The translations under genes were made by a program, and so were the position numbers. From the NCBI RefSeq assembly GCF_003387475.1, contig NZ_QUNO01000007.1, positions 248,001 to 312,000 of the forward strand: DNA of 64,000 bases, read 5' to 3'. Source of the stretch: Kutzneria buriramensis (GTDB taxonomy: Bacteria; Actinomycetota; Actinomycetes; Mycobacteriales; Pseudonocardiaceae). The notes under the pieces are model-generated. The model did not search any database. It worked only from the letters and a program-made list of their open reading frames with translations, and had not been told where the DNA came from. Each line of letters starts with the position of its first letter. Position 1 is the first letter of the stretch. Of this stretch, positions 1 to 64,000 are shown piece by piece.

Positions 1-275
1 ACGTCCGTGGGTACGCGCACATCGCGGCCGGCTGGTTCGGGCAGACCGCGTCGCTGGAATCGGTGACGTGGCAGGAGTTCCGTGAGATCACGACCCCGGA
101 GCACGCGGCGATGAGCTGGGACCATCTCTACCGCAGCCAGTGCTGCGCCATCGAGAAGGCCAGGACGCTGCTCGGCTACGCACCGCGCTACGAGCCGGAG
201 GCCGCCGTGCTCGAGTCCGTCCACTGGCTGGTCGATCACGGTGAGCTCGACGTGGCCCGCTCGCTCGTGGTGTGA
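1..275 (+). CDS. NAD-dependent epimerase/dehydratase, C-terminal part (cut by window start)
   Basis: The reading frame is open from base 3 and stops at TGA 273-275, so only about the last 90 residues are present. The tail contains the segment EKARTLLGYAPRYEPEAAV followed by a short helical end. This is the usual C-terminal substrate-domain pattern of extended short-chain (SDR) sugar epimerase/dehydratases, where the phrase 'A-x-x-LLGYxPRY' precedes the last helices. The Rossmann fold, GxxGxxG and YxxxK motifs would lie upstream of the window. The substrate cannot be told from this fragment. The next intact gene is more than 600 bp away, so no operon partner is visible on this side. Confidence 0.6.
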   Translation, partial: VRGYAHIAAGWFGQTASLESVTWQEFREITTPEHAAMSWDHLYRSQCCAIEKARTLLGYAPRYEPEAAVLESVHWLVDHGELDVARSLVV

Positions 276-369
276 CCCGACGGGAACCGGGCGGACGGAT
301 GCCGCGGAACTCCCAGTCGCCGCCCTGTGCGGTGGACTCGCTCTCGGTGGCTGAGCACCGCAGTCCGTG

Positions 370-660
370 CGGACCGGGGTCGGTCCGGTGACGATGTTGT
401 TGGTCAACGTGCCAAGACCTTCGACCTCGACGGAGACGACGTCGCGGAGTTGGCTGGTGTGCCGGACAGCAGGACGTCGCCGGGGAACAACGTGATGGTG
501 CGGGCGATGTCCGCGACGACGTAGTGCATGCCCCATTCCATCTCGTTGGTGCTGCTGTCCTGGCGGACCTCGCCCTTGACGGCGGTGCGGATCGCCTCGC
601 CACGGTAGTCCCGGTCATCGACCAGAGTAGCCGGGCAGAACATTTGGGCCCCAACGAGAT
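370..660 (-). pseudogene. Fumarylacetoacetate hydrolase (FAH) family remnant, frameshifted
   Basis: On the minus strand one frame reads VKGEVRQDSSTNEMEW and then PGDVLLSGTPANS, the C-terminal signature of FAH-family C-C hydrolases/isomerases (normally followed by a valine-rich strand ending in GLGTLTN). That continuation, VVSVEVEGLGTLTNNIV, is present but in another frame, so there is an indel near base 437. No N-terminal half or start codon is recognisable upstream (above base 660). I read it as a decayed gene for a catechol or tyrosine-type degradation hydrolase. Confidence 0.6.
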
Positions 661-761
661 GTCGGCGAAGATGGCGGGTCAACCGGTTCGCCCCTTGTGA
701 AGTAGTGGTTCCCGTCTTATCGTTCGGTACCAAACGAAAGCCTTCGGGGGAGTGCTGGTGA

Positions 762-899
762 GCGCTGACGTGCTGGCTCGATCTCGGCGGTGCGCAGCAG
801 TGCCGCGCCCATGGCATCGACCCCGGCGACCTCCTCGCGCGTACCCGCGACGAGGGAGCACGCGCGCTGGTGGACGCCTTCCTCGACAAGATCGCCTGA
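762..899 (+). pseudogene. Possible C-terminal gene remnant upstream of the aldehyde dehydrogenase
   Basis: An open stretch after the stop at 759-761 ends with GIDPGDLLARTRDEGARALV and a short helical tail before TGA 897-899, 12 bp before the next gene. It looks like an amphipathic C-terminal tail of an aldolase/transaldolase-type enzyme rather than random sequence. It has no start codon, and I cannot name the family with confidence. Confidence 0.25.
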
Positions 900-911
900 G
901 GAGTTCCGGCA

Positions 912-2402
912 ATGTCTCTTCGCACTCACGAAGACTGGCTGCGTCTCGCCGCCGAGGTGAAGCTGCCGTCGCGGCACTACATCGACGGGGCGGACGAGGC
1001 GGGTGACGGGAAGACCTTCGCCGTTGTCTCGCCCCGCGACGGGCGGACCGTCGCCGAGGTCGCCGACGGCGGCGAGCGTGAAGTCGACCTGGCCGTGTCC
1101 GCAGCGCGGCGGGCGTTCGACCATGGGCCGTGGCCGCGACTGGCCCCCGCCGAGCGGGGCCGCGTCCTGGTCCGGCTGGCCGATCTGCTGGAGCTGCACC
1201 GGGACGAGCTCGCGCTGTGCATCAGCCTGGAGATGGGAAAACCGATCTCCGAGGCGCACACCGTCGAGCTCCGGGCGGCGGCCGCTGCCTTCCGCTGGTA
1301 CGGACAGTTGGCGGACAAGATCGTCGACGAGTCCCCACAGACCGCCCAGGACACGCTGGCGCTGGTCACGCGCGAGCCCACCGGCGTGGTCGGCGCGGTG
1401 GTGCCGTGGAACTTCCCATTGACCCTGGCCTCCTGGAAGGTCGCCCCCGCGCTGGCCACCGGATGCACGGTCGTGCTCAAGCCGTCCGAGTTCTCACCGC
1501 TGTCCGCGCTGATGGTGGCCAAGCTGGCGACCGAGGCCGGTCTGCCGCCGGGCGCGCTGAACGTCGTGGTCGGTGACGGCTCCACCGCGGGGCGCGCGAT
1601 CGGCCTGCATCCGGACGTGGACGTCGTGGCGTTCACCGGCTCCACGGACGTGGGCCGTCACTTCCTCCGATACGCCGCCGACTCCAACCTCAAGCGTGTG
1701 TGGCTCGAACTCGGCGGGAAGTCGCCCAACATCATCTTCCCGGATGCTCCGGACCTCGACCTGGCCGCCGCCACTGCCGCCTGGGGAATCTTCTTCAACC
1801 AGGGCGAGATGTGCACCGCGCCGTCCCGTCTGCTGGTCCATCGCTCGATCGCGGATCGCATCACCGACGCCGTGGTGGCGCGGGCCCAGGCGTTGCGCGT
1901 CGGTGATCCGCTCGACCCCGCCACGGAGATGGGCGCGTTGGTCCGGGAAAGCCACCTGGACCGCGTCCGCGCGCACATCGACGCCGCCGTCGCGGACGGA
2001 GCCAGGCTACGTGTGGGCGGCTCGCGGGTGCTCGCGGAGACCGGCGGCAGCTATCTGCGACCCACCGTCTTCGACCACGTCGCGCCGGCGTCCCGGCTCG
2101 CGCGGGAGGAGGTGTTCGGACCGGTCCTCGCCGTCCTGGCCTTCGACGAGGTCGACGAAGCCGTGGCGTTGGCCAACGCCAGCGACTACGGGCTGGCTGC
2201 GGGGCTGTGGACCTCCGACCTGACGACCGCGCATCGTGTCTCCCGTGCCCTGCGGGCCGGCACGGTGTGGGTGAACTGCTACGAGGAGGGTGACATGACC
2301 GTGCCGTTCGGCGGCGTCAAGCTCTCGGGCAACGGACGGGACAAGTCCGCGCACGCCCTCGACAAGTACACCGAGCTCAAGACGACCTGGGTCCAGCTGT
2401 GA
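912..2402 (+). CDS. PuuC-like aldehyde dehydrogenase (gamma-glutamyl-gamma-aminobutyraldehyde dehydrogenase)
   Basis: 496-residue NAD(P)-dependent aldehyde dehydrogenase of normal family length. The cofactor and fold motifs are visible: VVPWNFPL, the GFTGSTxVG-type loop (FTGSTDVG), the general-base glutamate in LELGGKSPN and the catalytic cysteine in GEMCTAPSR. The C-terminus, with PFGGVKLSGNGRDKS followed by a TELKTTW tail, is the one typical of PuuC, which oxidises gamma-glutamyl-gamma-aminobutyraldehyde in putrescine breakdown. This fits the next gene, whose GTG start overlaps this stop by 4 bp (GTGA) and encodes the matching amide hydrolase. ATG 912 is preceded by a GAGGAG-like site at about 897-903. 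A broader semialdehyde specificity remains possible because no gamma-glutamylputrescine synthetase or oxidase lies in the window. Confidence 0.85.
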   Translation: MSLRTHEDWLRLAAEVKLPSRHYIDGADEAGDGKTFAVVSPRDGRTVAEVADGGEREVDLAVSAARRAFDHGPWPRLAPAERGRVLVRLADLLELHRDELALCISLEMGKPISEAHTVELRAAAAAFRWYGQLADKIVDESPQTAQDTLALVTREPTGVVGAVVPWNFPLTLASWKVAPALATGCTVVLKPSEFSPLSALMVAKLATEAGLPPGALNVVVGDGSTAGRAIGLHPDVDVVAFTGSTDVGRHFLRYAADSNLKRVWLELGGKSPNIIFPDAPDLDLAAATAAWGIFFNQGEMCTAPSRLLVHRSIADRITDAVVARAQALRVGDPLDPATEMGALVRESHLDRVRAHIDAAVADGARLRVGGSRVLAETGGSYLRPTVFDHVAPASRLAREEVFGPVLAVLAFDEVDEAVALANASDYGLAAGLWTSDLTTAHRVSRALRAGTVWVNCYEEGDMTVPFGGVKLSGNGRDKSAHALDKYTELKTTWVQL

Positions 2403-3103
2403 GCACACGTCCGCTGATCGCGGTGCCCGCCCGGTTCTCCGCCGGCGCCTCGGCGCTTCGCTATGCCGCGGAGGTCAACGCCCGAGCGCTGGTCGAAGCG
2501 GTGTGGCGGGCCGGCGGTGAACCGGCGACGATCCACCCGGCGGAAGCCTCACCAGCCGACCTCGCCGTTCGGCTCAGCCGTTTCGACGGTGTCCTGCTGC
2601 CAGGGGGCGGCGACGTGGCGCCGGCCGCGTACGGCGCCGATTCGGTGCACGGCGCCGTCTACGACGTCGACCACGTTCAGGACGCCTTCGACCTCGCGCT
2701 TGCCCGGGTTGCGTTGGACAGCGGACTGCCCCTGCTGGCCGTCTGTCGGGGACTTCAGGTCGTCAACGTCGCGCTCGGAGGGACCCTTGAGCAGGACATG
2801 GGCGGCCCGGACCGGGACCACCGGCATGTCGTGCACGAGGTGCGACTCGTCCACGGCTCTGTGGTCGCCAAGGCGACCGGCGCCGAGTCCTGCGTCGTCT
2901 CGTGCTACCACCATCAACGCGTCGATCGGCTCGGCGCCGGACTGACCGCCACGGCTCTCGCGGCGGACGACACGATCGAGGCCGTCGAGCTGCCGAGCAC
3001 TCCCGGCTGGTTCGCCGCCGTCCAGTGGCACCCCGAGGACACCGCGTCGAAGGATTCGGCGGCCCAGTCGCTGTTCGACGAGCTCGTTCGAGCCGCAACC
3101 TAG
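2399..3103 (+). CDS. PuuD-like gamma-glutamyl-gamma-aminobutyrate hydrolase (class I GATase fold, peptidase C26)
   Basis: 234 residues. The class I glutamine-amidotransferase-like fold is shown by LLPGGGDVAPAAYG, the nucleophile elbow LAVCRGLQVVNVALGG with the catalytic cysteine, and the C-terminal catalytic His-Glu in WHPEDT. PuuD-type enzymes release GABA from gamma-glutamyl-GABA in the cytosol. Start GTG 2399 overlaps the stop of the upstream aldehyde dehydrogenase, so the two are translationally coupled and probably perform successive steps. Family length is normal (about 230-260). The putative cysteine hydrolase could act on other gamma-glutamyl amides, but the pairing supports the polyamine/GABA role. 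Confidence 0.85.
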   Translation: MSTRPLIAVPARFSAGASALRYAAEVNARALVEAVWRAGGEPATIHPAEASPADLAVRLSRFDGVLLPGGGDVAPAAYGADSVHGAVYDVDHVQDAFDLALARVALDSGLPLLAVCRGLQVVNVALGGTLEQDMGGPDRDHRHVVHEVRLVHGSVVAKATGAESCVVSCYHHQRVDRLGAGLTATALAADDTIEAVELPSTPGWFAAVQWHPEDTASKDSAAQSLFDELVRAAT

Positions 3104-3149
3104 ACCAGGCTCCGCAGGGGACGGAAGAAGCCACGGATGTCGGCGCGCG

Positions 3150-3404
3150 TTGGCCGACGGCGAGGTCGATCTCGGCGCCGGGGGCGACTGGGTTCGCGTC
3201 CGTGCCCAGCTCGCGGCGCTACCCGGCATCGAGGCCCCGACCGTGGAGGCGATCGCCAAGCGTGCCCTCGGCGATCCCGACGCATTCAGCGCCGCCGACC
3301 CCGTCGTCCGCCGTGCCGCCCGCAAGCTCGGCTTGACCGCCCTGCCAACGCATTCCGCCGCCTGGCGGCCTTGGCGCGCCTACGCCGTGCAGTATCTGTC
3401 CTGA
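3150..3404 (+). pseudogene. AlkA/Ada-type DNA-3-methyladenine glycosylase, C-terminal remnant
   Basis: The 84-residue frame carries ALPGIEAPTVEAIAKRALGD, then VVRRAARKLGL and a WRPWRAYAVQYL ending. These match the HhH-GPD end of AlkA glycosylases (LPGIGPWTAxYIAxRALGDPDAF ... WRPWRAYA). The first half of the enzyme is missing and the hairpin glycines are altered (GIEAP instead of GIGPW), so it is a decayed 3' fragment with no function expected. It sits directly after the PuuD-like gene. Confidence 0.7.
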
Positions 3405-3587
3405 AGGTGTCCCGGTTCGAGCACCGACGAGCCGTCGTCGATGGAGAAAGAAGTGTCAATTCCCCGTCAGGACAACAGTGTTCGGGTGAGCCGGTCGAGT
3501 CTCGCCGCGGCCGCCGGGTCGAATCCGTTGGTGTGAAACGATATCCGTTTCCCTGTGTCGGGGGCCGGCCCCGGACCCGCGGCGGCC

Positions 3588-3988
3588 ATGCCGTGGAGCC
3601 TCGGCGTCCTTGGCGACCTGCTGTGGACCAGGCTGCCGGAAACCCGGCCGGCACTGGCGGGTCTGCTGGTCCGGGAGATCGAGGACGCCGTGAACGGCGA
3701 CCGCGAGCTGCTTCCCGCGCTGGCCGGCGACATGGTGTGCCGAAGGCGCTCTGGTTCCCGGTGCTGGAGCTGGCGCTGGATCGGTATCCGGCCGACCGCG
3801 ACCGGCTCGCCGTGCAGCTGTCGGTGGTGTTCGAGGCCTATCGGGCCGACGGCCCGGACCAGAGCGCGATCCGGTACGCGTTGGAGAACTACCTCTTCGA
3901 GTTCTTGGTGGAACCCGGGTACCGGGAGATCGTCGCGGAGGCCCATCCGGAACTGTCCGCGCTGGTGGCCCGGGTGGTGTCGAGCTGA
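3588..3988 (+). pseudogene. Unknown protein, coding sequence split by a frameshift near base 3735
   Basis: One frame from ATG 3588 (or GTG 3555) encodes a helical N-terminal part up to ALAGDMV. A second frame picks up with KALWFPVLELALDRYPADRD and runs through YALENYLFEFLVEPGYREIV to TGA 3986-3988. The two halves join into one plausible helical protein of about 130 residues if one indel near 3735 is corrected. I do not recognise the family. It is either a recent pseudogene or a sequencing error. It is convergent with the AfsR-like regulator that ends at 4026. Confidence 0.45.
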
Positions 3989-4025
3989 CCTCACACGCAC
4001 ATTCCCGGCTCGCGAACCGCGTCGG

Positions 4026-6803
4026 TCAGCGGCGCGTGGTCACCGAGCCGCTGTCGAGCTGTTGCCGCACGCGGTCGGCGTTGGCGGCTCGGTGTTGGGA
4101 CTCGTACAGCTCGAGCGCCTCCCGCCAGGCGGTGCGGGCGCGGTCGTGGTGGCCGAGGACGGTGTGCGCGTCGCCGAGCTTGTCGAGGGTGTCGGCGACG
4201 CGGGTCGTGTGGCCGAGGTGGCGGCGCAGGGCGAGGGCCTGCTCGTAGTCTTCAACGGCTTGGTGGTGGTTTCCGGCGTGGTGGTTGATGTAGCCGAGGC
4301 TGTCCAGGGCGGATGCCTCGCCGTCGGGGTTGTGGCAGCGGCGGAACAGGGCGAGTGCGTCGTGGCAGTGGGCGCGGGCGGAGTTCAGGTCGCCGAGCCG
4401 GGCGGCGTACCAGCCGACGTTGTTGAGTGCCCGGCCTTCCCACGTGGGTTGGTCGAGCGTGCGGTACAGGCTCAGGGCCTGGGTGGCGTGGTGCAGTGCC
4501 TGCTGGTCACCGCCGTGCGCTTCCCACGCCGCGGCCAGCGCCTGGTGCGTGTGGGCTTGCTGGGCGGGGTCGTGGCAGCGTTCGGCGAGGTCGAGGGCCG
4601 CGCTCAGATGCGCGATGGCCTCGTCGCGGCGGCCCAGGTCGCCGTGGGCGCGGCCGAGGAGCCGGTGGGCGGTGATCTGGGACGTCGGGTCGGGTAGGTG
4701 TGTCGCGGCGTCCAGCGCCAGCTCCCACACGGCGACCCGGTCCTGGCGGTGTCGCCGCCGCGAGTGGAAGGTCTCCATCGCCCAGGCCAGGTGCCAGACC
4801 AGCTGGTGCCAGCGATGGTCCGCGGCGCAGCGCTGGGCCGCCAGCAGGTTGGGGTGTTCCGTGTCGAACCAGGTCAGCGCCGCAGTGGCGTCCGCCGGTG
4901 GCTCGGGGGTGGCGCCGGGGGCCAGGGCGTCGAGTGGGACGAACGTACGGTGGGGGTCCAGCAGACGGTCGGCGGCATGCGCGGTGTGCAGGTAGTGGTC
5001 GACCACCCGCCTCAGGGCCGCCGACCGTGTGTCCTCGGCGAGGGTGTCGTGGGCGGTGGCGCTGGCGTAGGCGCGGATCAGGTCGTGCATCGAATACCGG
5101 CCGTTCGCGCGGCGGCCCAGCAACGACGCATCCTCCAACTCGCGCAGCACCTTCGCCATGCGAGGCTTGGACGCAGCCGTGAGGCCGGCGGCGGCAGGCA
5201 GGCCGATATCGGCGCCGGGGGCGATGCCCAGCAGTGCGAACGCCGTGCGTTGCTCGGTGGTCAGGGCGCGCAGGGACCAGGACAGCACCGCGGGCAGGCT
5301 GGCGGCGGGGACGTCGTCGTCCAGCGCGTCCAGACCGAATTCGCGGAGTTCGGCGGCGAACTCGGCCAGTGGAATCCCGGGCCGGGCGTGGGCGCGGCCG
5401 GCGGTGATGGCCAACGCCAGCGGATAGCGACCGCACGACCGGATCAGATCCGCGACCGCGTCGGGTTCGGCGTCGAGGCGCTTGTCGCCGAGGCGATCCG
5501 TCAGCAGCTCGTGTGCCTCGTCCTCGTCGAGAGTGGACAGCGACAGGTGGCGGGCGCCGTACCGGTGCAGGAGCGTCGTGAGCGTCTTCCTGCTGGTGAC
5601 GAGCACGGTGCAGGTCGGGGTGCCGGGGAGCAACGGGATGACCTGATCGGCCGTGGCGGCGTTGTCCAACACGATGAGCATTCGTTTGTCGGCGATCGTG
5701 CTGCGGTAGCAGGCCGCATGCTCGTCGAGGCCGCCGGAGACGCGGGTGGCGTCGACGCCGAGGGCGTCCAGGAATCCGCGCACCGCGGTCAGCGGGTCGA
5801 GCGGATCGCTGTCGGGGCTGAAGCCGCGCAGATCCGCGAAGAGTTGCCCGTCCGGGAAGCGGTCCGCGTGCGCGTGGGCCCAGTGCAGCGCCAGCCAGGT
5901 CTTGCCGATCCCGCCCGCGCCGGCCAGGGCGGAGATCACCACCGTCGGAGCGTCGCCGGCCTGGTCCAGCTGCGCGGTGAGTTCGGCCAGTTCGCTGCCG
6001 CGGCCGGCGAACTGCGCCGGCGGGGTGGGTAGCTGCCGCGGCACCGACTCCGGCATCGCCGCGCGCCGGGCGGTGCCGAGCAGGGACGGGTCGGCGCGGA
6101 GGATCCGCTGGTGCAGCTCCTGCAACGCGGGGCCCGGGTCGGTGCCCAACTCCTCGGCCAATCGTGTCCGCATACGCCGGTAGAGCTCCAAGGCATCGGC
6201 GGCACGGCCGGCGCGGTAGAGGGCCAGCAGGTACTGGCCGGCAACCCGTTCGTCCAACGGATGCTCGGTCAGGCGCGCGGACAGCTCGTCGACCAGGTCC
6301 TCGCCGTGTCCCAGGCGTAGGCGCGCGTCGGCGAGATCGTGTTGGGCGAGCAGACGTTGCTGGTGCAGCCGGTCGCGCTCCGCGCTTGCCCAGGTGCCCT
6401 CCAGACCCGCCAGGGCCTCCCCACGCCACAGTCCGAGGGCCTCGGTCAGCAGGGTCACGGCCTGGGCGTCGGTGGTGGCCGCCCGGGCCTGGTCGCCCAG
6501 GTCACGAAACCGCTGCACGTCCACCGCTGTCCGCTCGGCCACCAGGACGTATCCACCGGATCGCGCCAACAGTCTCGCGCTGCCCACCGCGCGCCGCAGG
6601 CGCGACACGTAGCTCTGGAGGGTGCCTCGCGCTCGCTGAGGTGGATCGTCGCCCCACACGCGCCGCACGAGATCGTCGACGGAGACCACGCGGTTGGCGT
6701 CGACGAGCAAGATCGCGAGCACCAGACGCTGCCGGGCCGGCCCCAGCACGACCGGTTCCCCCGCGACGTCGGCGGTGACCTCGCCCAGTACCCCGAACTC
6801 CAT
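4026..6803 (-). CDS. AfsR/SARP-like transcriptional regulator: winged helix - BTAD - NB-ARC - TPR
   Basis: About 925 residues. The N-terminus (about 1-95) is an OmpR-type winged helix (LGEVTADVAGEPVVLGPARQ ... GTLQSYVSRLRR). The bacterial transcriptional activation domain follows (about 100-250), then a STAND NTPase with Walker A ALAGAGGIGKTWLALHW near residue 290 and Walker B RMLIVLDNA. The C-terminal third is TPR repeats ending HDRARTAWREALELYE. Such proteins activate secondary-metabolite or stress genes after nucleotide-dependent oligomerisation. I chose ATG at 6803 because GGTGGGGG precedes it and the DNA-binding domain begins there; upstream extension codes nothing recognisable. It is divergent from arsR at 7138. 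A fragment of a related gene's C-terminus is at 34014-34150. Confidence 0.85.
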   Translation of the reverse strand: MEFGVLGEVTADVAGEPVVLGPARQRLVLAILLVDANRVVSVDDLVRRVWGDDPPQRARGTLQSYVSRLRRAVGSARLLARSGGYVLVAERTAVDVQRFRDLGDQARAATTDAQAVTLLTEALGLWRGEALAGLEGTWASAERDRLHQQRLLAQHDLADARLRLGHGEDLVDELSARLTEHPLDERVAGQYLLALYRAGRAADALELYRRMRTRLAEELGTDPGPALQELHQRILRADPSLLGTARRAAMPESVPRQLPTPPAQFAGRGSELAELTAQLDQAGDAPTVVISALAGAGGIGKTWLALHWAHAHADRFPDGQLFADLRGFSPDSDPLDPLTAVRGFLDALGVDATRVSGGLDEHAACYRSTIADKRMLIVLDNAATADQVIPLLPGTPTCTVLVTSRKTLTTLLHRYGARHLSLSTLDEDEAHELLTDRLGDKRLDAEPDAVADLIRSCGRYPLALAITAGRAHARPGIPLAEFAAELREFGLDALDDDVPAASLPAVLSWSLRALTTEQRTAFALLGIAPGADIGLPAAAGLTAASKPRMAKVLRELEDASLLGRRANGRYSMHDLIRAYASATAHDTLAEDTRSAALRRVVDHYLHTAHAADRLLDPHRTFVPLDALAPGATPEPPADATAALTWFDTEHPNLLAAQRCAADHRWHQLVWHLAWAMETFHSRRRHRQDRVAVWELALDAATHLPDPTSQITAHRLLGRAHGDLGRRDEAIAHLSAALDLAERCHDPAQQAHTHQALAAAWEAHGGDQQALHHATQALSLYRTLDQPTWEGRALNNVGWYAARLGDLNSARAHCHDALALFRRCHNPDGEASALDSLGYINHHAGNHHQAVEDYEQALALRRHLGHTTRVADTLDKLGDAHTVLGHHDRARTAWREALELYESQHRAANADRVRQQLDSGSVTTRR

Positions 6804-7031
6804 CACGCAAGCCCCCACCATCGCCGCAGTCGTCAGGCTCCCGACCACCTCGATATTGGGCGTGACCAGCGGAATGCAGCGGTTTGCAAGCAGTTCGGGC
6901 GAACGGTAGCACAGTGCGGGATCACGACAATTCGGCTTGAACGCCGTCGGACCCGCAAGCGCAAGTCGCCTGACCCAAGCCCCCGATGGACGGCGCCGAG
7001 GAGGGCGAGTACCCTCACCGCCCGTGAAGAC

Positions 7032-7047
7032 TTGATAAGTTTTGCAA
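7032..7047. promoter_or_regulatory. Candidate ArsR operator, site A (TTG-N10-CAA)
   Basis: TTGATAAGTTTTGCAA lies 91 bp upstream of the GTG start of the first arsR gene. An equivalent site occurs at the same distance before the second arsR copy (58158-58173) and variants occur at 14693, 56646 and 58710. The inverted TTG/CAA ends with fixed 10-bp spacing suggest a dimeric repressor site. The assignment to ArsR is inference. Confidence 0.5.
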
Positions 7048-7137
7048 TTGTGGATCTGTGAAAGGTGGGCGTGTTCGATCCTCTCGCGGCGGGACAGGGG
7101 AGGATCACGGCATGACGACGAGGGCGGGGTGGTCCGC

Positions 7138-7512
7138 GTGAGCAGGCCGCTGTACCAGCTGAAGGCCGAGTTCTTCAAGACGCTGGGGCATCCGGCGCGG
7201 ATCCGGGTGCTGGAGCTGCTCAGCCAGCGCGAGCACGCGGTGGCCGAGATGCTGCCCGAGGTCGGCATCGAGGCGACCAACCTCTCCCAGCAGCTGGCGG
7301 TGCTGCGCCGGGCCGGTCTGGTGGTCACCCGCAAAGAGGGCTCGAACGTCTACTACTCGCTGACCAGTCCGCAGGTGGCCGAGCTGCTGGCGGTGGCCCG
7401 GTCGATCCTGACGGGGGTGCTGTCCGGCCAGATGGAACTGCTGGAAGACCTCCGGACGGCCGTGCCGGGCACGGCTTCGGAACTACCCGCCTCGGAGTCG
7501 CCGGGCGGCTGA
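7138..7512 (+). CDS. ArsR-family winged-helix repressor (Rv0081-like), copy 1
   Basis: 124 residues from GTG 7138; GTG 7129 is an alternative with a closer GAGGG. The protein begins SRPLYQLKAEFFKTLGHPAR, continues with IRVLELLSQREHAVAEM, and has the recognition-helix region ATNLSQQLAVLRRAGLVVTR and the wing EGSNVYYSLTS. The sequence and its position directly ahead of a hydrogenase-4-like operon resemble M. tuberculosis Rv0081, a hypoxia-linked regulator in front of Rv0082-Rv0087. No CxC-type metal-binding motif is visible in helix 3, so the signal is probably not arsenic-type metal sensing. A near-identical second copy, including about 105 bp of upstream DNA, is at 58265-58636. Likely autoregulated through site A at 7032-7047. 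Confidence 0.85.
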   Translation: MSRPLYQLKAEFFKTLGHPARIRVLELLSQREHAVAEMLPEVGIEATNLSQQLAVLRRAGLVVTRKEGSNVYYSLTSPQVAELLAVARSILTGVLSGQMELLEDLRTAVPGTASELPASESPGG

Positions 7513-7562
7513 GCCGCGGGCGCGCCCCGCTGCTCCGGACGTGGCAGAAGGGGAGCAGGGAA

Positions 7563-8048
7563 GTGCTGCGGTTGTGGCGCAGGATCTGGAGAATCGGACG
7601 GGCCGCGGAGCCGGCCCCGGCCGGCCCGGTCGGTGACCGGCCGGCGGTCGCGGCGGGGTGGCGGGGTTCGGTGCAGGTGCGCCACGTCGACGCGGGATCG
7701 TGCAACGGCTGCGAGATCGAGATCGCGGCGGCGTTCGGACCGGTGTACGACGCCGAGCGGTACGGCGCCCGGTTGGTGGCTTCACCCCGGCACGCGGACG
7801 CGCTGTTGGTGACCGGGCCGGTGACCCGCAACATGGCGGAACCCTTGCGCCGCACCCATGACGCGGTGCCCTCGCCCCGCGTTGTCGTCGCGGTCGGCGA
7901 CTGCGCCCGTGACTGCGGCGTGTTCGCCAGCGCCTACGGGGTGGTCGGTCCGGTCCGCGACGTCATTCCGGTCGACCTGGAAGTCGCCGGCTGCCCGCCC
8001 CGACCGGAGGCGATCACCGAGGCGCTGCGGAAGCTGACCGGCCGGTGA
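7563..8048 (+). CDS. NuoB/HycG-like iron-sulfur subunit of a hydrogenase-4-like (Ehr-type) complex
   Basis: 161 residues. The [4Fe-4S] cluster ligands of the NuoB/hydrogenase small-subunit family are all visible: the SCNGCEIEI pair, GDCARDCG and the final GCPPRPE. It would form the membrane-peripheral electron-transfer module together with the NuoCD-like subunit encoded at 13162. GTG 7563 is preceded by a GGGGAG site, and the 3' end overlaps the next gene by 4 bp. The gene follows arsR by 50 bp, so the regulator probably heads the operon. The cluster being intact while the partner's NiFe site is lost (see 13162-14661) points to electron transfer rather than hydrogen chemistry. Confidence 0.85.
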   Translation: MLRLWRRIWRIGRAAEPAPAGPVGDRPAVAAGWRGSVQVRHVDAGSCNGCEIEIAAAFGPVYDAERYGARLVASPRHADALLVTGPVTRNMAEPLRRTHDAVPSPRVVVAVGDCARDCGVFASAYGVVGPVRDVIPVDLEVAGCPPRPEAITEALRKLTGR

Positions 8049-10057
8049 ATCCCACCGGTCTCGCGCTCGGCGTCGCACTGGTGTTGGGTGTGTTCGCCGC
8101 CGTGCTCGGCGCGGCCACCCGGAAGCACCTGCGTGCCCGCGCTGTCGGAGCCGTGACCGCACTGTGTGGGGCTGCCGGGACCATCGCCGGCATCAGCGCG
8201 ATGTGCGGGACGCGGTACTACGCCGCGTTCCCGGCGCTGTTGCCGCTGTCCGGAGTGACGATCACCGTCGACTCGACGAGCGGCTTGTTCCTGGCTGTCA
8301 CCGGGGCGGTCGCGTTCGTGTCGGCCGTCTACGGCGTCGGCTACGCCCGCGCCGACGCCAATGGCCGGTTGCCGCAGGCGGTGTTCCCGCTCTTCGTGAT
8401 CACGATGATGCTGGTCGTCTCGGCCGGCAACGTGGGCGCGCTGTTGGTGTGCTGGGAGTTGATGGCGCTCTGCTCGCTCGTGCTGGTGCTCACCGAGCAT
8501 CACCGGCGGCCGGAGGTCGCCCGGGCCGGCCGCTGGTACGCCGTGATGACCCACCTCGGCTTCGTGGCGATTCTGGCCGGCCTGCTGGTGTTCACGGCTG
8601 CCGCTGACGACGACACGTTCCCGGCTCTGCGCGTCGCCGCGCACCACCTGTCGCCGACGACCGCGTCGGTGGTGTTCGTGGCCACCCTGCTGGGTTTCGG
8701 CTCGAAGGCCGGCGTGGTTCCGCTGCACGTGTGGCTGCCCCGCGCGCATCCGGAAGCGCCCAGCCACGTGTCCGCGCTGATGTCGGCGGCGATGGTCAAC
8801 CTCGGCGTGTACGGCATCGTGCGGGTCGGCTTCGACCTGCTGGGCGGCGGGCAGCGCTGGTGGTGGCTGCTGACCCTGGCGCTGGGCGGGATCTCCGCGG
8901 TCTACGGGATCCTGCACGCCGCGATGAGCACGGACCTCAAGCGGCTGCTGGGGTACTCGACCACCGAGAACATGGGGCTGGTGCTGATCGGGCTCGGCGC
9001 CGCCGGCCTGGTCGCCGACGATCCCGTGGTGGCCGGGCTGGCGTTGGCGGCGGCCTTGCTGCACATGGTCAACCACGCCGCGTTCAAGACGGTCCTGTTC
9101 CTGGCCGCCGGTTCGGTCCAGCGCGGCGCGGGAAGCCGGGACCTGGACGCGCTCGGGGGGCTGTCCGGTCCGATGCCGTTCACCACCGCGGCGTTCGGGC
9201 TCGGTGCGCTGGCTGCCTCGGCGCTGCCGCCGGGCACGGCTTTCGTGTCGGAGTGGCTGCTGCTCCAGGCGCTGATCCACGCCCGGCCGAGTGCCGGCGC
9301 CGCTGCCGTCGTCATGATGCCGATCGCCGTCGCGGCGGTGGCGCTGACCGCCGGCCTTGCCGTCGCCACCTTCGTCAAGGCGTTCGGCGTCGGGTTCCTG
9401 GGCCGGCCGCGAAGCGCGGGTGCCGCCGCGGCGCGGGAGAGCCCGGCGTCGATGACGGCCGCGCTGGGCATCGCCGTCGCGGTCTGCGCGGTGCTCGCGG
9501 TGCTGCCGACCATCCTCTTGTCGCAATTGGGTTCGCTGGCCAGCGGCCTGCTTCGTACGGGCTCGCCCGCAGCGATGGACGGCATAGTCGTACGACTCGT
9601 AGGGGTCTCGGGTGCGTTGTCACCGCTGATGCTGGCCGTCGTGTCGGTCGGGGCGGCGCTGGGGCTGGTGGCAGTCGTGCGGCTGGTACTGACGCGGCAG
9701 GCACGCCGCGCGGCGCGGTTGTGGGACTGCGGCGCCGGTCCGCTGTCGGCACGGATGGAGTACACCGCCACCTCGTTCGCCGAGCCGCTGCAACGGGTCT
9801 TCGACGACGTGGTGCAGCCGGAGACCGATGTGGACGTCACGCACGCGCGCGAGTCCGCATACCTGGTGGAGGCCATCGAGTTCCGCAACCGGGTGCTGGA
9901 CCGGATCGAACGGTGGCTCTACACCCCGCTGCTGCGGGCGGTCAGCGTCTGGGCCGCCGCGGCGCGGCGGCTGGCCACCGGCAGCGTGCACCGCTATCTC
10001 GGCTACGGCTTCTACACCTTGTGCGGCCTGCTGATCCTCTTGGCGGTGACCCGATGA
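8045..10057 (+). CDS. HyfB/NuoL-like proton-translocating membrane subunit
   Basis: 670 residues and at least 14 hydrophobic segments, with the Proton_antipo_M core. Key features of antiporter-like subunits are present: VPLHVWLPRAHPEAPSHVSA in the central helices, the lysine/histidine-rich LKRLLGYSTTENMGLV and a conserved glutamate in CWELMALCSLVL. It should be a proton (or cation) channel half of the membrane arm. GTG 8045 overlaps the preceding stop (GTGA) and the end overlaps the next ATG by 4 bp, giving tight translational coupling. It corresponds in order to Rv0083 in the mycobacterial cluster. Confidence 0.85.
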   Translation: MNPTGLALGVALVLGVFAAVLGAATRKHLRARAVGAVTALCGAAGTIAGISAMCGTRYYAAFPALLPLSGVTITVDSTSGLFLAVTGAVAFVSAVYGVGYARADANGRLPQAVFPLFVITMMLVVSAGNVGALLVCWELMALCSLVLVLTEHHRRPEVARAGRWYAVMTHLGFVAILAGLLVFTAAADDDTFPALRVAAHHLSPTTASVVFVATLLGFGSKAGVVPLHVWLPRAHPEAPSHVSALMSAAMVNLGVYGIVRVGFDLLGGGQRWWWLLTLALGGISAVYGILHAAMSTDLKRLLGYSTTENMGLVLIGLGAAGLVADDPVVAGLALAAALLHMVNHAAFKTVLFLAAGSVQRGAGSRDLDALGGLSGPMPFTTAAFGLGALAASALPPGTAFVSEWLLLQALIHARPSAGAAAVVMMPIAVAAVALTAGLAVATFVKAFGVGFLGRPRSAGAAAARESPASMTAALGIAVAVCAVLAVLPTILLSQLGSLASGLLRTGSPAAMDGIVVRLVGVSGALSPLMLAVVSVGAALGLVAVVRLVLTRQARRAARLWDCGAGPLSARMEYTATSFAEPLQRVFDDVVQPETDVDVTHARESAYLVEAIEFRNRVLDRIERWLYTPLLRAVSVWAAAARRLATGSVHRYLGYGFYTLCGLLILLAVTR

Positions 10058-11001
10058 GTGCCCTGGGCATCGTCGGCGGCGTGGTCCAGCCGCTCGCGGT
10101 GGTGGCCGGATCCCCGGTCCTGGTCGGGATGATGCGGCAGGTGCGAGCCCGGCTGGAGGGCCGAGCCGGGCCGGGAATCGCCCAGCCATGGCGGGATCTG
10201 CGCAAGCTGTTCGGCAAGGAGCCGATCGCACCGCGCGGCACCGGCGTCGTGTTCCGGGCGGCGCCGTACGCGCTGGTCGCCACCACGCTCGTGGTCTCCT
10301 TCGTCGCCCCGCTGGCTACCGTCGACTCCCCGCTGGACCCGGTCGCCGATCTCTTCGCCGTCGTCGCCCTGCTGACCGCCGGCACGGTTGCGCTCGCGCT
10401 CGCCGGGCTGGACACCGGCACCGCGTTCGGCGGCATGGGCGCGAGCCGCGAGATGACCATCGTCGCGCTGGTCGAGCCGACCCTGCTGGTGGCCGTCTTC
10501 GCGCTGTCGGTCCCGGTGGGGTCCACCAATCTGGCCGCGATCGTGTCCTCGACGCTGCGCGACCCGGCTCGGGCGATCTCGCCGGCGAGCCTGCTGGCCG
10601 CGGTCGCGCTGGTCATCGTGATCGTCGCGGAGACCGGGCGGCTGCCGGTGGACAACCCGTCCACGCACCTGGAGCTGACCATGGTGCACGAGGCGATGGT
10701 GCTGGAGTACGCCGGTCCGGACCTGGCGCTCGTGGAGCTGGCGTCGGCGATGCGGCTGGGCGTGTTTCTCGCGCTGCTGGCCAATCTGTTCGTGCCGTGG
10801 GGAATCGCCACCACAGCCGGGCCGTTCGCGGTGCTCGGCGGCGTGCTGGCCCTGGCGGTGAAGGTCGTGGTGCTCGGACTGGCGCTCGCCGTCGGCGAGG
10901 TGTTCCTGGCCAAGCTGCGCCTGTTCCGCGTGCCGGAGCTGTTGGCCGGGTCGTTCCTGCTGGCGCTGCTCGCCGTGGCCGCGTCGTTCTTCCTGGCCTG
11001 A
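10054..11001 (+). CDS. HyfC/HycD/NuoH-like membrane anchor subunit
   Basis: 315 residues with about eight membrane segments. The NuoH-type junction motifs are clear: GPGIAQPWRDLRKLFGKEPI near the N-terminus and ETGRLPVDNPSTHLELTMVH in the central loop. This subunit connects the iron-sulfur module to the antiporter-like subunits and forms the quinone-cavity equivalent in complex I. ATG 10054 overlaps the previous stop (ATGA). It matches hycD/Rv0084 in gene order. Confidence 0.87.
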   Translation: MSALGIVGGVVQPLAVVAGSPVLVGMMRQVRARLEGRAGPGIAQPWRDLRKLFGKEPIAPRGTGVVFRAAPYALVATTLVVSFVAPLATVDSPLDPVADLFAVVALLTAGTVALALAGLDTGTAFGGMGASREMTIVALVEPTLLVAVFALSVPVGSTNLAAIVSSTLRDPARAISPASLLAAVALVIVIVAETGRLPVDNPSTHLELTMVHEAMVLEYAGPDLALVELASAMRLGVFLALLANLFVPWGIATTAGPFAVLGGVLALAVKVVVLGLALAVGEVFLAKLRLFRVPELLAGSFLLALLAVAASFFLA

Positions 11002-11021
11002 CAAGGAGGTGTGCCGCGATC

Positions 11022-11684
11022 GTGAGTGAGACGACCTACGTGCAGCTGCTGTATCTCGCCTGCGGCGGACTCCTGCTGACCTCGGTGCTGATGCTGTGGC
11101 GCCGCGAACTGGCAGTGCTCATCCGGGTGTTCGCCGTGCAGGGCTTCGCCCTGGCCGTGATCGCCGGCCTCGCCGCGCTCCACCACGGCGGCATCGAACT
11201 CGGCGCCGTCGCGGTCGGTATTCTCGTTCTCCGGGTCGGAATTCTCCCCTGGTTGCTGCGACGCGCCGTGGCGGCGGTCGGTCCGGCGAGCCGGGAAACG
11301 CGGCCGTTGGTCAATGTCGCCGCGTCGTTGCTGGTCGCCGCGGTGCTCACGCTCCTGGCCTACGCGGTGTCGCGGCCGCTGGTGGAACTCGCCCCGGCGG
11401 CGGCGACCAGCGCGATCCCGATCGGCGTCGCGGTCGTCCTCATCGGGTTCTTCGTTCTGATCACCCGGCGTCGGGCGCCGTCGCAACTGGTCGGGTTCTT
11501 GTTGATGGACAACGGCATCACCGCCGTCGGCCTGCTGACCACCGCCGGCGTCGCGCTGACCGTCGAGCTGGGCGTGGCGCTCGACGTGCTGCTCGCCGTG
11601 CTGGTGTTGCAGATCCTGACCGGGCGGATGCGCGAGACGTTCGGTGACACCGACGTCGCCGAGTTGCGGGAGTTGCACGACTGA
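11022..11684 (+). CDS. HyfE/HycP-like small membrane subunit (NuoK-like)
   Basis: 220 residues and six to seven transmembrane helices, with the NuoK-related stretch LLMDNGITAVGLLTTAG. GTG 11022 is the only in-frame start near an AAGGAGG site (11003-11009). The spacing of about 12 nt is longer than usual. The stop TGA shares one base with the following ATG (TGATG). HyfE proteins fill the place of NuoK/NuoJ in the proton path of group 4 hydrogenase complexes. Matches Rv0085 (hycP) by position. Confidence 0.8.
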   Translation: MSETTYVQLLYLACGGLLLTSVLMLWRRELAVLIRVFAVQGFALAVIAGLAALHHGGIELGAVAVGILVLRVGILPWLLRRAVAAVGPASRETRPLVNVAASLLVAAVLTLLAYAVSRPLVELAPAAATSAIPIGVAVVLIGFFVLITRRRAPSQLVGFLLMDNGITAVGLLTTAGVALTVELGVALDVLLAVLVLQILTGRMRETFGDTDVAELRELHD

Positions 11685-13165
11685 TGATCACGCTGCTGAT
11701 GCTCGCCCCGGTCGGGCTGCCGGTGCTCGGCGCGTTGGCCTATCTCCTGTTCGGCTGGCGTCCGGCGACGGCCTGGATCGCCGCCGGGGCGGCCGCAGGT
11801 GAGCTCGCGGCGGCCATCGGCCTCGCCGCAGTCGTCGACCTGAGTGGTCCTCAGATAGCGGTGGGCGGTCTGGCCCGTGTCGACGCGCTGTCGGTCTTCA
11901 TGCTGCTGGTGATCGGAACCGTCGGGCTGCTGGCCACCGCCGCCTCCCCGTCCTACCTGGCGGCCGAGATCCGCGCCGGCCGGGCGAGCATGCGGACCGC
12001 GGCCCGGCACAGCCTGCTCGTGCAGGCGTTCCTCGCGGCGATGGCGAGCGCGGTGCTGGCCGCCGACCTCGGCGGGCTGTGGATCGCGATCGAGGCGACC
12101 ACGATCGTCACGGCGTTCCTGGTCGGTCAGCGCCGCACCCGGGCGGCCGTGGAGGCGGCGTGGAAGTACGTGGTGATCTGCTCGACCGGCATTGCCCTGG
12201 CACTGCTGGGCGCGCTGCTGCTCAACTACGCCGCACAGCACACACCGGTGAGACCCGGCCTGAACCTGGTCGGCCTGATCGCCGCCGCGCACACGCTCGA
12301 CCCTGCGGTGACCAAGATCGCGGTGGCCATGCTGGTGATCGGCTTCGGCACCAAGGCCGGACTCGCGCCGCTGCACGCCTGGCTGCCCGACGCGCACAGT
12401 CAGGCCCCGGCGCCGGTGTCGGCGCTGATGTCGGGCGTGCTGCTGTCCGTGGCCTTCTACGCGATCCTGCGGGTCAAGCTCGTCGCCGACGCCGTGCTCG
12501 GCGCCGGCTTCGCGCGGGCGCTGCTGCTGGTGATGGCGCTGGCTTCGCTCGCGCTGGCGGCGTCATTGCTGATCGCGCAGCGCGACTACAAGCGGATGCT
12601 GGCCTACTCCAGCATCGAGCACCTGGCGCTGATCGCCACCGGCGCCGCAGTCGGCGGCCCGCTCGCCATGGCCGCGGTGTTGCTGCACATGTTGGGCCAC
12701 GGCCTGGCCAAGGGCGTCCTGTTCCTCGGCGCCGGGCAGCTGTCTCAGACGGACGGCACCAGCCGCATCGCTCAGATCCGGGCCGTTGCCGCGCGGCAGC
12801 CGGTCCTGGCGGGGTGTCTGGGGTTCGGCGTGCTGGCGCTCATCGGGCTGCCGCCGTTCAGCATCTTCGCCAGTGAACTGGGCATCGCGCGCGCCGGGTT
12901 CGCCGCCGGCCTGGGCTGGTTCACCGCGATCGCGCTGTCACTGACGGCGGTCGCCGGGGCGGTGCTGGTGATTCACGTGAGCCGGATGCTGCTGGGCACT
13001 CCGGCGGAGGGGCCCGGCGCGGCCACGGCATCGCCGCGGCTGCCGGCCGCGGCCGGCGCCGTGCTGCTGGCCGGGCTCACGCTGAGCGCCGCGCTCGGCG
13101 TGACCGCAGGACCGCTGACCGGTCTGCTGCACTCGGCAGCAGTGATCGCCGTGGGGACGCCATGA
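11684..13165 (+). CDS. HyfF/HycQ-like antiporter-type membrane subunit
   Basis: 493 residues with about 14 membrane segments and a second Proton_antipo_M domain. Motifs include APLHAWLPDAHSQAPAPVSA, a buried-lysine helix (FGTKAGLAPLHAW) and YKRMLAYSSIEHLALI. With HyfB it gives the complex two antiporter-like subunits, compared with three in respiratory complex I. ATG 11684 overlaps the upstream stop by one base and the 3' end overlaps the following ATG by four. It matches hycQ/Rv0086 by order. Confidence 0.85.
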   Translation: MITLLMLAPVGLPVLGALAYLLFGWRPATAWIAAGAAAGELAAAIGLAAVVDLSGPQIAVGGLARVDALSVFMLLVIGTVGLLATAASPSYLAAEIRAGRASMRTAARHSLLVQAFLAAMASAVLAADLGGLWIAIEATTIVTAFLVGQRRTRAAVEAAWKYVVICSTGIALALLGALLLNYAAQHTPVRPGLNLVGLIAAAHTLDPAVTKIAVAMLVIGFGTKAGLAPLHAWLPDAHSQAPAPVSALMSGVLLSVAFYAILRVKLVADAVLGAGFARALLLVMALASLALAASLLIAQRDYKRMLAYSSIEHLALIATGAAVGGPLAMAAVLLHMLGHGLAKGVLFLGAGQLSQTDGTSRIAQIRAVAARQPVLAGCLGFGVLALIGLPPFSIFASELGIARAGFAAGLGWFTAIALSLTAVAGAVLVIHVSRMLLGTPAEGPGAATASPRLPAAAGAVLLAGLTLSAALGVTAGPLTGLLHSAAVIAVGTP

Positions 13166-14661
13166 CACACACCTTCGGTGACCTCGTCGGTCATCGCCGC
13201 ACTGCCCGGGTCATCGCGCCGGACGAACTGGCGGAACACGTCAAAGGGCTGCTCGCCGTCGGATACCGCCCGGCGTTGGTGGCCGGCCACGACGACACCA
13301 CCCGGCTGCGAGCGGTGTACCTGTTCACCCAGGCCGGCAGCGACCATCGCGTCGAGCTGCACGTCCCGCTCGATCGCGCCGCCGAGCGGTTGCCGAGTCT
13401 GGCCGGCCTGTCGTTCCCGATCGGCCGCTTCGAGCGGGAGATGCGGGATCTGTTCGGCATCGTGCCGGCGGAGCATCCGCTGCCGCGCCGCCTGGTCCGA
13501 CACTTCCACTGGCCGCGAGGCTGGTACCCGATGCGCGCCGACGCCGGTGATCCGCCCGAGTTCGGCGACGTCGACGGCCCGTACCCGTTCCGCACCGTGG
13601 AAGGCCCCGGCGTCTACGAGATCCCCGTCGGCCCCGTGCACGCCGGCATGATCGAACCCGGTCACTTCCGGTTCTCGGTGGTGGGGGAGACGATCCTCAA
13701 CCTCAAGGCCCGGCTGTGGTTCGTCCACAAGGGACTCGAGAAGCTGTTCCAGGGCCGTCGGCCGGACCAGGGCGTCGAACTGGCCGAGCGCATCAGCGGC
13801 GACACCGCCGTCGGCCACACGCTGGCGTACTGCATCGCGGTGGAGGACGCGCTCGACATCTCGGTGCCCGCCGCCGCTCGGCGGGACCGGGCGGTGCTGC
13901 TGGAGCTGGAACGGCTGCACAACCACGTCGCCGACATCGGCGCGCTGTGCAACGACGTCGGACACGGCATCCTCCACGCGCACGCCGGACGCATTCGGGA
14001 GTGGCTCCTGCGGGCCAACGAGGAGATCACCGGGCACCGACTGCTCCGCGGCGCCATCCGGCCGGGGACCACGCGGCTGCTCGCGGCGCCTGACACCGAG
14101 TTCCTGGCAACCATCGCCATGGACGTCGCGGAGATCGCGGGGCTGGCCGTCGAACACAGCGTCGTCCGTGATCGGTTCGGTGGGACCGCGCGCCTGACCG
14201 CCGGCCAGGCGGCCGATCTCGGCGTGCTCGGCTACGTGGCCCGCGCGAGCGGGCTGACCTTCGACGCCCGCCACGACCACCCGTTCGTCAGACCGCCGCT
14301 GCCGCGGAGTGCGCCGTCACACACCGAGGGGGACGTGCTGTCCCGGTTCCTCATCCGCAACGGGGAGATCCAGGAATCCGTCGCCTGGATCTCCGCGCTG
14401 CTCGACGGGGCCGCGGACCTTGAGCCGGACCTGCCCGGTGTCGCGGCGCGCTCCGGCGTGGGCATCGTCGAGGGGTGGCGCGGCGCCATCGCGCATCGGG
14501 TCGAGATCGCCCGCGACGGCACGCTGTCGCGCGTGAAGGTCGTCGATCCCAGCTTCTTCAACTGGCCGGCGCTGCCGGTCGCGCTCGCGGACACGATCGT
14601 CCCGGACTTCCCACTGGTCAACAAGAGCTTCAACCTGTCCTACGCCGGCAACGACCTGTAG
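13162..14661 (+). CDS. NuoCD/HycE-like large subunit lacking all NiFe cysteine ligands
   Basis: 499 residues. The first 130 are a NuoC-like 30-kDa domain (FEREMRDLFGIVPAEHPLPR); the rest is the NuoD/hydrogenase large-subunit fold. In true NiFe hydrogenases two CxxC motifs hold the metal. Here the N-terminal site reads RISGDTAVGHTLAYC (about residues 210-224), with Ser-Gly-Asp in place of Cys-Gly-x-Cys. The C-terminus reads LVNKSFNLSYAGNDL with no DPCxxC. Only two cysteines occur in the whole protein, neither at a ligand position. It should therefore bind no NiFe centre and belongs to the energy-converting-hydrogenase-related (Ehr) class. The electron donor or acceptor is unknown. It matches hycE/Rv0087 in order and overlaps hyfF by 4 bp. 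Confidence 0.85.
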   Translation: MTHTFGDLVGHRRTARVIAPDELAEHVKGLLAVGYRPALVAGHDDTTRLRAVYLFTQAGSDHRVELHVPLDRAAERLPSLAGLSFPIGRFEREMRDLFGIVPAEHPLPRRLVRHFHWPRGWYPMRADAGDPPEFGDVDGPYPFRTVEGPGVYEIPVGPVHAGMIEPGHFRFSVVGETILNLKARLWFVHKGLEKLFQGRRPDQGVELAERISGDTAVGHTLAYCIAVEDALDISVPAAARRDRAVLLELERLHNHVADIGALCNDVGHGILHAHAGRIREWLLRANEEITGHRLLRGAIRPGTTRLLAAPDTEFLATIAMDVAEIAGLAVEHSVVRDRFGGTARLTAGQAADLGVLGYVARASGLTFDARHDHPFVRPPLPRSAPSHTEGDVLSRFLIRNGEIQESVAWISALLDGAADLEPDLPGVAARSGVGIVEGWRGAIAHRVEIARDGTLSRVKVVDPSFFNWPALPVALADTIVPDFPLVNKSFNLSYAGNDL

Positions 14662-14692
14662 CGGAGGAGACCGCCGACACAGCGCGGGAGAG

Positions 14693-14708
14693 TTGCAATA
14701 GTCTTCAA
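14693..14708. promoter_or_regulatory. Candidate ArsR operator, site C (TTG-N10-CAA)
   Basis: TTGCAATAGTCTTCAA followed by TTGCGCAGA lies between the last complex gene and the small downstream gene. The block AGTTGCAA ... TCAAyTGCGCAGA recurs at 58708-58732 downstream of the second arsR. It may drive or control 14762-15711 separately from the main operon. Binding by ArsR is inferred from repetition only. Confidence 0.45.
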
Positions 14709-14761
14709 TTGCGCAGAGCATGAGGTCGTTGTACCGGCAGCCGCTGGAGGGGCCGAGTTCG

Positions 14762-14971
14762 ATGGGTGAGTTCGTCACGACGCTGCACGACAGCGTCCTG
14801 GACGTCCAACGCGATATCCGTCAGGCCAGGAGTGGCGGTGACGGCTACCGCGAGCAGCTGTTCTCCGGCCGGCTCGTCGACCTGCTCGCCGTCGCCCAGC
14901 GACACGACGTGGACGTCGACGGCTGGGTGGATTCGGACATTCTCGCCGTCCTCGGCGACCGGAACGGGTGA
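14762..14971 (+). CDS. Small helical protein of unknown function downstream of the Ehr-like operon
   Basis: 69 residues from ATG 14762, chosen because GGAGGGG lies about 10 nt upstream; an in-frame ATG at 14720 would add 14 residues without a ribosome site and could be used as a leaderless start. The product is soluble and charged (GEFVTTLHDSVLDVQRDIRQ ... LVDLLAVAQRHDVDVDGW), predicted mostly helical, with no cysteines. I do not recognise it. It overlaps the next gene by 4 bp and is 100 bp after the HycE-like gene, so it is probably an accessory or regulatory factor of the complex. Confidence 0.55.
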   Translation: MGEFVTTLHDSVLDVQRDIRQARSGGDGYREQLFSGRLVDLLAVAQRHDVDVDGWVDSDILAVLGDRNG

Positions 14972-15711
14972 CGGCGATGGGACGTCCGCCGCGCCTGGCC
15001 GTCATCGGCGACGCCGACACCGACCGACCCCCCGACATTCCCGACCTACGGGTCGTGCCGGCCACGGCCGCGCTGCTGTCCCGCCCGATCGATGTCGATG
15101 CCGTCTACCTCGGTGGGGTGGACCAGGTTCGTGCCCGTCGCCTCAAAGCCGACTTCACGACGAGGTCCGGCGTGCCGTGCCTCACCCGCGAGGAGATGAC
15201 CGCGGTCGGCCTCGCCGGACGCCTGTTGGTGCTGCTGACCAGAACCGGTCGACCGCCGGCGGCGGCGCGCGTGGTGATCGTCGAGTCGACTGCTATTCCG
15301 ACGCTGTGCCCGCTGCTGCTGGCATTGGGGGTGGGGGACATCGTGTCATGGGAGCCCACCGACGCCTTGAGCTACCCGCTGCGCCGCATCACCTATCGCT
15401 CCGACGCCGTGATCGACCCGCTTGGTGGCGGCGTGCCGGTCGTCCTGCCGTCGACGGATGAGGGCCAGCCGCCGCTGGTGGCGGCCGACGACCCGGGTTA
15501 CCCGCTGCTCGCGTTACCTGGGCTGGTGCGGGCATTACTCGCCAAGCCCGGTGCCCAGGCCGACTTCGATGTCCTGAGGGCCTGTGCATACGCGCTGGCC
15601 GCTCGCACCCGGGAAGGCCGATGGTTGCCGGATCAAGGTGATTCCGAGCTGACGCCGATGGTCCTTGCGATGGCCGGTCGAGTGCTTTCTCGCCTCCACA
15701 TCGACCGATGA
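14968..15711 (+). CDS. Unrecognised 247-residue protein coupled to the Ehr-like operon
   Basis: GTG 14968 overlaps the preceding stop. The protein alternates hydrophobic strands and helices like an alpha/beta fold: PPRLAVIGDADT at the N-terminus, then VDAVYLGGVDQVRARRLKAD, and a central AARVVIVESTAIPTLCPLLL. No glycine-rich nucleotide loop is complete and no catalytic motif stands out. There is no signal peptide or clear membrane span. It ends with a helical segment TPMVLAMAGRVLSRLHIDR. Its coupling to 14762 and location after a six-subunit redox complex suggest a maturation, sensory or partner role, but this is inference only. Confidence 0.6.
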   Translation: MTAMGRPPRLAVIGDADTDRPPDIPDLRVVPATAALLSRPIDVDAVYLGGVDQVRARRLKADFTTRSGVPCLTREEMTAVGLAGRLLVLLTRTGRPPAAARVVIVESTAIPTLCPLLLALGVGDIVSWEPTDALSYPLRRITYRSDAVIDPLGGGVPVVLPSTDEGQPPLVAADDPGYPLLALPGLVRALLAKPGAQADFDVLRACAYALAARTREGRWLPDQGDSELTPMVLAMAGRVLSRLHIDR

Positions 15712-15872
15712 CGGGCTTGCGGTGCACAGGACGCGCGTCGTAGTTCCCGGTGCGGTTCACTCTCCTGGCCGTGCCCCGTTTCGGTGATTGACGCGGGTAG
15801 TCGTTGTGGTTCGGACGCGACCCACTAGGGTTGAAGTCCGCGAAATCCGTGTCCGTTCCCGAGAGGGGCAAG

Positions 15873-16730
15873 ATGCCGTCGTCGGATCTGGGGTACGCCG
15901 CGCCGAGTTCGGTTCCGGTCGGGGTGGACCCGACGCGGGCGAGCATCGCCCGCGTGTACGACGCGGCGCTGGGCGGCAAGGACAACTACGAGATCGACCG
16001 CCTGGTGCTCCAGCAGGTCGCCACTCGGGCGCCCGAGGTTCGGGATCTGGCGTGGTCCAACCGCAACTTCCTGATCCGCGCCGTGCGGTTCGTGGCCGAG
16101 CAGGGTGGGATCACGCAGTTCCTGGACTGCGGCTCCGGCTTGCCGACCGCGGAGAACACGCATCAGGTCGTGCAGCGGGTCAATCCGGACACCGCGGTGG
16201 TCTACGTCGACAACGACCCGGTGGTGCTCGCGCACGGCCGCGCCCTCCTGGAGGACGCGCCGCACACCCACGTCGTCGCCGAGGACATCTTCAATCCCGG
16301 GCTGATCCTGGCCAACGAGGAGATCCGCCGCTACATCGACTTCGATCAGCCGTTGGCGCTGTTGCAGGTGGGCACGTTGCACCACTACAACGCCGATGAC
16401 GGCGCGGACATGATGCGCGAGTACATCGAGGCCTTGCCCAGCGGCTCGTTCGTGGTCGTCGCGCACTTCTTCGACCCGGAGACGCCCGGCCTGACCGAGT
16501 TGGCCCAGAAGATGGAGCAGCTGTTCATCCACAGCCCGATGGGGTCCGGTCGGTTCCGCACGGAGAGGGAGATCCTCGCGTTCGTCGAGGGGCTCGAGAT
16601 CATGCCGTACGGCCTGAACAAGGAACCCGGTCTGGCGCTGTGCGACAACTGGTGGCCGGACGGTCCGAGGCTGACCCCGCTCAACCAGGTGGAGCAGTGC
16701 ATCGCCGCCGTGGTCGCCCGCAAGCCCTGA
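15873..16730 (+). CDS. SAM-dependent methyltransferase, DUF574/SAV2177 family
   Basis: 285 residues from ATG 15873 with GAGAGGGG upstream. It shows the actinobacterial DUF574 (Methyltransf_19) pattern: RVYDAALGGKDNYEIDR at the N-terminus, WSNRNFLIRAVRFVAEQGG, the SAM loop QFLDCGSGLPTAENTH, and VVYVDNDPVVLAHGRALL. Family members are common in Streptomyces and Pseudonocardiaceae, often next to regulators; their substrates are mostly unknown. It has its own promoter region (15712-15872) and is followed by a possible hairpin at 16820-16858. A second, more distant paralogue is at 49539. Confidence 0.85.
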   Translation: MPSSDLGYAAPSSVPVGVDPTRASIARVYDAALGGKDNYEIDRLVLQQVATRAPEVRDLAWSNRNFLIRAVRFVAEQGGITQFLDCGSGLPTAENTHQVVQRVNPDTAVVYVDNDPVVLAHGRALLEDAPHTHVVAEDIFNPGLILANEEIRRYIDFDQPLALLQVGTLHHYNADDGADMMREYIEALPSGSFVVVAHFFDPETPGLTELAQKMEQLFIHSPMGSGRFRTEREILAFVEGLEIMPYGLNKEPGLALCDNWWPDGPRLTPLNQVEQCIAAVVARKP

Positions 16731-17144
16731 CGGAGAAGTCATCGTGTCGGGTTCCGACGTCGGTCGCCGGCTCTGACCGGCGGTTTCATGCGGCCCGTTC
16801 CCGACGCTGGACGCCGAACGGGGTGATGCCGAGGCCCCCGACGCCCCGACATCACCCCAGCCGGGCGGACGCGGACTCCGTATCCATCCGAGGGGCCGCC
16901 CGGCAAGCTCCGGCACAGAGACAAGCAGCCGGACTCGTGGTCACAGCCCCGAACGGTCGGCAGACCCATTCGGAGCTGATCGGTGTACATCCTCCGAGCT
17001 GTACGGCGTAGCGCCAACCGCCGAGCAGGTCGTCCGCCAATACTCCGATCGGACGCGCTGATCTCGCACTCCGATGGCGGTGCCGGCGCCGGCGCTCACT
17101 GGGCGGGGCGATCGGCCGGCTGGACGGCATGAAGTGGAGGGTGT
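16731..17144. other. Intergenic stretch with a possible weak terminator
   Basis: No convincing gene on either strand. The arms GGGGTGATG (16820-16828) and CATCACCCC (16850-16858) can form a 9-bp stem with a 21-nt loop, about 90 bp after the methyltransferase stop; no T-run follows. The remainder shows nothing I can assign apart from the ribosome site GTGGAGG just before 17145. Confidence 0.3.
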
Positions 17145-17915
17145 GTGCGAACGCGACAGGTCACCGTGCTTGGCAGTTGCGGTGCCTTCCCGGAGCCAGG
17201 GCGTGCGTGCAGCGGGTTTGCGGTGGACTGGGACGGCTACCGCTTGGTGCTCGACCTCGGTTACGCCACACTGCCGCGTCTTCTCGCGCACTGGCCGGAC
17301 GGCGCCGTGGATGCCGTTGTCATCACCCATGAGCACCCTGACCACTGCATCGACCTGCATGGGCTGTTCCGGATGCGGTTCTACGGTGCCCCCGGCCGAG
17401 CGCGGCTGCCGCTGTACTGCCCGCCGGGTGTGCTCGACCGGCTCAGCGGCCTGGAACCCGATGTCGATCTGCGGGCGGTCTTCGACATGCACCTTCTGCC
17501 CGGCACGCACCGGGTCGGGCCGTTCGACCTGACAGGAGTGCCGCTGCCGCACTACGTGCCCAACGCAGGCATTCGGTTGCAGGCCGACGGGGTTGCTCTT
17601 GCCTACTCCGGCGACACCGGCCCGAGTCCACTGCTCGCCGAACTCGGCCGGGACGCCGACCTGTTCATCGTCGAGGCCACCGATCGCGTCGGCGAGACGC
17701 AGCAGACCACCCGGAACCTGATGACCTCTCGCGAGGCCGGCCGGTGGGCGCGGCAGGCCGGGGCCCGCAGGCTGATGCTCACCCATTTCTGGCCGGGCAA
17801 CGACCGGACAGTCTCGGTGGCCGCCGCTCGCGCCGAGTTCGACGGTGACGTGCTGGCGGCGCAGGAGAACCTGGTCGTCGCGCTCGGGTCGGCCAAGTCG
17901 CCCCACGATCGCTGA
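17145..17915 (+). CDS. Metallo-beta-lactamase-fold hydrolase (RNase Z/ElaC-like subgroup)
   Basis: 256 residues. The di-zinc motif is THEHPDH (HxHxDH) near residue 65, followed by the aspartate in YSGDTGPSPLL and a histidine in LMLTHFWPG, the pattern of RNase Z-like and related MBL phosphodiesterases. The N-terminal VTVLGSCGAFPEPGRACSGF is typical of actinobacterial MBL-fold proteins of this size, which are shorter than the long tRNase Z. Start GTG 17145 was chosen because GTGGAGG precedes it. The gene stands alone. It could be a genuine tRNA 3' endonuclease or a small-molecule hydrolase; the sequence does not decide this. Confidence 0.8.
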   Translation: MRTRQVTVLGSCGAFPEPGRACSGFAVDWDGYRLVLDLGYATLPRLLAHWPDGAVDAVVITHEHPDHCIDLHGLFRMRFYGAPGRARLPLYCPPGVLDRLSGLEPDVDLRAVFDMHLLPGTHRVGPFDLTGVPLPHYVPNAGIRLQADGVALAYSGDTGPSPLLAELGRDADLFIVEATDRVGETQQTTRNLMTSREAGRWARQAGARRLMLTHFWPGNDRTVSVAAARAEFDGDVLAAQENLVVALGSAKSPHDR

Positions 17916-18022
17916 GACCGTCCCGGGGACCTCGACGTCGAACTCGTCGAGGCCGAAGTCGATCTCGAGTCCTTCAGGCTAGCCGGAATGTGCTATGCCG
18001 GCGGCCTTGCCATCCTCGAGTC

Positions 18023-18412
18023 ATGGCCTTGCGCTGTCTTCTCGTCGACGACAGTGCTCGCTTCCTCCAGGCCGCCAAGGCGCTGCTCGAACGCGAAGGA
18101 CTGGTCGTCGACATCGCCTCGACCGTCCCCGACGCGCTACGACGCGCCGGGGCGTTCCGGCCGGACGTGGTGCTCATCGACATCGACCTCGGCGACCAGA
18201 GCGGGTTCGACCTCGCGCGGCGGTTGGACGAGCATCGGTTCGACGACCGGGACGACACGAACGGGCCCGGGATCATCATGGTGTCGACCCATCAGCGGGA
18301 GGACTTCGAGGAGCTCATCGCGGACAGCCCGGCGCTCGGATTTCTCGCCAAGTCAGCCCTGTGCGCCGGCGCCGTCCACGAGCTGCTCCTGGGCGCCCCC
18401 GGCCAGTCCTAG
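18023..18412 (+). CDS. Stand-alone response-regulator receiver domain
   Basis: 129 residues consisting of one CheY-like receiver: the acidic pair DD in CLLVDDSARFLQ, the phospho-acceptor aspartate in DVVLIDIDLGD, the Thr/Ser in IIMVSTHQRED and the lysine in FLAKSALCAG. No output domain follows the C-terminus (HELLLGAPGQS). Its 3' end overlaps the 3' end of the convergent NarL-type regulator by 4 bp. With the nearby kinase (19193) it could act as a phosphate sink or second target. Confidence 0.8.
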   Translation: MALRCLLVDDSARFLQAAKALLEREGLVVDIASTVPDALRRAGAFRPDVVLIDIDLGDQSGFDLARRLDEHRFDDRDDTNGPGIIMVSTHQREDFEELIADSPALGFLAKSALCAGAVHELLLGAPGQS

Positions 18413-19113
18413 CGGGATTCGAGGAAGGCGACGACCGCCAGCACGCGGCGGTGATCATCGCCGCTGTCGGGGATCCGCAGCTTGGTGAGGATGTGCTGCA
18501 CGTGTTTCTCGACGGTCCCCTCGGTGACCCACAGCTGACGGGCGATTCCGGCGTTGGACCGTCCCTCCGCCACGAGTGCGAGCACCTCACGCTCACGCGC
18601 GCTGAGCGCGGCCAGCGGGTCGTCCTTGCGACTGGCCCGGAGCAGGTCCTGCACCAGCACGGGGTCGACGACGACATCGCCCCGCGCGATCCGCTCCACG
18701 GTGTCGACGAACTCGTTCACATCGACGACGCGGCTCTTGAGCAGGTAGCCGACGCCCCGCCCGCTGGCCAACAGCTCCAACGTGTGTTCCACCTCGACGT
18801 GCGCGGAAAGCAGGAGCACCCGCATCCGGGGATACCGCGTGCGGATCGTCCGAGCCGCCGCGAGCCCCTCGGTGTGCTGTGTCGGTGGCATCCGGATGTC
18901 CAGGATGACCAGGTCCGGGACGTGTTCCTCGACCAGGGCGAGGAGTTGGGCGCCGTCACCGGCCTGCCCCACCACGTCGAAGCCGAAGCGCTCGAGCAGG
19001 CTGGTGATGCCCTCGCGGAGCAGGACGTCGTCGTCCGCCACGACCACCCGTCTGCGGTTGGTCGTGGTGCCGTCCTCCGAAGATCGCGGACCGGGCCGCT
19101 TCGCCGCATCCAT
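18409..19113 (-). CDS. NarL/LuxR-type response regulator
   Basis: 234 residues. Receiver domain with VVVADDDVLLREGI, the phosphorylated Asp in VILDIRMPP, and YLLKSRV. The C-terminal LuxR helix-turn-helix reads LSAREREVLALVAEGRSNAG followed by GTVEKHVQHILTKL. The gene is divergent from the histidine kinase at 19193, with an 80-bp promoter gap, and is the obvious cognate regulator. The receiver carries an inserted TQHTEGL segment in the beta3-alpha3 loop, which is common in actinobacterial NarL regulators paired with GAF-containing kinases. Confidence 0.87.
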   Translation of the reverse strand: MDAAKRPGPRSSEDGTTTNRRRVVVADDDVLLREGITSLLERFGFDVVGQAGDGAQLLALVEEHVPDLVILDIRMPPTQHTEGLAAARTIRTRYPRMRVLLLSAHVEVEHTLELLASGRGVGYLLKSRVVDVNEFVDTVERIARGDVVVDPVLVQDLLRASRKDDPLAALSAREREVLALVAEGRSNAGIARQLWVTEGTVEKHVQHILTKLRIPDSGDDHRRVLAVVAFLESR

Positions 19114-19192
19114 TTGTCCGTTATGGGGACCCTAGTCCCTTACGCGTCGCGAGGCGACCGACTGTACTGGAGGCCATGCACAGGAGACTATC

Positions 19193-21067
19193 GTGGGCGG
19201 CCTGATCCTCCGCGTGCTCGGCGGGTGCGCCCTGCTCGCGATCACGGAGGGCATCCTGCTCGTCGTCCTGCTCAGCGCGGTCATCGTCGAGCGCGAGTCG
19301 GCGCAACTCGCGAGGCACTCTCAGGAATTGCTCACGAGCTCGAGCCGACTCGAGAGGCTGCTCGTCGACGTGGAGACGGGCGGCCGTGGCTTCCTGCTCA
19401 CCGGCGACGAAAGGTTTCTCGAGCCCTGGAACACCGCGCGCGCCGCGATCCCCGCGGAGAGCGTGAACCTCCAGCGGCTGTCCGACACCCCCGAACAGAG
19501 GGACCAGTCCCGGCGGATCACCCAGGGCATCGAGTCCTACGTCGCGCGGTATTCGGTGCCCATGGTGGGTGCCGCGCGCCGGAACGATCCCTCGGTGCGC
19601 AGTGTCGCGGCGATCGACGACGGGAGGCGGCGTGTGGATCTGATCCGGACCGATTTCGAGCGCCTCGACCTGACCGAGCGCGGCGTGGCCGTCGCCCGCG
19701 ACGAGCAGGCCGCGGCCACGGCCGGCCAGGCGGTGGTCGCGGTTGCGGCCGGCGTCGCCGGATCGGTGTTGCTGATCCTGCTTTTCGCCGGCTACATGAC
19801 ACGTGCCGTCATCCGCCCCGTGCGCCGAGCGGCGGCCATGGCCGATCGGCTCGCCGGCGGCGAACTCGCCACTCGTATCCCCGAGACCGGCGCGGCCGAG
19901 ATCCGAACACTGGAGCGCTCGTTCAACAAGATGGGACGCTCGCTCGAGCAGAACCGCGACGAGCTCACCCAGTTCGCCGATGAGCAGGCGGCGCTGCGGC
20001 GAGTGGCCACCCTCGTCGCGCACGCGGAGCCGCCGCCCGCCGTCTTCACCGCCGTGACCGAGGAGGCGGGCCGGGTCCTCGGTGCCGACGGCACGCGGCT
20101 GCTGCGTTACGAGGCCGACGGCACGGCGACCACGGTCGCCAGCTGGGGCGCGGCCGGTTGCGAGGTGGTGGTCGGAGCCCGCGTGCGGCTGGACGCCGAG
20201 AGCGTCGCGTCCCAGGTGTTGCGCACCGACGAGCCCGCGCGGATCGAGGGCGTTGTCGAGGCGCTCGGCGGAGACGTCAGGTCGGCGGTCGGGGTCCCGA
20301 TCCTCGTCGAGGGAGCCCTGTGGGGAGTGATGAAGGCACTGTCGACTCGGGACGAGCCGCTGCCCGAGGACACCGAGAACCGCTTCGCCAACTTCACCGA
20401 TCTGGTCGCGACCGCGATCGCCAACACCCAGGCGCGTGCCGACCTGGCCGCCTCCCGGGTGCGCGTGGTGGCCGCGGCCGACGAGACTCGCCGGCGGATC
20501 GAACGCGATCTGCATGACGGCATCCAGCAGCGGCTCGTCTCGCTCGCGCTGGATCTGCGGGCGGCCGAGGCCGGGGTGCCGGCCGAGTTGCCCGGGCTGC
20601 GGAGCGAGCTGTCCGAGGTCGCCTCCGGGTTGGCGGCGGCGGTGGACGAACTGCGCGAGATCGCGCGCGGGATCCACCCCGCGATCCTGTCCGAGGGTGG
20701 TCTGGGTCCCGCGCTCAGGGCGCTCGCCCGCCGCTCAGCCATCCCGGTCGAGCTCGACGTGCAGGTCGGGAGCCGACTCGCACCGTCGGTCGAGGTCGCG
20801 GCGTACTACACGGTGGCGGAGGCGCTTGCCAACGCGACGAAACACGCGCGGGCGTCAGTGGTCCGCGTCGAAGCGGCTGTGCGGGGGGACCGGCTGCACG
20901 TCGCGGTCCGTGACGACGGCGTTGGCGGCGCCGATCCGGCACGTGGCTCCGGCCTGATCGGGCTCACCGACCGGATCGAGGCCCTGGAAGGCCGGATGAC
21001 CGTCGCCAGCCCACCGGGCCTGGGTACCTCGCTGAAGGTGGAGCTGCCCCTCGGCGTGGACGAGTGA
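19193..21067 (+). CDS. Membrane histidine kinase: CHASE3 - HAMP - GAF - HisKA_3 - HATPase
   Basis: 624 residues. A first membrane helix (residues 5-30) and a second (about 178-202) flank a CHASE3-like extracytoplasmic domain with VETGGRGFLLTGDERFLEPW. HAMP follows (PVRRAAAMADRLAGGELATR), then a GAF domain (about 265-420), the NarL-type dimerisation/phosphorylation helix RRRIERDLHDGIQQRLVSLA with the phospho-His, and the ATPase with EALANATKHARAS and DDGVGGAD. GTG 19193 is the start. It is divergent from its likely partner 18409-19113. The stimulus is unknown; CHASE3 and GAF suggest extracellular and cytosolic inputs combined. Confidence 0.88.
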   Translation: MGGLILRVLGGCALLAITEGILLVVLLSAVIVERESAQLARHSQELLTSSSRLERLLVDVETGGRGFLLTGDERFLEPWNTARAAIPAESVNLQRLSDTPEQRDQSRRITQGIESYVARYSVPMVGAARRNDPSVRSVAAIDDGRRRVDLIRTDFERLDLTERGVAVARDEQAAATAGQAVVAVAAGVAGSVLLILLFAGYMTRAVIRPVRRAAAMADRLAGGELATRIPETGAAEIRTLERSFNKMGRSLEQNRDELTQFADEQAALRRVATLVAHAEPPPAVFTAVTEEAGRVLGADGTRLLRYEADGTATTVASWGAAGCEVVVGARVRLDAESVASQVLRTDEPARIEGVVEALGGDVRSAVGVPILVEGALWGVMKALSTRDEPLPEDTENRFANFTDLVATAIANTQARADLAASRVRVVAAADETRRRIERDLHDGIQQRLVSLALDLRAAEAGVPAELPGLRSELSEVASGLAAAVDELREIARGIHPAILSEGGLGPALRALARRSAIPVELDVQVGSRLAPSVEVAAYYTVAEALANATKHARASVVRVEAAVRGDRLHVAVRDDGVGGADPARGSGLIGLTDRIEALEGRMTVASPPGLGTSLKVELPLGVDE

Positions 21068-21256
21068 CAGTTCCGGCTAGCTGGTACGCGGGGCTGCCGG
21101 TGAGCACCCAGGGCAAGACGCCCGTTCGCTGCGACGACACGCGCCCGCTCAACCGCGAAGCTTTTGGTCGCAAGGAAATCATCGTCGAGCATCGGGACGT
21201 GGGATGTGTGCGACCGAGAAGCTGGAGAACCGAGACGGACACCCGCGGTGAACGGT

Positions 21257-21970
21257 ATGGCCGGCGACCGGGACCAGGCGATTGCCACGGCCATCGGCAG
21301 GCTGGCCAGCGCGGACAACGTGCCGGTCAGGCTTGAGCATGTCTGCCGCGCCGGCGCGGCCGCGCTCGGCGTCGCCGGGGTGAGCCTGTGCACGATCGGC
21401 GACCTCGGGCTGGGCGAGCCGGTCTACGCGACCGATGCCGTCAGTGAGCGCGCGATAGAACTGGAGATCACCGTCGGCACCGGTCCGGGCATGCAGGCGC
21501 TGCGGAACGGCAACGTGGTGATGTCGGCCGATCTGGACAGCAGCACCAGCCTGCACCAGTGGCCCGCGCTGGTCCCGATGTTGAGCGCTCTCGGCGTGTG
21601 CGCCGTGTTCGCGTTCCCGCTGACCGCCGGCGAGATCACGGTCGGCGTCCTCGAGCTGTATCGCGCCGGACCCGGCGCGTTGCCGATGGCGGCAATGGCC
21701 GATGGGCAGCTTTTCGCGGACTACGCCATGGCATTGCTGCTCGACAGCGATTACTGGCGGCCCGGGAGCGATGTGGAGGACGTGCTCGCCGGCACGTTGC
21801 CGGAACAATGGAGGCGGGTGAACCTGGCGACCTGTGTCATTGCGGCCCAGCTTGGCATCGGCGCGACGCAGGCGTACCAGCGCCTGCGCGCGTACGCGTT
21901 CACTGTGGACTGTCAGCTGCGGCAGGTCGCCGACGCCGTGTTGGAGGGGTGCATCGAGCTCACACCGTGA
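21257..21970 (+). CDS. GAF domain protein with degenerate ANTAR-like C-terminus
   Basis: 237 residues from ATG 21257; GTG 21248 is possible, but ATG aligns with the start of the paralogue at 47365 (MAGDRDQAIATAI versus MWADRERRVAEAI). Residues about 20-165 form a GAF domain (VSLCTIGDLGLGEPVYATD). The last 55 residues (VNLATCVIAAQLGIGATQAY ... ADAVLEGCIEL) have the three-helix length and spacing of ANTAR RNA-binding domains, but the usual QAKG is replaced by LATC. It may have lost RNA binding. It follows the histidine kinase by 190 bp and may share its signalling context. Confidence 0.7.
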   Translation: MAGDRDQAIATAIGRLASADNVPVRLEHVCRAGAAALGVAGVSLCTIGDLGLGEPVYATDAVSERAIELEITVGTGPGMQALRNGNVVMSADLDSSTSLHQWPALVPMLSALGVCAVFAFPLTAGEITVGVLELYRAGPGALPMAAMADGQLFADYAMALLLDSDYWRPGSDVEDVLAGTLPEQWRRVNLATCVIAAQLGIGATQAYQRLRAYAFTVDCQLRQVADAVLEGCIELTP

Positions 21971-22002
21971 TCCTGCACGGTACGGGTCGTCGGCACCCGG
22001 GG

Positions 22003-23550
22003 TCAGCTGTCGTTGTCCCGGTGGGCGCGCACGGCAGCGCTGGCCTGGGTGATCAGGGTGAGCGCCTCGGCCGGATCGCGTACCTCGGATGCCCGCTGAC
22101 GGATGTGGTGGCGATGCTCGGCCGGCGCGACGGTCAGATGCCGGCGCATGGCGACCGCGAAAGCTCCCCAGAAGGCGGGCGAGCGGACCGCGTCCGCGAC
22201 GGCGGGCGGCGCCGTCGCGTGAGCGGTGTCGTCCGGCTCGCTGATCCCGGAATCCGCCGGCTCGGGCAACGTGGTCGGTGTGTCACGCCGAGGCTCGGGC
22301 AGTGTGAGCAGGTGCAGCAGGTCGTGGGCTGCGGCGTCGCGATGGGTCAGGGGCCGCAGTCCGAACAATCGCGCCACGGTTGCGAGCACGGAACTGTGGT
22401 CGTAGACGGTGTGGTCGATCGTGCCGCGCGGGATCAGCGGGGAGATGACGACCGCGGGCACCCGCACGCCCAGTCGGTCGAAGGTGAAGTCATGGTGGTT
22501 GTTGTGCGGGAACGAGATCTGGTCTCCCGGTGGGACCGCCGGCGGGGGCGAGACGTGGTCGTAGAAGCCGCCGTGCTCGTCGTAGGTGATGACCAGCACG
22601 GAGTGCTCCCAGTGCGGGGAGTTCCTGATGGCCTCGTAGACCGTCTTCACGAGGCGCTCGCCACTGGTGACATCCCCGAGCGGGTGCTGGGAGTTTCCGC
22701 CACGGAAGTCCCTCGCTCCGAACAGGACGTCGCCGTAGTCCGGTTCGATGAACACGTATCGGGGTCGGTAACCGGGGTCGCGGAGTCGCTCGCCGAAGGT
22801 CGCGGCGCGGGAGAAGTGGCCGGCGAGCAGGTTGCGGCCCATTCCCCGGAGTGCGAGGACCTGGGGGAACTCGTCGCCGGCGACGACCTCCCACGGGATG
22901 TGGTTGTCGCCCAGCCGGTCGAAGATCGTGCCGTTGTCGAAGTGGTATCCGTCGAGCACGTAGCCGGCGACCTTGTCCCAGTTGCTCGGGCTGTCGTCCA
23001 GACCGCCGGACGACGCCGCGTGGACGAACAACCGGTTGGGCCACGTGGGTCCCGGCAGCGCGGAGAACCAGCGGTCACATACCGCGAACTCCCGTGCGAG
23101 CGCGTTGAGCACGGGAAGCTGCGCGGGCGCGAAACACTGCATGATCCTGTCCGGACGTGCTGAGCCCGTTGCGCGGTAGCTCGACACGAAGCCGGAGTTG
23201 TCGATCGGCGGGTATCCGGCCTTGGGTTGGTAGACGACGTGAGGACCACACAGCTGTTCCACGACGTTCGCGAACTCATGACCGGGATCCCTGTCCTGCG
23301 CGGTGATGAAGTAGTCCGCCGGCGTGCTCGCCACCACCGCACGCCCGGTTGCGGGATCGGTGTTGACGCCGAGGAGGCCGACCAGCCCGTCGGGTGTCGA
23401 CCGTGCTCCGGTGGCCGCGTCCGTGCCGACGACACCGGAGAACCCCAGCATGTGATCGAAGGAGCGGTTTTCCAGCATGAGCACGAAAATCCTTTGTGGA
23501 GCGGGCGCGAAACCTGGCTGCGCGGTCACTTGGCCACCGTCCCACGCCAT
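22003..23550 (-). CDS. Phospholipase C / acid phosphatase-type phosphoesterase (PF04185-like)
   Basis: 515 residues. Signature motifs of the bacterial phospholipase C/AcpA superfamily are seen: FVLMLENRSFDHMLG at the N-terminus (metal site and nucleophile region), FALPGPTWPNR-like SALPGPTWPNRLFVHAASSG, VLVITYDEHGGFYDHVSPPP and VRVPAVVISPLIP. It would hydrolyse phospholipid head groups or phosphate monoesters. Unlike many relatives, no signal peptide precedes the catalytic domain (MAWDGGQVTAQPGF), so it is probably cytosolic or leaves by another route. The last 110 residues are an unassigned Pro/Ala-rich and helical tail. Confidence 0.83.
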   Translation of the reverse strand: MAWDGGQVTAQPGFAPAPQRIFVLMLENRSFDHMLGFSGVVGTDAATGARSTPDGLVGLLGVNTDPATGRAVVASTPADYFITAQDRDPGHEFANVVEQLCGPHVVYQPKAGYPPIDNSGFVSSYRATGSARPDRIMQCFAPAQLPVLNALAREFAVCDRWFSALPGPTWPNRLFVHAASSGGLDDSPSNWDKVAGYVLDGYHFDNGTIFDRLGDNHIPWEVVAGDEFPQVLALRGMGRNLLAGHFSRAATFGERLRDPGYRPRYVFIEPDYGDVLFGARDFRGGNSQHPLGDVTSGERLVKTVYEAIRNSPHWEHSVLVITYDEHGGFYDHVSPPPAVPPGDQISFPHNNHHDFTFDRLGVRVPAVVISPLIPRGTIDHTVYDHSSVLATVARLFGLRPLTHRDAAAHDLLHLLTLPEPRRDTPTTLPEPADSGISEPDDTAHATAPPAVADAVRSPAFWGAFAVAMRRHLTVAPAEHRHHIRQRASEVRDPAEALTLITQASAAVRAHRDNDS

Positions 23551-23639
23551 GACTGACGTGTATAGGTGGCCACGTCGGTCCTCTCGGGTGTCGGATGGGC
23601 TGAGTCGACTGCGCCCACAGCCGGCAGTGTCCGGAACGG

Positions 23640-23795
23640 GGCAGTGGCCGATCGGCTAGGCGCTCGGCCTGGTGGCTGCTGTTCGGCGTGGTGCCCATCG
23701 TCGGCCAGATCCTGCTGATCGTCTTCTTCGCCATCCGCAGCGACCAGGGCGACAACCGGTTCGACCCGGTTCCGATGGCGGTGGCGGCCCGGTGA
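23640..23795 (+). pseudogene. DUF805-type membrane protein, C-terminal remnant
   Basis: The frame ending at TGA 23793-23795 reads WWLLFGVVPIVGQILLIVFF, then SDQGDNRFDP. This is the last membrane helix and the GDNRYGP-like tail of DUF805 proteins. The first helices are missing and no start is present. It is the first of three gene stubs in a row. Confidence 0.55.
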
Positions 23796-23819
23796 CGGTG
23801 GCCGCGGTGCTGGACGTGG

Positions 23820-24083
23820 CTGCTGGTCGGCAAACGCTTCGGCACCGTCGACGTGCTACGGCACGTCAGCGTGGCGGTCGAGCCGGGTTCGGTGGTGGCC
23901 GTCGTCGGGCACAACGGGGCCGGCAAGACGACGTTGGTGCGGGTCGCCGTGGGACTGGCCCGGCCCGACGGCGGCGAGGTCCATGTGGCCGGCATTCCCT
24001 TGGCACGCCTGGGCGTCCGCGCGGCGGCGCGGGGCGAGCCGACGCTGTCCCCGGCGATCACCCGCCGGCTCATCGACCGCTAG
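23820..24083 (+). pseudogene. ABC transporter ATPase, N-terminal remnant
   Basis: The frame contains KRFGTVDVLRHVSVAVEPGS, then the Walker A VVGHNGAGKTTLVR and a GGEVHVAGIPLA segment. After about 75 residues the sequence departs from the family and stops at 24083. There is no Q-loop continuation, signature LSGG or Walker B, so it cannot be a functional ATPase. Confidence 0.6.
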
Positions 24084-24091
24084 TCCAGGTC

Positions 24092-24249
24092 GGGAACGGC
24101 TGTCGAACGCGGAGATCGCGAAGGGCCTGCACATCAGCGAGGGCACCGCCAAGGCCCATATCAGCCGCATCCTGTCCAAGTTGCAATGCGGCAACCGGGT
24201 GCAGGCGGCGATCATCGCCCACGACGCGGGAGTCCTCCATGGACAGTGA
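24092..24249 (+). pseudogene. LuxR-type response regulator, C-terminal helix-turn-helix remnant
   Basis: The frame reads ERLSNAEIAKGLHISEGTAK, then AHISRILSKLQCGNRVQAAI, ending HDAGVL before TGA 24247-24249. This is the end of a NarL/FixJ DNA-binding domain without its receiver or first helix. It is fused head-on to the truncated ABC gene, which implies deletions across the stretch. Confidence 0.6.
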
Positions 24250-24261
24250 CGGCGCCCGATC

Positions 24262-24693
24262 TCACGGTGTTGGTGGCTGGATCAGCTCGATGAGGTTGCC
24301 TTCCGGGTCCTTGACGTAGGCGAACCGGGCGCCGGGTTCCACCGCGTCGGCCGGCGGCCACACCTCGGCGCCGCCCGCCGCCACGATGCCGGCGAACGCC
24401 GTGTCCAGGTCGCGGACCGACACCGCCCAGTGGCCGAACCCGAGCGTGTTCGCGGCGTCGAGCGGATCGGCGTAGGCGCGGTTCCGGCTCGCGCCGGCCC
24501 TTTCGATCAGTTCCAGACGCACGCCGGAGCCTGACCGCAGCACGACGGTACGCACGGCCGGGTCGTCCAGGCGGAATTCCTCGACGACCTCGTGCAGGCC
24601 CAGTGCCCGCTGGTACCAGGCGCGCTGAGCGTCCAGGTCCGCGACGGACAGGCTGGTGTGGTGCACGCCCAGGCCAAGGTCGACATCGGTCAT
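24262..24693 (-). CDS. VOC-superfamily protein (glyoxalase/bleomycin-resistance/dioxygenase fold)
   Basis: 143 residues with two beta-alpha-beta-beta-beta units: VHHTSLSVADLDAQRAWYQR begins the first, and FGHWAVSVRDLDTAFAGIVA the second. The metal-ligand positions His (in VHHTS), Glu (in RLELIE), His (in FGHWA) and Glu (in GNLIELIQ) are all present, so a metal-dependent enzyme is likely. Substrate unknown. Divergent from a TetR regulator with palindromic operators between them (24709-24744), so expression is probably de-repressed by a small molecule that the enzyme handles. Confidence 0.82.
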   Translation of the reverse strand: MTDVDLGLGVHHTSLSVADLDAQRAWYQRALGLHEVVEEFRLDDPAVRTVVLRSGSGVRLELIERAGASRNRAYADPLDAANTLGFGHWAVSVRDLDTAFAGIVAAGGAEVWPPADAVEPGARFAYVKDPEGNLIELIQPPTP

Positions 24694-24708
24694 GATGATC
24701 TCCCGTGA

Positions 24709-24744
24709 AGGTTAATGGCACTAACCTGGTGAATGACACTAACC
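24709..24744. promoter_or_regulatory. Tandem TetR operators between VOC and tetR genes
   Basis: AGGTTAATGGCACTAACCT (24709-24727) is a near-perfect 19-bp palindrome: GGTTAATG mirrors CACTAACC with one mismatch. A second, weaker copy GGTGAATGACACTAACC follows directly at 24728-24744. Both sit between the VOC start (24693) and the tetR start (24753), so binding would block both promoters. Confidence 0.7.
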
Positions 24745-24752
24745 TTAGCTCC

Positions 24753-25358
24753 GTGTCGGACAACGTCAAGCGGCGCAGCGGGCAGCACCACGGTGACCTG
24801 CGCCGCACCCTGGAGCAGGCCGCACTGGAACTGGTGCTCACCAAGGGCGTCGGCGGATTCACCATGGCCGAGGCCAGCCGCCGTGCCGGCGTGAGTGTTG
24901 CCGCGCCGTACAAGCACTACGAGGATCGCGACGCGCTGCTGAGTGAGCTCGCGGTGCGGGCCTACACCGAGCAACGCGAGCAGTACCGCGCCGCGATGGC
25001 GGACGCCGGCGATCCGGGCGACCAACTGGTGGCCTTCGCCGTGGCCTACGTCCAGTTCGCCGCCGACCGACCGGCATTGTTCGCCCTCACCTTCGCCGCC
25101 GGCCTGGACAAAGCGCGCTTCCCCGCCCTCGCCGAGGCCGGCCAGGCGCTGTTCGCCGAACTGTTCGGGCCGGCCCGTGTCCTGTGTGGTGAGGACCGAC
25201 AGGCCCGCCGGTTGGTGTTGGCGATCGCGGCCTGCGCACACGGCCACGCGGTGTTCCTCGCCGAAGGGGTGCTCGCCGGCCTGTCGGACCCGCTCGCCGA
25301 GGTCAAACGGGAGGCAGCTGCGGCGGCGTCGGCGCTGATCGCCGGATATGTGGCCTGA
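24753..25358 (+). CDS. TetR-family repressor
   Basis: 201 residues from GTG 24753 (an upstream in-frame ATG at 24705 would begin inside the operators and adds only non-conserved residues). The helix-turn-helix is FTMAEASRRAGVSVAAPYKH, with YEDRDALLSELA after it, then an all-helical ligand domain (TetR_C of the WHG type) rich in alanine. It is divergent from the VOC gene and likely represses it and itself through the palindromes at 24709-24744. The start is only 8 bp after the second operator, so the transcript may be leaderless or nearly so. Confidence 0.83.
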   Translation: MSDNVKRRSGQHHGDLRRTLEQAALELVLTKGVGGFTMAEASRRAGVSVAAPYKHYEDRDALLSELAVRAYTEQREQYRAAMADAGDPGDQLVAFAVAYVQFAADRPALFALTFAAGLDKARFPALAEAGQALFAELFGPARVLCGEDRQARRLVLAIAACAHGHAVFLAEGVLAGLSDPLAEVKREAAAAASALIAGYVA

Positions 25359-25395
25359 CGTCCCATCTGGGGACTTTTGTACGAGCCGGCCAGCG

Positions 25396-25842
25396 TCAGA
25401 ATCCGCAGGCGCTGTCGGCGGTGCGAGCCAACTGGTCGAGGTCGGGCGCCCCGGGATTCGCGTCCAGGGTGACAAGCCAGGTCTGCATGGCGGCCACGCA
25501 CGTGTTCAGACTGGTGTTGCTCGCGGTGAGGGTGTTGACCTGACCGTTGAGGGTGTCGGTCTGAGCGTTGAGCTGGTCGATGAGAACGCTCGCGGCCGCC
25601 AGTTTCCGGTTCGTGTCCGTCAGCGTCCGCTGCTGGTGGTCGATCTGCTGGTGCAGGCTCGCGTTGGTGCCCTGCTCGTTCAGGTAGAGGACGAGCATCG
25701 TGCTTGCCGTCGCCAGGGCGCACACGGACAGAGCGGTCAGCACGACACGGAGGGATCTGCTCGGCGGCGGTGTCGTGGCCGGCGGGAGATCGGTGAATAC
25801 GGCTTGCGGCTCAAGTGGTTCGGCAGTAGGGGCGTCGAACAT
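25396..25842 (-). CDS. Single-pass membrane protein with coiled-coil extracytoplasmic domain, function unknown
   Basis: 148 residues from the ATG at 25842, preceded by GGAAGGGA; a longer frame to 25941 has no ribosome site. A short Pro-rich cytoplasmic part (TDLPPATTPPPSRS) leads to one membrane helix (LRVVLTALSVCALATASTML), then a coiled coil rich in Gln/Asn/Leu (LIDQLNAQTDTLNGQVNTL) and a tail with two cysteines (TCVAAM ... DSACGF) that could form a disulfide. I do not recognise a family. Convergent with tetR. Confidence 0.65.
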   Translation of the reverse strand: MFDAPTAEPLEPQAVFTDLPPATTPPPSRSLRVVLTALSVCALATASTMLVLYLNEQGTNASLHQQIDHQQRTLTDTNRKLAAASVLIDQLNAQTDTLNGQVNTLTASNTSLNTCVAAMQTWLVTLDANPGAPDLDQLARTADSACGF

Positions 25843-26185
25843 GGATCGGTCCCTTCCTGGTGGGCCCGGATCGCCGGTGTGATCGAACCGGAGTGTGGTG
25901 TTCTCGGGCTCCTCACGTGATTGCTGCCTGTCGCGAGCCATGGTGCGAGCGGCCGGCCATCGACGGCCAGTGGAAACTTCCGGCTCTTCGCGACGTCACC
26001 ATGCTGGCCAACCACGCGCTGCTCAAACTACGAGGCCGACGTCGTCCTGCTCGGCTCGGTGATCAGTGGTAGCGAACCCGCGACTGCCTTCCTGTGGCGA
26101 CGCCGAAACCGCTTGACACAGAGGGAAGCCATGAGTGTGTGCGGCGTCGGCTGTCCGGAAACCCACGCGGCGCCGAGCTGAGCCT
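25843..26185. other. Intergenic region without recognisable gene
   Basis: Between the small membrane protein (leftward) and the end of the oxidoreductase (leftward). No frame shows family motifs or a ribosome site with a plausible product. It presumably holds the promoter of the membrane protein close to 25850-25900. Confidence 0.4.
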
Positions 26186-27271
26186 CTAGGCCCTTGGCGT
26201 GAGGATGGTGCGGTCGAAGGGGCCGCCGTGTGTGGCTGCGTAGGTGACCGCGTCGTTGACGTGGTCGAGGTCGAATCGGGTGATGTGTTCGGGGGTGAGG
26301 TCCAGGGCACCCGTCGCGATGAGTCGGATCATGCCGACGTTCCCCGCGCGCGGGTACATCCATTGGCCTCGAACGGTCACCGAGTTGCGCATGATCCAGG
26401 GGTAGGGCAAGGCGAGATCCGCGCCGCCGAGCATGCCGACGCCACCCATCAGCACGACCCGCCCGTACTCGCGCACGGTCATGGCCGCCGCACGTGCCAC
26501 CGAGCTGGGCGCCTGGGGCGGCAGGAGATCAAGCACCATGTCGATCGGGCTGTCGGTGGCCGCCGCCATGGTCGCGCGGTCGGTGTCTTCGTCTCCGCTG
26601 AGCTCGACCGGGCTCACCCGTGCGCCGAATCGGTCGGCGAGCAGGTCGAGGACGGCCCGATTGCGGCCCGGCGCCACCACGTGCCCGGCGCCCATGGCAA
26701 GTGCGACGGCTACCGCGCTGCTGCCGAGATTGCCGGTCGCCCCGCTGATCAGCACCGTCTCACCGGCCGCGAGTTGGCCGGCCAACAGCCCTCCGTAGGC
26801 AATGGTGTGAACACCCAGCGCGGACCAGCGGGCGGGATCGGCTGCCGCCCCGGCGGGCAGGAGGTACACATTCTCGGTGGGAGCCCGCATGAGTTCGGCG
26901 AACGGTCCGTCATGCAGGTATCGGGCCAGCCTGGCACCGCCCTCGCCGCGGGAGCTCCAGCCCTGCAGCGTGATGTCCGGTGTCAGGGCGTCGTCGCGGG
27001 CACGGACCGTCGAGTCGCACCACACCAGGTTCCCCACCTTCAGCTTGGTCGCGTCCGGTCCCACGCTCACCACTCGGCCGATACCGCCGACACCCGGTAC
27101 GACCGGCGGCTCCAGCGGATAGCGCCGTTCACCGCTGAACACCTCGGCGGCGTACGGCGGCACACAGGTCGCCAGGACCTCGACCAGCACCTCACCGCTG
27201 CTGGCTTCCGGGTCGGGTACGTCGTGCACCACGAGGGGGGAGCCGAATGCCGTCAGTGTCGCTGCACGCAT
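26186..27271 (-). CDS. Medium-chain (MDR) zinc-independent alcohol dehydrogenase/quinone oxidoreductase
   Basis: 361 residues from the ATG at 27271. Motifs: PLEPPVVPGVGGIGRVVSVG in the GroES-like domain, the nucleotide loop LISGATGNLGSSAVAVALAM (in place of AxxGxVG) and VVLMGGVGMLGG. The catalytic-zinc cysteine/histidine set is not seen (C in ATCVPP only), so a quinone-oxidoreductase or enoyl-reductase-like activity with NADPH is likely. Divergent from a LysR regulator at 27365, its probable controller, across a 93-bp gap. Confidence 0.8.
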   Translation of the reverse strand: MRAATLTAFGSPLVVHDVPDPEASSGEVLVEVLATCVPPYAAEVFSGERRYPLEPPVVPGVGGIGRVVSVGPDATKLKVGNLVWCDSTVRARDDALTPDITLQGWSSRGEGGARLARYLHDGPFAELMRAPTENVYLLPAGAAADPARWSALGVHTIAYGGLLAGQLAAGETVLISGATGNLGSSAVAVALAMGAGHVVAPGRNRAVLDLLADRFGARVSPVELSGDEDTDRATMAAATDSPIDMVLDLLPPQAPSSVARAAAMTVREYGRVVLMGGVGMLGGADLALPYPWIMRNSVTVRGQWMYPRAGNVGMIRLIATGALDLTPEHITRFDLDHVNDAVTYAATHGGPFDRTILTPRA

Positions 27272-27364
27272 GGGAAAGCCTCTCTGTCTCGTCCTTCGCC
27301 ACGCTAGGCACGGCAGGGGCATGCGGGAAGCGATGATCTGGCATCTCTGGTATGCGTAGTCAGC

Positions 27365-28264
27365 ATGGACGTGTCGAGCGTGAGCCTCCGGGTGCTGTGT
27401 CAGATCGCCGAGTCGGGCAGTTTCACCGCGGCCGCCGCGCAGCTGGGCTACACGCAGTCTGCGGTCTCGCGCCAGGCGATCGCCCTCGAACGCAGCGTCG
27501 GAGCCACCCTGTTCGAGCGGCGTACCGACGGGGTGCGGCTCACGCCGCCCGGACTGACGCTGCTGCGGCATGCTCGAACGATCTTGGAGTCGGTCGACGC
27601 GGCCGAGCGCGACCTGACCGGTGAGGCTCCTCGTACGGAGCTGGTGCGGCTCGGCTTGGTTCTCAGCGCCGGACCGGTGATCCTGCCCGCCGCGCTCGCC
27701 CGACTCGCCAGGACAGCGCCACGGATCCGGGTCTCCACCCGCGAAGGCACCACGCCCAGCTTGGCTCGGGCGTTGCGCACCGGTTCGATCGACGTCGCCG
27801 TGCTCACCTCTCGCCCGCCGCACCGGCCACCAGACGGCGAGTCACCGCGCCTGCACATCACGCCCGTTCAGGACGTCGAGCTTCTCGTGGCGGCGTCGGC
27901 TACCGGCACGTTCGCGGGTCGCACGTCCGTGCACGTCGACGAACTGGTCGACGTGCCTTGGATCGCCAGCCCCTCAGCGAGCGCGGAGCCACTGCTCGGT
28001 GTCTGGCCGGGCCTGCCGGGGCGAGCGCGCATCGTCCACAGTGCACGGGACTGGCTGACGAAACTGCACCTGGTCGCCGGTGGTTTCGGCGTCACCACGA
28101 TTCCGGAAGGCTTGTCGCCGCTTGTCCCGCCCGGTGTGATTTCTCTGCGGGTCCAGGGCGCGCCACCCGAGATCCGCAGGGTCTGCGTGGCCCGGCTCCC
28201 CGGCACTGCCACGCCGGCGATCACGGCGGTCACCCAGGTGATCACCTCAACCGTGCAGCCGTGA
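27365..28264 (+). CDS. LysR-family transcriptional regulator
   Basis: 299 residues. The N-terminal winged helix is canonical: LRVLCQIAESGSFTAAAAQL, then YTQSAVSRQAIALERSVGATLFERR and LTPPGLTLLRHAR. The C-terminal half is the periplasmic-binding-like effector domain (VLTSRPPH ... LVAGGFGVTTIPEG). It is divergent from the MDR oxidoreductase at 26186-27271, the usual arrangement in which a LysR protein activates its neighbour and represses itself. The effector is unknown. Confidence 0.87.
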   Translation: MDVSSVSLRVLCQIAESGSFTAAAAQLGYTQSAVSRQAIALERSVGATLFERRTDGVRLTPPGLTLLRHARTILESVDAAERDLTGEAPRTELVRLGLVLSAGPVILPAALARLARTAPRIRVSTREGTTPSLARALRTGSIDVAVLTSRPPHRPPDGESPRLHITPVQDVELLVAASATGTFAGRTSVHVDELVDVPWIASPSASAEPLLGVWPGLPGRARIVHSARDWLTKLHLVAGGFGVTTIPEGLSPLVPPGVISLRVQGAPPEIRRVCVARLPGTATPAITAVTQVITSTVQP

Positions 28265-28448
28265 CGACGACACGCCTGTAGGCACGCCCGGCGTCCGCCA
28301 TCGACGAGTCGGCTTGCTTGGTGCGGAGAAGCGGGCCTGGCCACTCGCGGTCAATGGCGTTCATTGGTCATGACCCGTTCTACTCTTCGCGTAAGGGATT
28401 CACGCACACTGTGCGGACTTGCCTGCACCCTGCCTGCGGGAGGTTCTC

Positions 28449-30638
28449 ATGCGCGCGTATCTGCCTTTGGCGGCCGCACTACTTGTCGCCGCGATGTCGA
28501 CCGCGCCGCCAGACATGGCGGCCACTGTGCCGGGAGCGGACGCCGGTTCGGTGTCGGTGACCCTGGTGACCGGCGACCGGATTGTCGGGTCGGCCGGCGG
28601 CGGCCCGGTCGCCACGATTCCCTCCGAGGGCGACGGCGGACCGATGCTGTCGTTCACCGACCCCACCGGTGACCGCTACGTGGTGCCCTCCGTGGCGGCA
28701 CCGTATGCGGGACGTCAGTTGGACCTGTCGTTGTTCGACGTGTCGGCGCTGGCTCGCGCGCGGACCCGGGACGGGATTCCGGTGGAGCTGTCATTCGCCA
28801 CCGGAGCCACGCCGGTGGCGCCGCCGGGAGTCACGCTCACCGCCGCATCGGGCGGCGTGGCGCGCGGGTACGTGAACGTCGCGTCGACGTCGCGGTTCGC
28901 CGCGATGCTGCGTGAGCGGATCGGCGCCGACATCGCCGCCGGTCGGGAGCCGGGCACTGGCCCGTTGCCCGGCGGGTTGGTCCGGATGGCGCTGGCCGCA
29001 CCGACCACCCCAGGTCCCGCCACACCGGCGTATCCCATGCGCGTCGTCCAGCTGACCACAGTCGGCCTGAGCGGGCAGCTGGCGAACAGCTTCGTCACAC
29101 TGTTCAATGTGGACTCCGCTCGTCGCCTGCCTGGGAAGGCCTTGTTCACCCACGGCGAGATCCAGCGGCTGGCGGTGCCGGAAGGACATTACGTCGCGCT
29201 CAGCTTCTTCTACGATTTCGACCAGCACGGCAGGCTCGTGGCGGGACGATGGGTCACTCCCGGTTTTACCGTCTCGGACTCCGGCGCGGTCACCACGATC
29301 GGAATCGATGAGCGCAGCGCGTCGTCCCGGATCTCGGTGGCCACGCCCCAGCAGGCCGCCGAAGACGGTATGACCGTCACGTTCATCCCGCAGGACGCGG
29401 CCGGCCAAACCGGTTTGGTCGTCACCGCCGGCGGTGCTGCCTCCCACGGCGCCGACTTCTATGTGACACCCACATCCGCTGCCGCGGTGGGAAACCTGCG
29501 TTTCCTCGTCTCCTGGGGCGGCCAGTCCGCGACTGCGCGCTATGACGTGGCATTCGGTTCGAACAACGTGCCTGCCGTGAACGCCTACACCGTGGACCCC
29601 AACGAACTGGCCGTTGTGCGACAGCGTTTCTTCGCCGACCCCACCGACACACCGAGGGCAGCGTTCCTCAAGGCTCCGCTGGACCCGGTGACCGGTCGGA
29701 TAGGGGGACTGGTGTACGGCAATCCGGGCGGCGTCCCGGCACCCGGCGAGGTGACCGAGTACGTCGGCACCGCCGACGGGGGGCAGTGGCTGCAGATGAC
29801 GCAGATGCCCGGCAACGTGCTGTACTCGGCGGACGACCGCACCTTCACCGCCGGGCACCACTACTCGATCGACTGGGGCCACGGTCCGCAGACCGCCGAG
29901 TTCGGGCAGCACTCCGGACCGCACCAGTGGTGGAACAGCATCCAATACCCGCACTGCCTCGCGTGCAGCGATGGTGGCACGCTGTCCCTGTTCTTCGCCG
30001 ACGACGCGGCCGACAGCGATCCCACCCATCAGGGAACTGTCCTGGACGCCACCACCCGGATCACGCTTTACCGTGACGGCACTCAGGTGGTCGACGGCCA
30101 GAACGCCGTTGGCACCGTGGTGACAAGTGCGCCGGGCGCCTATCGCGCGGTGTTCGATGTGGACCGCGGCACGCAGCCCACGGGCAGCCACTCCTCCCAC
30201 ACGCACACCGAGCTGACCTTCCGCGACCTGCCGGGCAGCGCGCTGCCCGCCGGCAACACCTGCTTCGGAGAATCGGCGGCCACTGCGTGCCACATCCTGC
30301 CGGTGCTCACACTGAACTACCAGTTGGCCACCGACCAGACCGGCACCAGCACCGCGCCCCGGCAACTGATGCGGCTCGACGTCGCCCATCTGAGCTATGA
30401 CGGTGCCGGTTCACACGACCCGATCACCTCGGTGACGGTGGCCGTGTCCTTCGACGGCACCACCTGGCAGCCCGCGACGGTGCACCGCGACAACGGGCAG
30501 TACCTCGTGGCGTGGCCCAATCCCACCTCGGCGCAGGGCACCAGCCCGGCATTGCGAGTAACCGCCGCCGACGCCGCCGGCGGATCGATCACCCAGACCG
30601 TCACCAACGCCTACACCATCGCCGCGGCCAGCCACTGA
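28449..30638 (+). CDS. Secreted subtilase-like protein lacking the S8 catalytic domain
   Basis: 729 residues from ATG 28449 (GGGAGG upstream). A signal peptide (MRAYLPLAAALLVAAMSTAP) is followed by VSVTLVTGDRIVG and then YVVPSVAAPYAGRQLDLSLF. This prodomain pattern begins many large actinobacterial subtilisin-like (S8) proteases. However, the D-H-S catalytic domain that should follow (GTGVxVAVLDTG, HGTHV, GTSMA) is absent; the sequence passes straight to the beta-rich domains that normally lie after it (RVVQLTTVGLSGQLANSFVT ...). A catalytic frame is nowhere in the insert, and the ORF is unbroken. It may be a binding, chaperone or substrate-capture protein. It precedes an S53 peptidase by 13 bp, so the two are co-transcribed. 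Confidence 0.65.
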   Translation: MRAYLPLAAALLVAAMSTAPPDMAATVPGADAGSVSVTLVTGDRIVGSAGGGPVATIPSEGDGGPMLSFTDPTGDRYVVPSVAAPYAGRQLDLSLFDVSALARARTRDGIPVELSFATGATPVAPPGVTLTAASGGVARGYVNVASTSRFAAMLRERIGADIAAGREPGTGPLPGGLVRMALAAPTTPGPATPAYPMRVVQLTTVGLSGQLANSFVTLFNVDSARRLPGKALFTHGEIQRLAVPEGHYVALSFFYDFDQHGRLVAGRWVTPGFTVSDSGAVTTIGIDERSASSRISVATPQQAAEDGMTVTFIPQDAAGQTGLVVTAGGAASHGADFYVTPTSAAAVGNLRFLVSWGGQSATARYDVAFGSNNVPAVNAYTVDPNELAVVRQRFFADPTDTPRAAFLKAPLDPVTGRIGGLVYGNPGGVPAPGEVTEYVGTADGGQWLQMTQMPGNVLYSADDRTFTAGHHYSIDWGHGPQTAEFGQHSGPHQWWNSIQYPHCLACSDGGTLSLFFADDAADSDPTHQGTVLDATTRITLYRDGTQVVDGQNAVGTVVTSAPGAYRAVFDVDRGTQPTGSHSSHTHTELTFRDLPGSALPAGNTCFGESAATACHILPVLTLNYQLATDQTGTSTAPRQLMRLDVAHLSYDGAGSHDPITSVTVAVSFDGTTWQPATVHRDNGQYLVAWPNPTSAQGTSPALRVTAADAAGGSITQTVTNAYTIAAASH

Positions 30639-30651
30639 TCAAGGAGCTCCG

Positions 30652-31860
30652 ATGCGACTCTTCGTCATGCTCGCCACGATCACGGCCGCGGCGCTGACCG
30701 TCCAGGCACCGGTCGCCATCTGCCTTCCACGCACCGCGACCGTTCGCGACGCCTGCGGAACGGCACGGCCTGGACACGCCCGGTGTTTCGCCAAAATCCG
30801 TACCGACGTCCACGGTGGTCACATGCCTGCTGCCGCGTCACCGGCCGGCTATGCTCCGGCCGATCTGCGTTCGGCGTACAACCTGCCGGCCACCGGCGGG
30901 CGCGGACAGACCGTGGCCGTCGTGGACGCCTACGACGATCCCGATGCCGAATCCGATCTGGCCACTTACCGGACCACCTACGGCTTGCCGGCCTGCACCA
31001 CCGCCAACGGCTGCTTCCGCAAGGTCAACGGCAGCGGCGCCGCCAGCCCGCTCCCTTCGGCCGATGAGGGTTGGGGCCTGGAGATTTCCCTTGATCTGGA
31101 CATGGTGTCGGCCGCCTGCCCGAACTGCCGCATCCTGTTGGTCGAGGCCACCAGCGCGGCCATCGAGGACCTGGCCGCCGCCGAGGTCACCGCCACGGGG
31201 TTGGGAGCCAACGAGATCTCCAACAGCTATGGCATCCCGGAGAACCCGGCGATGCTGCCGTATCAGGACGCCTACCGCCATCCGGGCGTGGCGATCGTCG
31301 CCGCCGCAGGCGATTCCGGCTACGGAATCCCGGAATTCCCGGCAGTGCTGCCAAGTGTGATCGCGGTCGGCGGCACCCGTCTGACCCGCGAGCCCGCAGC
31401 CGCACGCGGCTGGGCCGAAACCGCCTGGGGCGAAGCGAGCGTCACCGGCGGAACGGGCAGCGGCTGCTCGGCGTGGATCGCCAAGCCCACCTGGCAGCAC
31501 GACCCGAACTGTCCGGGGCGGATGACCGCTGACGTCGCCGCCGACGCCGACCCCGGCACGGGACCCGCCGTCTACGACAGCTACGGGGCAGCCGGAGGGC
31601 CTGGCTGGACGATCGTCGGTGGCACCAGTGCGTCCTCCCCGTTCATCGCGGGTGTGATCGCGCTCGCCGGCAATCCCACCGCGTTCCCCGACGCCAGTTA
31701 CCTGTATGCCCGCACCACTGCACTCAACGACGTCACCAGCGGCACCAACGTCGCCGGCCCGTTCGGCATGGACTGCGGCGGTGACTACCAGTGCAACGCC
31801 GTGTCCGGCTACGACGGTCCCACCGGCGGCGGCACCCCCAACGGTCTGGCCGCCTTCTGA
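30652..31860 (+). CDS. Secreted S53-family (sedolisin-like) serine peptidase
   Basis: 402 residues with a signal peptide (MRLFVMLATITAAALTVQAP). The sedolisin catalytic elements are visible: the Glu/Asp helix EISLDLDMVSAACPNC, the oxyanion Asp region AAAGDSGYG and the nucleophile in VGGTSASSPF. The start of the mature enzyme is near AGYAPADLRSAYNLP, with only a short pro-region, as in the small actinobacterial S53 peptidases that are active at acidic pH. AAGGAG precedes ATG 30652. It shares an operon with the catalytic-domain-less subtilase-like gene and ends at a strong terminator (31872-31905). Confidence 0.85.
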   Translation: MRLFVMLATITAAALTVQAPVAICLPRTATVRDACGTARPGHARCFAKIRTDVHGGHMPAAASPAGYAPADLRSAYNLPATGGRGQTVAVVDAYDDPDAESDLATYRTTYGLPACTTANGCFRKVNGSGAASPLPSADEGWGLEISLDLDMVSAACPNCRILLVEATSAAIEDLAAAEVTATGLGANEISNSYGIPENPAMLPYQDAYRHPGVAIVAAAGDSGYGIPEFPAVLPSVIAVGGTRLTREPAAARGWAETAWGEASVTGGTGSGCSAWIAKPTWQHDPNCPGRMTADVAADADPGTGPAVYDSYGAAGGPGWTIVGGTSASSPFIAGVIALAGNPTAFPDASYLYARTTALNDVTSGTNVAGPFGMDCGGDYQCNAVSGYDGPTGGGTPNGLAAF

Positions 31861-31871
31861 CCAGCGCGTCA

Positions 31872-31905
31872 CGAGTTGCCCCACCCTCGTGGGTGGGGCA
31901 ACTCG
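31872..31905. terminator. Strong hairpin terminator after the S53 peptidase
   Basis: Perfect 15-bp stem CGAGTTGCCCCACCC (31872-31886) and its complement (31891-31905) around a TCGT loop, followed by CCGTTTTCC. It lies between convergent genes and can serve both strands. Confidence 0.85.
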
Positions 31906-31934
31906 CCGTTTTCCTGGGGATCACCAAGGACAGG

Positions 31935-32342
31935 TCAGATCGACACAGCCCGGTAGAAGACGACCGGTGATTCGAGATCAGCTTTGGACTCCCCGGTCGG
32001 CAGGACGCCGACTTCCGTCTCAGGGGAGCACGCCTTCGCTCCGAGGCGCATCGTGTACAGGACGACGATCTGGTTGGTGTTGTTCTGCGCCGACCGCGCC
32101 ACGAATCGTGGCAGCTCTGGCTGCTTCTCCTCCAGGGTCACGAGATGGCAACCGGGAAGGATCGGAGCAGGGACGACCTCCCGCCGCCCGGCGAAGTCGG
32201 GCTCCGAGTACAGATACAGGCCCGGCTCCTGCTGGGCCGACGCCGCGGGCTGCTGGCTGTGCGGCGCGGCGATGGCGGGCCCGGCGGTCAAGCCGACGAT
32301 GGCCATCGCCGCGGCCGCTGTCACGATAATACGCTTTATCAT
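31935..32342 (-). CDS. Small secreted protein, possible beta/gamma-crystallin or I36 inhibitor-like fold
   Basis: 135 residues from the ATG at 32342 (AAGGA upstream). A signal peptide (MIKRIIVTAAAAMAIVGLTA) with AxA cleavage before APHSQQPAAS is clear. The mature part has the phrase GLYLYSEPDFAGRREVVPAP and a Greek-key-like alternation with two cysteines (GCHLV, KACS). That resembles small crystallin-like secreted proteins including the I36 metalloprotease inhibitors, but I cannot confirm membership. It is convergent with the secreted S53 peptidase, so an inhibitor role is conceivable. Confidence 0.6.
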   Translation of the reverse strand: MIKRIIVTAAAAMAIVGLTAGPAIAAPHSQQPAASAQQEPGLYLYSEPDFAGRREVVPAPILPGCHLVTLEEKQPELPRFVARSAQNNTNQIVVLYTMRLGAKACSPETEVGVLPTGESKADLESPVVFYRAVSI

Positions 32343-33562
32343 CAATTCATTCCTTCGTGCTAACATAAATGGTTGGCGTGTTCATCCAAGCCTTCCGCGC
32401 GTGTCGGGGGGTCCCGGTGACAACAGCGGAAGAACCACCGAGCTTCCGGTCGCCGGCTTCACGACAGTCGGTCCCTTGCGTGACCTCGGTATAGCCAATG
32501 AACTGCATATACGCCGATTGAACCAACTCAAACCTTAATTGATCAGGTAGTTGACGGAGCTTGATCGTCCGCAGTGGCGCAAGGGGTGGTCCCCGGGGGA
32601 CGAAAACCGCGACCAGTGAATGAACACGATTAGGGTCAGCGGAATGGATATTCGATTTTCGTCACTCATGGTGGTCTAGTGCCAGCATCCGCCTGCAAAC
32701 TCTTCCTCGGCAAGAGGCCACTCAACTGGCTCCGAGCCCGCCGCCCGGGTAGTGCATTACCTGGATGGGTGTCGACTGACGTGAGACCCGGCATCGAGCG
32801 ACGACCTCGGTGGCTGGAATCCCGGCCAGTACTTCCATTGTTGACGCAAACGGTGACGAGAGTTCTGTCCCTTGCGCGGGGCCGGGTGAATAGCCCCCTT
32901 GTGTCAGGCGCTTGCCGCGCCCGCGCCTGAAAGATCGTAGGTGCCGAGAACTACGTCCGTGCAGGCCGGCAAGCGTCGGTGGTGTCGAGCGCCCAAGGCC
33001 CGCGACCCCCTGGGCCGTCGTTCGTGGCCGGTGCACGCCACGAAGCCATGAACTGCCGGTGTCCCCGCGGTGGAGAGCGGCTTCGAGCGCCCGTGGGGGA
33101 ATCCTGCTCGCCGCGGTATCCACCGCCGGAATCCGACGCGACGACCTGGGTCACCCGCCCGGCACGGCCCGGCCTGGTTGCAGCAAAAATCCCGGACCTT
33201 GACAAAGGAGCCGGCAAGGTCGTCGCCAGTGCACTGGAGGATTGTGATCGACACGCGGGGATGGATCGTGGTCCAGTCGAGCACACGTGGCAGGTCGATC
33301 ATCCAGGCACCTCGTTGCTCGGCACCGCGACGACGGCATCGTCGTTCGCGGCTCAGCGCCGAGTTGGCATGGAACGCGCCATGTCGTCGGTCGCGGCCGA
33401 CGACCACAGGTGGCCGACGCCGTGCGTCCACCGGACCGCGGGCGACGGCGTGAGGGTCCTGCGAGGGATCAGGCGCGGGTCAGGGGAAACCCCTGATGGC
33501 AGCGAGCCCGGCCGCGGGCACGCTGGAGGTGTCAGAGGGACATCCGCAGTTCGAGGAGAGTC
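32343..33562. other. 1.2-kb region of decayed sequence
   Basis: Apart from the transposase piece at 32722-32838, I can support no gene. The stretch 32360-32700 is less G+C-rich than the surroundings, which is typical of old insertions. Frames in 32900-33550 have many Arg/Pro-rich translations and no recognisable motifs. Confidence 0.4.
32722..32838 (-). pseudogene. IS481-type transposase, N-terminal helix-turn-helix remnant
   Basis: The 38-residue frame starts MEVLAGIPATEVVARCRVSR and continues to HYPGGGLGAS. It matches the N-terminal HTH of IS481/IS3-like transposases (VLAGxPVTEVAxRxGVSRQSVxxWxRRYxxGGL) but is truncated and scrambled after SRQS. No DDE domain follows here; a C-terminal piece of a similar transposase is found at 39743-39999. 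Confidence 0.5.
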
Positions 33563-33853
33563 ATGAGCGAATCCAAGCCCGAGTACACCCGTACCGCCGT
33601 CGACTCGGTGGTCGACGCCGTTCGCGGGCTGGTCAGCGAGGGCATCAACCGTCGCGTGGTCGTGCGTGACAGCAAGGACGACGTGGTGCTGGAGGTGCCG
33701 GTGGCTTTCGGGCTGGTCGCGGCGCTGGCCGCTCCGGTGGCCACTGCGGTCGGTGCCGGTGTCGCGTTGGTCGGCAAGTGCGACATCAAGCTCGAGGACC
33801 GCCGGCAGCCCGCTAGCCAGCCTGCGACGACGGTCGACGCCGAGCAGGTGTAG
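33563..33853 (+). CDS. DUF4342-type small membrane-associated protein
   Basis: 96 residues from ATG 33563 with GAGGAGAG upstream. The core VRGLVSEGINRRVVVRDSKD leads into VVLEVPVAFGLVAALAAPVATAVGAGVALV, one hydrophobic segment. This is the pattern of DUF4342 proteins (an amphipathic part followed by a membrane helix), whose role is not established. It stands alone, flanked by decayed sequence on both sides. Confidence 0.7.
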   Translation: MSESKPEYTRTAVDSVVDAVRGLVSEGINRRVVVRDSKDDVVLEVPVAFGLVAALAAPVATAVGAGVALVGKCDIKLEDRRQPASQPATTVDAEQV

Positions 33854-34013
33854 TAGCAGAGGGGGTTTGTCCAGCCACTGGCGCAGGGGGCCTCGCTGGA
33901 CCTGTGAGCAGCTTCTCCGGCCGCTCCCGTGGTTGACCTCGGGAGCGGCCGGCCAAAGTCGGCCACGTGATCGCGGGCGGAGGGACCCGATGGTCCGGTC
34001 GGGCAGAGCCTGG

Positions 34014-34150
34014 CTAGGCCGGTGGGCCGTCGAGTTGTCGCTGCACCAGGTCAGCGTCCTCTTCGCGACCCTGCTGTCGGTATGGCTCAAGTGCTTCCCG
34101 CCACGCCGTGTGCGCCTGCTCGTGCTGGCCGAGCGCGGTGTGTGGGGGGG
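34014..34150 (-). pseudogene. AfsR-like regulator, C-terminal TPR remnant
   Basis: The frame reads HTALGQHEQAHTAWREALEP and then DADLVQRQLDGPPA before the stop at 34014. It is closely similar to the end of the regulator at 4026 (HTVLGHHDRARTAWREALEL ... DRVRQQLDSG). Nothing upstream continues the repeats, so it is a 3' stub of a lost paralogue. Confidence 0.6.
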
Positions 34151-34254
34151 TGCCCGAGGCCCTCGAGGGCGTCTGCGGAAGAGATGCTGCCCTACAGGGT
34201 GAGGGCGTGCTGGTGGTGGAAGATGGCACCGAGCTGGTCACGCTCGGGCCACCC

Positions 34255-34350
34255 CGTGCTCGGGCTGCTGGTCAAGCACGTCACCGGACACTCGCTCGCC
34301 TCGGAGTCGACCCGGCGCGTGTTCACGCCGCTCGGTCTGCGCGGCACACC
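34255..34350 (+). pseudogene. Beta-lactamase-family serine hydrolase remnant
   Basis: A frame reads LGLLVKHVTGHSLASESTRR and then VFTPLGLRGT. This corresponds to the IIExVTGxSLAxxLRxxIFxPLGLxxT segment of class C-like serine hydrolases/esterases. The SxxK and YxN motifs are missing. It is directly joined to a transposase tail. Confidence 0.45.
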
Positions 34351-34457
34351 TGTTCAACCGGCTGCTCGGGCAGATCTACTTCTGTCTCCAGACCGGCCAG
34401 CCCTTCGATGAGGAGAGGGCCTTCCCGGACTTCGCCGACCAGCCGACCGCTGCTTGA
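34351..34457 (+). pseudogene. Transposase C-terminal tail remnant
   Basis: The frame LFNRLLGQIYFCLQTGQPFD, ending AFPDFADQPTAA at TGA 34455-34457, resembles the last residues of IS110-type transposases (L-x-NRLLGxLxxCLxTxxxYDExxAF). Family assignment is tentative; no inverted repeats were seen. Confidence 0.4.
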
Positions 34458-34535
34458 CGGCTACGCCTGATCGGAGGTCTGCGCGTCGATCGAGTGCAGG
34501 CGTCTTTGCGGGGTCTCGCGGCCGATGTCGTGGTC

Positions 34536-36533
34536 TCACGAGTCGTGTCGCACTGACTGACTCCGGAGAACCTGGATCGGCCGCATCATCTCGTTGTCCT
34601 CGTGATCCAGGATGTGGCAGTGCATGACGTAGCGGCCGGGAAGATCGAACCGCGCCGCCACCCGAGTCGTCTCCCCGGGGTACACGATCACGGTGTCCTT
34701 GCGGCCGGTCTCCCACGGCTCCGGCGGCCTGGCCGGGCCGTTGCCGCGGCGCCGGTCGAGGACCTGGAACTGCACCTGGTGGATGTGGATCGGGTGCGCG
34801 TCCGGGGTGAAATTGGTGAGCTCCCAGACCTCGGTGGCGTTGACGGCCGGTGACTCGGTGACGGCCGCGCCCCACGCGAGCGGCTCAGGGCTCCCGTCCG
34901 GTCTGACCGTGCCGAGCATCATGCTGATCAACGCCCGCTGGTAGTAGCGGGATGTCATGTCGTTGAGCGAGATCCGCCAGGTACGCCCGGCCGCGTCCAG
35001 GGGCTGCGCGGCGGGCAGGCGCAGCTGAGCCGGTGGCACACTGGTGTCTGACGATCTCGGCGGCGCCACCACGAACTTCATCACCTGGCCGGTGGTGGTC
35101 GGATCGGCCGGTGCCGTCCCCGGCGCCCCGCTGAACGGCCCGGCCGGCCCCTCGTTGATCAGGTAGAGCTCGCTGCCCGGGCGTACGCCGGTGAAGTCGA
35201 CGATCAGGTCGGCCCGTTCGGCCGGGGCACACAGCACCTGTCCCAGCCGCACGGCGGTGGGCAGGAAGCCGCCGTCCGCGCCGATCTGCCAGCAGGACAG
35301 CGCCGATGGCGCCGGTCGGGCGGCGAGCGGATTCGCGGCGATCTTGAGCACCAGGGTCCGCGCGTTGCAGGCGTTGAGCACCCGAAACCGGTAGCGGCGG
35401 GCTTCCACCGTCAGCACCGGCCAGCTACAGCCGTTGACCACCATCGTGCTGCCGAAGCTCTGTGGGGTCCACAATGGAGGGACGTCGCTGAACGGCACGA
35501 ACCGTGCGTCCGGTGGAATGTCCGCGGCGAATCCCCGTGTCGGCGGGAAGAACAGCGAGCCGTCGGGGGTGAAGGAGCGGTCCTGGATCACGAGCACGAT
35601 CTCGTGCCGGCCGGTGGGTAGCACACCGGCCGGCAGATCGTGCCGGCCGCCGCGAACGACGTAGCAGCCCGACAGCCCGGCGTACTGGTTCAACCTGGTC
35701 ATCCCCAGCGTGTGGTCGTGATACCACAGCATCGTCGCGGGCTGGTCGTTGGCGTACTGGAAGACGGCGGTTCCGGGACGCCACCGCACGCGCAGTCGCT
35801 CGACCGCCTCGTCGCGGTGCGGGTCGTAGTAGGAGCCGACTCGGGCGTATCCGGTCGGGATGTCCGACGCTCGGGGCAGGTACCAGGCGGAGGGGTAGCC
35901 GTCGCTCTCCTGGGTGCTGTGCCCCCCGTGGAGGTGGGTGACGATCGGCACGGGTCCCCGGTAGTCCGGCGGCGTCGTCGCGAACATCGGGTGTGTGTCC
36001 CGGTCGGACCGGCCGCCAGGTGGGTTGGCCCAGTGCAGGGTCGGGTCGACGGGAAGCAGGTGTGGCAGGTAGTGGCCGTGGCGGTCGACGAGTTGGTTCA
36101 CCCAGTTGACCTGTACCGGTCGCCCGTTGTGCGCCTCGATGGTGAAGCCCGGGCTGTGCGCGGTCTTGGGGCGGTTGGCTGATCCGTAGCCCCACACGGT
36201 GGTGCTGGGAAAGCCTTGCGGGAGCACCTGTTGCCTGAACTGCCACACGCTGATCGCGTAGCCGTCGACGTCTCGAGTGGCCCAGGAACGGGGCATGGTG
36301 GGCAGAACAGGTAATGGGGCGGCGTACTTGGGGATCCTCGTCGGGTCGAGCAGACCGCTGTTGTCGTCGCCGGCCAGAAGCGGTGTCGGCGTGGCAGTGG
36401 AGGTGGACGTTGCGCCGATGGACAGTGACGCGGCGACGGCGCTGCCCAGTTTCGCTGCTCTGAGCAGGGATCTCCTGCCGAGCTGGTTCGGGGTGGCGTC
36501 GTCAGCGGGCAGCGGTTGATCCGGTTCATCCAT
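34536..36533 (-). CDS. Tat-exported multicopper oxidase (bilirubin-oxidase/CotA/phenoxazinone-synthase-like)
   Basis: 665 residues from the ATG at 36533. A twin-arginine leader is present (LGRRSLLRAAKLGSAVAASL). All four copper-binding motifs are seen: THLHGGH, WYHDHTLG, HPIHIHQVQF and HCHILDHEDNEMM, the last with the T1 copper His-Cys-His and axial Met. Three cupredoxin domains of normal length. Such enzymes oxidise phenols, bilirubin-like pigments or aminophenols at the cell surface, reducing oxygen to water. It is monocistronic, with a stop close to decayed DNA at 34457. No copper chaperone is next to it. Confidence 0.9.
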   Translation of the reverse strand: MDEPDQPLPADDATPNQLGRRSLLRAAKLGSAVAASLSIGATSTSTATPTPLLAGDDNSGLLDPTRIPKYAAPLPVLPTMPRSWATRDVDGYAISVWQFRQQVLPQGFPSTTVWGYGSANRPKTAHSPGFTIEAHNGRPVQVNWVNQLVDRHGHYLPHLLPVDPTLHWANPPGGRSDRDTHPMFATTPPDYRGPVPIVTHLHGGHSTQESDGYPSAWYLPRASDIPTGYARVGSYYDPHRDEAVERLRVRWRPGTAVFQYANDQPATMLWYHDHTLGMTRLNQYAGLSGCYVVRGGRHDLPAGVLPTGRHEIVLVIQDRSFTPDGSLFFPPTRGFAADIPPDARFVPFSDVPPLWTPQSFGSTMVVNGCSWPVLTVEARRYRFRVLNACNARTLVLKIAANPLAARPAPSALSCWQIGADGGFLPTAVRLGQVLCAPAERADLIVDFTGVRPGSELYLINEGPAGPFSGAPGTAPADPTTTGQVMKFVVAPPRSSDTSVPPAQLRLPAAQPLDAAGRTWRISLNDMTSRYYQRALISMMLGTVRPDGSPEPLAWGAAVTESPAVNATEVWELTNFTPDAHPIHIHQVQFQVLDRRRGNGPARPPEPWETGRKDTVIVYPGETTRVAARFDLPGRYVMHCHILDHEDNEMMRPIQVLRSQSVRHDS

Positions 36534-36823
36534 GAGGCCTACTCGGTTGCGTGTCGGGCGGACTGATTGCTGGATCGTCAGCGTGGTATCCGCGCGGGCA
36601 GTGAGGTCAGGACTCATTACGCGCGAGGCACATTCCGCGTTCGATGACATCGACACGATTCGACCGGGACCGCGCCCGACGACCGGGGGAGCCCTGCTCG
36701 CAGTCAAGGGGCCGAATAAAGAGGATCTTGGCGAATGTTGGCCAATGGGCGGATTTCGTCAAGACAGGTCCGTGGTGCACCGCTAACGCCCCGGACTGCC
36801 GACATTCGCTGTCACTCGTCGAC

Positions 36824-39514
36824 CTAGTCGACTGCCAGCGCGACCACCTCGGCGCGGCTGAGCGACCGTCCCTGTGCGATCAGGTCATCGAACGTCGCGC
36901 GGCCCAGTTCGCCGATGACCCGGGACGCCGCGTGCTCCGCGTCGCGGGCGGCATCGCCGATCATGGCCGGTCCGAACCGGTCCACGAGGACCGAGGCCGC
37001 ACCGGTCAGCAGCGCGGACCGTCGTGGATCCCCCTGCGCGGCGGCGGCGATTGCCAGGAAGGTCAGCGCGTACATCATCGTGAAGGGGGCGTCCAGGCGG
37101 TCCCAGATGGCGACCGCCTCGCGCACGACCCGTTGTGCCGCAGCGGCATCGCCGAGTCGGAGCAGCGCATGCCCCTGGTAGTTCAGGGCCAGGGCGAGGT
37201 CCCACTCGCCGCCCTCCCGGCGCAACCGGGTCACCATGCCGGCGAGTTGGCGTTCCGCGCGCGCCGCGTTGCCCGTGATCAGCACGACATACGCCTTGCC
37301 GGCGCGGACACCGGCCCAGGAACTGACCCAACCCAGCTGCCGCAGCACGGATTCCGCCTCGTCGAAGGCCCGCACCGCCAGTTGGTGCTGGGCGAGCCAG
37401 ACAGCCACGTTGCCCTGCGCCATCAGCGCCGTTGCCCGTGCCGCCGGATCGACGCCGTCGCCAGCGGCAAGCCGAACACTGTCGCCGACCAGCCGCAGCG
37501 CCTGCGCCGGATCGGTGCCCGCGACGGCCATACCGTGCATCGCGAGCACGCCGACGCGGCTGGACGCGCTCATCTCCCGGGCGGCGAGCGCTTCGGCCGC
37601 CCACTGCCGGCACTCGAAGAACCGACCCTCGATGAGCCAGTGCCAGAACACGAAAACGCCCGCGAATCGGTCGGTCTGGCCGTGATCGAGCAGCCAGCGC
37701 ATCGCGGCGCGCAGGTTGTCGTGGTCTTCGCGCAGTCGGTCCAACCACATGCGCTGATCCCGGCTCTGCGCGCCGATGCGTGCCTTCGCGACAACGTCCT
37801 CGAAGTACGCGGCGTGCCGGGCCCGCGCGCACCCGGGGGCCGCGTTGTCGAGGGCGAACGCCCGGATGGTGTCGAGCATCGTGTACCGGTCGTTGTCGCG
37901 GACGATCAGGCTGGCGTCGACCAGCCGGACGTGCAGGTCGACGGCCGTGACGGCGTCGAGCCCTGCGACCGCGGTGGCCGCCGCCAGCGTCCAGCCCCCG
38001 GCGAAGACCGCCACGACGTGCAGCAGTTCCCGCTCGGCGGGGTTGAGCAGGCGATAGCTCCAGGCGATCGTGTCGCGCAGTGTGCGGTGGCGCTCGGGCA
38101 GATCGAGCGGCCCGTCCAGGACATGCGGCGACTCGTCGAGCAGCGTGAGCAGCGTCGGCGCGGACAGCTGCCGGGCCCGCGCGGCGGCGAGCTCGATCGC
38201 CAGCGGCAGCCGGTCCAGCCGCTCGCATATCGCGGCCGCCACGGAGACCTCCGGTGCGGGCGCGCCAGAGTGGCGGGATCGCTCGGCGAACAGCTCTGTT
38301 GCCGCATCGGGCCGCAGGGGACGCACCACGTGGACGCATTCGCCGTGAATCCGCAGCGGCGACCGGCTGGTGGCGAGAATGGTCAGGCCGGGGACGCGGT
38401 CCAGCAGCCGGCCGAGGTCCGGCGCCGCGTCGAGCAAGTGCTCCATGTTGTCCAGCACGAGCAGCAGGCGCCGATCGCCCAGGTGAGCCGCAAGCGTGTC
38501 CCACAACGTCAATCCTCCGACGTCCTGGTCACCCAGGCTGGCCGCGATCGTCGCGAGCACCAGCCTCGGCTCGCTCAACCCGGCCAGCGGGATGAAGGCG
38601 CTCTCGAAGCCGGCGGCGACCGCCAGCGCGAGCCGTGTCTTACCCACGCCGCCGGGACCGGTCACCGTGAGCAGCCGGACGGTGGGCAGGTCCGCCTGGA
38701 TCGCCGAGACCTCCTCATCCCGGCCGATCAGCCGGGTGCGGGGCACCGGTGGCCTCGATCCCCGGACCGACGGAGCGGCCAGCGCCGGATCGTTGCGGAG
38801 GATGGCCAGCTCCAGATCGTGGAGCTCGCGACCGGGATCCACGCCGAGTTCGTCGGCCAGGTGGTCGCGTGTGCGCCGGGCCGCGTCCAGGGCGGCGCCG
38901 ATCTGGCCGTTGCGAACCAGCGCGAGCATCAACTGCCCCGTCAGTCGCTCCCGGGTCGGGTGCGTGCGGGCCTCCGCCGTGAGGTCGCCCAGAGCGTCAC
39001 GGTGGCGCCCCAGCCGGAGCAGGGCGTCGAACCTGTCCTCGACCGCGAGGAGACGGCTCTCCGTCAGGCCACTGAACAGCTGGTCGCGTGCCTCGGCGGG
39101 GACGGTGTCAGCCAGCACGGGGCCACGCCACAGTGCGAGCGCCTGGTCCAGCACCTGGACCAGGCGGTGGTCGTCCCGGATCGCCCGTGACTCCTCGATG
39201 AGGGCGCGGAATCGGTGCACGTCGACGTTCATCGGATTCGCGCGCAGCAGATAGCCGCGGCTGCCCTGGGTGCACAGCTCCATGTCGGCCCCGGCGAGCA
39301 GGCTGCGGACCTTGGACACCATCACTCGCACGGCGTGGGTCGCGGTGCGCGGCGGATCGTCCGGCCACAGCAATTCGATCAGACGGTCGATCGTCACCGT
39401 TCGGTTGACCTCGCAGGCCAGCACCGCGAGCAGGAGCCGCTGCTGTCGTGGCCCGAGCGGCAGCACGGTCTCGCCGCTGCGGGCCTCGACCGGGCCGAGC
39501 AACCGTAGTTCCAC
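36824..39514 (-). CDS. Second AfsR/SARP-like regulator: winged helix - BTAD - NB-ARC ATPase - TPR-like
   Basis: 896 residues from GTG at 39514, preceded by GGGGGTGG; an ATG at 39556 is the main alternative. The N-terminus VELRLLGPVEARSGETVLPL begins the OmpR-type winged helix, and the BTAD follows (LALWRGPVLADTVPAEARDQ). The ATPase has Walker A VTGPGGVGKTRLALAVA and Walker B RRLLLVLDNMEHLL, then TSRSPLRIHGE, the motif after sensor 1 in this NB-ARC group. The C-terminal part contains helical repeats (AARATALMAQGNVAVWL). It differs from the 4026 regulator in ATPase subtype, so the two are not recent duplicates. Probable activator of an unidentified pathway; the multicopper oxidase beside it is transcribed in the same direction. 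Confidence 0.85.
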   Translation of the reverse strand: MELRLLGPVEARSGETVLPLGPRQQRLLLAVLACEVNRTVTIDRLIELLWPDDPPRTATHAVRVMVSKVRSLLAGADMELCTQGSRGYLLRANPMNVDVHRFRALIEESRAIRDDHRLVQVLDQALALWRGPVLADTVPAEARDQLFSGLTESRLLAVEDRFDALLRLGRHRDALGDLTAEARTHPTRERLTGQLMLALVRNGQIGAALDAARRTRDHLADELGVDPGRELHDLELAILRNDPALAAPSVRGSRPPVPRTRLIGRDEEVSAIQADLPTVRLLTVTGPGGVGKTRLALAVAAGFESAFIPLAGLSEPRLVLATIAASLGDQDVGGLTLWDTLAAHLGDRRLLLVLDNMEHLLDAAPDLGRLLDRVPGLTILATSRSPLRIHGECVHVVRPLRPDAATELFAERSRHSGAPAPEVSVAAAICERLDRLPLAIELAAARARQLSAPTLLTLLDESPHVLDGPLDLPERHRTLRDTIAWSYRLLNPAERELLHVVAVFAGGWTLAAATAVAGLDAVTAVDLHVRLVDASLIVRDNDRYTMLDTIRAFALDNAAPGCARARHAAYFEDVVAKARIGAQSRDQRMWLDRLREDHDNLRAAMRWLLDHGQTDRFAGVFVFWHWLIEGRFFECRQWAAEALAAREMSASSRVGVLAMHGMAVAGTDPAQALRLVGDSVRLAAGDGVDPAARATALMAQGNVAVWLAQHQLAVRAFDEAESVLRQLGWVSSWAGVRAGKAYVVLITGNAARAERQLAGMVTRLRREGGEWDLALALNYQGHALLRLGDAAAAQRVVREAVAIWDRLDAPFTMMYALTFLAIAAAAQGDPRRSALLTGAASVLVDRFGPAMIGDAARDAEHAASRVIGELGRATFDDLIAQGRSLSRAEVVALAVD

Positions 39515-39742
39515 GCCACCCCCAGATCGCGCTGTGAGCTGCGGTCCGACCTTCATCTGACCCGGATCTGAACGGGTTGCGCAAGGGTGTGCCACGTCGG
39601 GGCTCACCCGGTCTCGGCGGCTCGAAGGGGGAGGGGTGTCGGGTCGGTGGTCCGGAACGCCACCGGCCCGACACAGGCCGCGGCTGCCCTTCGAGGCCGG
39701 CCGCCACAAGCCCAAGCGCAGGTCACCCGCAGAGAAGTTCCC

Positions 39743-39999
39743 GTGAGTCGACTCCTTCGGGATCCGCGAGTCCCGCCGATCGCCGAGGAGATCCGTGAGC
39801 TGGTGACGCGTCCGGCTCGCGGGCACCGCGCGTGAACTGCTACGCCGAGCCGTTCGTACGCAGCGTCCGGACTGAATGCACCGATCGGATGCTGATCTGC
39901 TACGAGCGCCGCGCCGTCGCGGTCCTGGGGGCGTACGTCGGGCATTTCAACGACCACCGACCACACCCGGGGTGCCGGCCAGCGGCCATCGGACCATGA
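39743..39999 (+). mobile_element. Decayed IS481/IS3-like transposase fragment
   Basis: Two pieces of a DDE transposase are close together. [20 protein letters not shown] resembles the linker helix of IS481 integrases. From 39835, [20 protein letters not shown] and [13 protein letters not shown] match the last catalytic-glutamate region and HRPHxG signature, ending at TGA 39997-39999. The middle with the first two aspartates is deleted, so it is inactive. No terminal repeats were identified. Confidence 0.65.
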
Positions 40000-40291
40000 T
40001 CCGGCGCGCGTCATCCCCCTGGCGGCTCCGATCACACGCCGGGAGGTCCTCGGCGGCGTGATCAGCGAGTACCGACGAGCCGCCTGACCTGGACGGCGAA
40101 ACACCTGATCATCGCCGCCGTACGGACCTCTGGCGCGGTACAGGACAGGGCACCGCAGGGGCTGTCTGCGGAGCCGACGTCTCGACGGGAAAGCAGTTGG
40201 TCGAGCTGACCGGACGAGGGTGAGACGTCAAGGCCGCATCCACCCGTGAGGCGGATGCGCGGCCACGGCGCGGCGGGCACTCTTGGCCAGC

Positions 40292-41854
40292 ATGGCGGAA
40301 CGGCGGCAGCGGCACGTCAACCAGGCACTGATGCGCATTCCCCGCCGCGCCGAGAGCACCGACCGGCACACGCTGGCTACGACGTACGTGGCGGCCGGCT
40401 CGTTCTCGGCCATGCTCAACTCCGAGGACCACCAGATCTTGTACGGAAGAAGGGGAACCGGCAAGACCCACGCCCTGCACTACCTGAGCGACCTGGTCGA
40501 GCGAACCGGTGACGTGGCCGTGTACGTGGATCTGCGCACGATCGGCTCTGCGGGCGGTCTCTACGCCGACAGCTCGCTCACACCATCGATGCGGGGGACG
40601 CACCTGTTGGTCGACACGCTGGAGGCGATCCACGACGAGCTGCTCACCGCCGCGATGGAGCGCGACTTCGACGACCCGGACGGCTTGCTGCGGGCCATGG
40701 ACGCGCTCGTCGAGGCGTCGACGGCGGTCGAGGTGGTCGGTGAGGTCGAGGCGGAAACCCGGCTGGGGGAGCAGGAACACAGCGGCGTCCGAGTCGAGCT
40801 GTCGGCCACCGCGTCGCCCGGCGCGCGGTTCTCCGCCGGGCAGAAACGGTCGGTGCGGGCCGAGAGCCGGCTGCGGCGGTCGGGCGTCGAGCGGCACCGC
40901 GTGCTGTTCGGGCCGCTCAGCCGCGCCCTCAAGGCCGTCACGAGAGCGTTGGGCCCCAAGCGGTTGTGGCTGCTGCTGGACGAGTGGAGCAGTCTGCCGC
41001 TCGATCTCCAGCCGCTGCTGGCCGACCTGCTGAGGCGCAGCGTGCTGCCAGTGCCCGGGATCAGTGTCAAGATCGCGGCGATCGAGCGGCGGTCGCGGTT
41101 CTTCCTGCCGGCCGGCGGCGACTACCTGGGCATCGAGGTCGGCTCGGACGCGGCCTCGGCCGTGAGCCTCGACGACTTCATGATCTTCGACCACACCCAG
41201 AACCGGGCGCAGGAGTTCTTCGGCCAGCTGTTCTACAACCACGCCGGGCCGCGGCTGGCCGCCATGATGAAGGATCCGCCGGGCGACGCCGACGCGTTCC
41301 TCGGCGAGGCGTTCCGGCGCGGGGCGTTCGCGGAGCTGGTACGGGCCGCGGAGGGCGTGCCGCGGGACGCCATCAACATCGCCGCGCTGGCCGCGCAGCA
41401 CGCCAATGCCGAGCCCATCGCGCTCGCCGACGTGCGCAATGCCGCCAAGGACTGGTATCTGCGGGACAAGCAGAACGCCCTTACCGTCAACGAGGCCGCG
41501 CGGCGGACGCTGCAACTGCTCGTCGACGAGATCGTCGGCAACCGGCGGTCTCGGACCTTCGTGCTGGACCAGGTCGGGTACGCGGCGTACGAGACGATCG
41601 ACGAGCTCTACGACGCCCGCCTGTTGCACCTGCTGCGGCGGGGCATTGTCGACCCGCACCACCCCGGCCGGCTCTACGACGGCTTCGCCATCGACTACGG
41701 CTGTTATGTGGCGCTTCTGCTGGTGGGAGACCATAGCTTCCGGGTGCGGGACCGGGGTGGCTGGCTCTCGTCGCCGAAGGGCATCCCACCCGACGGCTTC
41801 AGCCTGTCTCGAGTGGCGGTGGACCTGCCGAGCCTGTTGGAGGGGACGGTCTGA
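40292..41854 (+). CDS. ORC1/CDC6-like AAA/STAND ATPase
   Basis: 520 residues from ATG 40292 (TTG 40283 possible). Walker A is YGRRGTGKTHALHYLSDLV near residue 53, and Walker B is RLWLLLDEWSSLPLDLQPLL near residue 230, with sensor-like IAAIERRSRFFLP after it. The tail (about 380-520) contains a helical part and a winged-helix-like region (LLVDEIVGNRRSRTFVLDQV). The arrangement resembles bacterial proteins annotated as ORC-CDC6-family ATPases; their roles include DNA-associated and defence-like functions but are largely unknown. Unlike true ORC1 there is no recognisable origin or replication gene nearby. It is convergent with a rhomboid homologue. Confidence 0.65.
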   Translation: MAERRQRHVNQALMRIPRRAESTDRHTLATTYVAAGSFSAMLNSEDHQILYGRRGTGKTHALHYLSDLVERTGDVAVYVDLRTIGSAGGLYADSSLTPSMRGTHLLVDTLEAIHDELLTAAMERDFDDPDGLLRAMDALVEASTAVEVVGEVEAETRLGEQEHSGVRVELSATASPGARFSAGQKRSVRAESRLRRSGVERHRVLFGPLSRALKAVTRALGPKRLWLLLDEWSSLPLDLQPLLADLLRRSVLPVPGISVKIAAIERRSRFFLPAGGDYLGIEVGSDAASAVSLDDFMIFDHTQNRAQEFFGQLFYNHAGPRLAAMMKDPPGDADAFLGEAFRRGAFAELVRAAEGVPRDAINIAALAAQHANAEPIALADVRNAAKDWYLRDKQNALTVNEAARRTLQLLVDEIVGNRRSRTFVLDQVGYAAYETIDELYDARLLHLLRRGIVDPHHPGRLYDGFAIDYGCYVALLLVGDHSFRVRDRGGWLSSPKGIPPDGFSLSRVAVDLPSLLEGTV

Positions 41855-42037
41855 GCGTGGGGGATTTCAGAAGTCGGTCCACGCGTCCCAGCAGCGACGG
41901 AAACCTGGGAATCTTCCGTGACAACACCACGGACGACACGCGCGGCTGGTGTCCCGGTGGGCTGGCGCCGAGACGGTACTTCCCGACCGGTGGCATCACC
42001 GGCAAGGACGTCACCATCGGCATCGACCGCCGGTTCC

Positions 42038-42775
42038 TTACGTCGGCGATTCCGGCTGCCGCACCGGCGTTTCCCTGCTGGAACGCTGATCCCGAAATCG
42101 GGCCGCCGCCCGTCCCGCCCGCAGCGGGCCGACGCGTATCACCAGGAGGAGCAACCCGATCGCCATCCCCGACAGCAGCGACACGCCGTGCAGATCGGCG
42201 TGGGCCGCCAGCGCCGTCGCGCAGACCACGGCGGCGGCCAGTGCGATGCGTCGGTTGACGTACAACGCCGCGGCGGCGGCGACCGCGCCCACCGCGGCGG
42301 CTCGGATGCCCAGGAATCCCCATCCCGTCAACGCACCGACGTAACACGCCAGGACAGCAACGTCCCAACGACTTGCCTGGTCGCGGCGCGCCAGCAACCA
42401 GACCGTCGCTCCGCCGGCAAGACCGCAGATCGCGATCGAATCGCCGCCACCCGGCTCCTGCCAGGAGTAGGCCGCGATCTGGCCGCCAACCGTGCCCGCG
42501 ACGAACAGCACCAGCCATCGCCCGCGACCCAGTTCGCGCTCGACGACCATTCCCACCAACGCCAACGTCACCAGGTTCGTGACCACTTGGTACCAACCCA
42601 GCGTCTGCACGAACAGTGGTGTCGCCGACCGCCACCACTGGCCCGCCTCCAGCGCCCCGGGTGTTCGCTGCAACAGCGGCACTGCCGACGGCGCCGCGTA
42701 CTGCACGACCGCCGCGATCATCGCGACGCCAACTGCCGCCAGGGTGAGGATCGGCCTATGCCGCACTGTCTGCAC
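42038..42775 (-). CDS. Rhomboid-family membrane protein without catalytic serine (pseudoprotease)
   Basis: 245 residues from GTG 42775 (next GTG 42766), with GGAG just upstream. Six to seven membrane helices. The rhomboid L1 loop WWRSATPLFVQTLGWYQVVT and VVERELGRGRWLVLFVAGTV are clear. The nucleophile motif GxSG is replaced by GLAGGATVWLL at about residue 118, with Ala 120 in place of serine. The histidine helix (HADLHGVSLLSGMAIG) is kept. A rhomboid that has lost serine resembles iRhom/derlin-type inactive members that bind rather than cut membrane proteins. A decayed ankyrin segment lies just upstream. Confidence 0.7.
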   Translation of the reverse strand: MQTVRHRPILTLAAVGVAMIAAVVQYAAPSAVPLLQRTPGALEAGQWWRSATPLFVQTLGWYQVVTNLVTLALVGMVVERELGRGRWLVLFVAGTVGGQIAAYSWQEPGGGDSIAICGLAGGATVWLLARRDQASRWDVAVLACYVGALTGWGFLGIRAAAVGAVAAAAALYVNRRIALAAAVVCATALAAHADLHGVSLLSGMAIGLLLLVIRVGPLRAGRAAARFRDQRSSRETPVRQPESPT

Positions 42776-42949
42776 ATTCTCCGAGACGGATGACCCACCG
42801 CGACGGTTGCCGGTTGAGTCCCAACAGTTGCCTTTCGGCAGGCGGAACCAGACGTCCTGGTTGGTGCTCTTGGGGGTGGCGTACACAAGGCAGCGGGTGG
42901 TGCCCGCGTCCATCACCCCGCCGCGACCGCCCTCCACGATCGCGGCGTC

Positions 42950-43103
42950 GAGCCTGCGCAATGTCCTGGCAGGGGTCAGCCCCGGCCGCGACCAGCGCGG
43001 CGGCGTTGTCCGGGCGGTTCGCGGCCACTGCACGCCACAGCGCGGTACGCCAGTCCGCCGCCGCGTCCACGTCGTCCACGTGCCGCGCTGGCTCGGCCAC
43101 CAC
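42950..43103 (-). pseudogene. Ankyrin-repeat protein remnant
   Basis: A minus-strand frame reads DWRTALWRAVAANRPDNAAA followed by LVAAGADP, one ankyrin repeat (TxLxxAVxxxxxxxVxxLLxxGADP). It then changes frame and ends without further repeats. It lies directly upstream of the rhomboid homologue on the same strand and is probably the residue of a neighbouring gene. Confidence 0.45.
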
Positions 43104-43272
43104 CCCCGCCGAGCCGTGTGCCGCATGGGCGCCGACTCGAACTGGCGCGTCGTCGCGCGTCGTGGCCGACGATCTTCCGGGCTTGACCAGGGCGCGAGCG
43201 GGCGAGGAAAGTGATCAGGACTGATCAGGCAGCCCGTGCTGACGGACCCGTCCGGCTCGGAGGTGGGGGATC

Positions 43273-44848
43273 ATGGCTGAACACGACACCGCCACCCCAC
43301 CCGGGCTGGGTGGGATGTGGGACCTTCAACGCGGCCGTCTGCGCCGCGACTTCCATCGGCTCGACGTGCTGTTCTTCCTCGTCTGCACACTGGTCGGCCT
43401 GGACACGATCGGGTCCGCCGCGGCGAACGGACCGCAGGGCCTGACCTGGCTGGTCGCGCTGGCCGTGGTCTTCTTCCTGCCGTACGGCCTGATGGTGGCC
43501 GAGCTGGGCACGGCCTTTCCGGTCGAAGGCGGCCCGTACGTCTGGACGAAGCTCGCGCTCGGCCGGTTGGTCGCCGCGGTGAACCAGTTCCTGTACTGGT
43601 TCTCCAATCCACTGTGGATCGGCGGCTCGCTGTGCATTGTCGCGATCAGCACCTTCGAGGCGTTTTTCGTGCCGCTGCCCGGCGCCTGGAAGTACGTGGC
43701 CGGGCTGGTGTTCATCTGGGCCGGCGTGCTGGCGGTGCTGTTGACGGTGCGGGTCGGCAAGTGGCTGCCGACGATCGGCGCCCTGGCGCGTATCGTTCTG
43801 CTGGCCTTCTTCGCCGTCCGTGGTGATCTACGCGGTGCGCAACGGCCTGCAGCCCTTGTCGGCGCGGGACTTCACGCCGACCTACGCCGGATTTGTCGGC
43901 CTGGTGCCGGTCCTGATCTTCAACTACGTCGGGTTCGAACTGCCCAGCACGGCTTCGGAGGAGATGACCGACGCGCGGCGGGACATCCCGTTCGCGGTGC
44001 TCCGGTCCGGTCTCGCGGCATTCCTGCTCTACGGCGGCCCCATCGTGGGGATCCTCCTCGTGCTGCCGGGGAAGGCGATCGGCAGCCTCAGCGGGTTCAT
44101 CGACGCGGTCAAGGCCGTGTTCACCGTCTACGGCGGCTCGGTGGCCGAGGACGGCACGGTCACGCTGTCCGGCTGGGGCCAGGCGTTGGCTTCGATCGCC
44201 GCGGCCGGGCTGATTGTGGGCGTTCTGACCAGCGGTATCACCTGGGCGATGGGCGGCGACCGGGCACAGGCGGTGGCCTGCGCCGACGGCGCCGGTCCGG
44301 CGTGGTTCGGTCGGATCTCGCGGCGCTTCGGCACCCCGGTGCGGGTGAACGTGTTCTCCGGCGTGCTCGCCTCGATCGTGATGGCCGTCGCCTTCCTGCT
44401 CAGCAACGGTTCCGCCGACAAGTACTTCGCCGCCGGACTCGGCCTGGCCATTTCCACGAACTTCATCTCGTACGTGTTCACGTTCCCGGCGCTGGCCGTG
44501 CTGCGCCGCAAGCTGCCGGACGTTCCGCGACCCTATCGCGTGCCAGGGGGCCGGATCGGGGTGCGGATCGTCGCCGGCGTCACCTCGGCAATGGTGCTGT
44601 ACACCGTGATCGTGCTGATCTGGCCGGGATTCGGGGTCGGCTGGTTCGGGACCGAAGGCGACCCGGCGGCTTCGCTGCCGAAGAGCTTCAGCGGGCAACG
44701 CTGGTCGTACACCCTGAGCCAGGTCGTACCGCTTCTGGTGATCGTGGCGCTCGGATTCGCCGCCTACGCGGCAGGTGCTCCCACGCGCCGCGCCGAACGC
44801 GAGTCGCTCGCCGCAGCCGTGCCGACAACGGGCCAGTCGAGTTCCTGA
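43273..44848 (+). pseudogene. APC-superfamily amino acid permease interrupted by a frameshift near 43818
   Basis: From ATG 43273 one frame encodes the first five membrane helices (LDVLFFLVCTLVGLDTIGSA, FPVEGGPYVWTKLALGRLVA) to ARIVLLAFFAV. The second frame continues without a gap in meaning from VVIYAVRNGLQPLSARDFTP through helices 6-12 to TGA 44846-44848 (FELPSTASEEMTDARRDIPF is the APC signature region). Two missing bases (or one extra) around 43818 account for the shift. Corrected, the protein would be about 525 residues, normal for the family. Either a recent pseudogene or a sequencing error; I cannot decide from one sequence. Confidence 0.75.
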
Positions 44849-45473
44849 AACCACGGCTTGGCGCGCCGCGGGCAGACCGGAGACGGGATCGCTGCTGGCG
44901 GCACACCGGCCTCGCCGCAACGTATGCCGGGGCATCGGAGCAGTAGTCAGCACAGTCAACCCATGCCGTGCTGGCACCCGAGCGGTCCGGCGCGGCCGGC
45001 GACCCAGATCGGCATGGCGGCGGTGTGGACGGAGATGAAGGTGACCCGGAGGCCTCCGGGTGCTCCGACACCGGCGCCGACTCCTGCCCTGACGTCGGAG
45101 TCGGTCCACCGTCTCGCTGGGTACCTCGAACAACACGGCCGCGCTACTCGTCGCAGACCGTGTCCACCCTCTTCCTGGGACAACAGTGCGAAGTGGACCC
45201 CGTGGGGACGCTACTGTCCTACCGAGAAGCAAATGTATCCATTCGCTGCCGCCGTGTCTCGCCGGAACTGTCCCGAACCGGACCCAGAACTGTCGTCGCC
45301 AGGCCAATTCCCGGGAAACGTGCCGCGGCAGATGGAGGCACGCCCGGAGGTGGCCACATTTGGCCACGTGGCAAACTCTCACCCCACCGGGGGTATTCGC
45401 TACTTGTGACTCCTGATTGTGTGGACCACAATGCCTGGATCGGTTGCACGGCTGCCGAAAATGAGGATGTGTC
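44849..45473. other. Long leader/intergenic region before the transporter-ANTAR fusion, with hairpins
   Basis: No gene is supported in these 625 bp. Near the 3' end there are GTGGCC (45350-45355) and GGCCAC (45362-45367) around the six-base loop ACATTT; ACCCC/GGGGT at 45381-45394; and ATTGTG-TGGAC-CACAAT at 45416-45432, an inverted repeat that could be an operator or stem. A TGTCATGC start context for 45474 follows. Whether any stem is an ANTAR target is unproven. Confidence 0.35.
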
Positions 45474-47348
45474 ATGCGCTCGGCCTTGGTCGACATCGTA
45501 CGAAATGTGAATGAGAAGACCGCGAGGGGATCGTCGGCGGTAACGGCGATGGTGATCGTCGTCGGGTTCGCGTTGACCTCCTGGGTATGGACGTTGTTGG
45601 TCCTACCCCAGGTAGCGCTGACAGCCCGGTTCGGAACTGCCGCTCTCGGGCAGGTCATGCTGCTCTCTGCGTCGCTGGCCATGACCATGGTGGGACGGCT
45701 GGCCGCCGGCATACTGACCGACCGCTGCGGCGCCCGCGTGATGCTGCCGGCGGTCAGCGTGGCCGCCGCGGTGCCGCTGGCCGTGGTCGGGACCGTGGAG
45801 TCGATACCGGCGCAACCCCTGCTTGTGTGCGCGGCCGGAGTCACGGGCACGATGTTCCCGGTCGGGATCGCCGCAGTCGCCCGCGCCTATCCGGTGCGAC
45901 GACGGGGCCTGGCAGTGGCGACCTGCGGCGCCGCTAGCCTGGGTGGGCTGGTGGTAGGCGCTCTCACCGGGCCGGCGCTGCTCGACGGACGTCGCTTGGT
46001 GCTGGTGCTGGCCGTCACGCTGTTGGTCGGATTCGCGATACTGGCTCCGACACTGCTCCGCGACAGGAGCCAGGGCATAGTGGAGCCGGCCTTACGGCGC
46101 ACGTTCACCAGGACGCTGGGTATTCCGTCGACATGCCGTCTCGTCCTGCTCTACGCAGTCCCGTTCGGCATCATGCTGGCGATCATGCTGTACCTACCGG
46201 CCTACTTGAACGTCGAGTACGGGCTGGCCCGGACTCCGAGGGAGGGCCTCACGGTGGGCTGCCTCGCGGTGGCCGCCGTGGCACGCCCGATCGGTGGCTG
46301 GCTGGCCGACCGGAACGCCGGCGGACCGACACTGGTGACCTGTTTCGCTGTCGCCGGTGCGTGCGCGCTGGCGCAGGCGTTCCCGCCCCCTTTGCCCTGG
46401 GGCGTGCTCACGCTGGGCGGGGCAGCGCTGTGTCTGGGCATGGCGAGCGGGACAGTTCTGGCCCTGATCGGTTCGCTTGCCCCGACGGGCCGGGTGGGCG
46501 CGGTGGCGGGAGTGGTCAGCTCCGTCGGCATAGCCGCCGCGCTGGGGCTTCCCGCGCTGATGTTCGCGACCTACGTCCTGGATGGTTCGTTCGGGATCGC
46601 CCTGGCCGTCGTGGCGGCGTTGCTGGTGGCCACCGCGGCCGGTGTTCGACGCTGGCGGAGCCTGTTCGGTATGCGCACCGAGTCGGCCGCGGTGGTGACC
46701 GCCGCGGGCACGCTGGTCGACGAGTTCGATCCGATCGAATTCCTGCACCGGGTGACCAGTTGGTGCGTGGATCTGCCCGAGATCGATGCCGCCGGCCTGT
46801 TGGTGGTCGATCACCACGGACACCTGCGCGCGGTGGCGTCCTCGGCTGAGGAGAACGCGCTGACGCGACTGCTGGAGATCCAGGACGCGCAGAGCCCCGC
46901 CCAGGAATGCCTACGCACCAACGCGGCGGTGCACCACGCAGATCTCGCGGCGGCCGCCCGCTGGCCGCATTTCGCCCCGCTGGCCGTACAGGCAGGATTC
47001 GGCTCGATGCAGGTGCTGCCGATGCGGCTGCGTGGCCAGACCATCGGCGTGCTCATCCTGCTGAGCAGACAACTCGGGGCGCTCAACCACACCGAGGACA
47101 CCGTGCAGGCTCTGGTCGATCTGGCCGCCGTTTCCCTGGTGCACGAACACGCGGTGCGTGACCCGAAGCTGTTGCTCACCCAACGCCAGGCACTGTTGCA
47201 CGGACGCGCGGTCATCGAGCAGGCCAAGGGCGTGCTGGCCGCACGCCTCGGCGTGGACATGGACACCGCCTTCACCCTGCTGCGCGGCCACGGTCGGCCG
47301 CTGGTCGACATGGCCCGCTACGCGATCAACGGCCGACCACCGCAGTGA
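45474..47348 (+). CDS. NarK-type MFS nitrate/nitrite porter fused to GAF and ANTAR domains
   Basis: 624 residues in one unbroken frame. Residues about 20-395 are a 12-helix MFS porter of the NNP (NarK) family: the TM2 arginine motif GRLAAGILTDRCGARVM, the glycine-rich GLAVATCGAASLGGLVVGAL and the TM8 arginine motif VARPIGGWLADRNAGG. Both arginines that bind nitrate in NarK have equivalents. Residues about 410-555 form a cytoplasmic GAF domain (DAAGLLVVDHHGHLRAVASS). Residues about 562-620 are a good ANTAR domain, GRAVIEQAKGVLAARLGVDM, followed by DTAFTLLRGHGRPLVDMARY. ANTAR domains bind RNA stem-loops and prevent termination, as in NasR and AmiR. The next gene, 16 bp on, is another GAF/ANTAR protein. 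A membrane transporter that carries its own antitermination domain is unusual; nitrate or nitrite sensing by the porter is inference. Confidence 0.85.
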   Translation: MRSALVDIVRNVNEKTARGSSAVTAMVIVVGFALTSWVWTLLVLPQVALTARFGTAALGQVMLLSASLAMTMVGRLAAGILTDRCGARVMLPAVSVAAAVPLAVVGTVESIPAQPLLVCAAGVTGTMFPVGIAAVARAYPVRRRGLAVATCGAASLGGLVVGALTGPALLDGRRLVLVLAVTLLVGFAILAPTLLRDRSQGIVEPALRRTFTRTLGIPSTCRLVLLYAVPFGIMLAIMLYLPAYLNVEYGLARTPREGLTVGCLAVAAVARPIGGWLADRNAGGPTLVTCFAVAGACALAQAFPPPLPWGVLTLGGAALCLGMASGTVLALIGSLAPTGRVGAVAGVVSSVGIAAALGLPALMFATYVLDGSFGIALAVVAALLVATAAGVRRWRSLFGMRTESAAVVTAAGTLVDEFDPIEFLHRVTSWCVDLPEIDAAGLLVVDHHGHLRAVASSAEENALTRLLEIQDAQSPAQECLRTNAAVHHADLAAAARWPHFAPLAVQAGFGSMQVLPMRLRGQTIGVLILLSRQLGALNHTEDTVQALVDLAAVSLVHEHAVRDPKLLLTQRQALLHGRAVIEQAKGVLAARLGVDMDTAFTLLRGHGRPLVDMARYAINGRPPQ

Positions 47349-47364
47349 ACGGACAAGGACGCGG

Positions 47365-48102
47365 ATGTGGGCAGACCGAGAGCGCAGGGTGGCGGAGGCG
47401 ATTCGGGAACTGGCCCGCGCGGAGGGCGCGCCGGTCGCCGCCCGTCACGTGTGCCGGGCCTGTTCCAAAGAGATGGCGGCCGGTGGGGTCGCCCTGTACG
47501 TCATCGGTGACCTGGGGCTGGGCGAGGTGGTGTTCACCACCGACCCGGTCAGCGGTCTGGTGGCCGAACACGAGGTGACGTTGGGGGAAGGACCCGCCAG
47601 CGACGCGGTGGAGCAGGGGCTGCCAGTGCTGGTGCCGGATCTGACCGGCGAGGCCGCGGCGTGCCGTTGGCCGGTGTTCGCGCCGGCAGCGGTGGCCGCG
47701 GGCGTTGCCGCCGTGTTCGCTTTCCCTCTCGCGATGGGGCTGGTCACGGTGGGGTCACTGGAGGTCTACCGGGCGACCTGGGGCGACCTGTCGGACGACG
47801 AGGTCAACAGCGGTCTGCTGTTCGCCGAAGCGGCCATGCAGTTGCTCGTCGAACGCATCCAGGGCCAGCCCACCATCTGGGCGGACGACCTGTTCGCCAA
47901 GGGGTTCAACCCCGACTGGGCGGTGATCCATCAGGCCACGGGAATGGTCTCGATCCACCTCCAGACCGATCTGACATCCGCCTTCCTTCGGCTGCGTGCG
48001 CACGCCTACCTCACCGACCGTGCGCTGTCGGACGTCGCCCTCGACGTCGTCACGCAGCGGTTGAAGATCTCCCCGGATTCGGACAACGAAGGCCAGTCGT
48101 AG
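47365..48102 (+). CDS. GAF-ANTAR regulator following the NarK-GAF-ANTAR gene
   Basis: 245 residues from ATG 47365, with a GGACAAGGAC context and only 16 bp after the fusion gene, so co-transcribed. GAF domain about 20-165 (GGVALYVIGDLGLGEVVFTT); ANTAR at the end: VIHQATGMVSIHLQTDLTSA, then FLRLRAHAYLTDRALSDVAL. The ANTAR helix has HQATG instead of the common QAKG, as in a large actinobacterial subgroup. It is paralogous to the protein at 21257. It could dimerise with the membrane-bound ANTAR protein or act as its soluble partner. A terminator follows at 48234-48258. Confidence 0.8.
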   Translation: MWADRERRVAEAIRELARAEGAPVAARHVCRACSKEMAAGGVALYVIGDLGLGEVVFTTDPVSGLVAEHEVTLGEGPASDAVEQGLPVLVPDLTGEAAACRWPVFAPAAVAAGVAAVFAFPLAMGLVTVGSLEVYRATWGDLSDDEVNSGLLFAEAAMQLLVERIQGQPTIWADDLFAKGFNPDWAVIHQATGMVSIHLQTDLTSAFLRLRAHAYLTDRALSDVALDVVTQRLKISPDSDNEGQS

Positions 48103-48233
48103 CGCATCTGCTCACCGCCTCCGCATCGACCCTTGGCGCGGCACAGGCGTGCTGACGGCGTGAGGTCTGTCGTCGCCAACCGGGGTGCGGGACGTCGACG
48201 ATGATCGTCTGGCTCACCTGGTGCCCCTGGAGA

Positions 48234-48258
48234 GGGCCCGGCCTGTGTGGCCGGGCCC
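48234..48258. terminator. Hairpin terminator between convergent genes
   Basis: GGGCCCGGCC (48234-48243) and GGCCGGGCCC (48249-48258) form a perfect 10-bp stem with a TGTGT loop, followed by CTTTCT. It ends the GAF-ANTAR operon, and its mirror side can serve the leftward esterase gene ending at 48267. Confidence 0.8.
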
Positions 48259-48266
48259 CTTTCTGC

Positions 48267-49307
48267 TCAGATCCCGACGTACTGGCTCAGCCAGGCGCGG
48301 CTGGCATCGCGGTACAGCGAGGCGTTGGCGGCGAGTGCGACCGAGTGCCCGGACCCGGGCAGCACGTATGTCGTCAGCTGGGCCGCAGCGGAGAAGTACG
48401 GCGCCTCCTCGTCCTGCAGGGTGCCCGCGTAGGAGCAGTCGCGGAACAGTCCGCAGAAGCCGGTGTCATTCGTGCCGTCAACCAGGAACACCGGCACTGT
48501 GATGTTCAGCGAGACCGGGCTGGCCAGCCCCACCCCGATGATGTCGAGCAGGCTGCTCGCGGAGACCTGGTCCTTGGCGTACGCCTCGTCGGCGGAGACG
48601 GCGAGAGGGTCCAGGTCGCCAGGGGAGTAGTACATCGTGCCACGGCTGCCGGGCACGGTGGTCAAGTAGCCGGGATCACCGCCGCGCGGGGCTAGTTGCG
48701 GGTCCAGTGTCACCGGGTGCAGTCCCAGCGCGACATCGTCGATCACGACGGGGGCGTTGGGCAGGTGGGTCATTCCCGTCAGCAGTACCCCGTCGACGTC
48801 GTGGTAGCCGGCGGCCTCGATGATCGAGATAGCCGAACCGGCGGAGTGGCCGACGAGCACGACCTTGCCGAAGTGGACGCCGCCGACGGCGCCGGCGCGC
48901 AGGTCGCCCACGACCGCGTGCACAGCGGCGGCCTGCATCGCGCCGGTGATCACGGTGCTCAGCGGCCGGGTGCTCTGCCCGACGCCGATCTCGTCGACGG
49001 CGAAGGTGGCCAGCCCGTGGGCGGCCATGTCCTGTTGGTACGAATAGGAGGCGGGCTGGTAGGGCAGATCCCAGTAGGTCCTGTTGTAGGTGGCCCCGTG
49101 CAGCAGCAGTTGGACGGTGGGGGATGGGGTGCCGGCGGGCAGGCACAGCTGCCCGTGCATGGTCAGCGGCAGCAGAGGGTTGGTGGACACCGGCAGGTCG
49201 TGCTCGGAGCATCGGGCGGGATCGGCCGAAACGGGCGGCGCGGTCGCGAGCAGCGCGCAGCCGGCGACAAGGGACGCCACGAGAGTGGCCAAGGGTCTCA
49301 GTCTCAT
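48267..49307 (-). CDS. Secreted alpha/beta-hydrolase (lipase/esterase-like)
   Basis: 346 residues from the ATG at 49307, with GGGAAGGTG nearby. The signal peptide MRLRPLATLVASLVAGCALL is present; the cysteine there (AGC) could be a lipobox, but the AxA site before DPARCSEHDL suits SPI cleavage. The oxyanion LLLHGATYNRTYWD, nucleophile elbow VLVGHSAGSAISI (GxSxG), acid in FLVDGTNDTGFCG and histidine in LPGSGHSVALA complete the catalytic set. Substrate unknown. Four cysteines suggest disulfides after export. Divergent from the methyltransferase at 49539. Confidence 0.83.
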   Translation of the reverse strand: MRLRPLATLVASLVAGCALLATAPPVSADPARCSEHDLPVSTNPLLPLTMHGQLCLPAGTPSPTVQLLLHGATYNRTYWDLPYQPASYSYQQDMAAHGLATFAVDEIGVGQSTRPLSTVITGAMQAAAVHAVVGDLRAGAVGGVHFGKVVLVGHSAGSAISIIEAAGYHDVDGVLLTGMTHLPNAPVVIDDVALGLHPVTLDPQLAPRGGDPGYLTTVPGSRGTMYYSPGDLDPLAVSADEAYAKDQVSASSLLDIIGVGLASPVSLNITVPVFLVDGTNDTGFCGLFRDCSYAGTLQDEEAPYFSAAAQLTTYVLPGSGHSVALAANASLYRDASRAWLSQYVGI

Positions 49308-49538
49308 CGGGAAGGTGCCTCCTGGCGGTGTGGAAGCGCGGGCGGCCTGGGACGCTATCCCCGCCCGGCCCCAGCCACACCGGTTCGACACGATCGTGTG
49401 AAACACAGCGTGGTTGTAACCGTTCGATCGGCCGACTTCGGCTACCCGAAAGGGGTATTCAGTGCCGCTGAATGGGTTGTGTCGATCACCGTTCGCATCT
49501 ACGTCCGGTACGGTCGCCCACCTCGGAGAGGTGGCTTT

Positions 49539-50360
49539 GTGGGTGAGAATGCGTCGAGACCCGTACCCTGGGTGGTCGATCTGAGCAGACCGAGCCCGTC
49601 CAGGGTGTACGACTATCTCATCGGTGGGGCCTGCAATTTCGCGGTTGACCGCGAGTGGGCCGAGCGAGCCATCGAGCAGATGCCCTGGCTGCGGGCGGCC
49701 GCCCGGTCCAACCGCATGTTTCTGCGGCGTGCGGTGTTCGCCTGCGCCGAGGCCGGCGTCCGCCAGTATCTTGACCTGGGCTCGGGCATCCCGACGGGTG
49801 AGAGTGTGCACCAGATGGCCCGGCGGGTGCTGCCCGACAGCCGCGTGGTCTACGTCGACAACGAGGAAGTCGCGGTCGCGCACAGCATGCTGACCCTCGC
49901 CGGGATCGCGGGCGTGGGCATTGTGGAGGCCGACATGCGACACGTCGGCGCCGTGCTCAGGGCGCCGGTCACTCGCCGGCTGCTGGACTTCGACGAGCCG
50001 ATCGGCCTGCTGATGACCGCCTCGCTCTACTACCTGCCGGACGCCGACGAGGTAGCCGCCATGGTGGCCCACTACAAGGCCTTGCTCGCCCCAGGCAGCC
50101 ACGTCGTGCTCTCGCACGCCACGCTCGACCGACGCCGTCGGGACATGCTCGAGCTCGGTGCGGTGCTCGAGATGACCAAGTCGCTGACCAGCTCCGCGAC
50201 CGCGCGGTCCCGGGAGTGGATCGCGGCGCTGCTCGACGGCCTGGAAGTGCTCGACCCGGGGCTGGTCTACACGTCCTCCTGGCGCCCGGAATCGTTGCGT
50301 CAGGAGGGCGACACCCCGTGGCACGACTCGATGCTGGCGGCGGTGGCACGGAAAGAGTGA
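49539..50360 (+). CDS. SAM-dependent methyltransferase, DUF574/SAV2177 family (second copy)
   Basis: 273 residues from GTG 49539, chosen because GGAGAGG lies 6-14 nt upstream; upstream frame has no conserved residues. Motifs: SRVYDYLIGGACNFAVDREW, ARSNRMFLRRAVFACAEAGV, the SAM loop QYLDLGSGIPTGESVHQ and VVYVDNEEVAVAHSMLTL. Same family as 15873 but only moderately similar, so not a recent duplication. It lies alone between a secreted esterase and decayed sequence; substrate unknown. Confidence 0.83.
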   Translation: MGENASRPVPWVVDLSRPSPSRVYDYLIGGACNFAVDREWAERAIEQMPWLRAAARSNRMFLRRAVFACAEAGVRQYLDLGSGIPTGESVHQMARRVLPDSRVVYVDNEEVAVAHSMLTLAGIAGVGIVEADMRHVGAVLRAPVTRRLLDFDEPIGLLMTASLYYLPDADEVAAMVAHYKALLAPGSHVVLSHATLDRRRRDMLELGAVLEMTKSLTSSATARSREWIAALLDGLEVLDPGLVYTSSWRPESLRQEGDTPWHDSMLAAVARKE

Positions 50361-50630
50361 CCAGCCGGTGACCCGCATCGGCTTCGCGTCCCGTTGATCG
50401 ACGCGAGAAGACAGGGGAGGTCCTCGCGGTGCGCCACCAACGCACTGTCCTGCAACGGCAGCTCGGCGGCGTCCGCACGCTGTCGCCTCGATCCGTCACC
50501 ATCGCCGTCGAAAACCTCGCTTGAAGCCAGCTCCACGATTGCCTGGTGACGGAACGAGTGATCCTCATTTCACGCCGCCTCGACGTCGCCGTCTATCGGG
50601 CAGGCAACGAAACCGACCGCAGTGTCCAGT

Positions 50631-51938
50631 TCAGACCGCAGCGGGCAGATCGTCGGTCCACTTCGCGATGAAGCTACCCCGCTTCACTGCTGGCACGGCC
50701 CCGCACAACCGCAGCCAGGTCTTCATCCCTTGCCGGGCAAGGACGTTGTCGGACGTGAACCGGTGAGCGAAGGAACACGAGGTGTTCACCGCCTCAAAAC
50801 CGTAGGCGAGCATCCGCCGCTCGTACTGGCTGACCGCGGCGAGCAGGTCGCACTCGCCCCGGTGCACGGCCTTGATCTGGTGGGCGAGCAGCGCGGCGTC
50901 CCGGAGCGCGGTGTTGGCCCCGAGCCCCATGACCGGGGTCATGTTGTGCACGGCGTCGCCGATGAGCGTGACCGGCCCGGTCGGCCAGGCCTGGACCGGC
51001 GTCGCGGCCTTGAACTCGATCGCGTGCACGGTGTCCGGGCTGGACTCGGTGATCATCCGGATCAGGTCGGGATGCCAGCCGCGGAGGCAGTCGGCCACGA
51101 GACGCTGCAGGGCGGGTCCGGGCATCGTGTCCGCGTCGAGCGGATAGTCGGCGCGCTTGGCCGCGAACGCCCAGAGCACATAGTCCTGCACGTCGTCCAA
51201 CAGCTCCGCGCCGGTCAGGCCGTACGCGCTCAGGTCGAGGCCGTCGCCGATCGCGTCGGTGGTGCGGCTGCGGCCGTTGAACACGGCGCTGAACAGGAAA
51301 CTGCCGGCCGGGGGCAGCACGATGTTGAGCCCGCCCTGGATCCGGTTGGGCAGCCAGGCGCGGGTCTCGTCGGTCAGCGCCAGCTGGCCGGCCACGCCCA
51401 TCTGGCCGGTCAGGACGCGATGGGCCTGCGGCAGCAACTGTGACCGCACCAAGGAGTTGGCGCCGTCCGCACCAATCAGCAGGTCACCGGTGGCGGTCGC
51501 ACCGTTGGCGAAATGGGCCGTCACGGTGCCGTCCGCGTTCGTCTCGTAGCGCTCGCAGGCGTGTCCGAAGTGGACGTTGTCGGCGATGCCGGCCAGCAGC
51601 AGCCGGCGCAGGGCGATCCGGCTGACCGCGCGGTGCTCTCCCGTGCCGCCCGTCATCAGCTCCTGCTCGACGAACAGCATCTCGCGCAAGCGGTGGGTCT
51701 GGAAGCTCATTCCCGCGCCCGGATCTCCCGCCGTGGCGGCAAAAGCGTCCCAGAGCGGGGCGGGCAGGCAGCGGCGCAGGGCACGGCAGCCGAAGAGGTT
51801 GAGCTGGATCCGGTAGCCCTGCAACCAGTCGGTCGCCTCGTTGTTGCGCTCGTAGACGTGCACGTCCACGTCGGCGGCGGCGAGCGCCTGGGCCATTGCC
51901 AGGCCGCCGATCCCACCGCCGATGATCAGAATTCGCAT
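50631..51938 (-). CDS. FAD-dependent monooxygenase (aromatic hydroxylase / antibiotic-modifying type)
   Basis: 435 residues. FAD-binding motifs: ILIIGGGIGGLAMAQALAAA at the N-terminus, the DG motif LLIGADGANSLVRSQLLPQ and GDAVHNMTPVMGLGANTALRDA (GD motif). It belongs to the PHBH-fold flavoprotein hydroxylases, which include polyketide-tailoring and tetracycline/rifampicin-inactivating enzymes. It starts one base after the stop of the PadR gene, so PadR and monooxygenase form a coupled leftward operon, a frequent arrangement for ligand-inducible detoxification. The exact substrate cannot be told. Confidence 0.83.
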   Translation of the reverse strand: MRILIIGGGIGGLAMAQALAAADVDVHVYERNNEATDWLQGYRIQLNLFGCRALRRCLPAPLWDAFAATAGDPGAGMSFQTHRLREMLFVEQELMTGGTGEHRAVSRIALRRLLLAGIADNVHFGHACERYETNADGTVTAHFANGATATGDLLIGADGANSLVRSQLLPQAHRVLTGQMGVAGQLALTDETRAWLPNRIQGGLNIVLPPAGSFLFSAVFNGRSRTTDAIGDGLDLSAYGLTGAELLDDVQDYVLWAFAAKRADYPLDADTMPGPALQRLVADCLRGWHPDLIRMITESSPDTVHAIEFKAATPVQAWPTGPVTLIGDAVHNMTPVMGLGANTALRDAALLAHQIKAVHRGECDLLAAVSQYERRMLAYGFEAVNTSCSFAHRFTSDNVLARQGMKTWLRLCGAVPAVKRGSFIAKWTDDLPAAV

Positions 51939-51939
51939 G

Positions 51940-52494
51940 TCATCGCCCTTCCTCGGGGTTGCTCAGGTCGGCCAGCCGGGCCAGCACACGGTCGTGCCAG
52001 GTGATCTCGGCCTGCAGTCGGATGACAACGTGCTCGAACCCGCACTGCTCCAGGCCTCGCAGGTACGGGGCCGCGTGCTCGTGCAGGTGCTGCCAGGACG
52101 CGAGTTCGGCGGTCAGCGCGGCCCGCCGGTCCTCGATCAGCGCGCGCAGCTGCGGCTCGTCGAGGTCCTCGGCGTAGGCCAGCGCCAGGTCGACCGGGTC
52201 GGGCCGCAGGCCGGTGTCGCTCAGGATGGTGTGGCGCAGCACGGCGAACTCGCGCCGACCCTCGTCGGTGATCGCGTAGACCGTCCGCTCAGGCATGTTG
52301 CCGACGCGCTCGGTCCGCACCGCCTCGATCACCCCCTCGGCCGCCATCCGTCGCAGCGCGCCGTACAGCGAGCCCGGTTTGACGTCGGCCCACAGCTCCG
52401 TGCGGTCGACCTGCGCCGCGCGCCGGATCTGATGCCCGTGCATCGCGCCGTCCCGCAGCAACGCACCGAGGATGAACAGCCGTACTGCTCCCAT
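51940..52494 (-). CDS. PadR-family transcriptional regulator
   Basis: 184 residues from ATG 52494; TTG 52506 would add SSH only. The PadR winged helix is visible: FILGALLRDGAMHGHQIRRA, then VKPGSLYGALRRMAAEGVIE and YAITDEGRREFAVL. A C-terminal helical PadR2-type dimerisation domain follows. It is first in a two-gene operon with the flavin monooxygenase. The inverted repeats at 52497-52542 lie immediately upstream of the start and are the likely autoregulatory operator. Confidence 0.85.
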   Translation of the reverse strand: MGAVRLFILGALLRDGAMHGHQIRRAAQVDRTELWADVKPGSLYGALRRMAAEGVIEAVRTERVGNMPERTVYAITDEGRREFAVLRHTILSDTGLRPDPVDLALAYAEDLDEPQLRALIEDRRAALTAELASWQHLHEHAAPYLRGLEQCGFEHVVIRLQAEITWHDRVLARLADLSNPEEGR

Positions 52495-52496
52495 AT

Positions 52497-52542
52497 GACT
52501 ACTCAAACACGACTACATCAATCTAGTCAAACGCGAGTAGTC
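52497..52542. promoter_or_regulatory. Nested inverted repeats upstream of padR, probable operator
   Basis: GACTACTC (52497-52504) is the exact reverse complement of GAGTAGTC (52535-52542), and inside them GACTA (52511-52515) pairs with TAGTC (52524-52528). The elements start 3 bp from the PadR ATG, a position where binding would block transcription. Not the common ATGT-N8-ACAT PadR consensus. Confidence 0.6.
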
Positions 52543-52786
52543 GCGCCGGTGGCGCTGGTTACGGAAAGCGATCAACCACTCACGCGGCAGTGGTCAGCGG
52601 GCGAGGCTCGAAATGGTGTAGCGGGCGGCCAGCGACCACCGGACGCTCGAGAGCTACAACCTCCTGTCGCAGACGTCGCGACGTGGGTGCTTCTCCCGGC
52701 GTCCGCCGTGGGGTGTGCTGCAGGGCGATTGCAAGTTCCGGGGTCGTGTGGCTGGTCGGTTGTGACCGGTTGGGGTGCACAACCAG

Positions 52787-52852
52787 GCAGGCGCGGGCTT
52801 CGTGATCATTGTGGTGTCCAAGCCAGATGATCACGAGGTGGCCCGCGCCTGC
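52787..52852. repeat. Long two-part hairpin
   Basis: GCAGGCGCGGGC (52787-52798) pairs perfectly with GCCCGCGCCTGC (52841-52852), and CGTGATCAT (52801-52809) with ATGATCACG (52827-52835), around a 17-base loop and a small asymmetric bulge. It lies about 110 bp beyond the end of the leftward oxidoreductase/tetR operon, so it could be its terminator, or the end of a lost mobile element. No T-run follows. Confidence 0.6.
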
Positions 52853-52962
52853 TGCTGCGTCTTCTCCCGTCCCTGCCGTGCTGGTGAAACCGGGTCCACT
52901 GGAGACCGGCGGGATCGCCGAGTTGACATGGTGGATCGGTCACCGAGGGAAGTCCGCGAGTG

Positions 52963-53505
52963 TCAGGAGCCTCCTCCGGTACCGAGCGCCCGCAGAGCGG
53001 CAGCGCGAATCTCTTGGCGGGTGGCGTCGTCGAGTAGGCCTGCGTGCTCCTGCAATGTGGGCACGACGGTCTGAGCGACGGCGAAGGCGGCACGGGCGCG
53101 CACGCGGTCGGCCGGCGTTGCCGCCGGACCGGCGAGCAACTCGATGATCCGCCGGCACGCGGCATCGGCGTCGTACTGCGGGATGAGGTCCGCTGTGGAG
53201 GGGTCGCTCGCGAAAGCGAGGAACACGGCGCCTGTTTCGGCTGCGCCGTCGATGTAGTCGGTGAGGATCTGTGCCGGGCTCAGCCGCTGTTCCTCGGCTC
53301 GCTCGATCAGCCGGGATACGGCCGTGAACGGCGATTCCAGGAGTTCGGCGGCGATACTCTCCTTCGTCTTGAAGTGGTAGAACACCGCCGCCTTGCTGGC
53401 ACCAGCGGCTGCGGCGATATCGGCGATCGAGGTCGCGGCATACCCCTTGCGCAGGAACAGCTCACGGGCGGCAGCGAGGAGCTCGTCGCGACGGCGCGGA
53501 GTCAC
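52963..53505 (-). CDS. TetR-family repressor co-transcribed with an MDR oxidoreductase
   Basis: 180 residues from GTG 53505, overlapping the oxidoreductase stop by 4 bp. Helix-turn-helix SIADIAAAAGASKAAVFYHF with KTKESIAAELL after it is textbook TetR. The C-terminal domain is helical with a final low-complexity GTGGGS. It is the second gene of the operon whose promoter carries two perfect palindromes (54525-54577), so it probably represses its own operon. Confidence 0.87.
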   Translation of the reverse strand: MTPRRRDELLAAARELFLRKGYAATSIADIAAAAGASKAAVFYHFKTKESIAAELLESPFTAVSRLIERAEEQRLSPAQILTDYIDGAAETGAVFLAFASDPSTADLIPQYDADAACRRIIELLAGPAATPADRVRARAAFAVAQTVVPTLQEHAGLLDDATRQEIRAAALRALGTGGGS

Positions 53506-54494
53506 CGCGGGCCCGCCGACATCGTCAGGACGATCTTGCCCTGGAGGTGCCCGCGTTCCCCGCGCTCATGCGCACCGCGGGCGTCTTCCAGCGGGTAGAC
53601 ACTATCGATGGCGACCGTGAGCGTGCCGGCGTCGAACAGTTTGTTCAGCTCACGCAGGTCCGCCCCGCTGGACTGCACCTGCCCGCCGGCTTTCGCGATA
53701 CCGCGCCGCGAAAGTTCTCCGGGCGGATAGAACGCAAGGGTGATGGGAACCACACGGCCGCCGTCGACCAGGGCCGGCAACCACCGTCCCGCTTCGAGTC
53801 CCCCGATGCTGCCGACACAGTCGATCAGCACGTCCACTGTGCCCGCAGCCGCGACCGGATCCCCGGTGGTGTAGTCGACGAAAGTCTTGACTCCCAAGTC
53901 ACGTAGGAACTTTTCGTGTCGCCCGGACGCGACCGCGACGACTTCCGCGCCCCGCAGCCGCGCCAGCTGCACCGCAAAGTGGCCGACTCCGCCCGCTGCG
54001 CCGACGACAAGCACACGCTGGCCCGGCTGCACCGCGTCATGACGGTGGATCTGCTGCCAGGCGGTGAGCGCCGCCATCGGCACGGCTGCTGCCTCGACAT
54101 GGCTGAGCCGTTGCGGTTTCGGTGCCAGGTCGGCGACCGGCGCGTTCACGTACTCCGCGTGGGTGCGGCCGTGGCCGCGACCGTCGAAGGGCGGAAAGCG
54201 CACCAGGCCGTAGACCTGGTCCCCCACGGAGAACTCGGCGACGTCCGCACCCACGGCAACGACCTCGCCGCAGACGTCCGCGCCGGAAATCGACGGGCGC
54301 GCAATCGGGGGCCGGTACTCCGGCGGCAGATCCGCGAACCCGCTGCGGCCCCGCAGATCGGAGGGATTCACCCCCGCGGCATGCACCTCCAGCAACACCT
54401 CACCGCTGCCCGGGGCGGGGCGGTCGATCTCCTCCACCCGCACCACCTCCGGGCCGCCGGAGGTGAATACCACCGCTGCTCGCATCGTCTTCAT
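53502..54494 (-). CDS. Zinc-independent MDR oxidoreductase (quinone oxidoreductase-like)
   Basis: 330 residues from the ATG at 54494 (GGGGGA upstream). GroES-like part with GVNPSDLRGRSGFADLPPEY, nucleotide loop VLVVGAAGGVGHFAVQLARL (AxxGVGxxAxQ) and the adenosine-site turn VAVASGRHEKFLRDLG. No zinc-binding cysteines, so it is a NADPH:quinone oxidoreductase/enone reductase type. First gene of an operon with tetR (4-bp overlap); the inducing compound is presumably a quinone or electrophile. Confidence 0.85.
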   Translation of the reverse strand: MKTMRAAVVFTSGGPEVVRVEEIDRPAPGSGEVLLEVHAAGVNPSDLRGRSGFADLPPEYRPPIARPSISGADVCGEVVAVGADVAEFSVGDQVYGLVRFPPFDGRGHGRTHAEYVNAPVADLAPKPQRLSHVEAAAVPMAALTAWQQIHRHDAVQPGQRVLVVGAAGGVGHFAVQLARLRGAEVVAVASGRHEKFLRDLGVKTFVDYTTGDPVAAAGTVDVLIDCVGSIGGLEAGRWLPALVDGGRVVPITLAFYPPGELSRRGIAKAGGQVQSSGADLRELNKLFDAGTLTVAIDSVYPLEDARGAHERGERGHLQGKIVLTMSAGPR

Positions 54495-54524
54495 TCCCCC
54501 ACCACAACCTTCCCGTCCCACCCT

Positions 54525-54577
54525 CCTGACCGATCGGTCAGGTCTGTCACCGTACGGTCGCGCTGACCGATCGGTCA
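54525..54577. promoter_or_regulatory. Two perfect TetR palindromes in the oxidoreductase promoter
   Basis: CCTGACCGATCGGTCAGG (54525-54542) is a perfect 18-bp palindrome, and TGACCGATCGGTCA recurs at 54564-54577 (14-bp perfect). Centres are 37 bp apart. They lie 31-83 bp upstream of the oxidoreductase start. This strict symmetry is typical of TetR operators such as those of QacR/AcnR-like proteins. Confidence 0.85.
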
Positions 54578-54761
54578 AGCAGTCAGGCGTGCCCGGCTTC
54601 GGCGTCGGTTCGGCAGCAGCGCACCGGGCGACGAGGATCCTGCTGGCTGGTGGCGGGTCACTGCCCATTCGCCGACATGTTGCTGACTGTCGGGACCAAA
54701 CCTGTCGCCGGCAGAGCAGGCGTCGGCGGCGCTGGCACAGACCGGGCAGGGCAGAGCTTGA

Positions 54762-54977
54762 TCAAGTGCCTTGGGTGCCCGGATCGTTGGTGATGCCCAA
54801 GACGGGGAGTGCTCGCCCTGGCTCGTCGCGGATGGCCCGGGTGGCTCTGGCGATGTTGTCGGCTCCGAGGGTTTTCAGCACACCGATGGCGATGTCGCGG
54901 AGGGGTCGCCATATGCTTTGAACTGCATGGACGTAGTTTTCGGCACGAAGAGCCGAACTGACGTCGGCTGCGGTCAT
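54762..54977 (-). pseudogene. ISAs1/IS4-type transposase, C-terminal remnant
   Basis: 71 residues: ALRAENYVHAVQSIWRPLRD, then IAIGVLKTLGADNIARATRAI and ARALPVLG-like GRALPVLGI at the end. It matches the C-terminal tail of ISAs1-family DDE transposases (N-x-A-x-A-x-R...ALxVLG). No catalytic domain lies upstream on this strand, so the element is lost. Confidence 0.55.
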
Positions 54978-55195
54978 CGTGCCGCCGCGCTGGGTCCGGC
55001 GCTGTCACACGGCCTGGTGCGAGGTCGGTGGACGTATCTGTGGCGTCAGCCCGTGCCTCTGTTGCCGGCGCCTCTGCCGGCACTCACCGACCGCATGCGC
55101 GCACCGTATTCACCAAGTACGTCCAGCACTGCAACGGTCGACAGCCGCGTCGTTCTCGCGAACTCCGCCCGCCGCAGTGGACCGCGCCACGCGGT

Positions 55196-55942
55196 TCAGC
55201 CGTTGTCGAGCTTCTTCACTCCCCATGCCTGGAACAGAAACGCCGTGGCCGATGTCTTGAGCAACCGCACCGTCTCGCCTCGGCCGGCCAGCCAGCGCAG
55301 CAGGTCGAGCGCGGAAGGCCGCAGACCGGCCAGGGTCAGCTGGACGCCGTGCCTCGCGCATTCACGCACGAGGGCCTTGCGATCCACCAGCAACGTCGGA
55401 TCGTGGATCCCCCTGGGGATTCCGCCCGGAACCCGTTCCGCCACGGTGATGGCCAGGATCCGGCAGAGCCTGGTCGCTGCCAGGGTGTCGATGACCAGCA
55501 ACCCTCCGGGGCGGAGTATTCGGCAGCCCTCGCTGACCGCGCCGGCGAGGTCGGGAAGGTGTTCGAGGATCTCGCCGGCCACCACGACATCGGCGCACGA
55601 GTCCGGCAGCGGAATCCGCAGCACGTCCGCGCGAACCGCGCACACCCCATGCTGGGCCGCCTGGGCGAGGGCGGGGGCCGAGAGGTCGAAACCCAGATGA
55701 AGGTAGCCCTTGTCCACGAGGTGCGGGGCGAGAAGTCCGGCGCCGCAGGCAAGATCGACCAGGAGTGCCCGCGGGCGATCGGCCGGCGGCAACAGATCCG
55801 CGCGGGCGGCAGCCAACCAGTGCAGACCGGCCATGGGTCCGTTGGGTTTCCACCACTGGTCGGCCAGGTCGTTGTACTGCTCGGGGTCGTTCCGCGCGCG
55901 GACGGGTCCGGTCCAGCGCTTCGGGCGGACGTAGGTTGTCAC
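55196..55942 (-). CDS. UbiG-like class I SAM methyltransferase
   Basis: 248 residues from GTG 55942. The N-terminus QYNDLADQWWKPNGPMAGLH is the UbiG-type lid sequence, followed by the SAM motif ALLVDLACGAGLLAPHLVDK, the acidic post-motif GFDLSAPAL, and motif II CADVVVAGEILEHLPDL. UbiG enzymes O-methylate quinone precursors. Actinobacteria use menaquinone and not ubiquinone, so a phenolic natural product or quinone substrate is more likely. Monocistronic. Confidence 0.82.
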   Translation of the reverse strand: MTTYVRPKRWTGPVRARNDPEQYNDLADQWWKPNGPMAGLHWLAAARADLLPPADRPRALLVDLACGAGLLAPHLVDKGYLHLGFDLSAPALAQAAQHGVCAVRADVLRIPLPDSCADVVVAGEILEHLPDLAGAVSEGCRILRPGGLLVIDTLAATRLCRILAITVAERVPGGIPRGIHDPTLLVDRKALVRECARHGVQLTLAGLRPSALDLLRWLAGRGETVRLLKTSATAFLFQAWGVKKLDNG

Positions 55943-56645
55943 CTCGCGTCACCTCCAGTCGGTGGATGCCACAGGGCACCAATCTGCATGGAGCCACGTG
56001 AGCTATCCAAGTGGTACGTGCCCGCTCCCGCAGCGATCGGCGCTCGATCAGTCCTCCCAAGCTTTCACTGTCCTGAAAGTGGCTTCGTCGCTGCTGGCGT
56101 GCCGATGCCCTCGTCCTGACCAATCCGCACGCCCGTCGGCGGGACGACTGAGGAACTCGACGGGATGGCTCGATGGACAAACCCGGCTTCCCGCCCCGTG
56201 GTCCACACGGCGTTGCTCGCGACACGCTGACCCTCGCCGTCTCTGAATCTGTCAGTTCGCGACCGAAGCCGTGCGTGGGAGTTTCGACCACGTTCGGCTA
56301 GCCGGTGGGCGCATGGAGTCACATTTCCTGGTGCGTCGGTTCCTTCGGCCCGCGGAAAGTGGTCCCTGCCGTCCGCGTCCGTCGAAACCCGGGCTATTTC
56401 ACTCGAACGGATGACGGTTGGATCGCGACGAGCGTCCAGCCGGCAGAAACGGTCGTTGCCGCGCCGTCCGCCGCGACGCGGGCGACCCTCGGCGCCGGTG
56501 TCGCCGCCGAACCTTCGCGTACGTGGAAATCAGCTGGCAGTGCGCCGGGAACCGGTTTCTTTCGCGTGGCTTGGGCGCTTCTCCGGCGGCGCTCGGCACA
56601 TCGACGGGTCTCGACGGCTGTGCTAGGTTTCGCGCAACTAAGCAG

Positions 56646-56661
56646 TTGCAAAGTTCTTTAA
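56646..56661. promoter_or_regulatory. Candidate ArsR operator, site E (TTG-N10-TAA variant)
   Basis: TTGCAAAGTTCTTTAA preceded by CAG matches the reverse complement of sites A and B (CAGTTGCAGAGCTTAGCAAG type) in 10 or more positions. It also overlaps the perfect repeat GCAACTAAGCAGTTGC. It is 740 bp before the Roadblock-like gene, so the controlled transcript is unclear. Confidence 0.35.
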
Positions 56662-57135
56662 GTCGGAAGGCGTTCGGGCGACGGCCTCGGCGGTGCCCGC
56701 GCGCCGCCGAGGGTAAGGAGGTGGAGGGCCGGGCGAATCGGCGGCCGTGTCGCGGGACGGCATCGGATCCGTCGACGGCGCACCGTTGATCGAGCGGAAG
56801 AATCGGTTGTTTCTGGGCTGTCGCCGAGCGGGCGACGGCGCAAAACGGGCTGCCCGCCCCGTTCGGGTGTTGCGGCTCTGTTTGGCGACGCCTTCTTTGT
56901 TTGTTTCGCCGATTCTGCGCGTCCGGCGCTCACTTGAATGTGTGCGCGCGGGCTTTGTGCTCCCTTTCGGAATGGTTCACTCGATAGTGTGGCCGGCGAA
57001 GGGGAAGTAACGTTGCCGGCGACTCTCCCGATGACGAATGGCGACGATATCGGGATTATTGGGAAGTGTTCGCCGGGCTGTTGTCGCCGGTGTGCGACGG
57101 TCGTTGCGGTGATCAAGTCGGTGACGTGTGGAGTG

Positions 57136-57165
57136 AAGGCGCGGCCATGTAAGGCGCGGCCATGT
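57136..57165 (+). repeat. Perfect 15-bp tandem duplication
   Basis: AAGGCGCGGCCATGT occurs twice in direct succession (57136-57150, 57151-57165), immediately before the candidate small gene at 57194. Confidence 0.9.
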
Positions 57166-57193
57166 CCGGATGGTGTCGGTGAAAGGTGGCGCA

Positions 57194-57385
57194 ATGAAGT
57201 TCGAACTGCGCCCGCGTTCGTCGAACGCGGCCTCCGCGATGTGGTGTCGGCGCGGGGCCGGGCTTTCCCAGTCGCCGCCGACTGTCCGGAGTGGACGGTG
57301 CGGTACGGACGCTTGTCCTGTGCAGTTGGGTCAGTACGAGGTCGAGGCGCGCGTGTCAGGCGGCGCGTCCTCGTTCGTCAGTTGA
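57194..57385 (+). CDS. Possible small cysteine-containing protein (63 residues)
   Basis: ATG 57194 is preceded by GAAAGGTGG at a good distance. The product MKFELRPRSSNAASAMWCRR contains three cysteines (MWCRR, GRCGTD, DACPVQ) that could bind metal, and ends GQYEVEARVSGGASSFVS. No family recognised and codon bias gives weak support. Its stop is 19 bp before the Roadblock-like start, so it would be the first gene of that operon. Confidence 0.3.
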   Translation: MKFELRPRSSNAASAMWCRRGAGLSQSPPTVRSGRCGTDACPVQLGQYEVEARVSGGASSFVS

Positions 57386-57404
57386 TGTGAGGAAGGGACG
57401 CGTT

Positions 57405-57776
57405 GTGAACATCGATACGGCGTTGAAGGAATGCATGTCCATCGCCGGCGCTGTGGGTGTCGCGTTGGTGGACTACGAGAGCGGGATGTCGCTCGGCACC
57501 AGCGGTGGCGGTGACTGGCTGAACCTCGAGCTCGCGGCGGCCGGCAACACCGAGGTCGTCAGGTCCAAGCTTCGGGTGATGGGCGCGCTGTCGCTCAAGG
57601 ACACCATCGAGGACATTCTCATCACGCTTCACCGTCAGTACCACCTGATTAGGCTGATCGACTCCGTGAAGGCGAAGAGCTCGCTGTTCCTGTACCTGGT
57701 GCTGGAGCGGGAGAACTCGAACCTGGCCCTGGCCAGGCACCAACTCAAGCGCGTCGAGGCCGACCTGTACGTGTAG
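57405..57776 (+). CDS. Roadblock/LC7-like protein
   Basis: 123 residues from GTG 57405 (GGAAGGGA upstream). The beta-alpha-beta sequence SIAGAVGVALVDYESGMSLG, then ELAAAGNTEVVRSKLRVMGA and IEDILITLHRQYHLIRLI, SSLFLYLVLERENSNLALAR is the pattern of small actinobacterial Roadblock/LC7-fold proteins. These usually dimerise and act with small GTPases or kinases (e.g. MglB-like), but this one has no GTPase or CvnA-type kinase beside it. Instead it lies upstream of the second arsR copy and a 38-bp palindrome. Function unknown. Confidence 0.75.
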   Translation: MNIDTALKECMSIAGAVGVALVDYESGMSLGTSGGGDWLNLELAAAGNTEVVRSKLRVMGALSLKDTIEDILITLHRQYHLIRLIDSVKAKSSLFLYLVLERENSNLALARHQLKRVEADLYV

Positions 57777-57873
57777 GCGGCCGACGGCGTCGCGGGCGCT
57801 GAATTCCGCGCCGACGATTCGACCGGCGATTCGGCATTCTCTGGTCCGTGCGGGTGTGGCCGCCGCGCGGGCG

Positions 57874-57911
57874 ATGGTTCTGGCACGTTGTCGACAATGT
57901 GCCAGAACCAT
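57874..57911. repeat. 38-bp near-perfect palindrome without loop
   Basis: ATGGTTCTGGCAC (57874-57886) and GTGCCAGAACCAT (57899-57911) are exact reverse complements; between them TTGTCGACAA is itself a perfect palindrome, and the only mismatch is the G887/T898 pair, which would be a G-U wobble in RNA. It lies 98 bp after the Roadblock-like stop. It could be a strong operator or a terminator. Confidence 0.85.
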
Positions 57912-58157
57912 TCGAGAAGCGCCTCCCTGGCCGGGTCGAGTGCGGGACGGGCACGCCGTGCCGCGGGCGCGGTTCTCGGTGGTTCTCCGGTCGCCGGAAC
58001 GGGACGACGGTGGCCTGGTCGAGCGGGGCGGGTCGCGGGCTGACTGAAGGGAAGCCGAAGATGAGTGGCACTGCGCGGGCCGGGACCGGCGGCCGGAGAA
58101 TCCGAATTCACCGCTGCGGCCCGGCGGCCCGCGTAACACCGGCAATTCGGTTACGCC

Positions 58158-58173
58158 TTGCTAAGCTCTGCAA
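58158..58173. promoter_or_regulatory. Candidate ArsR operator, site B (TTG-N10-CAA)
   Basis: TTGCTAAGCTCTGCAA, 92 bp before the arsR2 start, equivalent to site A before arsR1 (91 bp). The inverted arms TTGC/GCAA are perfect here. Same orientation and spacing as site A. Confidence 0.5.
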
Positions 58174-58264
58174 CTGTGGATCTCGTCGGGAGCAGATGTG
58201 TTCGGTCCTTCGGCCGTGGGTCGAGGAAGGGCCGCGGCGTGACGACGAGGGCGGGGTGGTCCGC

Positions 58265-58636
58265 GTGAGCAGGCCGCTGTACCAGCTGAAGGCCGAGTTC
58301 TTCAAGACGTTGGGGCATCCGGCGCGGATCCGGGTGCTGGAGCTGCTCAGCCAGCGCGAGCACGCGGTGGGCGAGATGTTGCACGAGGTCGGCATAGAGG
58401 CGGCCAACCTCTCCCAGCAGCTGGCGGTGCTGCGGCGGGCAGGCCTCGTGGTGACCCGCAAAGAAGGCTCGAACGTCTACTACTCGCTGACCAGTCCGGA
58501 GGTGGCCGAGCTGCTCGCGGTGGCCCGGTCGATCCTGACCGGTGTGCTGTCCGGACAGATCGAACTCCTCGAAGACCTCCGCACGGTGACCGGGCGGCGT
58601 GCCGGCGCGGAAGGCGCGGGGCTGAGCCGAGGCTGA
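58265..58636 (+). CDS. ArsR-family winged-helix repressor (Rv0081-like), copy 2
   Basis: 123 residues from GTG 58265. The first 100 residues are almost identical to copy 1 at 7138: SRPLYQLKAEFFKTLGHPAR is unchanged, with a few substitutions such as GEMLHEVGIEAAN for AEMLPEVGIEATN. The C-terminal 20 residues (VTGRRAGAEGAGLSRG) differ. No hydrogenase-like operon follows this copy; instead site D appears 74 bp after the stop. Likely a recent intrachromosomal duplication giving a second repressor that can compete for the same sites. Confidence 0.85.
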   Translation: MSRPLYQLKAEFFKTLGHPARIRVLELLSQREHAVGEMLHEVGIEAANLSQQLAVLRRAGLVVTRKEGSNVYYSLTSPEVAELLAVARSILTGVLSGQIELLEDLRTVTGRRAGAEGAGLSRG

Positions 58637-59274
58637 TTGACGCCGGCCGTGGCGCTTCCGTGGTCGGCCTCCGTCGACGGTCCGGGGCCGAGCGTCGGCT
58701 CTCAAGCAGTTGCAAAGGGTCAACTGCGCAGAATGTAAATGCCGGTGGCTGGTGGGACGGAGCCGGGGTCGTTGCGGGAGTCCGTGACCACGTCCCCTTG
58801 ACCCCCAGTTGCCGCCCGAACGGTGCTCTGACCTGCGGAAGCGGAGAATCTGCTGCGTGCTGTGGGTTCGCTGCCGTCGGATGATGGGGGATTCACGCTG
58901 TTGAGGTAGGCACGTCGCTCCTGTCTCGCTCCTGCAACCGGCGACCACTCGATGACCGGCAGCAACGCTGGACCGTGCGCAAGTTCAAGGCCTGCGGGCC
59001 TTTGCGGACCTGAGTCTTCGCCGGAGTCGTCAACGAGTGCCGAGATGTGGCCTGAGGTGCAGCGACGACTTTTCGAGCCCCACACGGTCCGCCGGCGCTC
59101 GTGATCGCGTCGACCCTGGTCGCGTTGGGGCGCAGCCGTTCCACTGACCTTCACGTGGCACGGGTCCACAGACTCGACGACCCCATCGCGCTTGGCGCAC
59201 AAAGCGGCCCCGCGCGGATCGCGCGTGCCGTCCTTCGTCCGCCGGGATCGCACGCCGAAGTCGCTTGTCCCGGA
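58637..59274. other. Intergenic region with site D
   Basis: No gene is supported. 58708-58732 repeats the AGTTGCAA ... TCAACTGCGCAGA block found at 14691-14715. Frames further on (58900-59270) are Arg/Pro-rich and without motifs; they may include an old transposase but I cannot show it. Confidence 0.4.
58710..58723. promoter_or_regulatory. Candidate ArsR operator variant, site D (TTG-N8-CAA)
   Basis: GCAGTTG-CAAAGGGT-CAACTGC (58707-58727) is a perfect 7-bp inverted repeat and shares AGTTGCAA and TCAACTGCGCAGA with site C. The TTG/CAA spacing is 8 instead of 10, so binding may differ. Confidence 0.4.
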
Positions 59275-60294
59275 TCACCTTGCGGCCCGAGCAGTCGTTC
59301 CACGGTGCATGAACTCCACCGGCAGCAGAACCTTGGCGCCCAGTTCGGGTTCGGTGCCGCCTAGCCAGCCGAGCAGCGTGCGGGCCGCCAGCGCACCCAT
59401 CTTGTTCAGTGGCACCCGGACGGTGGTGAACGCCGGTGTCAGCCTGCGCATGAAGTCGACGTCGTTGTAGCCGGTGATCGAGACGTCACGCGGGCATTCG
59501 ATGCCCCGTGCCGTCAGGGCCTCCAGCGCGCCGATGGCGAGCAGGTCGTTGCCGGCGACAATAGCCGTGAAGGAAAAGCCTTGCGCCAGCACGGTGTTGA
59601 CGGCGGCGGCGCCAGCCTGCTCGGTGAACGACGAGCAGTTGACGACCGCGCGCGCAGTCGGCAACCGCCGCGCCCGCATGGCCTGCCGGAATGCGCTCGC
59701 CCGTTCGCGGCCGGTCGACGTGTCGGCGGGGCCCGCGAGGTGCAGGATCGACCGGTGGCCGAGCTGTTTCAGGTGATCGACGCACAGGTCGATGCCGTGC
59801 CGGTCGTCGGTGCCGAAGTACGGGAACGAGCAGCTCTGATTGCGGCGGTTGACGAGCACGGTTGGCACCGCGGCGGCGGCCAGCTCGTCGAGCACCGGGT
59901 CCTGCCACCGAGCGGTCGCGACGATGAACCCGTCGACGCCGCCAGCCCGCATCGCGGCGACCTGTGAACGCTCACGGCCGGGATCGTTGTTGGTGTCGGT
60001 GAGTACCAGGGTGTAGCCGGCCTCCACGAGCACCTGCTCAGCGCCGCGGACGATGTACGGGAACAGCGGGTTGGTGATGTCCGGGACGACCAGTGCGACA
60101 ACAAGCGATCGAGACGTCCGCAACCCTCGCGCGACAGTGTTGGGAAGGTAGCCGAGAAGGTGCGCGGCCCGCTCGACCCGTCGGACCGTCTGCCGGCTCA
60201 CCTCGCCGCGCGCGTTCGGGTTGAGCGCGCGAGACGCCGTGCCAGGATGCACACCGGCCTCCCTGGCGACGTCGACCAGGCGAACCCTGTTCAC
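59275..60294 (-). CDS. LacI-family transcriptional repressor
   Basis: 339 residues from GTG 60294. The HTH VRLVDVAREAGVHPGTASRA begins the protein, with the minor-groove hinge YLPNTVARGLRTSRS, then a periplasmic-binding-like sensor domain (VVPDITNPLFPYIVRGAEQV). Divergent from the Liv-type importer operon; two palindromes with ATCGAT centres lie between (60321-60334, 60420-60437). It probably represses the importer and itself until its ligand (a transported solute or metabolite) is bound. Confidence 0.88.
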   Translation of the reverse strand: MNRVRLVDVAREAGVHPGTASRALNPNARGEVSRQTVRRVERAAHLLGYLPNTVARGLRTSRSLVVALVVPDITNPLFPYIVRGAEQVLVEAGYTLVLTDTNNDPGRERSQVAAMRAGGVDGFIVATARWQDPVLDELAAAAVPTVLVNRRNQSCSFPYFGTDDRHGIDLCVDHLKQLGHRSILHLAGPADTSTGRERASAFRQAMRARRLPTARAVVNCSSFTEQAGAAAVNTVLAQGFSFTAIVAGNDLLAIGALEALTARGIECPRDVSITGYNDVDFMRRLTPAFTTVRVPLNKMGALAARTLLGWLGGTEPELGAKVLLPVEFMHRGTTARAAR

Positions 60295-60320
60295 ATCGGT
60301 AGGATAACCCCGTCACCAGG

Positions 60321-60334
60321 CACAATCGATTGCG
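60321..60334. promoter_or_regulatory. LacI operator half-perfect palindrome near the lacI start
   Basis: CACAATCGATTGCG resembles the perfect site at 60420 (CACAATCGATTGTG) with two changes at the right end. It lies 27 bp upstream of the lacI start and is suited to autoregulation. Confidence 0.65.
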
Positions 60335-60419
60335 TCGGCCGATTGGCGACGTTGTTCCTTGTGAACAAAGGATTTGCTCCGTACACGTCTTGACACGACC
60401 CGTGGTCGGGTGGACGCTT

Positions 60420-60437
60420 CCCACAATCGATTGTGGG
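60420..60437. promoter_or_regulatory. LacI operator, perfect palindrome before the Liv-type operon
   Basis: CCCACAATCGATTGTGGG is a perfect 18-bp palindrome with the ATCGAT centre usual for LacI/GalR operators. It is 38 bp upstream of the substrate-binding protein start at 60476, and would cover its promoter. Confidence 0.85.
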
Positions 60438-60475
60438 CTTGATGGCGTGCCTCCGATGCCCGGGGAGGGCGGACG

Positions 60476-61699
60476 ATGAGCAAGCGCAACGGCACGGTCG
60501 CGGTCGTGACGGCCGCGCTTCTCCTGACTACGGGATGTTCCTCGCCCGGCGGCTCGGCCTCCGGTGACGCGGGGGCGCCGCTGGTGATCGGCGCGTCGGT
60601 CTCGCTGACCGGCGACTTCTCCGACTCCGGCAAGGCTGTGCAGCGCGGGTACCAGCTGTGGGCGGACACGGTCAACGCCGCCGGCGGGATCCTCGGCCGC
60701 GCGGTGCAGCTGAAGATCGTCGACGACGCGTCCAGTCCGACGCAGGTCGTGACCAACTACCAGAACCTGATCAACAAGGACCGGGTGGACCTCACCTTCG
60801 GACCGTTCTCGACGCTGCTCACGATCCCGGCGTCCCAGGTGGCCAAGCGCTACGGCTACGCCTTCCTGGCACCGGCCGGCGGCGGGCCGAAGATGTTCGA
60901 GCAGAACCTGGACAACTACTTCTTCGTGCAGCCGGCGCCGACCGTGCAGTCCGGCGACGTGTTCGTCAACTACGTGCTGAGCCTGCCCGCCGACCGGCGT
61001 CCCAAGACCGCCGCGTACGCCGAGCTGGACGACCCGTTCGCCGCGCCGCTGGCCGAGAACGTCCGGCAGAAGCTCGAGGCCGCCGGCGTGCGCACCGTCT
61101 ACAAGCAGGTGTACCCGTCGGAGACGATGGACCTGTCGCCGATGATGGGCGCGATCGCCGCGCTGCGCCCGGACGCAATCATCGCCGGCACCCAGAACGA
61201 GGACGCGTACTCGCAGGTGAAGAGCCTGGTGCAGTTGAAGTTCAGCCCCAGCGTCCTGTTCCAGTCCAACGGGGCCAACTCGCCGATGGAGTTCCCGGAC
61301 AAGGTCGGCGCCGGCAACACCGAGGGCATCCTGTCGCCCGCGGACTGGTTCCCCGGCTCCAAGGCGCCCGGCAGCGCCGACTTCACCGCCGCGTACATCA
61401 AGAAGTACGGCGGCACCGCGCAGAGCATCGACGATAGCAGCGCCGAGGCGTACGCGGTCGGCCAGGTGATCTCCGCCGTCGCCGCCCGGACGAACAAGAT
61501 CGACAACAAGACGATCATCAGCTCGCTGCACGCCGGCAGCTGGCCGACCCTGCTCGGCACTCTGTCGTGGTCGGCCAACGGCGCGCCGAGCGGCGAGTTC
61601 AACCTGGTGCAGTGGCAGAAGGGCAAGCTGCTGCCGGTGTTCCCCGCGTCGGTCGCGCAGGCCTCGCCGGAGGCGCCCAAACCGGCCTGGGGCGGGTGA
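60476..61699 (+). CDS. Liv-type ABC importer, substrate-binding lipoprotein
   Basis: 407 residues with a lipobox (VVTAALLLTTGCSSPGG; Cys 21) and then the periplasmic-binding fold of the branched-chain-amino-acid (LivJ/K) family: LVIGASVSLTGDFSDSGKAV, then GYQLWADTVNAAGGILGRAV and VDLTFGPFSTLLTIP. It binds the solute outside the cell and delivers it to the permeases encoded next. First gene of the operon under the LacI repressor. Ligand not certain: Liv family members also carry aromatic acids, urea or amides. Confidence 0.88.
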   Translation: MSKRNGTVAVVTAALLLTTGCSSPGGSASGDAGAPLVIGASVSLTGDFSDSGKAVQRGYQLWADTVNAAGGILGRAVQLKIVDDASSPTQVVTNYQNLINKDRVDLTFGPFSTLLTIPASQVAKRYGYAFLAPAGGGPKMFEQNLDNYFFVQPAPTVQSGDVFVNYVLSLPADRRPKTAAYAELDDPFAAPLAENVRQKLEAAGVRTVYKQVYPSETMDLSPMMGAIAALRPDAIIAGTQNEDAYSQVKSLVQLKFSPSVLFQSNGANSPMEFPDKVGAGNTEGILSPADWFPGSKAPGSADFTAAYIKKYGGTAQSIDDSSAEAYAVGQVISAVAARTNKIDNKTIISSLHAGSWPTLLGTLSWSANGAPSGEFNLVQWQKGKLLPVFPASVAQASPEAPKPAWGG

Positions 61700-61703
61700 G
61701 GCG

Positions 61704-62582
61704 GTGCACGCTGTGGTCCAGGGCGTCATCCTCGGTGTGCTCACCGCGGGCGTGTACGCGCTGATGGCGTCCGGGCAGACCCTGATCTTCGGCATCATGC
61801 GCGTGGTCAACATGGCGCAGGGTGCGATGGTCATTCTCGGCGCCTACCTGTCCTACCAGCTGTTCACGTCGTTCGGCGTCGATCCGTTCCTCGCGATCCC
61901 GGCGACCACGGCGGTCATGTTCACGGTCGGCGTCGCGGTGCAGCTGATCTTCCTGCGCCCACTGCACCAGGACGACCGGACCCAGCTGAGCGTGCTGGTG
62001 ACGTTCGCGGTCGCGCTGCTGCTGGAGGGCGTGATGAGCGTCCTGTGGAGCACCTCGGACCGCAGCATCAACACCGGCTACGTGAATGCGAGCTGGACCG
62101 TGCTCGGCTACCAGATCTCGCTGGTGCGACTGTGGGCGTTCCTGCTTTCGCTTGTCGCACTGGGACTTCTGCACGTGCTGCTCAGGCGGACCCGGTTCGG
62201 TCGCGCGGTGCGGGCCAGCGTGCAGAATCCGGAGTCGGCGCGGCTGCTCGGTGTCGACGCCGACCGGATCGCCGCGATCGGCTTCGGGCTCGGCGCCGCG
62301 ACCGCGGCCGCCGCCGGCTCCGTGTACGGCCTGCTGTACCCGTTCAACTCCGGCAGCCACTACGACCTGATCTCCCAGCTGCTGTCCATCGTGGTGCTCG
62401 GCGGTCTGGGCAGCATCGGCGGCGCGGTCGTCGGATCGCTGGTCATCTCGGTGTCCACGGCGGTCGTCGCGTCGGCCTTCTCGCCGATCTGGGCCCCGAT
62501 GACCTTCTTCGTCGTGCTGCTGTCGGTGCTGCTGATCCGGCCGCGCGGCCTGTTCGGCACGGCCGCCCGAGGGGCGCTGTGA
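61704..62582 (+). CDS. Liv-type ABC importer, permease (LivH-like)
   Basis: 292 residues from GTG 61704, four bases after the lipoprotein stop. About eight membrane helices with the LivH pattern QTLIFGIMRVVNMAQGAMVI in the first loop and GGLGSIGGAVVGSLVISVST near the end (EAA-like coupling region: SARLLGVDADRIAAIGFGLG). With LivM it makes the pore. Its stop overlaps the next GTG. Confidence 0.87.
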   Translation: MHAVVQGVILGVLTAGVYALMASGQTLIFGIMRVVNMAQGAMVILGAYLSYQLFTSFGVDPFLAIPATTAVMFTVGVAVQLIFLRPLHQDDRTQLSVLVTFAVALLLEGVMSVLWSTSDRSINTGYVNASWTVLGYQISLVRLWAFLLSLVALGLLHVLLRRTRFGRAVRASVQNPESARLLGVDADRIAAIGFGLGAATAAAAGSVYGLLYPFNSGSHYDLISQLLSIVVLGGLGSIGGAVVGSLVISVSTAVVASAFSPIWAPMTFFVVLLSVLLIRPRGLFGTAARGAL

Positions 62583-63586
62583 GGATGCGGCGCGGCGTCG
62601 GACCGGTCCGCGCCGCGGTGTTCTTCCTGGTGCTGGCCGTGGCGCCCACTTTCGGTCTCGCGCACTGGCTACTCACGATGCTGGTGTTCACGCTGATGTT
62701 CGCCGTCATGGCCAGCGCGTGGAATCTGCTCGGCGGATTCACCGGTTACCCCTCGCTCGGGCACGTCGCTTTCTTCGGCATCGGCGCCTACGCGGTGGTG
62801 TTGTGGTTCCAGCACCACGACATCAGCTCCGGCTACGAGCCGTTCCTCCTGCTGCCGGCGATCGGGCTCGGCGTGGCGCTGGTCGGCCTGCCCATCGCCG
62901 CGATCGCGATGCGCACCCGGGCCGACGTGTTCGCGATCGTCACCATCACGCTGCTGTTCGTCGGCCAGACCCTGGCGTTCAACCTGCGCGACATCACCGG
63001 CGGCGCGCAGGGGGCCTCGATCGTGCCGGCGCCGTTTCCCGCCGACAGTTACGAGATTCCCTTCTACGACGCGCTTGTTGTGCTGTTGGCCGTGTCGATG
63101 GGACTGACGTGGGCGACGATGAGGTCCAAGGTCGGCCTGTCGCTGGCGGCCGTTCGCATGGACGAGGACAAGGCCGCCGGCATCGGCGTGCGGGTGCAGA
63201 CGGTCAAGTTGCTGGCGTTCTGCGTCAGCGTCGGTCTGACCGCGATGATCGGCGGGATCTGGGCGTACTACGAGGGGTTCATCTATCCGCAGTTCGCGTT
63301 CGACCCGTTGATCAGCGTCGCGATGGTGCTGATGACGTTCCTCGGCGGCCGGGCGACACTGTGGGGACCTGTGCTCGGCGCGTTCATCCTGGAGCTGGCC
63401 CAGCAGTACTTCGCGTACAGCCTCGGCGGCAGCCGGTTCTATCTCATCGCGTACGCGCTGGTCTTCCTGGTCGTGATTCTCGTGATGCCACGCGGAATCC
63501 TGCCGTCCGTTCGGGATCGGCTGTGGCGGCGAGGGCGGCGGCGCATCGTGGACGCGCAGCTGCCGGCGGGGGACGGTCCGCTGTGA
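62579..63586 (+). CDS. Liv-type ABC importer, permease (LivM-like)
   Basis: 335 residues from GTG 62579, overlapping livH's stop (GTGA). LivM signatures: WNLLGGFTGYPSLGHVAFFG, then AVRMDEDKAAGIGVRVQTVK (the EAA-like coupling loop) and GGRATLWGPVLGAFILE. About eight to ten membrane helices. A GTG four-base overlap leads into the ATPase gene. Confidence 0.87.
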   Translation: MRMRRGVGPVRAAVFFLVLAVAPTFGLAHWLLTMLVFTLMFAVMASAWNLLGGFTGYPSLGHVAFFGIGAYAVVLWFQHHDISSGYEPFLLLPAIGLGVALVGLPIAAIAMRTRADVFAIVTITLLFVGQTLAFNLRDITGGAQGASIVPAPFPADSYEIPFYDALVVLLAVSMGLTWATMRSKVGLSLAAVRMDEDKAAGIGVRVQTVKLLAFCVSVGLTAMIGGIWAYYEGFIYPQFAFDPLISVAMVLMTFLGGRATLWGPVLGAFILELAQQYFAYSLGGSRFYLIAYALVFLVVILVMPRGILPSVRDRLWRRGRRRIVDAQLPAGDGPL

Positions 63587-64000
63587 CACCGTTGCTGGAG
63601 GTGGACGGCGTCTCGCGCAGCTTCGGCTCCGTGCCGGCGCTGGTGAACGCGTCGCTGACCGTCGAGCGGAACTCGATCACGGCGCTGATCGGGCCCAACG
63701 GCTCCGGCAAGACCACACTGTTCAACGTCATCACCGGAAATCTGCGCGCCGACACCGGCCGCGTTCGCTTCGACGGTCACGACGTCACCACCGCCCGCCC
63801 GGCCGCGCTGTACCGGCGTGGCCTGTCGCGGACGTACCAGCAGGCCAGGGTGTTCAGCCAGCTCACTGTCGAGGAGAATCTCGTCGTCGCCGGCGGCTTC
63901 GGACTGGCGCAGCTGTTCGGCCGCCGCGTGAACCGCCGGGACCGACAGCGAGCGACCGAGCTGATCGACGAGTTCCGCCTCGGCCGCGTCGCGGACCTGC
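63583..64000 (+). CDS. Liv-type ABC importer ATPase (LivG-like), cut by window end
   Basis: The first 139 residues are present, from GTG 63583 which overlaps the LivM stop. LLEVDGVSRSFGSVPALVNA, Walker A ALIGPNGSGKTTLFNVITG, and the Q-loop region RTYQQARVFSQLTVEENLVV are typical of LivG. The signature, Walker B and H-loop lie beyond the window. A second ATPase (LivF) probably follows. Confidence 0.87.
   Translation, partial: MTPLLEVDGVSRSFGSVPALVNASLTVERNSITALIGPNGSGKTTLFNVITGNLRADTGRVRFDGHDVTTARPAALYRRGLSRTYQQARVFSQLTVEENLVVAGGFGLAQLFGRRVNRRDRQRATELIDEFRLGRVADL

Follow-up and report, generated by a model that had tools for sequence, protein, structure and literature searches.

A NarK-like porter fused to GAF and ANTAR domains in Kutzneria: a possible transporter-derived membrane sensor

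Introduction

The locus described here raises the question of what an ANTAR domain, known from RNA-binding antiterminators, does at the end of a nitrate/nitrite-type membrane porter. The DNA analysed, called the window, is a stretch of 64,000 nt from the soil actinobacterium Kutzneria buriramensis (assembly GCF_003387475.1, contig NZ_QUNO01000007.1, positions 248,001-312,000, forward strand). An earlier reading of these letters without database searches (the sequence-only reading) described a porter, a GAF and an ANTAR domain in one frame and proposed a membrane transceptor that could switch antitermination. Soluble GAF-ANTAR proteins are labelled GA1 below, and a GAF/ANTAR-like type encoded next to them GA2.

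The fusion gene and its neighbourhood

The single 624-residue frame with MFS, GAF and ANTAR domains was confirmed, and all three domains score above their Pfam cut-offs (Table 1). MFS_1 is matched at residues 28-352 with 87 bits (cut-off 33.4) and GAF_2 at residues 421-552 with 40.9 bits (cut-off 28.6), and the Pfam GAF family is also found above its cut-off at residues 419-555. The ANTAR region, residues 572-605, exceeds the family cut-off as well (38.4 versus 27.3 bits), in a match that covers only positions 4-37 of the 54 in the profile. A full-length ortholog with 67% identity is present in Kutzneria sp. CA-103260 (NZ_CP073318.1), so that the fusion does not depend on this assembly; the sequence-only reading had named a frame break or sequencing error between residues 395 and 410 as a refutation. 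The same frame in this independent, complete genome rules out an assembly artefact. The fusion of a NarK-like porter with GAF and ANTAR domains is real and unusual.

Table 1. Features of the fusion locus; positions refer to the window.
Feature	Position	Strand	Basis
Fusion gene: NarK-like MFS porter + GAF + ANTAR, 624 aa	45474..47348	+	Open frame, Pfam, NCBIfam, ortholog
Porter domain, ~residues 24-394, 12 hydrophobic helices	45543..46655	+	Pfam, hydropathy, alignment
Junction from TM12 to GAF, ~residues 395-418	46656..46727	+	Alignment to soluble GAF-ANTAR relatives
GAF domain, ~residues 419-556	46728..47141	+	Pfam
ANTAR domain, residues 572-624, four residues deleted between helices 2 and 3	47187..47345	+	Pfam, alignment
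Partner gene, GA2 type: GAF + degenerate ANTAR, 245 aa	47365..48102	+	Alignment; sub-cut-off Pfam matches

Hydropathy and alignment to NarK types give 12 helices, the last of which ends near residue 391. Similarity to soluble GAF-ANTAR relatives mostly begins at residues 404-408, so that the junction between the two halves is short. The N- and C-terminal ends of MFS porters are both cytoplasmic, and the GAF-ANTAR tail would thus sit where RNA is. AlphaFold2 gave unusable models on two-row alignments (pLDDT 35.5 and 41.1). A phmmer search of the PDB returned nothing at E ≤ 0.01 for the whole fusion and mostly chance matches to designed propellers for the GAF-ANTAR part.

The partner gene also has an ortholog in CA-103260 (77% identity), in the same gene order as in the window. 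When 39 kb of CA-103260 were compared with the window by blastn, three regions matched and no others: the cassette of fusion and partner genes (window 45464-48101, 78%), a gene for a phosphoesterase (22001-23603, 87.5%) and, over a short length, a paralogous GA2 gene (67%). The phosphoesterase gene lies at ~1.9 kb from the cassette in CA-103260 and at ~22 kb in the window, a sign of related neighbourhoods that have undergone rearrangement. The window holds a second GA2-type GAF-ANTAR gene (21164-21967, plus strand) beside this phosphoesterase (PF04185; 22003-23550, minus strand). Among the flanking genes tested around the fusion there were no nitrate genes. An amino-acid permease-like gene (43273-44848, plus strand) is interrupted near 43.8 kb and continues in another frame, its second piece matching AA_permease_2; either the gene is frameshifted or the sequence contains an error.

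Distribution of the fusion

The fusion was found in two of the seven genomes of the genus (E ≤ 1e-60). At the same threshold no genome beyond the window's own carried it among 394 genomes of the class, 397 of the order and 396 of the phylum, samples that overlap and in which, for the large groups, three to four candidates per genome were scored. Among 297 genomes of the family (E ≤ 1e-30), a match spanning both halves occurred only in the two fusion genomes, among the matches listed. A search of genome contigs returned one relative, and although 31 plasmid records matched the fusion, none aligned over 80% of the query at a single place. A widespread MFS-GAF-ANTAR architecture was not borne out by the genus, family, order, class, phylum or plasmid searches, and the count across genomes that the sequence-only reading had suggested shows the fusion to be rare.

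The GAF-ANTAR half and the partner protein

Soluble GA1 proteins share 40-48% identity with the GAF-ANTAR half, among the matches listed. The ANTAR residues of this half were mapped through NasR (chain 4akk) and PMC7496416, the available text of which gives R340, K347, W362, R366 and N373 of NasR as critical for RNA binding and reports that the N373A substitution abolished it. Four of these five residues are kept in the fusion, as R578, K585, F600 (Phe for Trp) and R604. The loop that carries the N373 equivalent is missing through a four-residue deletion in both orthologs. This deletion occurs in none of the 14 unfused GAF-ANTAR proteins aligned, of which 11 have Asn at that site. The two fusion orthologs do not differ at any of residues 573-606.

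The neighbouring gene, described earlier as encoding a soluble GAF-ANTAR protein and possible partner, does start (at 47365) 16 bp past the fusion stop and is of the kind found in a recurrent two-gene module, but its domains stay below the Pfam cut-offs (ANTAR 20.3 versus 27.3 bits, GAF_2 27.2 versus 28.6) and two RNA-critical residues are replaced, with Thr at the position of NasR K347 and Trp at that of R340. The partner aligns over its length with the GA2 type. Among the 19 unfused GA1 loci returned, 18 have a GA2 gene immediately upstream of GA1, which makes the pair a recurrent module whose order is reversed at the fusion. Lysine at the K347 position is found in none of 23 GA2-type rows, the partner and its ortholog included, and a few keep the arginine; rows without the lysine include proteins that adjoin normal GA1 partners. 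To judge from these alignments, GA2 may be a widespread ANTAR-like type in which RNA binding on its own is possibly absent, and the pattern suggests a division of labour in which the face that binds RNA may come from GA1 and a regulatory face from GA2.

The K. buriramensis genome (65 contigs) contains a large ANTAR set, with 19 matches (E ≤ 0.001) of which 18 are above the cut-off. In stretch L083 (C13 of this genome; 5839-8202, minus strand) a 788-codon frame appears by eye to combine an AraC-type HTH, a GAF-like region and ANTAR (82.5 bits), hence DNA- and RNA-type domains in one chain. A 717-codon frame in stretch L084 (C8; 5494-7644, minus strand) has ANTAR near its N-terminal end (28.3 bits), followed, by eye, by GAF/PAS-type regions and a SpoIIE-type phosphatase.

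Search for target RNA

Target RNA was sought as pairs of hexaloop hairpins carrying A1 and G4, as described in the available text of PMC8164766, with zero mismatches and in a small share of the genome. This strict scan found none in the fusion leader, the junction, the leader of the ortholog or the 4.1-kb NarK stretch. In the 19-kb nitrate-assimilation locus there were no pairs on the plus strand and one on the minus strand, against 0.65 and 0.5 in shuffles, which is not beyond chance. The dual hexaloop stem-loops that the sequence-only reading proposed to seek in leaders of nitrate/nitrite genes were not seen beyond chance at the fusion or the nitrate locus, and since the scan was strict and local their absence is weak evidence. 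Rfam gave no matches in the window or in stretches L020 and L051. On the minus strand of stretch L072, a flank of the CA-103260 locus, four hexaloop pairs were counted versus 0.85 in shuffles, and on that of stretch L081 three overlapping pairs versus 0.65; both excesses may be due to chance among the 16 strands scanned, two of which, those of the window, were run without shuffles.

These properties of the ANTAR half could be explained if the protein were an RNA-dead membrane tether. The only role of its ANTAR helices would then be to form pairs with the GA2 protein, or with GAF-ANTAR paralogues, holding these at the membrane or titrating them, and control by the porter would be optional. Deletion of the loop with the N373 equivalent, replacement of the RNA-critical residues of the partner, conservation of the gene pair and the lack of an RNA target in the strict, local scan are in agreement with this. 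However, conservation of the R340, K347, W362 and R366 equivalents and of residues 573-606 between the orthologs goes beyond the needs of pairing, and we regard the explanation as unlikely, though it stands up better than the two alternatives that concern the porter.

The porter domain

The proposed NarK/NNP kinship of the porter is supported, since the best NCBIfam model for the fusion is that of the NarK family, TIGR00886. The scores, 77 bits for the window protein and 88 bits for the ortholog, do not reach the cut-off of 311.7, which is also missed by the other NarK of K. buriramensis (298 bits); four unfused relatives score 202-209. The fusion is far under both the cut-off and the unfused proteins, and the porter is therefore NarK-like but divergent. 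In a tree the fusion porters cluster with NarK and the NarK types linked to narG, to the exclusion of six further MFS proteins of the K. buriramensis genome (100/100). There they sit on a long stem with long branches, and their exact place is unsure, with bootstrap values that are not settled. Identity to 12 unfused NarK-type relatives, picked among the NarK-type matches listed in the family search, is 32-38%.

Porter residues were mapped with the E. coli NarK structure paper (PMC4432589) and an alignment through the K. buriramensis NarK, and the roles of substrate-site residues and of hinge G268 were taken from the available text of that paper. Both NarK-type arginines named by the sequence-only reading are present, R75 corresponding to E. 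coli R89 and R271 to R305, and F128, Y227 and F231 correspond to F147, Y263 and F267. The window protein is identical to E. coli NarK at F49, R89, F147, Y263, F267, R305, S366 and the hinge G268. The substrate site, formed by F49, R89, F147, N175, Y263, F267 and R305, is kept at six of seven positions in the window protein and at five in the ortholog, which has Cys at F49 and, elsewhere, Glu at S411. The equivalent of N175 is Leu in the fusions and Met in all 12 NarK2-type relatives.

The glycines show a different picture. Both fusions have other residues at the equivalents of NarK G85, G168, G365, G417 and G418, and retain the signature-motif glycines G164, G177, G408 and G414. Nitrate signature motifs 1 and 2 are thus incomplete (G168, G417 and G418 replaced), with losses that partly differ between the two orthologs, whereas the 12 unfused relatives retain G417/G418. 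Of the 202 columns that are invariant in these relatives, 98 are kept in the window protein, 91 in the ortholog and 80 in both, and R89, F147, Y263, F267, R305 and G268 are all among the residues kept in both. According to the available text of PMC4432589, the G408A, G418A and G268A mutants and a triple G363/G365/G367 mutant of E. coli NarK each lost uptake. Nitrate flux through the fusion is doubtful because signature-motif glycines needed for uptake by E. coli NarK are partly lost.

Between the two orthologs the porter has a dN/dS of ~0.63-0.65. For unfused relatives, compared in 66 pairs, the range is 0.13-0.35, and the phosphoesterase gene nearby gives 0.33. Values for the other parts, obtained by the same method, are 0.40 (GAF), 0.35 (ANTAR) and 0.48 (partner). 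The porter evolves about twice as loosely as its unfused relatives. Together with the residue pattern this indicates that substrate-site residues were spared and transport hinges eroded, under a constraint that is relaxed though not absent.

The genetic context of the porter differs as well. All 12 unfused relatives lie at ≤4.1 kb from a narG match above the cut-off, and 10 of the 12 within 0.75 kb. Neither fusion genome has a narG above the cut-off, and the only one of the seven genus genomes that does is without the fusion. In 19 kb around each of the 12 relatives, no GAF-ANTAR tail or gene was detected (blastp, frames of at least 150 aa, E ≤ 1e-5), and no unfused copy of this porter was found in the seven genus genomes (E ≤ 1e-8). 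The other NarK of K. buriramensis is encoded at a locus that by eye includes assimilatory nitrate-reductase genes, with a molybdopterin nitrate-reductase-like gene and an FAD-dependent gene.

A chance fusion in slow decay, kept through the short shared history of two species and with a porter half that has no distinct function, would account for the presence of the gene in just two of the genomes searched, for the high dN/dS of the porter relative to unfused pairs and for motif losses that partly differ between the orthologs. Both frames are nevertheless intact at 67% identity, the partner was kept at 77%, and substrate-site residues were spared although so few of the invariant columns survive in both fusions, and this makes decay quite unlikely. 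Least likely of all is a working nitrate/nitrite porter whose GAF-ANTAR tail controls its activity, oligomerisation or stability and not genes, which would fit the nearly whole substrate site, the NarK family as best match and the presence of another NarK beside what by eye are assimilatory nitrate-reductase genes, but not the lost motif glycines, the relaxed constraint on the porter or a regulator part that is better conserved than the porter.

Proposed mechanism

We tentatively prefer a transporter-derived, transceptor-like membrane sensor with a GAF-ANTAR output. The transceptor interpretation of the sequence-only reading is partly supported. Among single readings this sensor ranks first, because a protein that has lost its usual genetic partner still keeps residues of the substrate site and the RNA face, and we regard it as possible; the alternatives stay alive because of the deleted ANTAR loop, the degenerate partner, the lost glycines, the loose evolution of the porter, the RNA targets not found and the occurrence in two genomes only. 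Nitrate or nitrite as ligand, the coupling between the halves, the heterodimer, RNA binding and its targets, and antitermination as output are features that we infer.

In such a sensor, the NarK2-type porter domain, freed from respiratory nitrate reductase, would bind a small planar anion between its two bundles, most likely nitrate or nitrite. Movement of the C-bundle could be transmitted through TM12 and the short junction to the cytoplasmic GAF domain, and there alter the state of the ANTAR helices. The fusion ANTAR and the co-encoded GA2 protein would form one working complex, in the way that ordinary actinobacterial GA1/GA2 pairs may do. Binding of this complex to a target RNA would then change antitermination or translation. 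The more specific proposal, a nitrate porter turned receptor in which anion binding at the membrane drives ANTAR and nitrate/nitrite would thereby alter antitermination or translation without an intervening kinase, response regulator or DNA-binding protein, is somewhat unlikely. The locus would offer a natural test of the change from transporter to sensor, with contact residues kept, signature glycines lost and the operon partner narG gone.

Comparison with known systems

By domain content the protein is a transceptor-type fusion, with a transporter fold and signalling-type output domains in one chain. The sequence-only reading was not aware of a described system of this design, and literature searched for ANTAR together with nitrate transporter, NarK, transceptor or MFS gave no MFS-ANTAR fusion. 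In the NarK/NNP family, the closest likeness is to narG-linked NarK2-type porters, which share the 12-helix MFS fold and the same substrate-site residues. The 12 compared have G417/G418, are without a GAF-ANTAR tail and are found at ≤4.1 kb from narG, whereas the fusions lost the glycines and occur in genomes without narG. Actinobacterial GA2-GA1 pairs have the same two protein types side by side, with 40-48% identity in the GAF-ANTAR part, but at the fusion locus the order is reversed, GA1 is joined to a porter and its ANTAR has the four-residue deletion.

NasR, described in the available text of PMC7496416 as a nitrate-sensing one-component ANTAR antiterminator, also combines a sensor and ANTAR in one chain; the fusion shares with it a possible nitrate link and four of five RNA-critical residues. 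According to the same text NasR is a soluble homodimer with a NIT domain, whereas the fusion has an integral porter and GAF and lacks N373. Ks-Amt5 (PMC5764959) and CbrA (PMC13022988, PMC7096432) likewise join a transporter to a signalling part and, as far as the available texts describe them, use histidine kinases as output; the fusion has an MFS/NNP input and an ANTAR output. If the sensor reading is true, a single protein, made of porter and ANTAR, would connect a ligand at the membrane with RNA.
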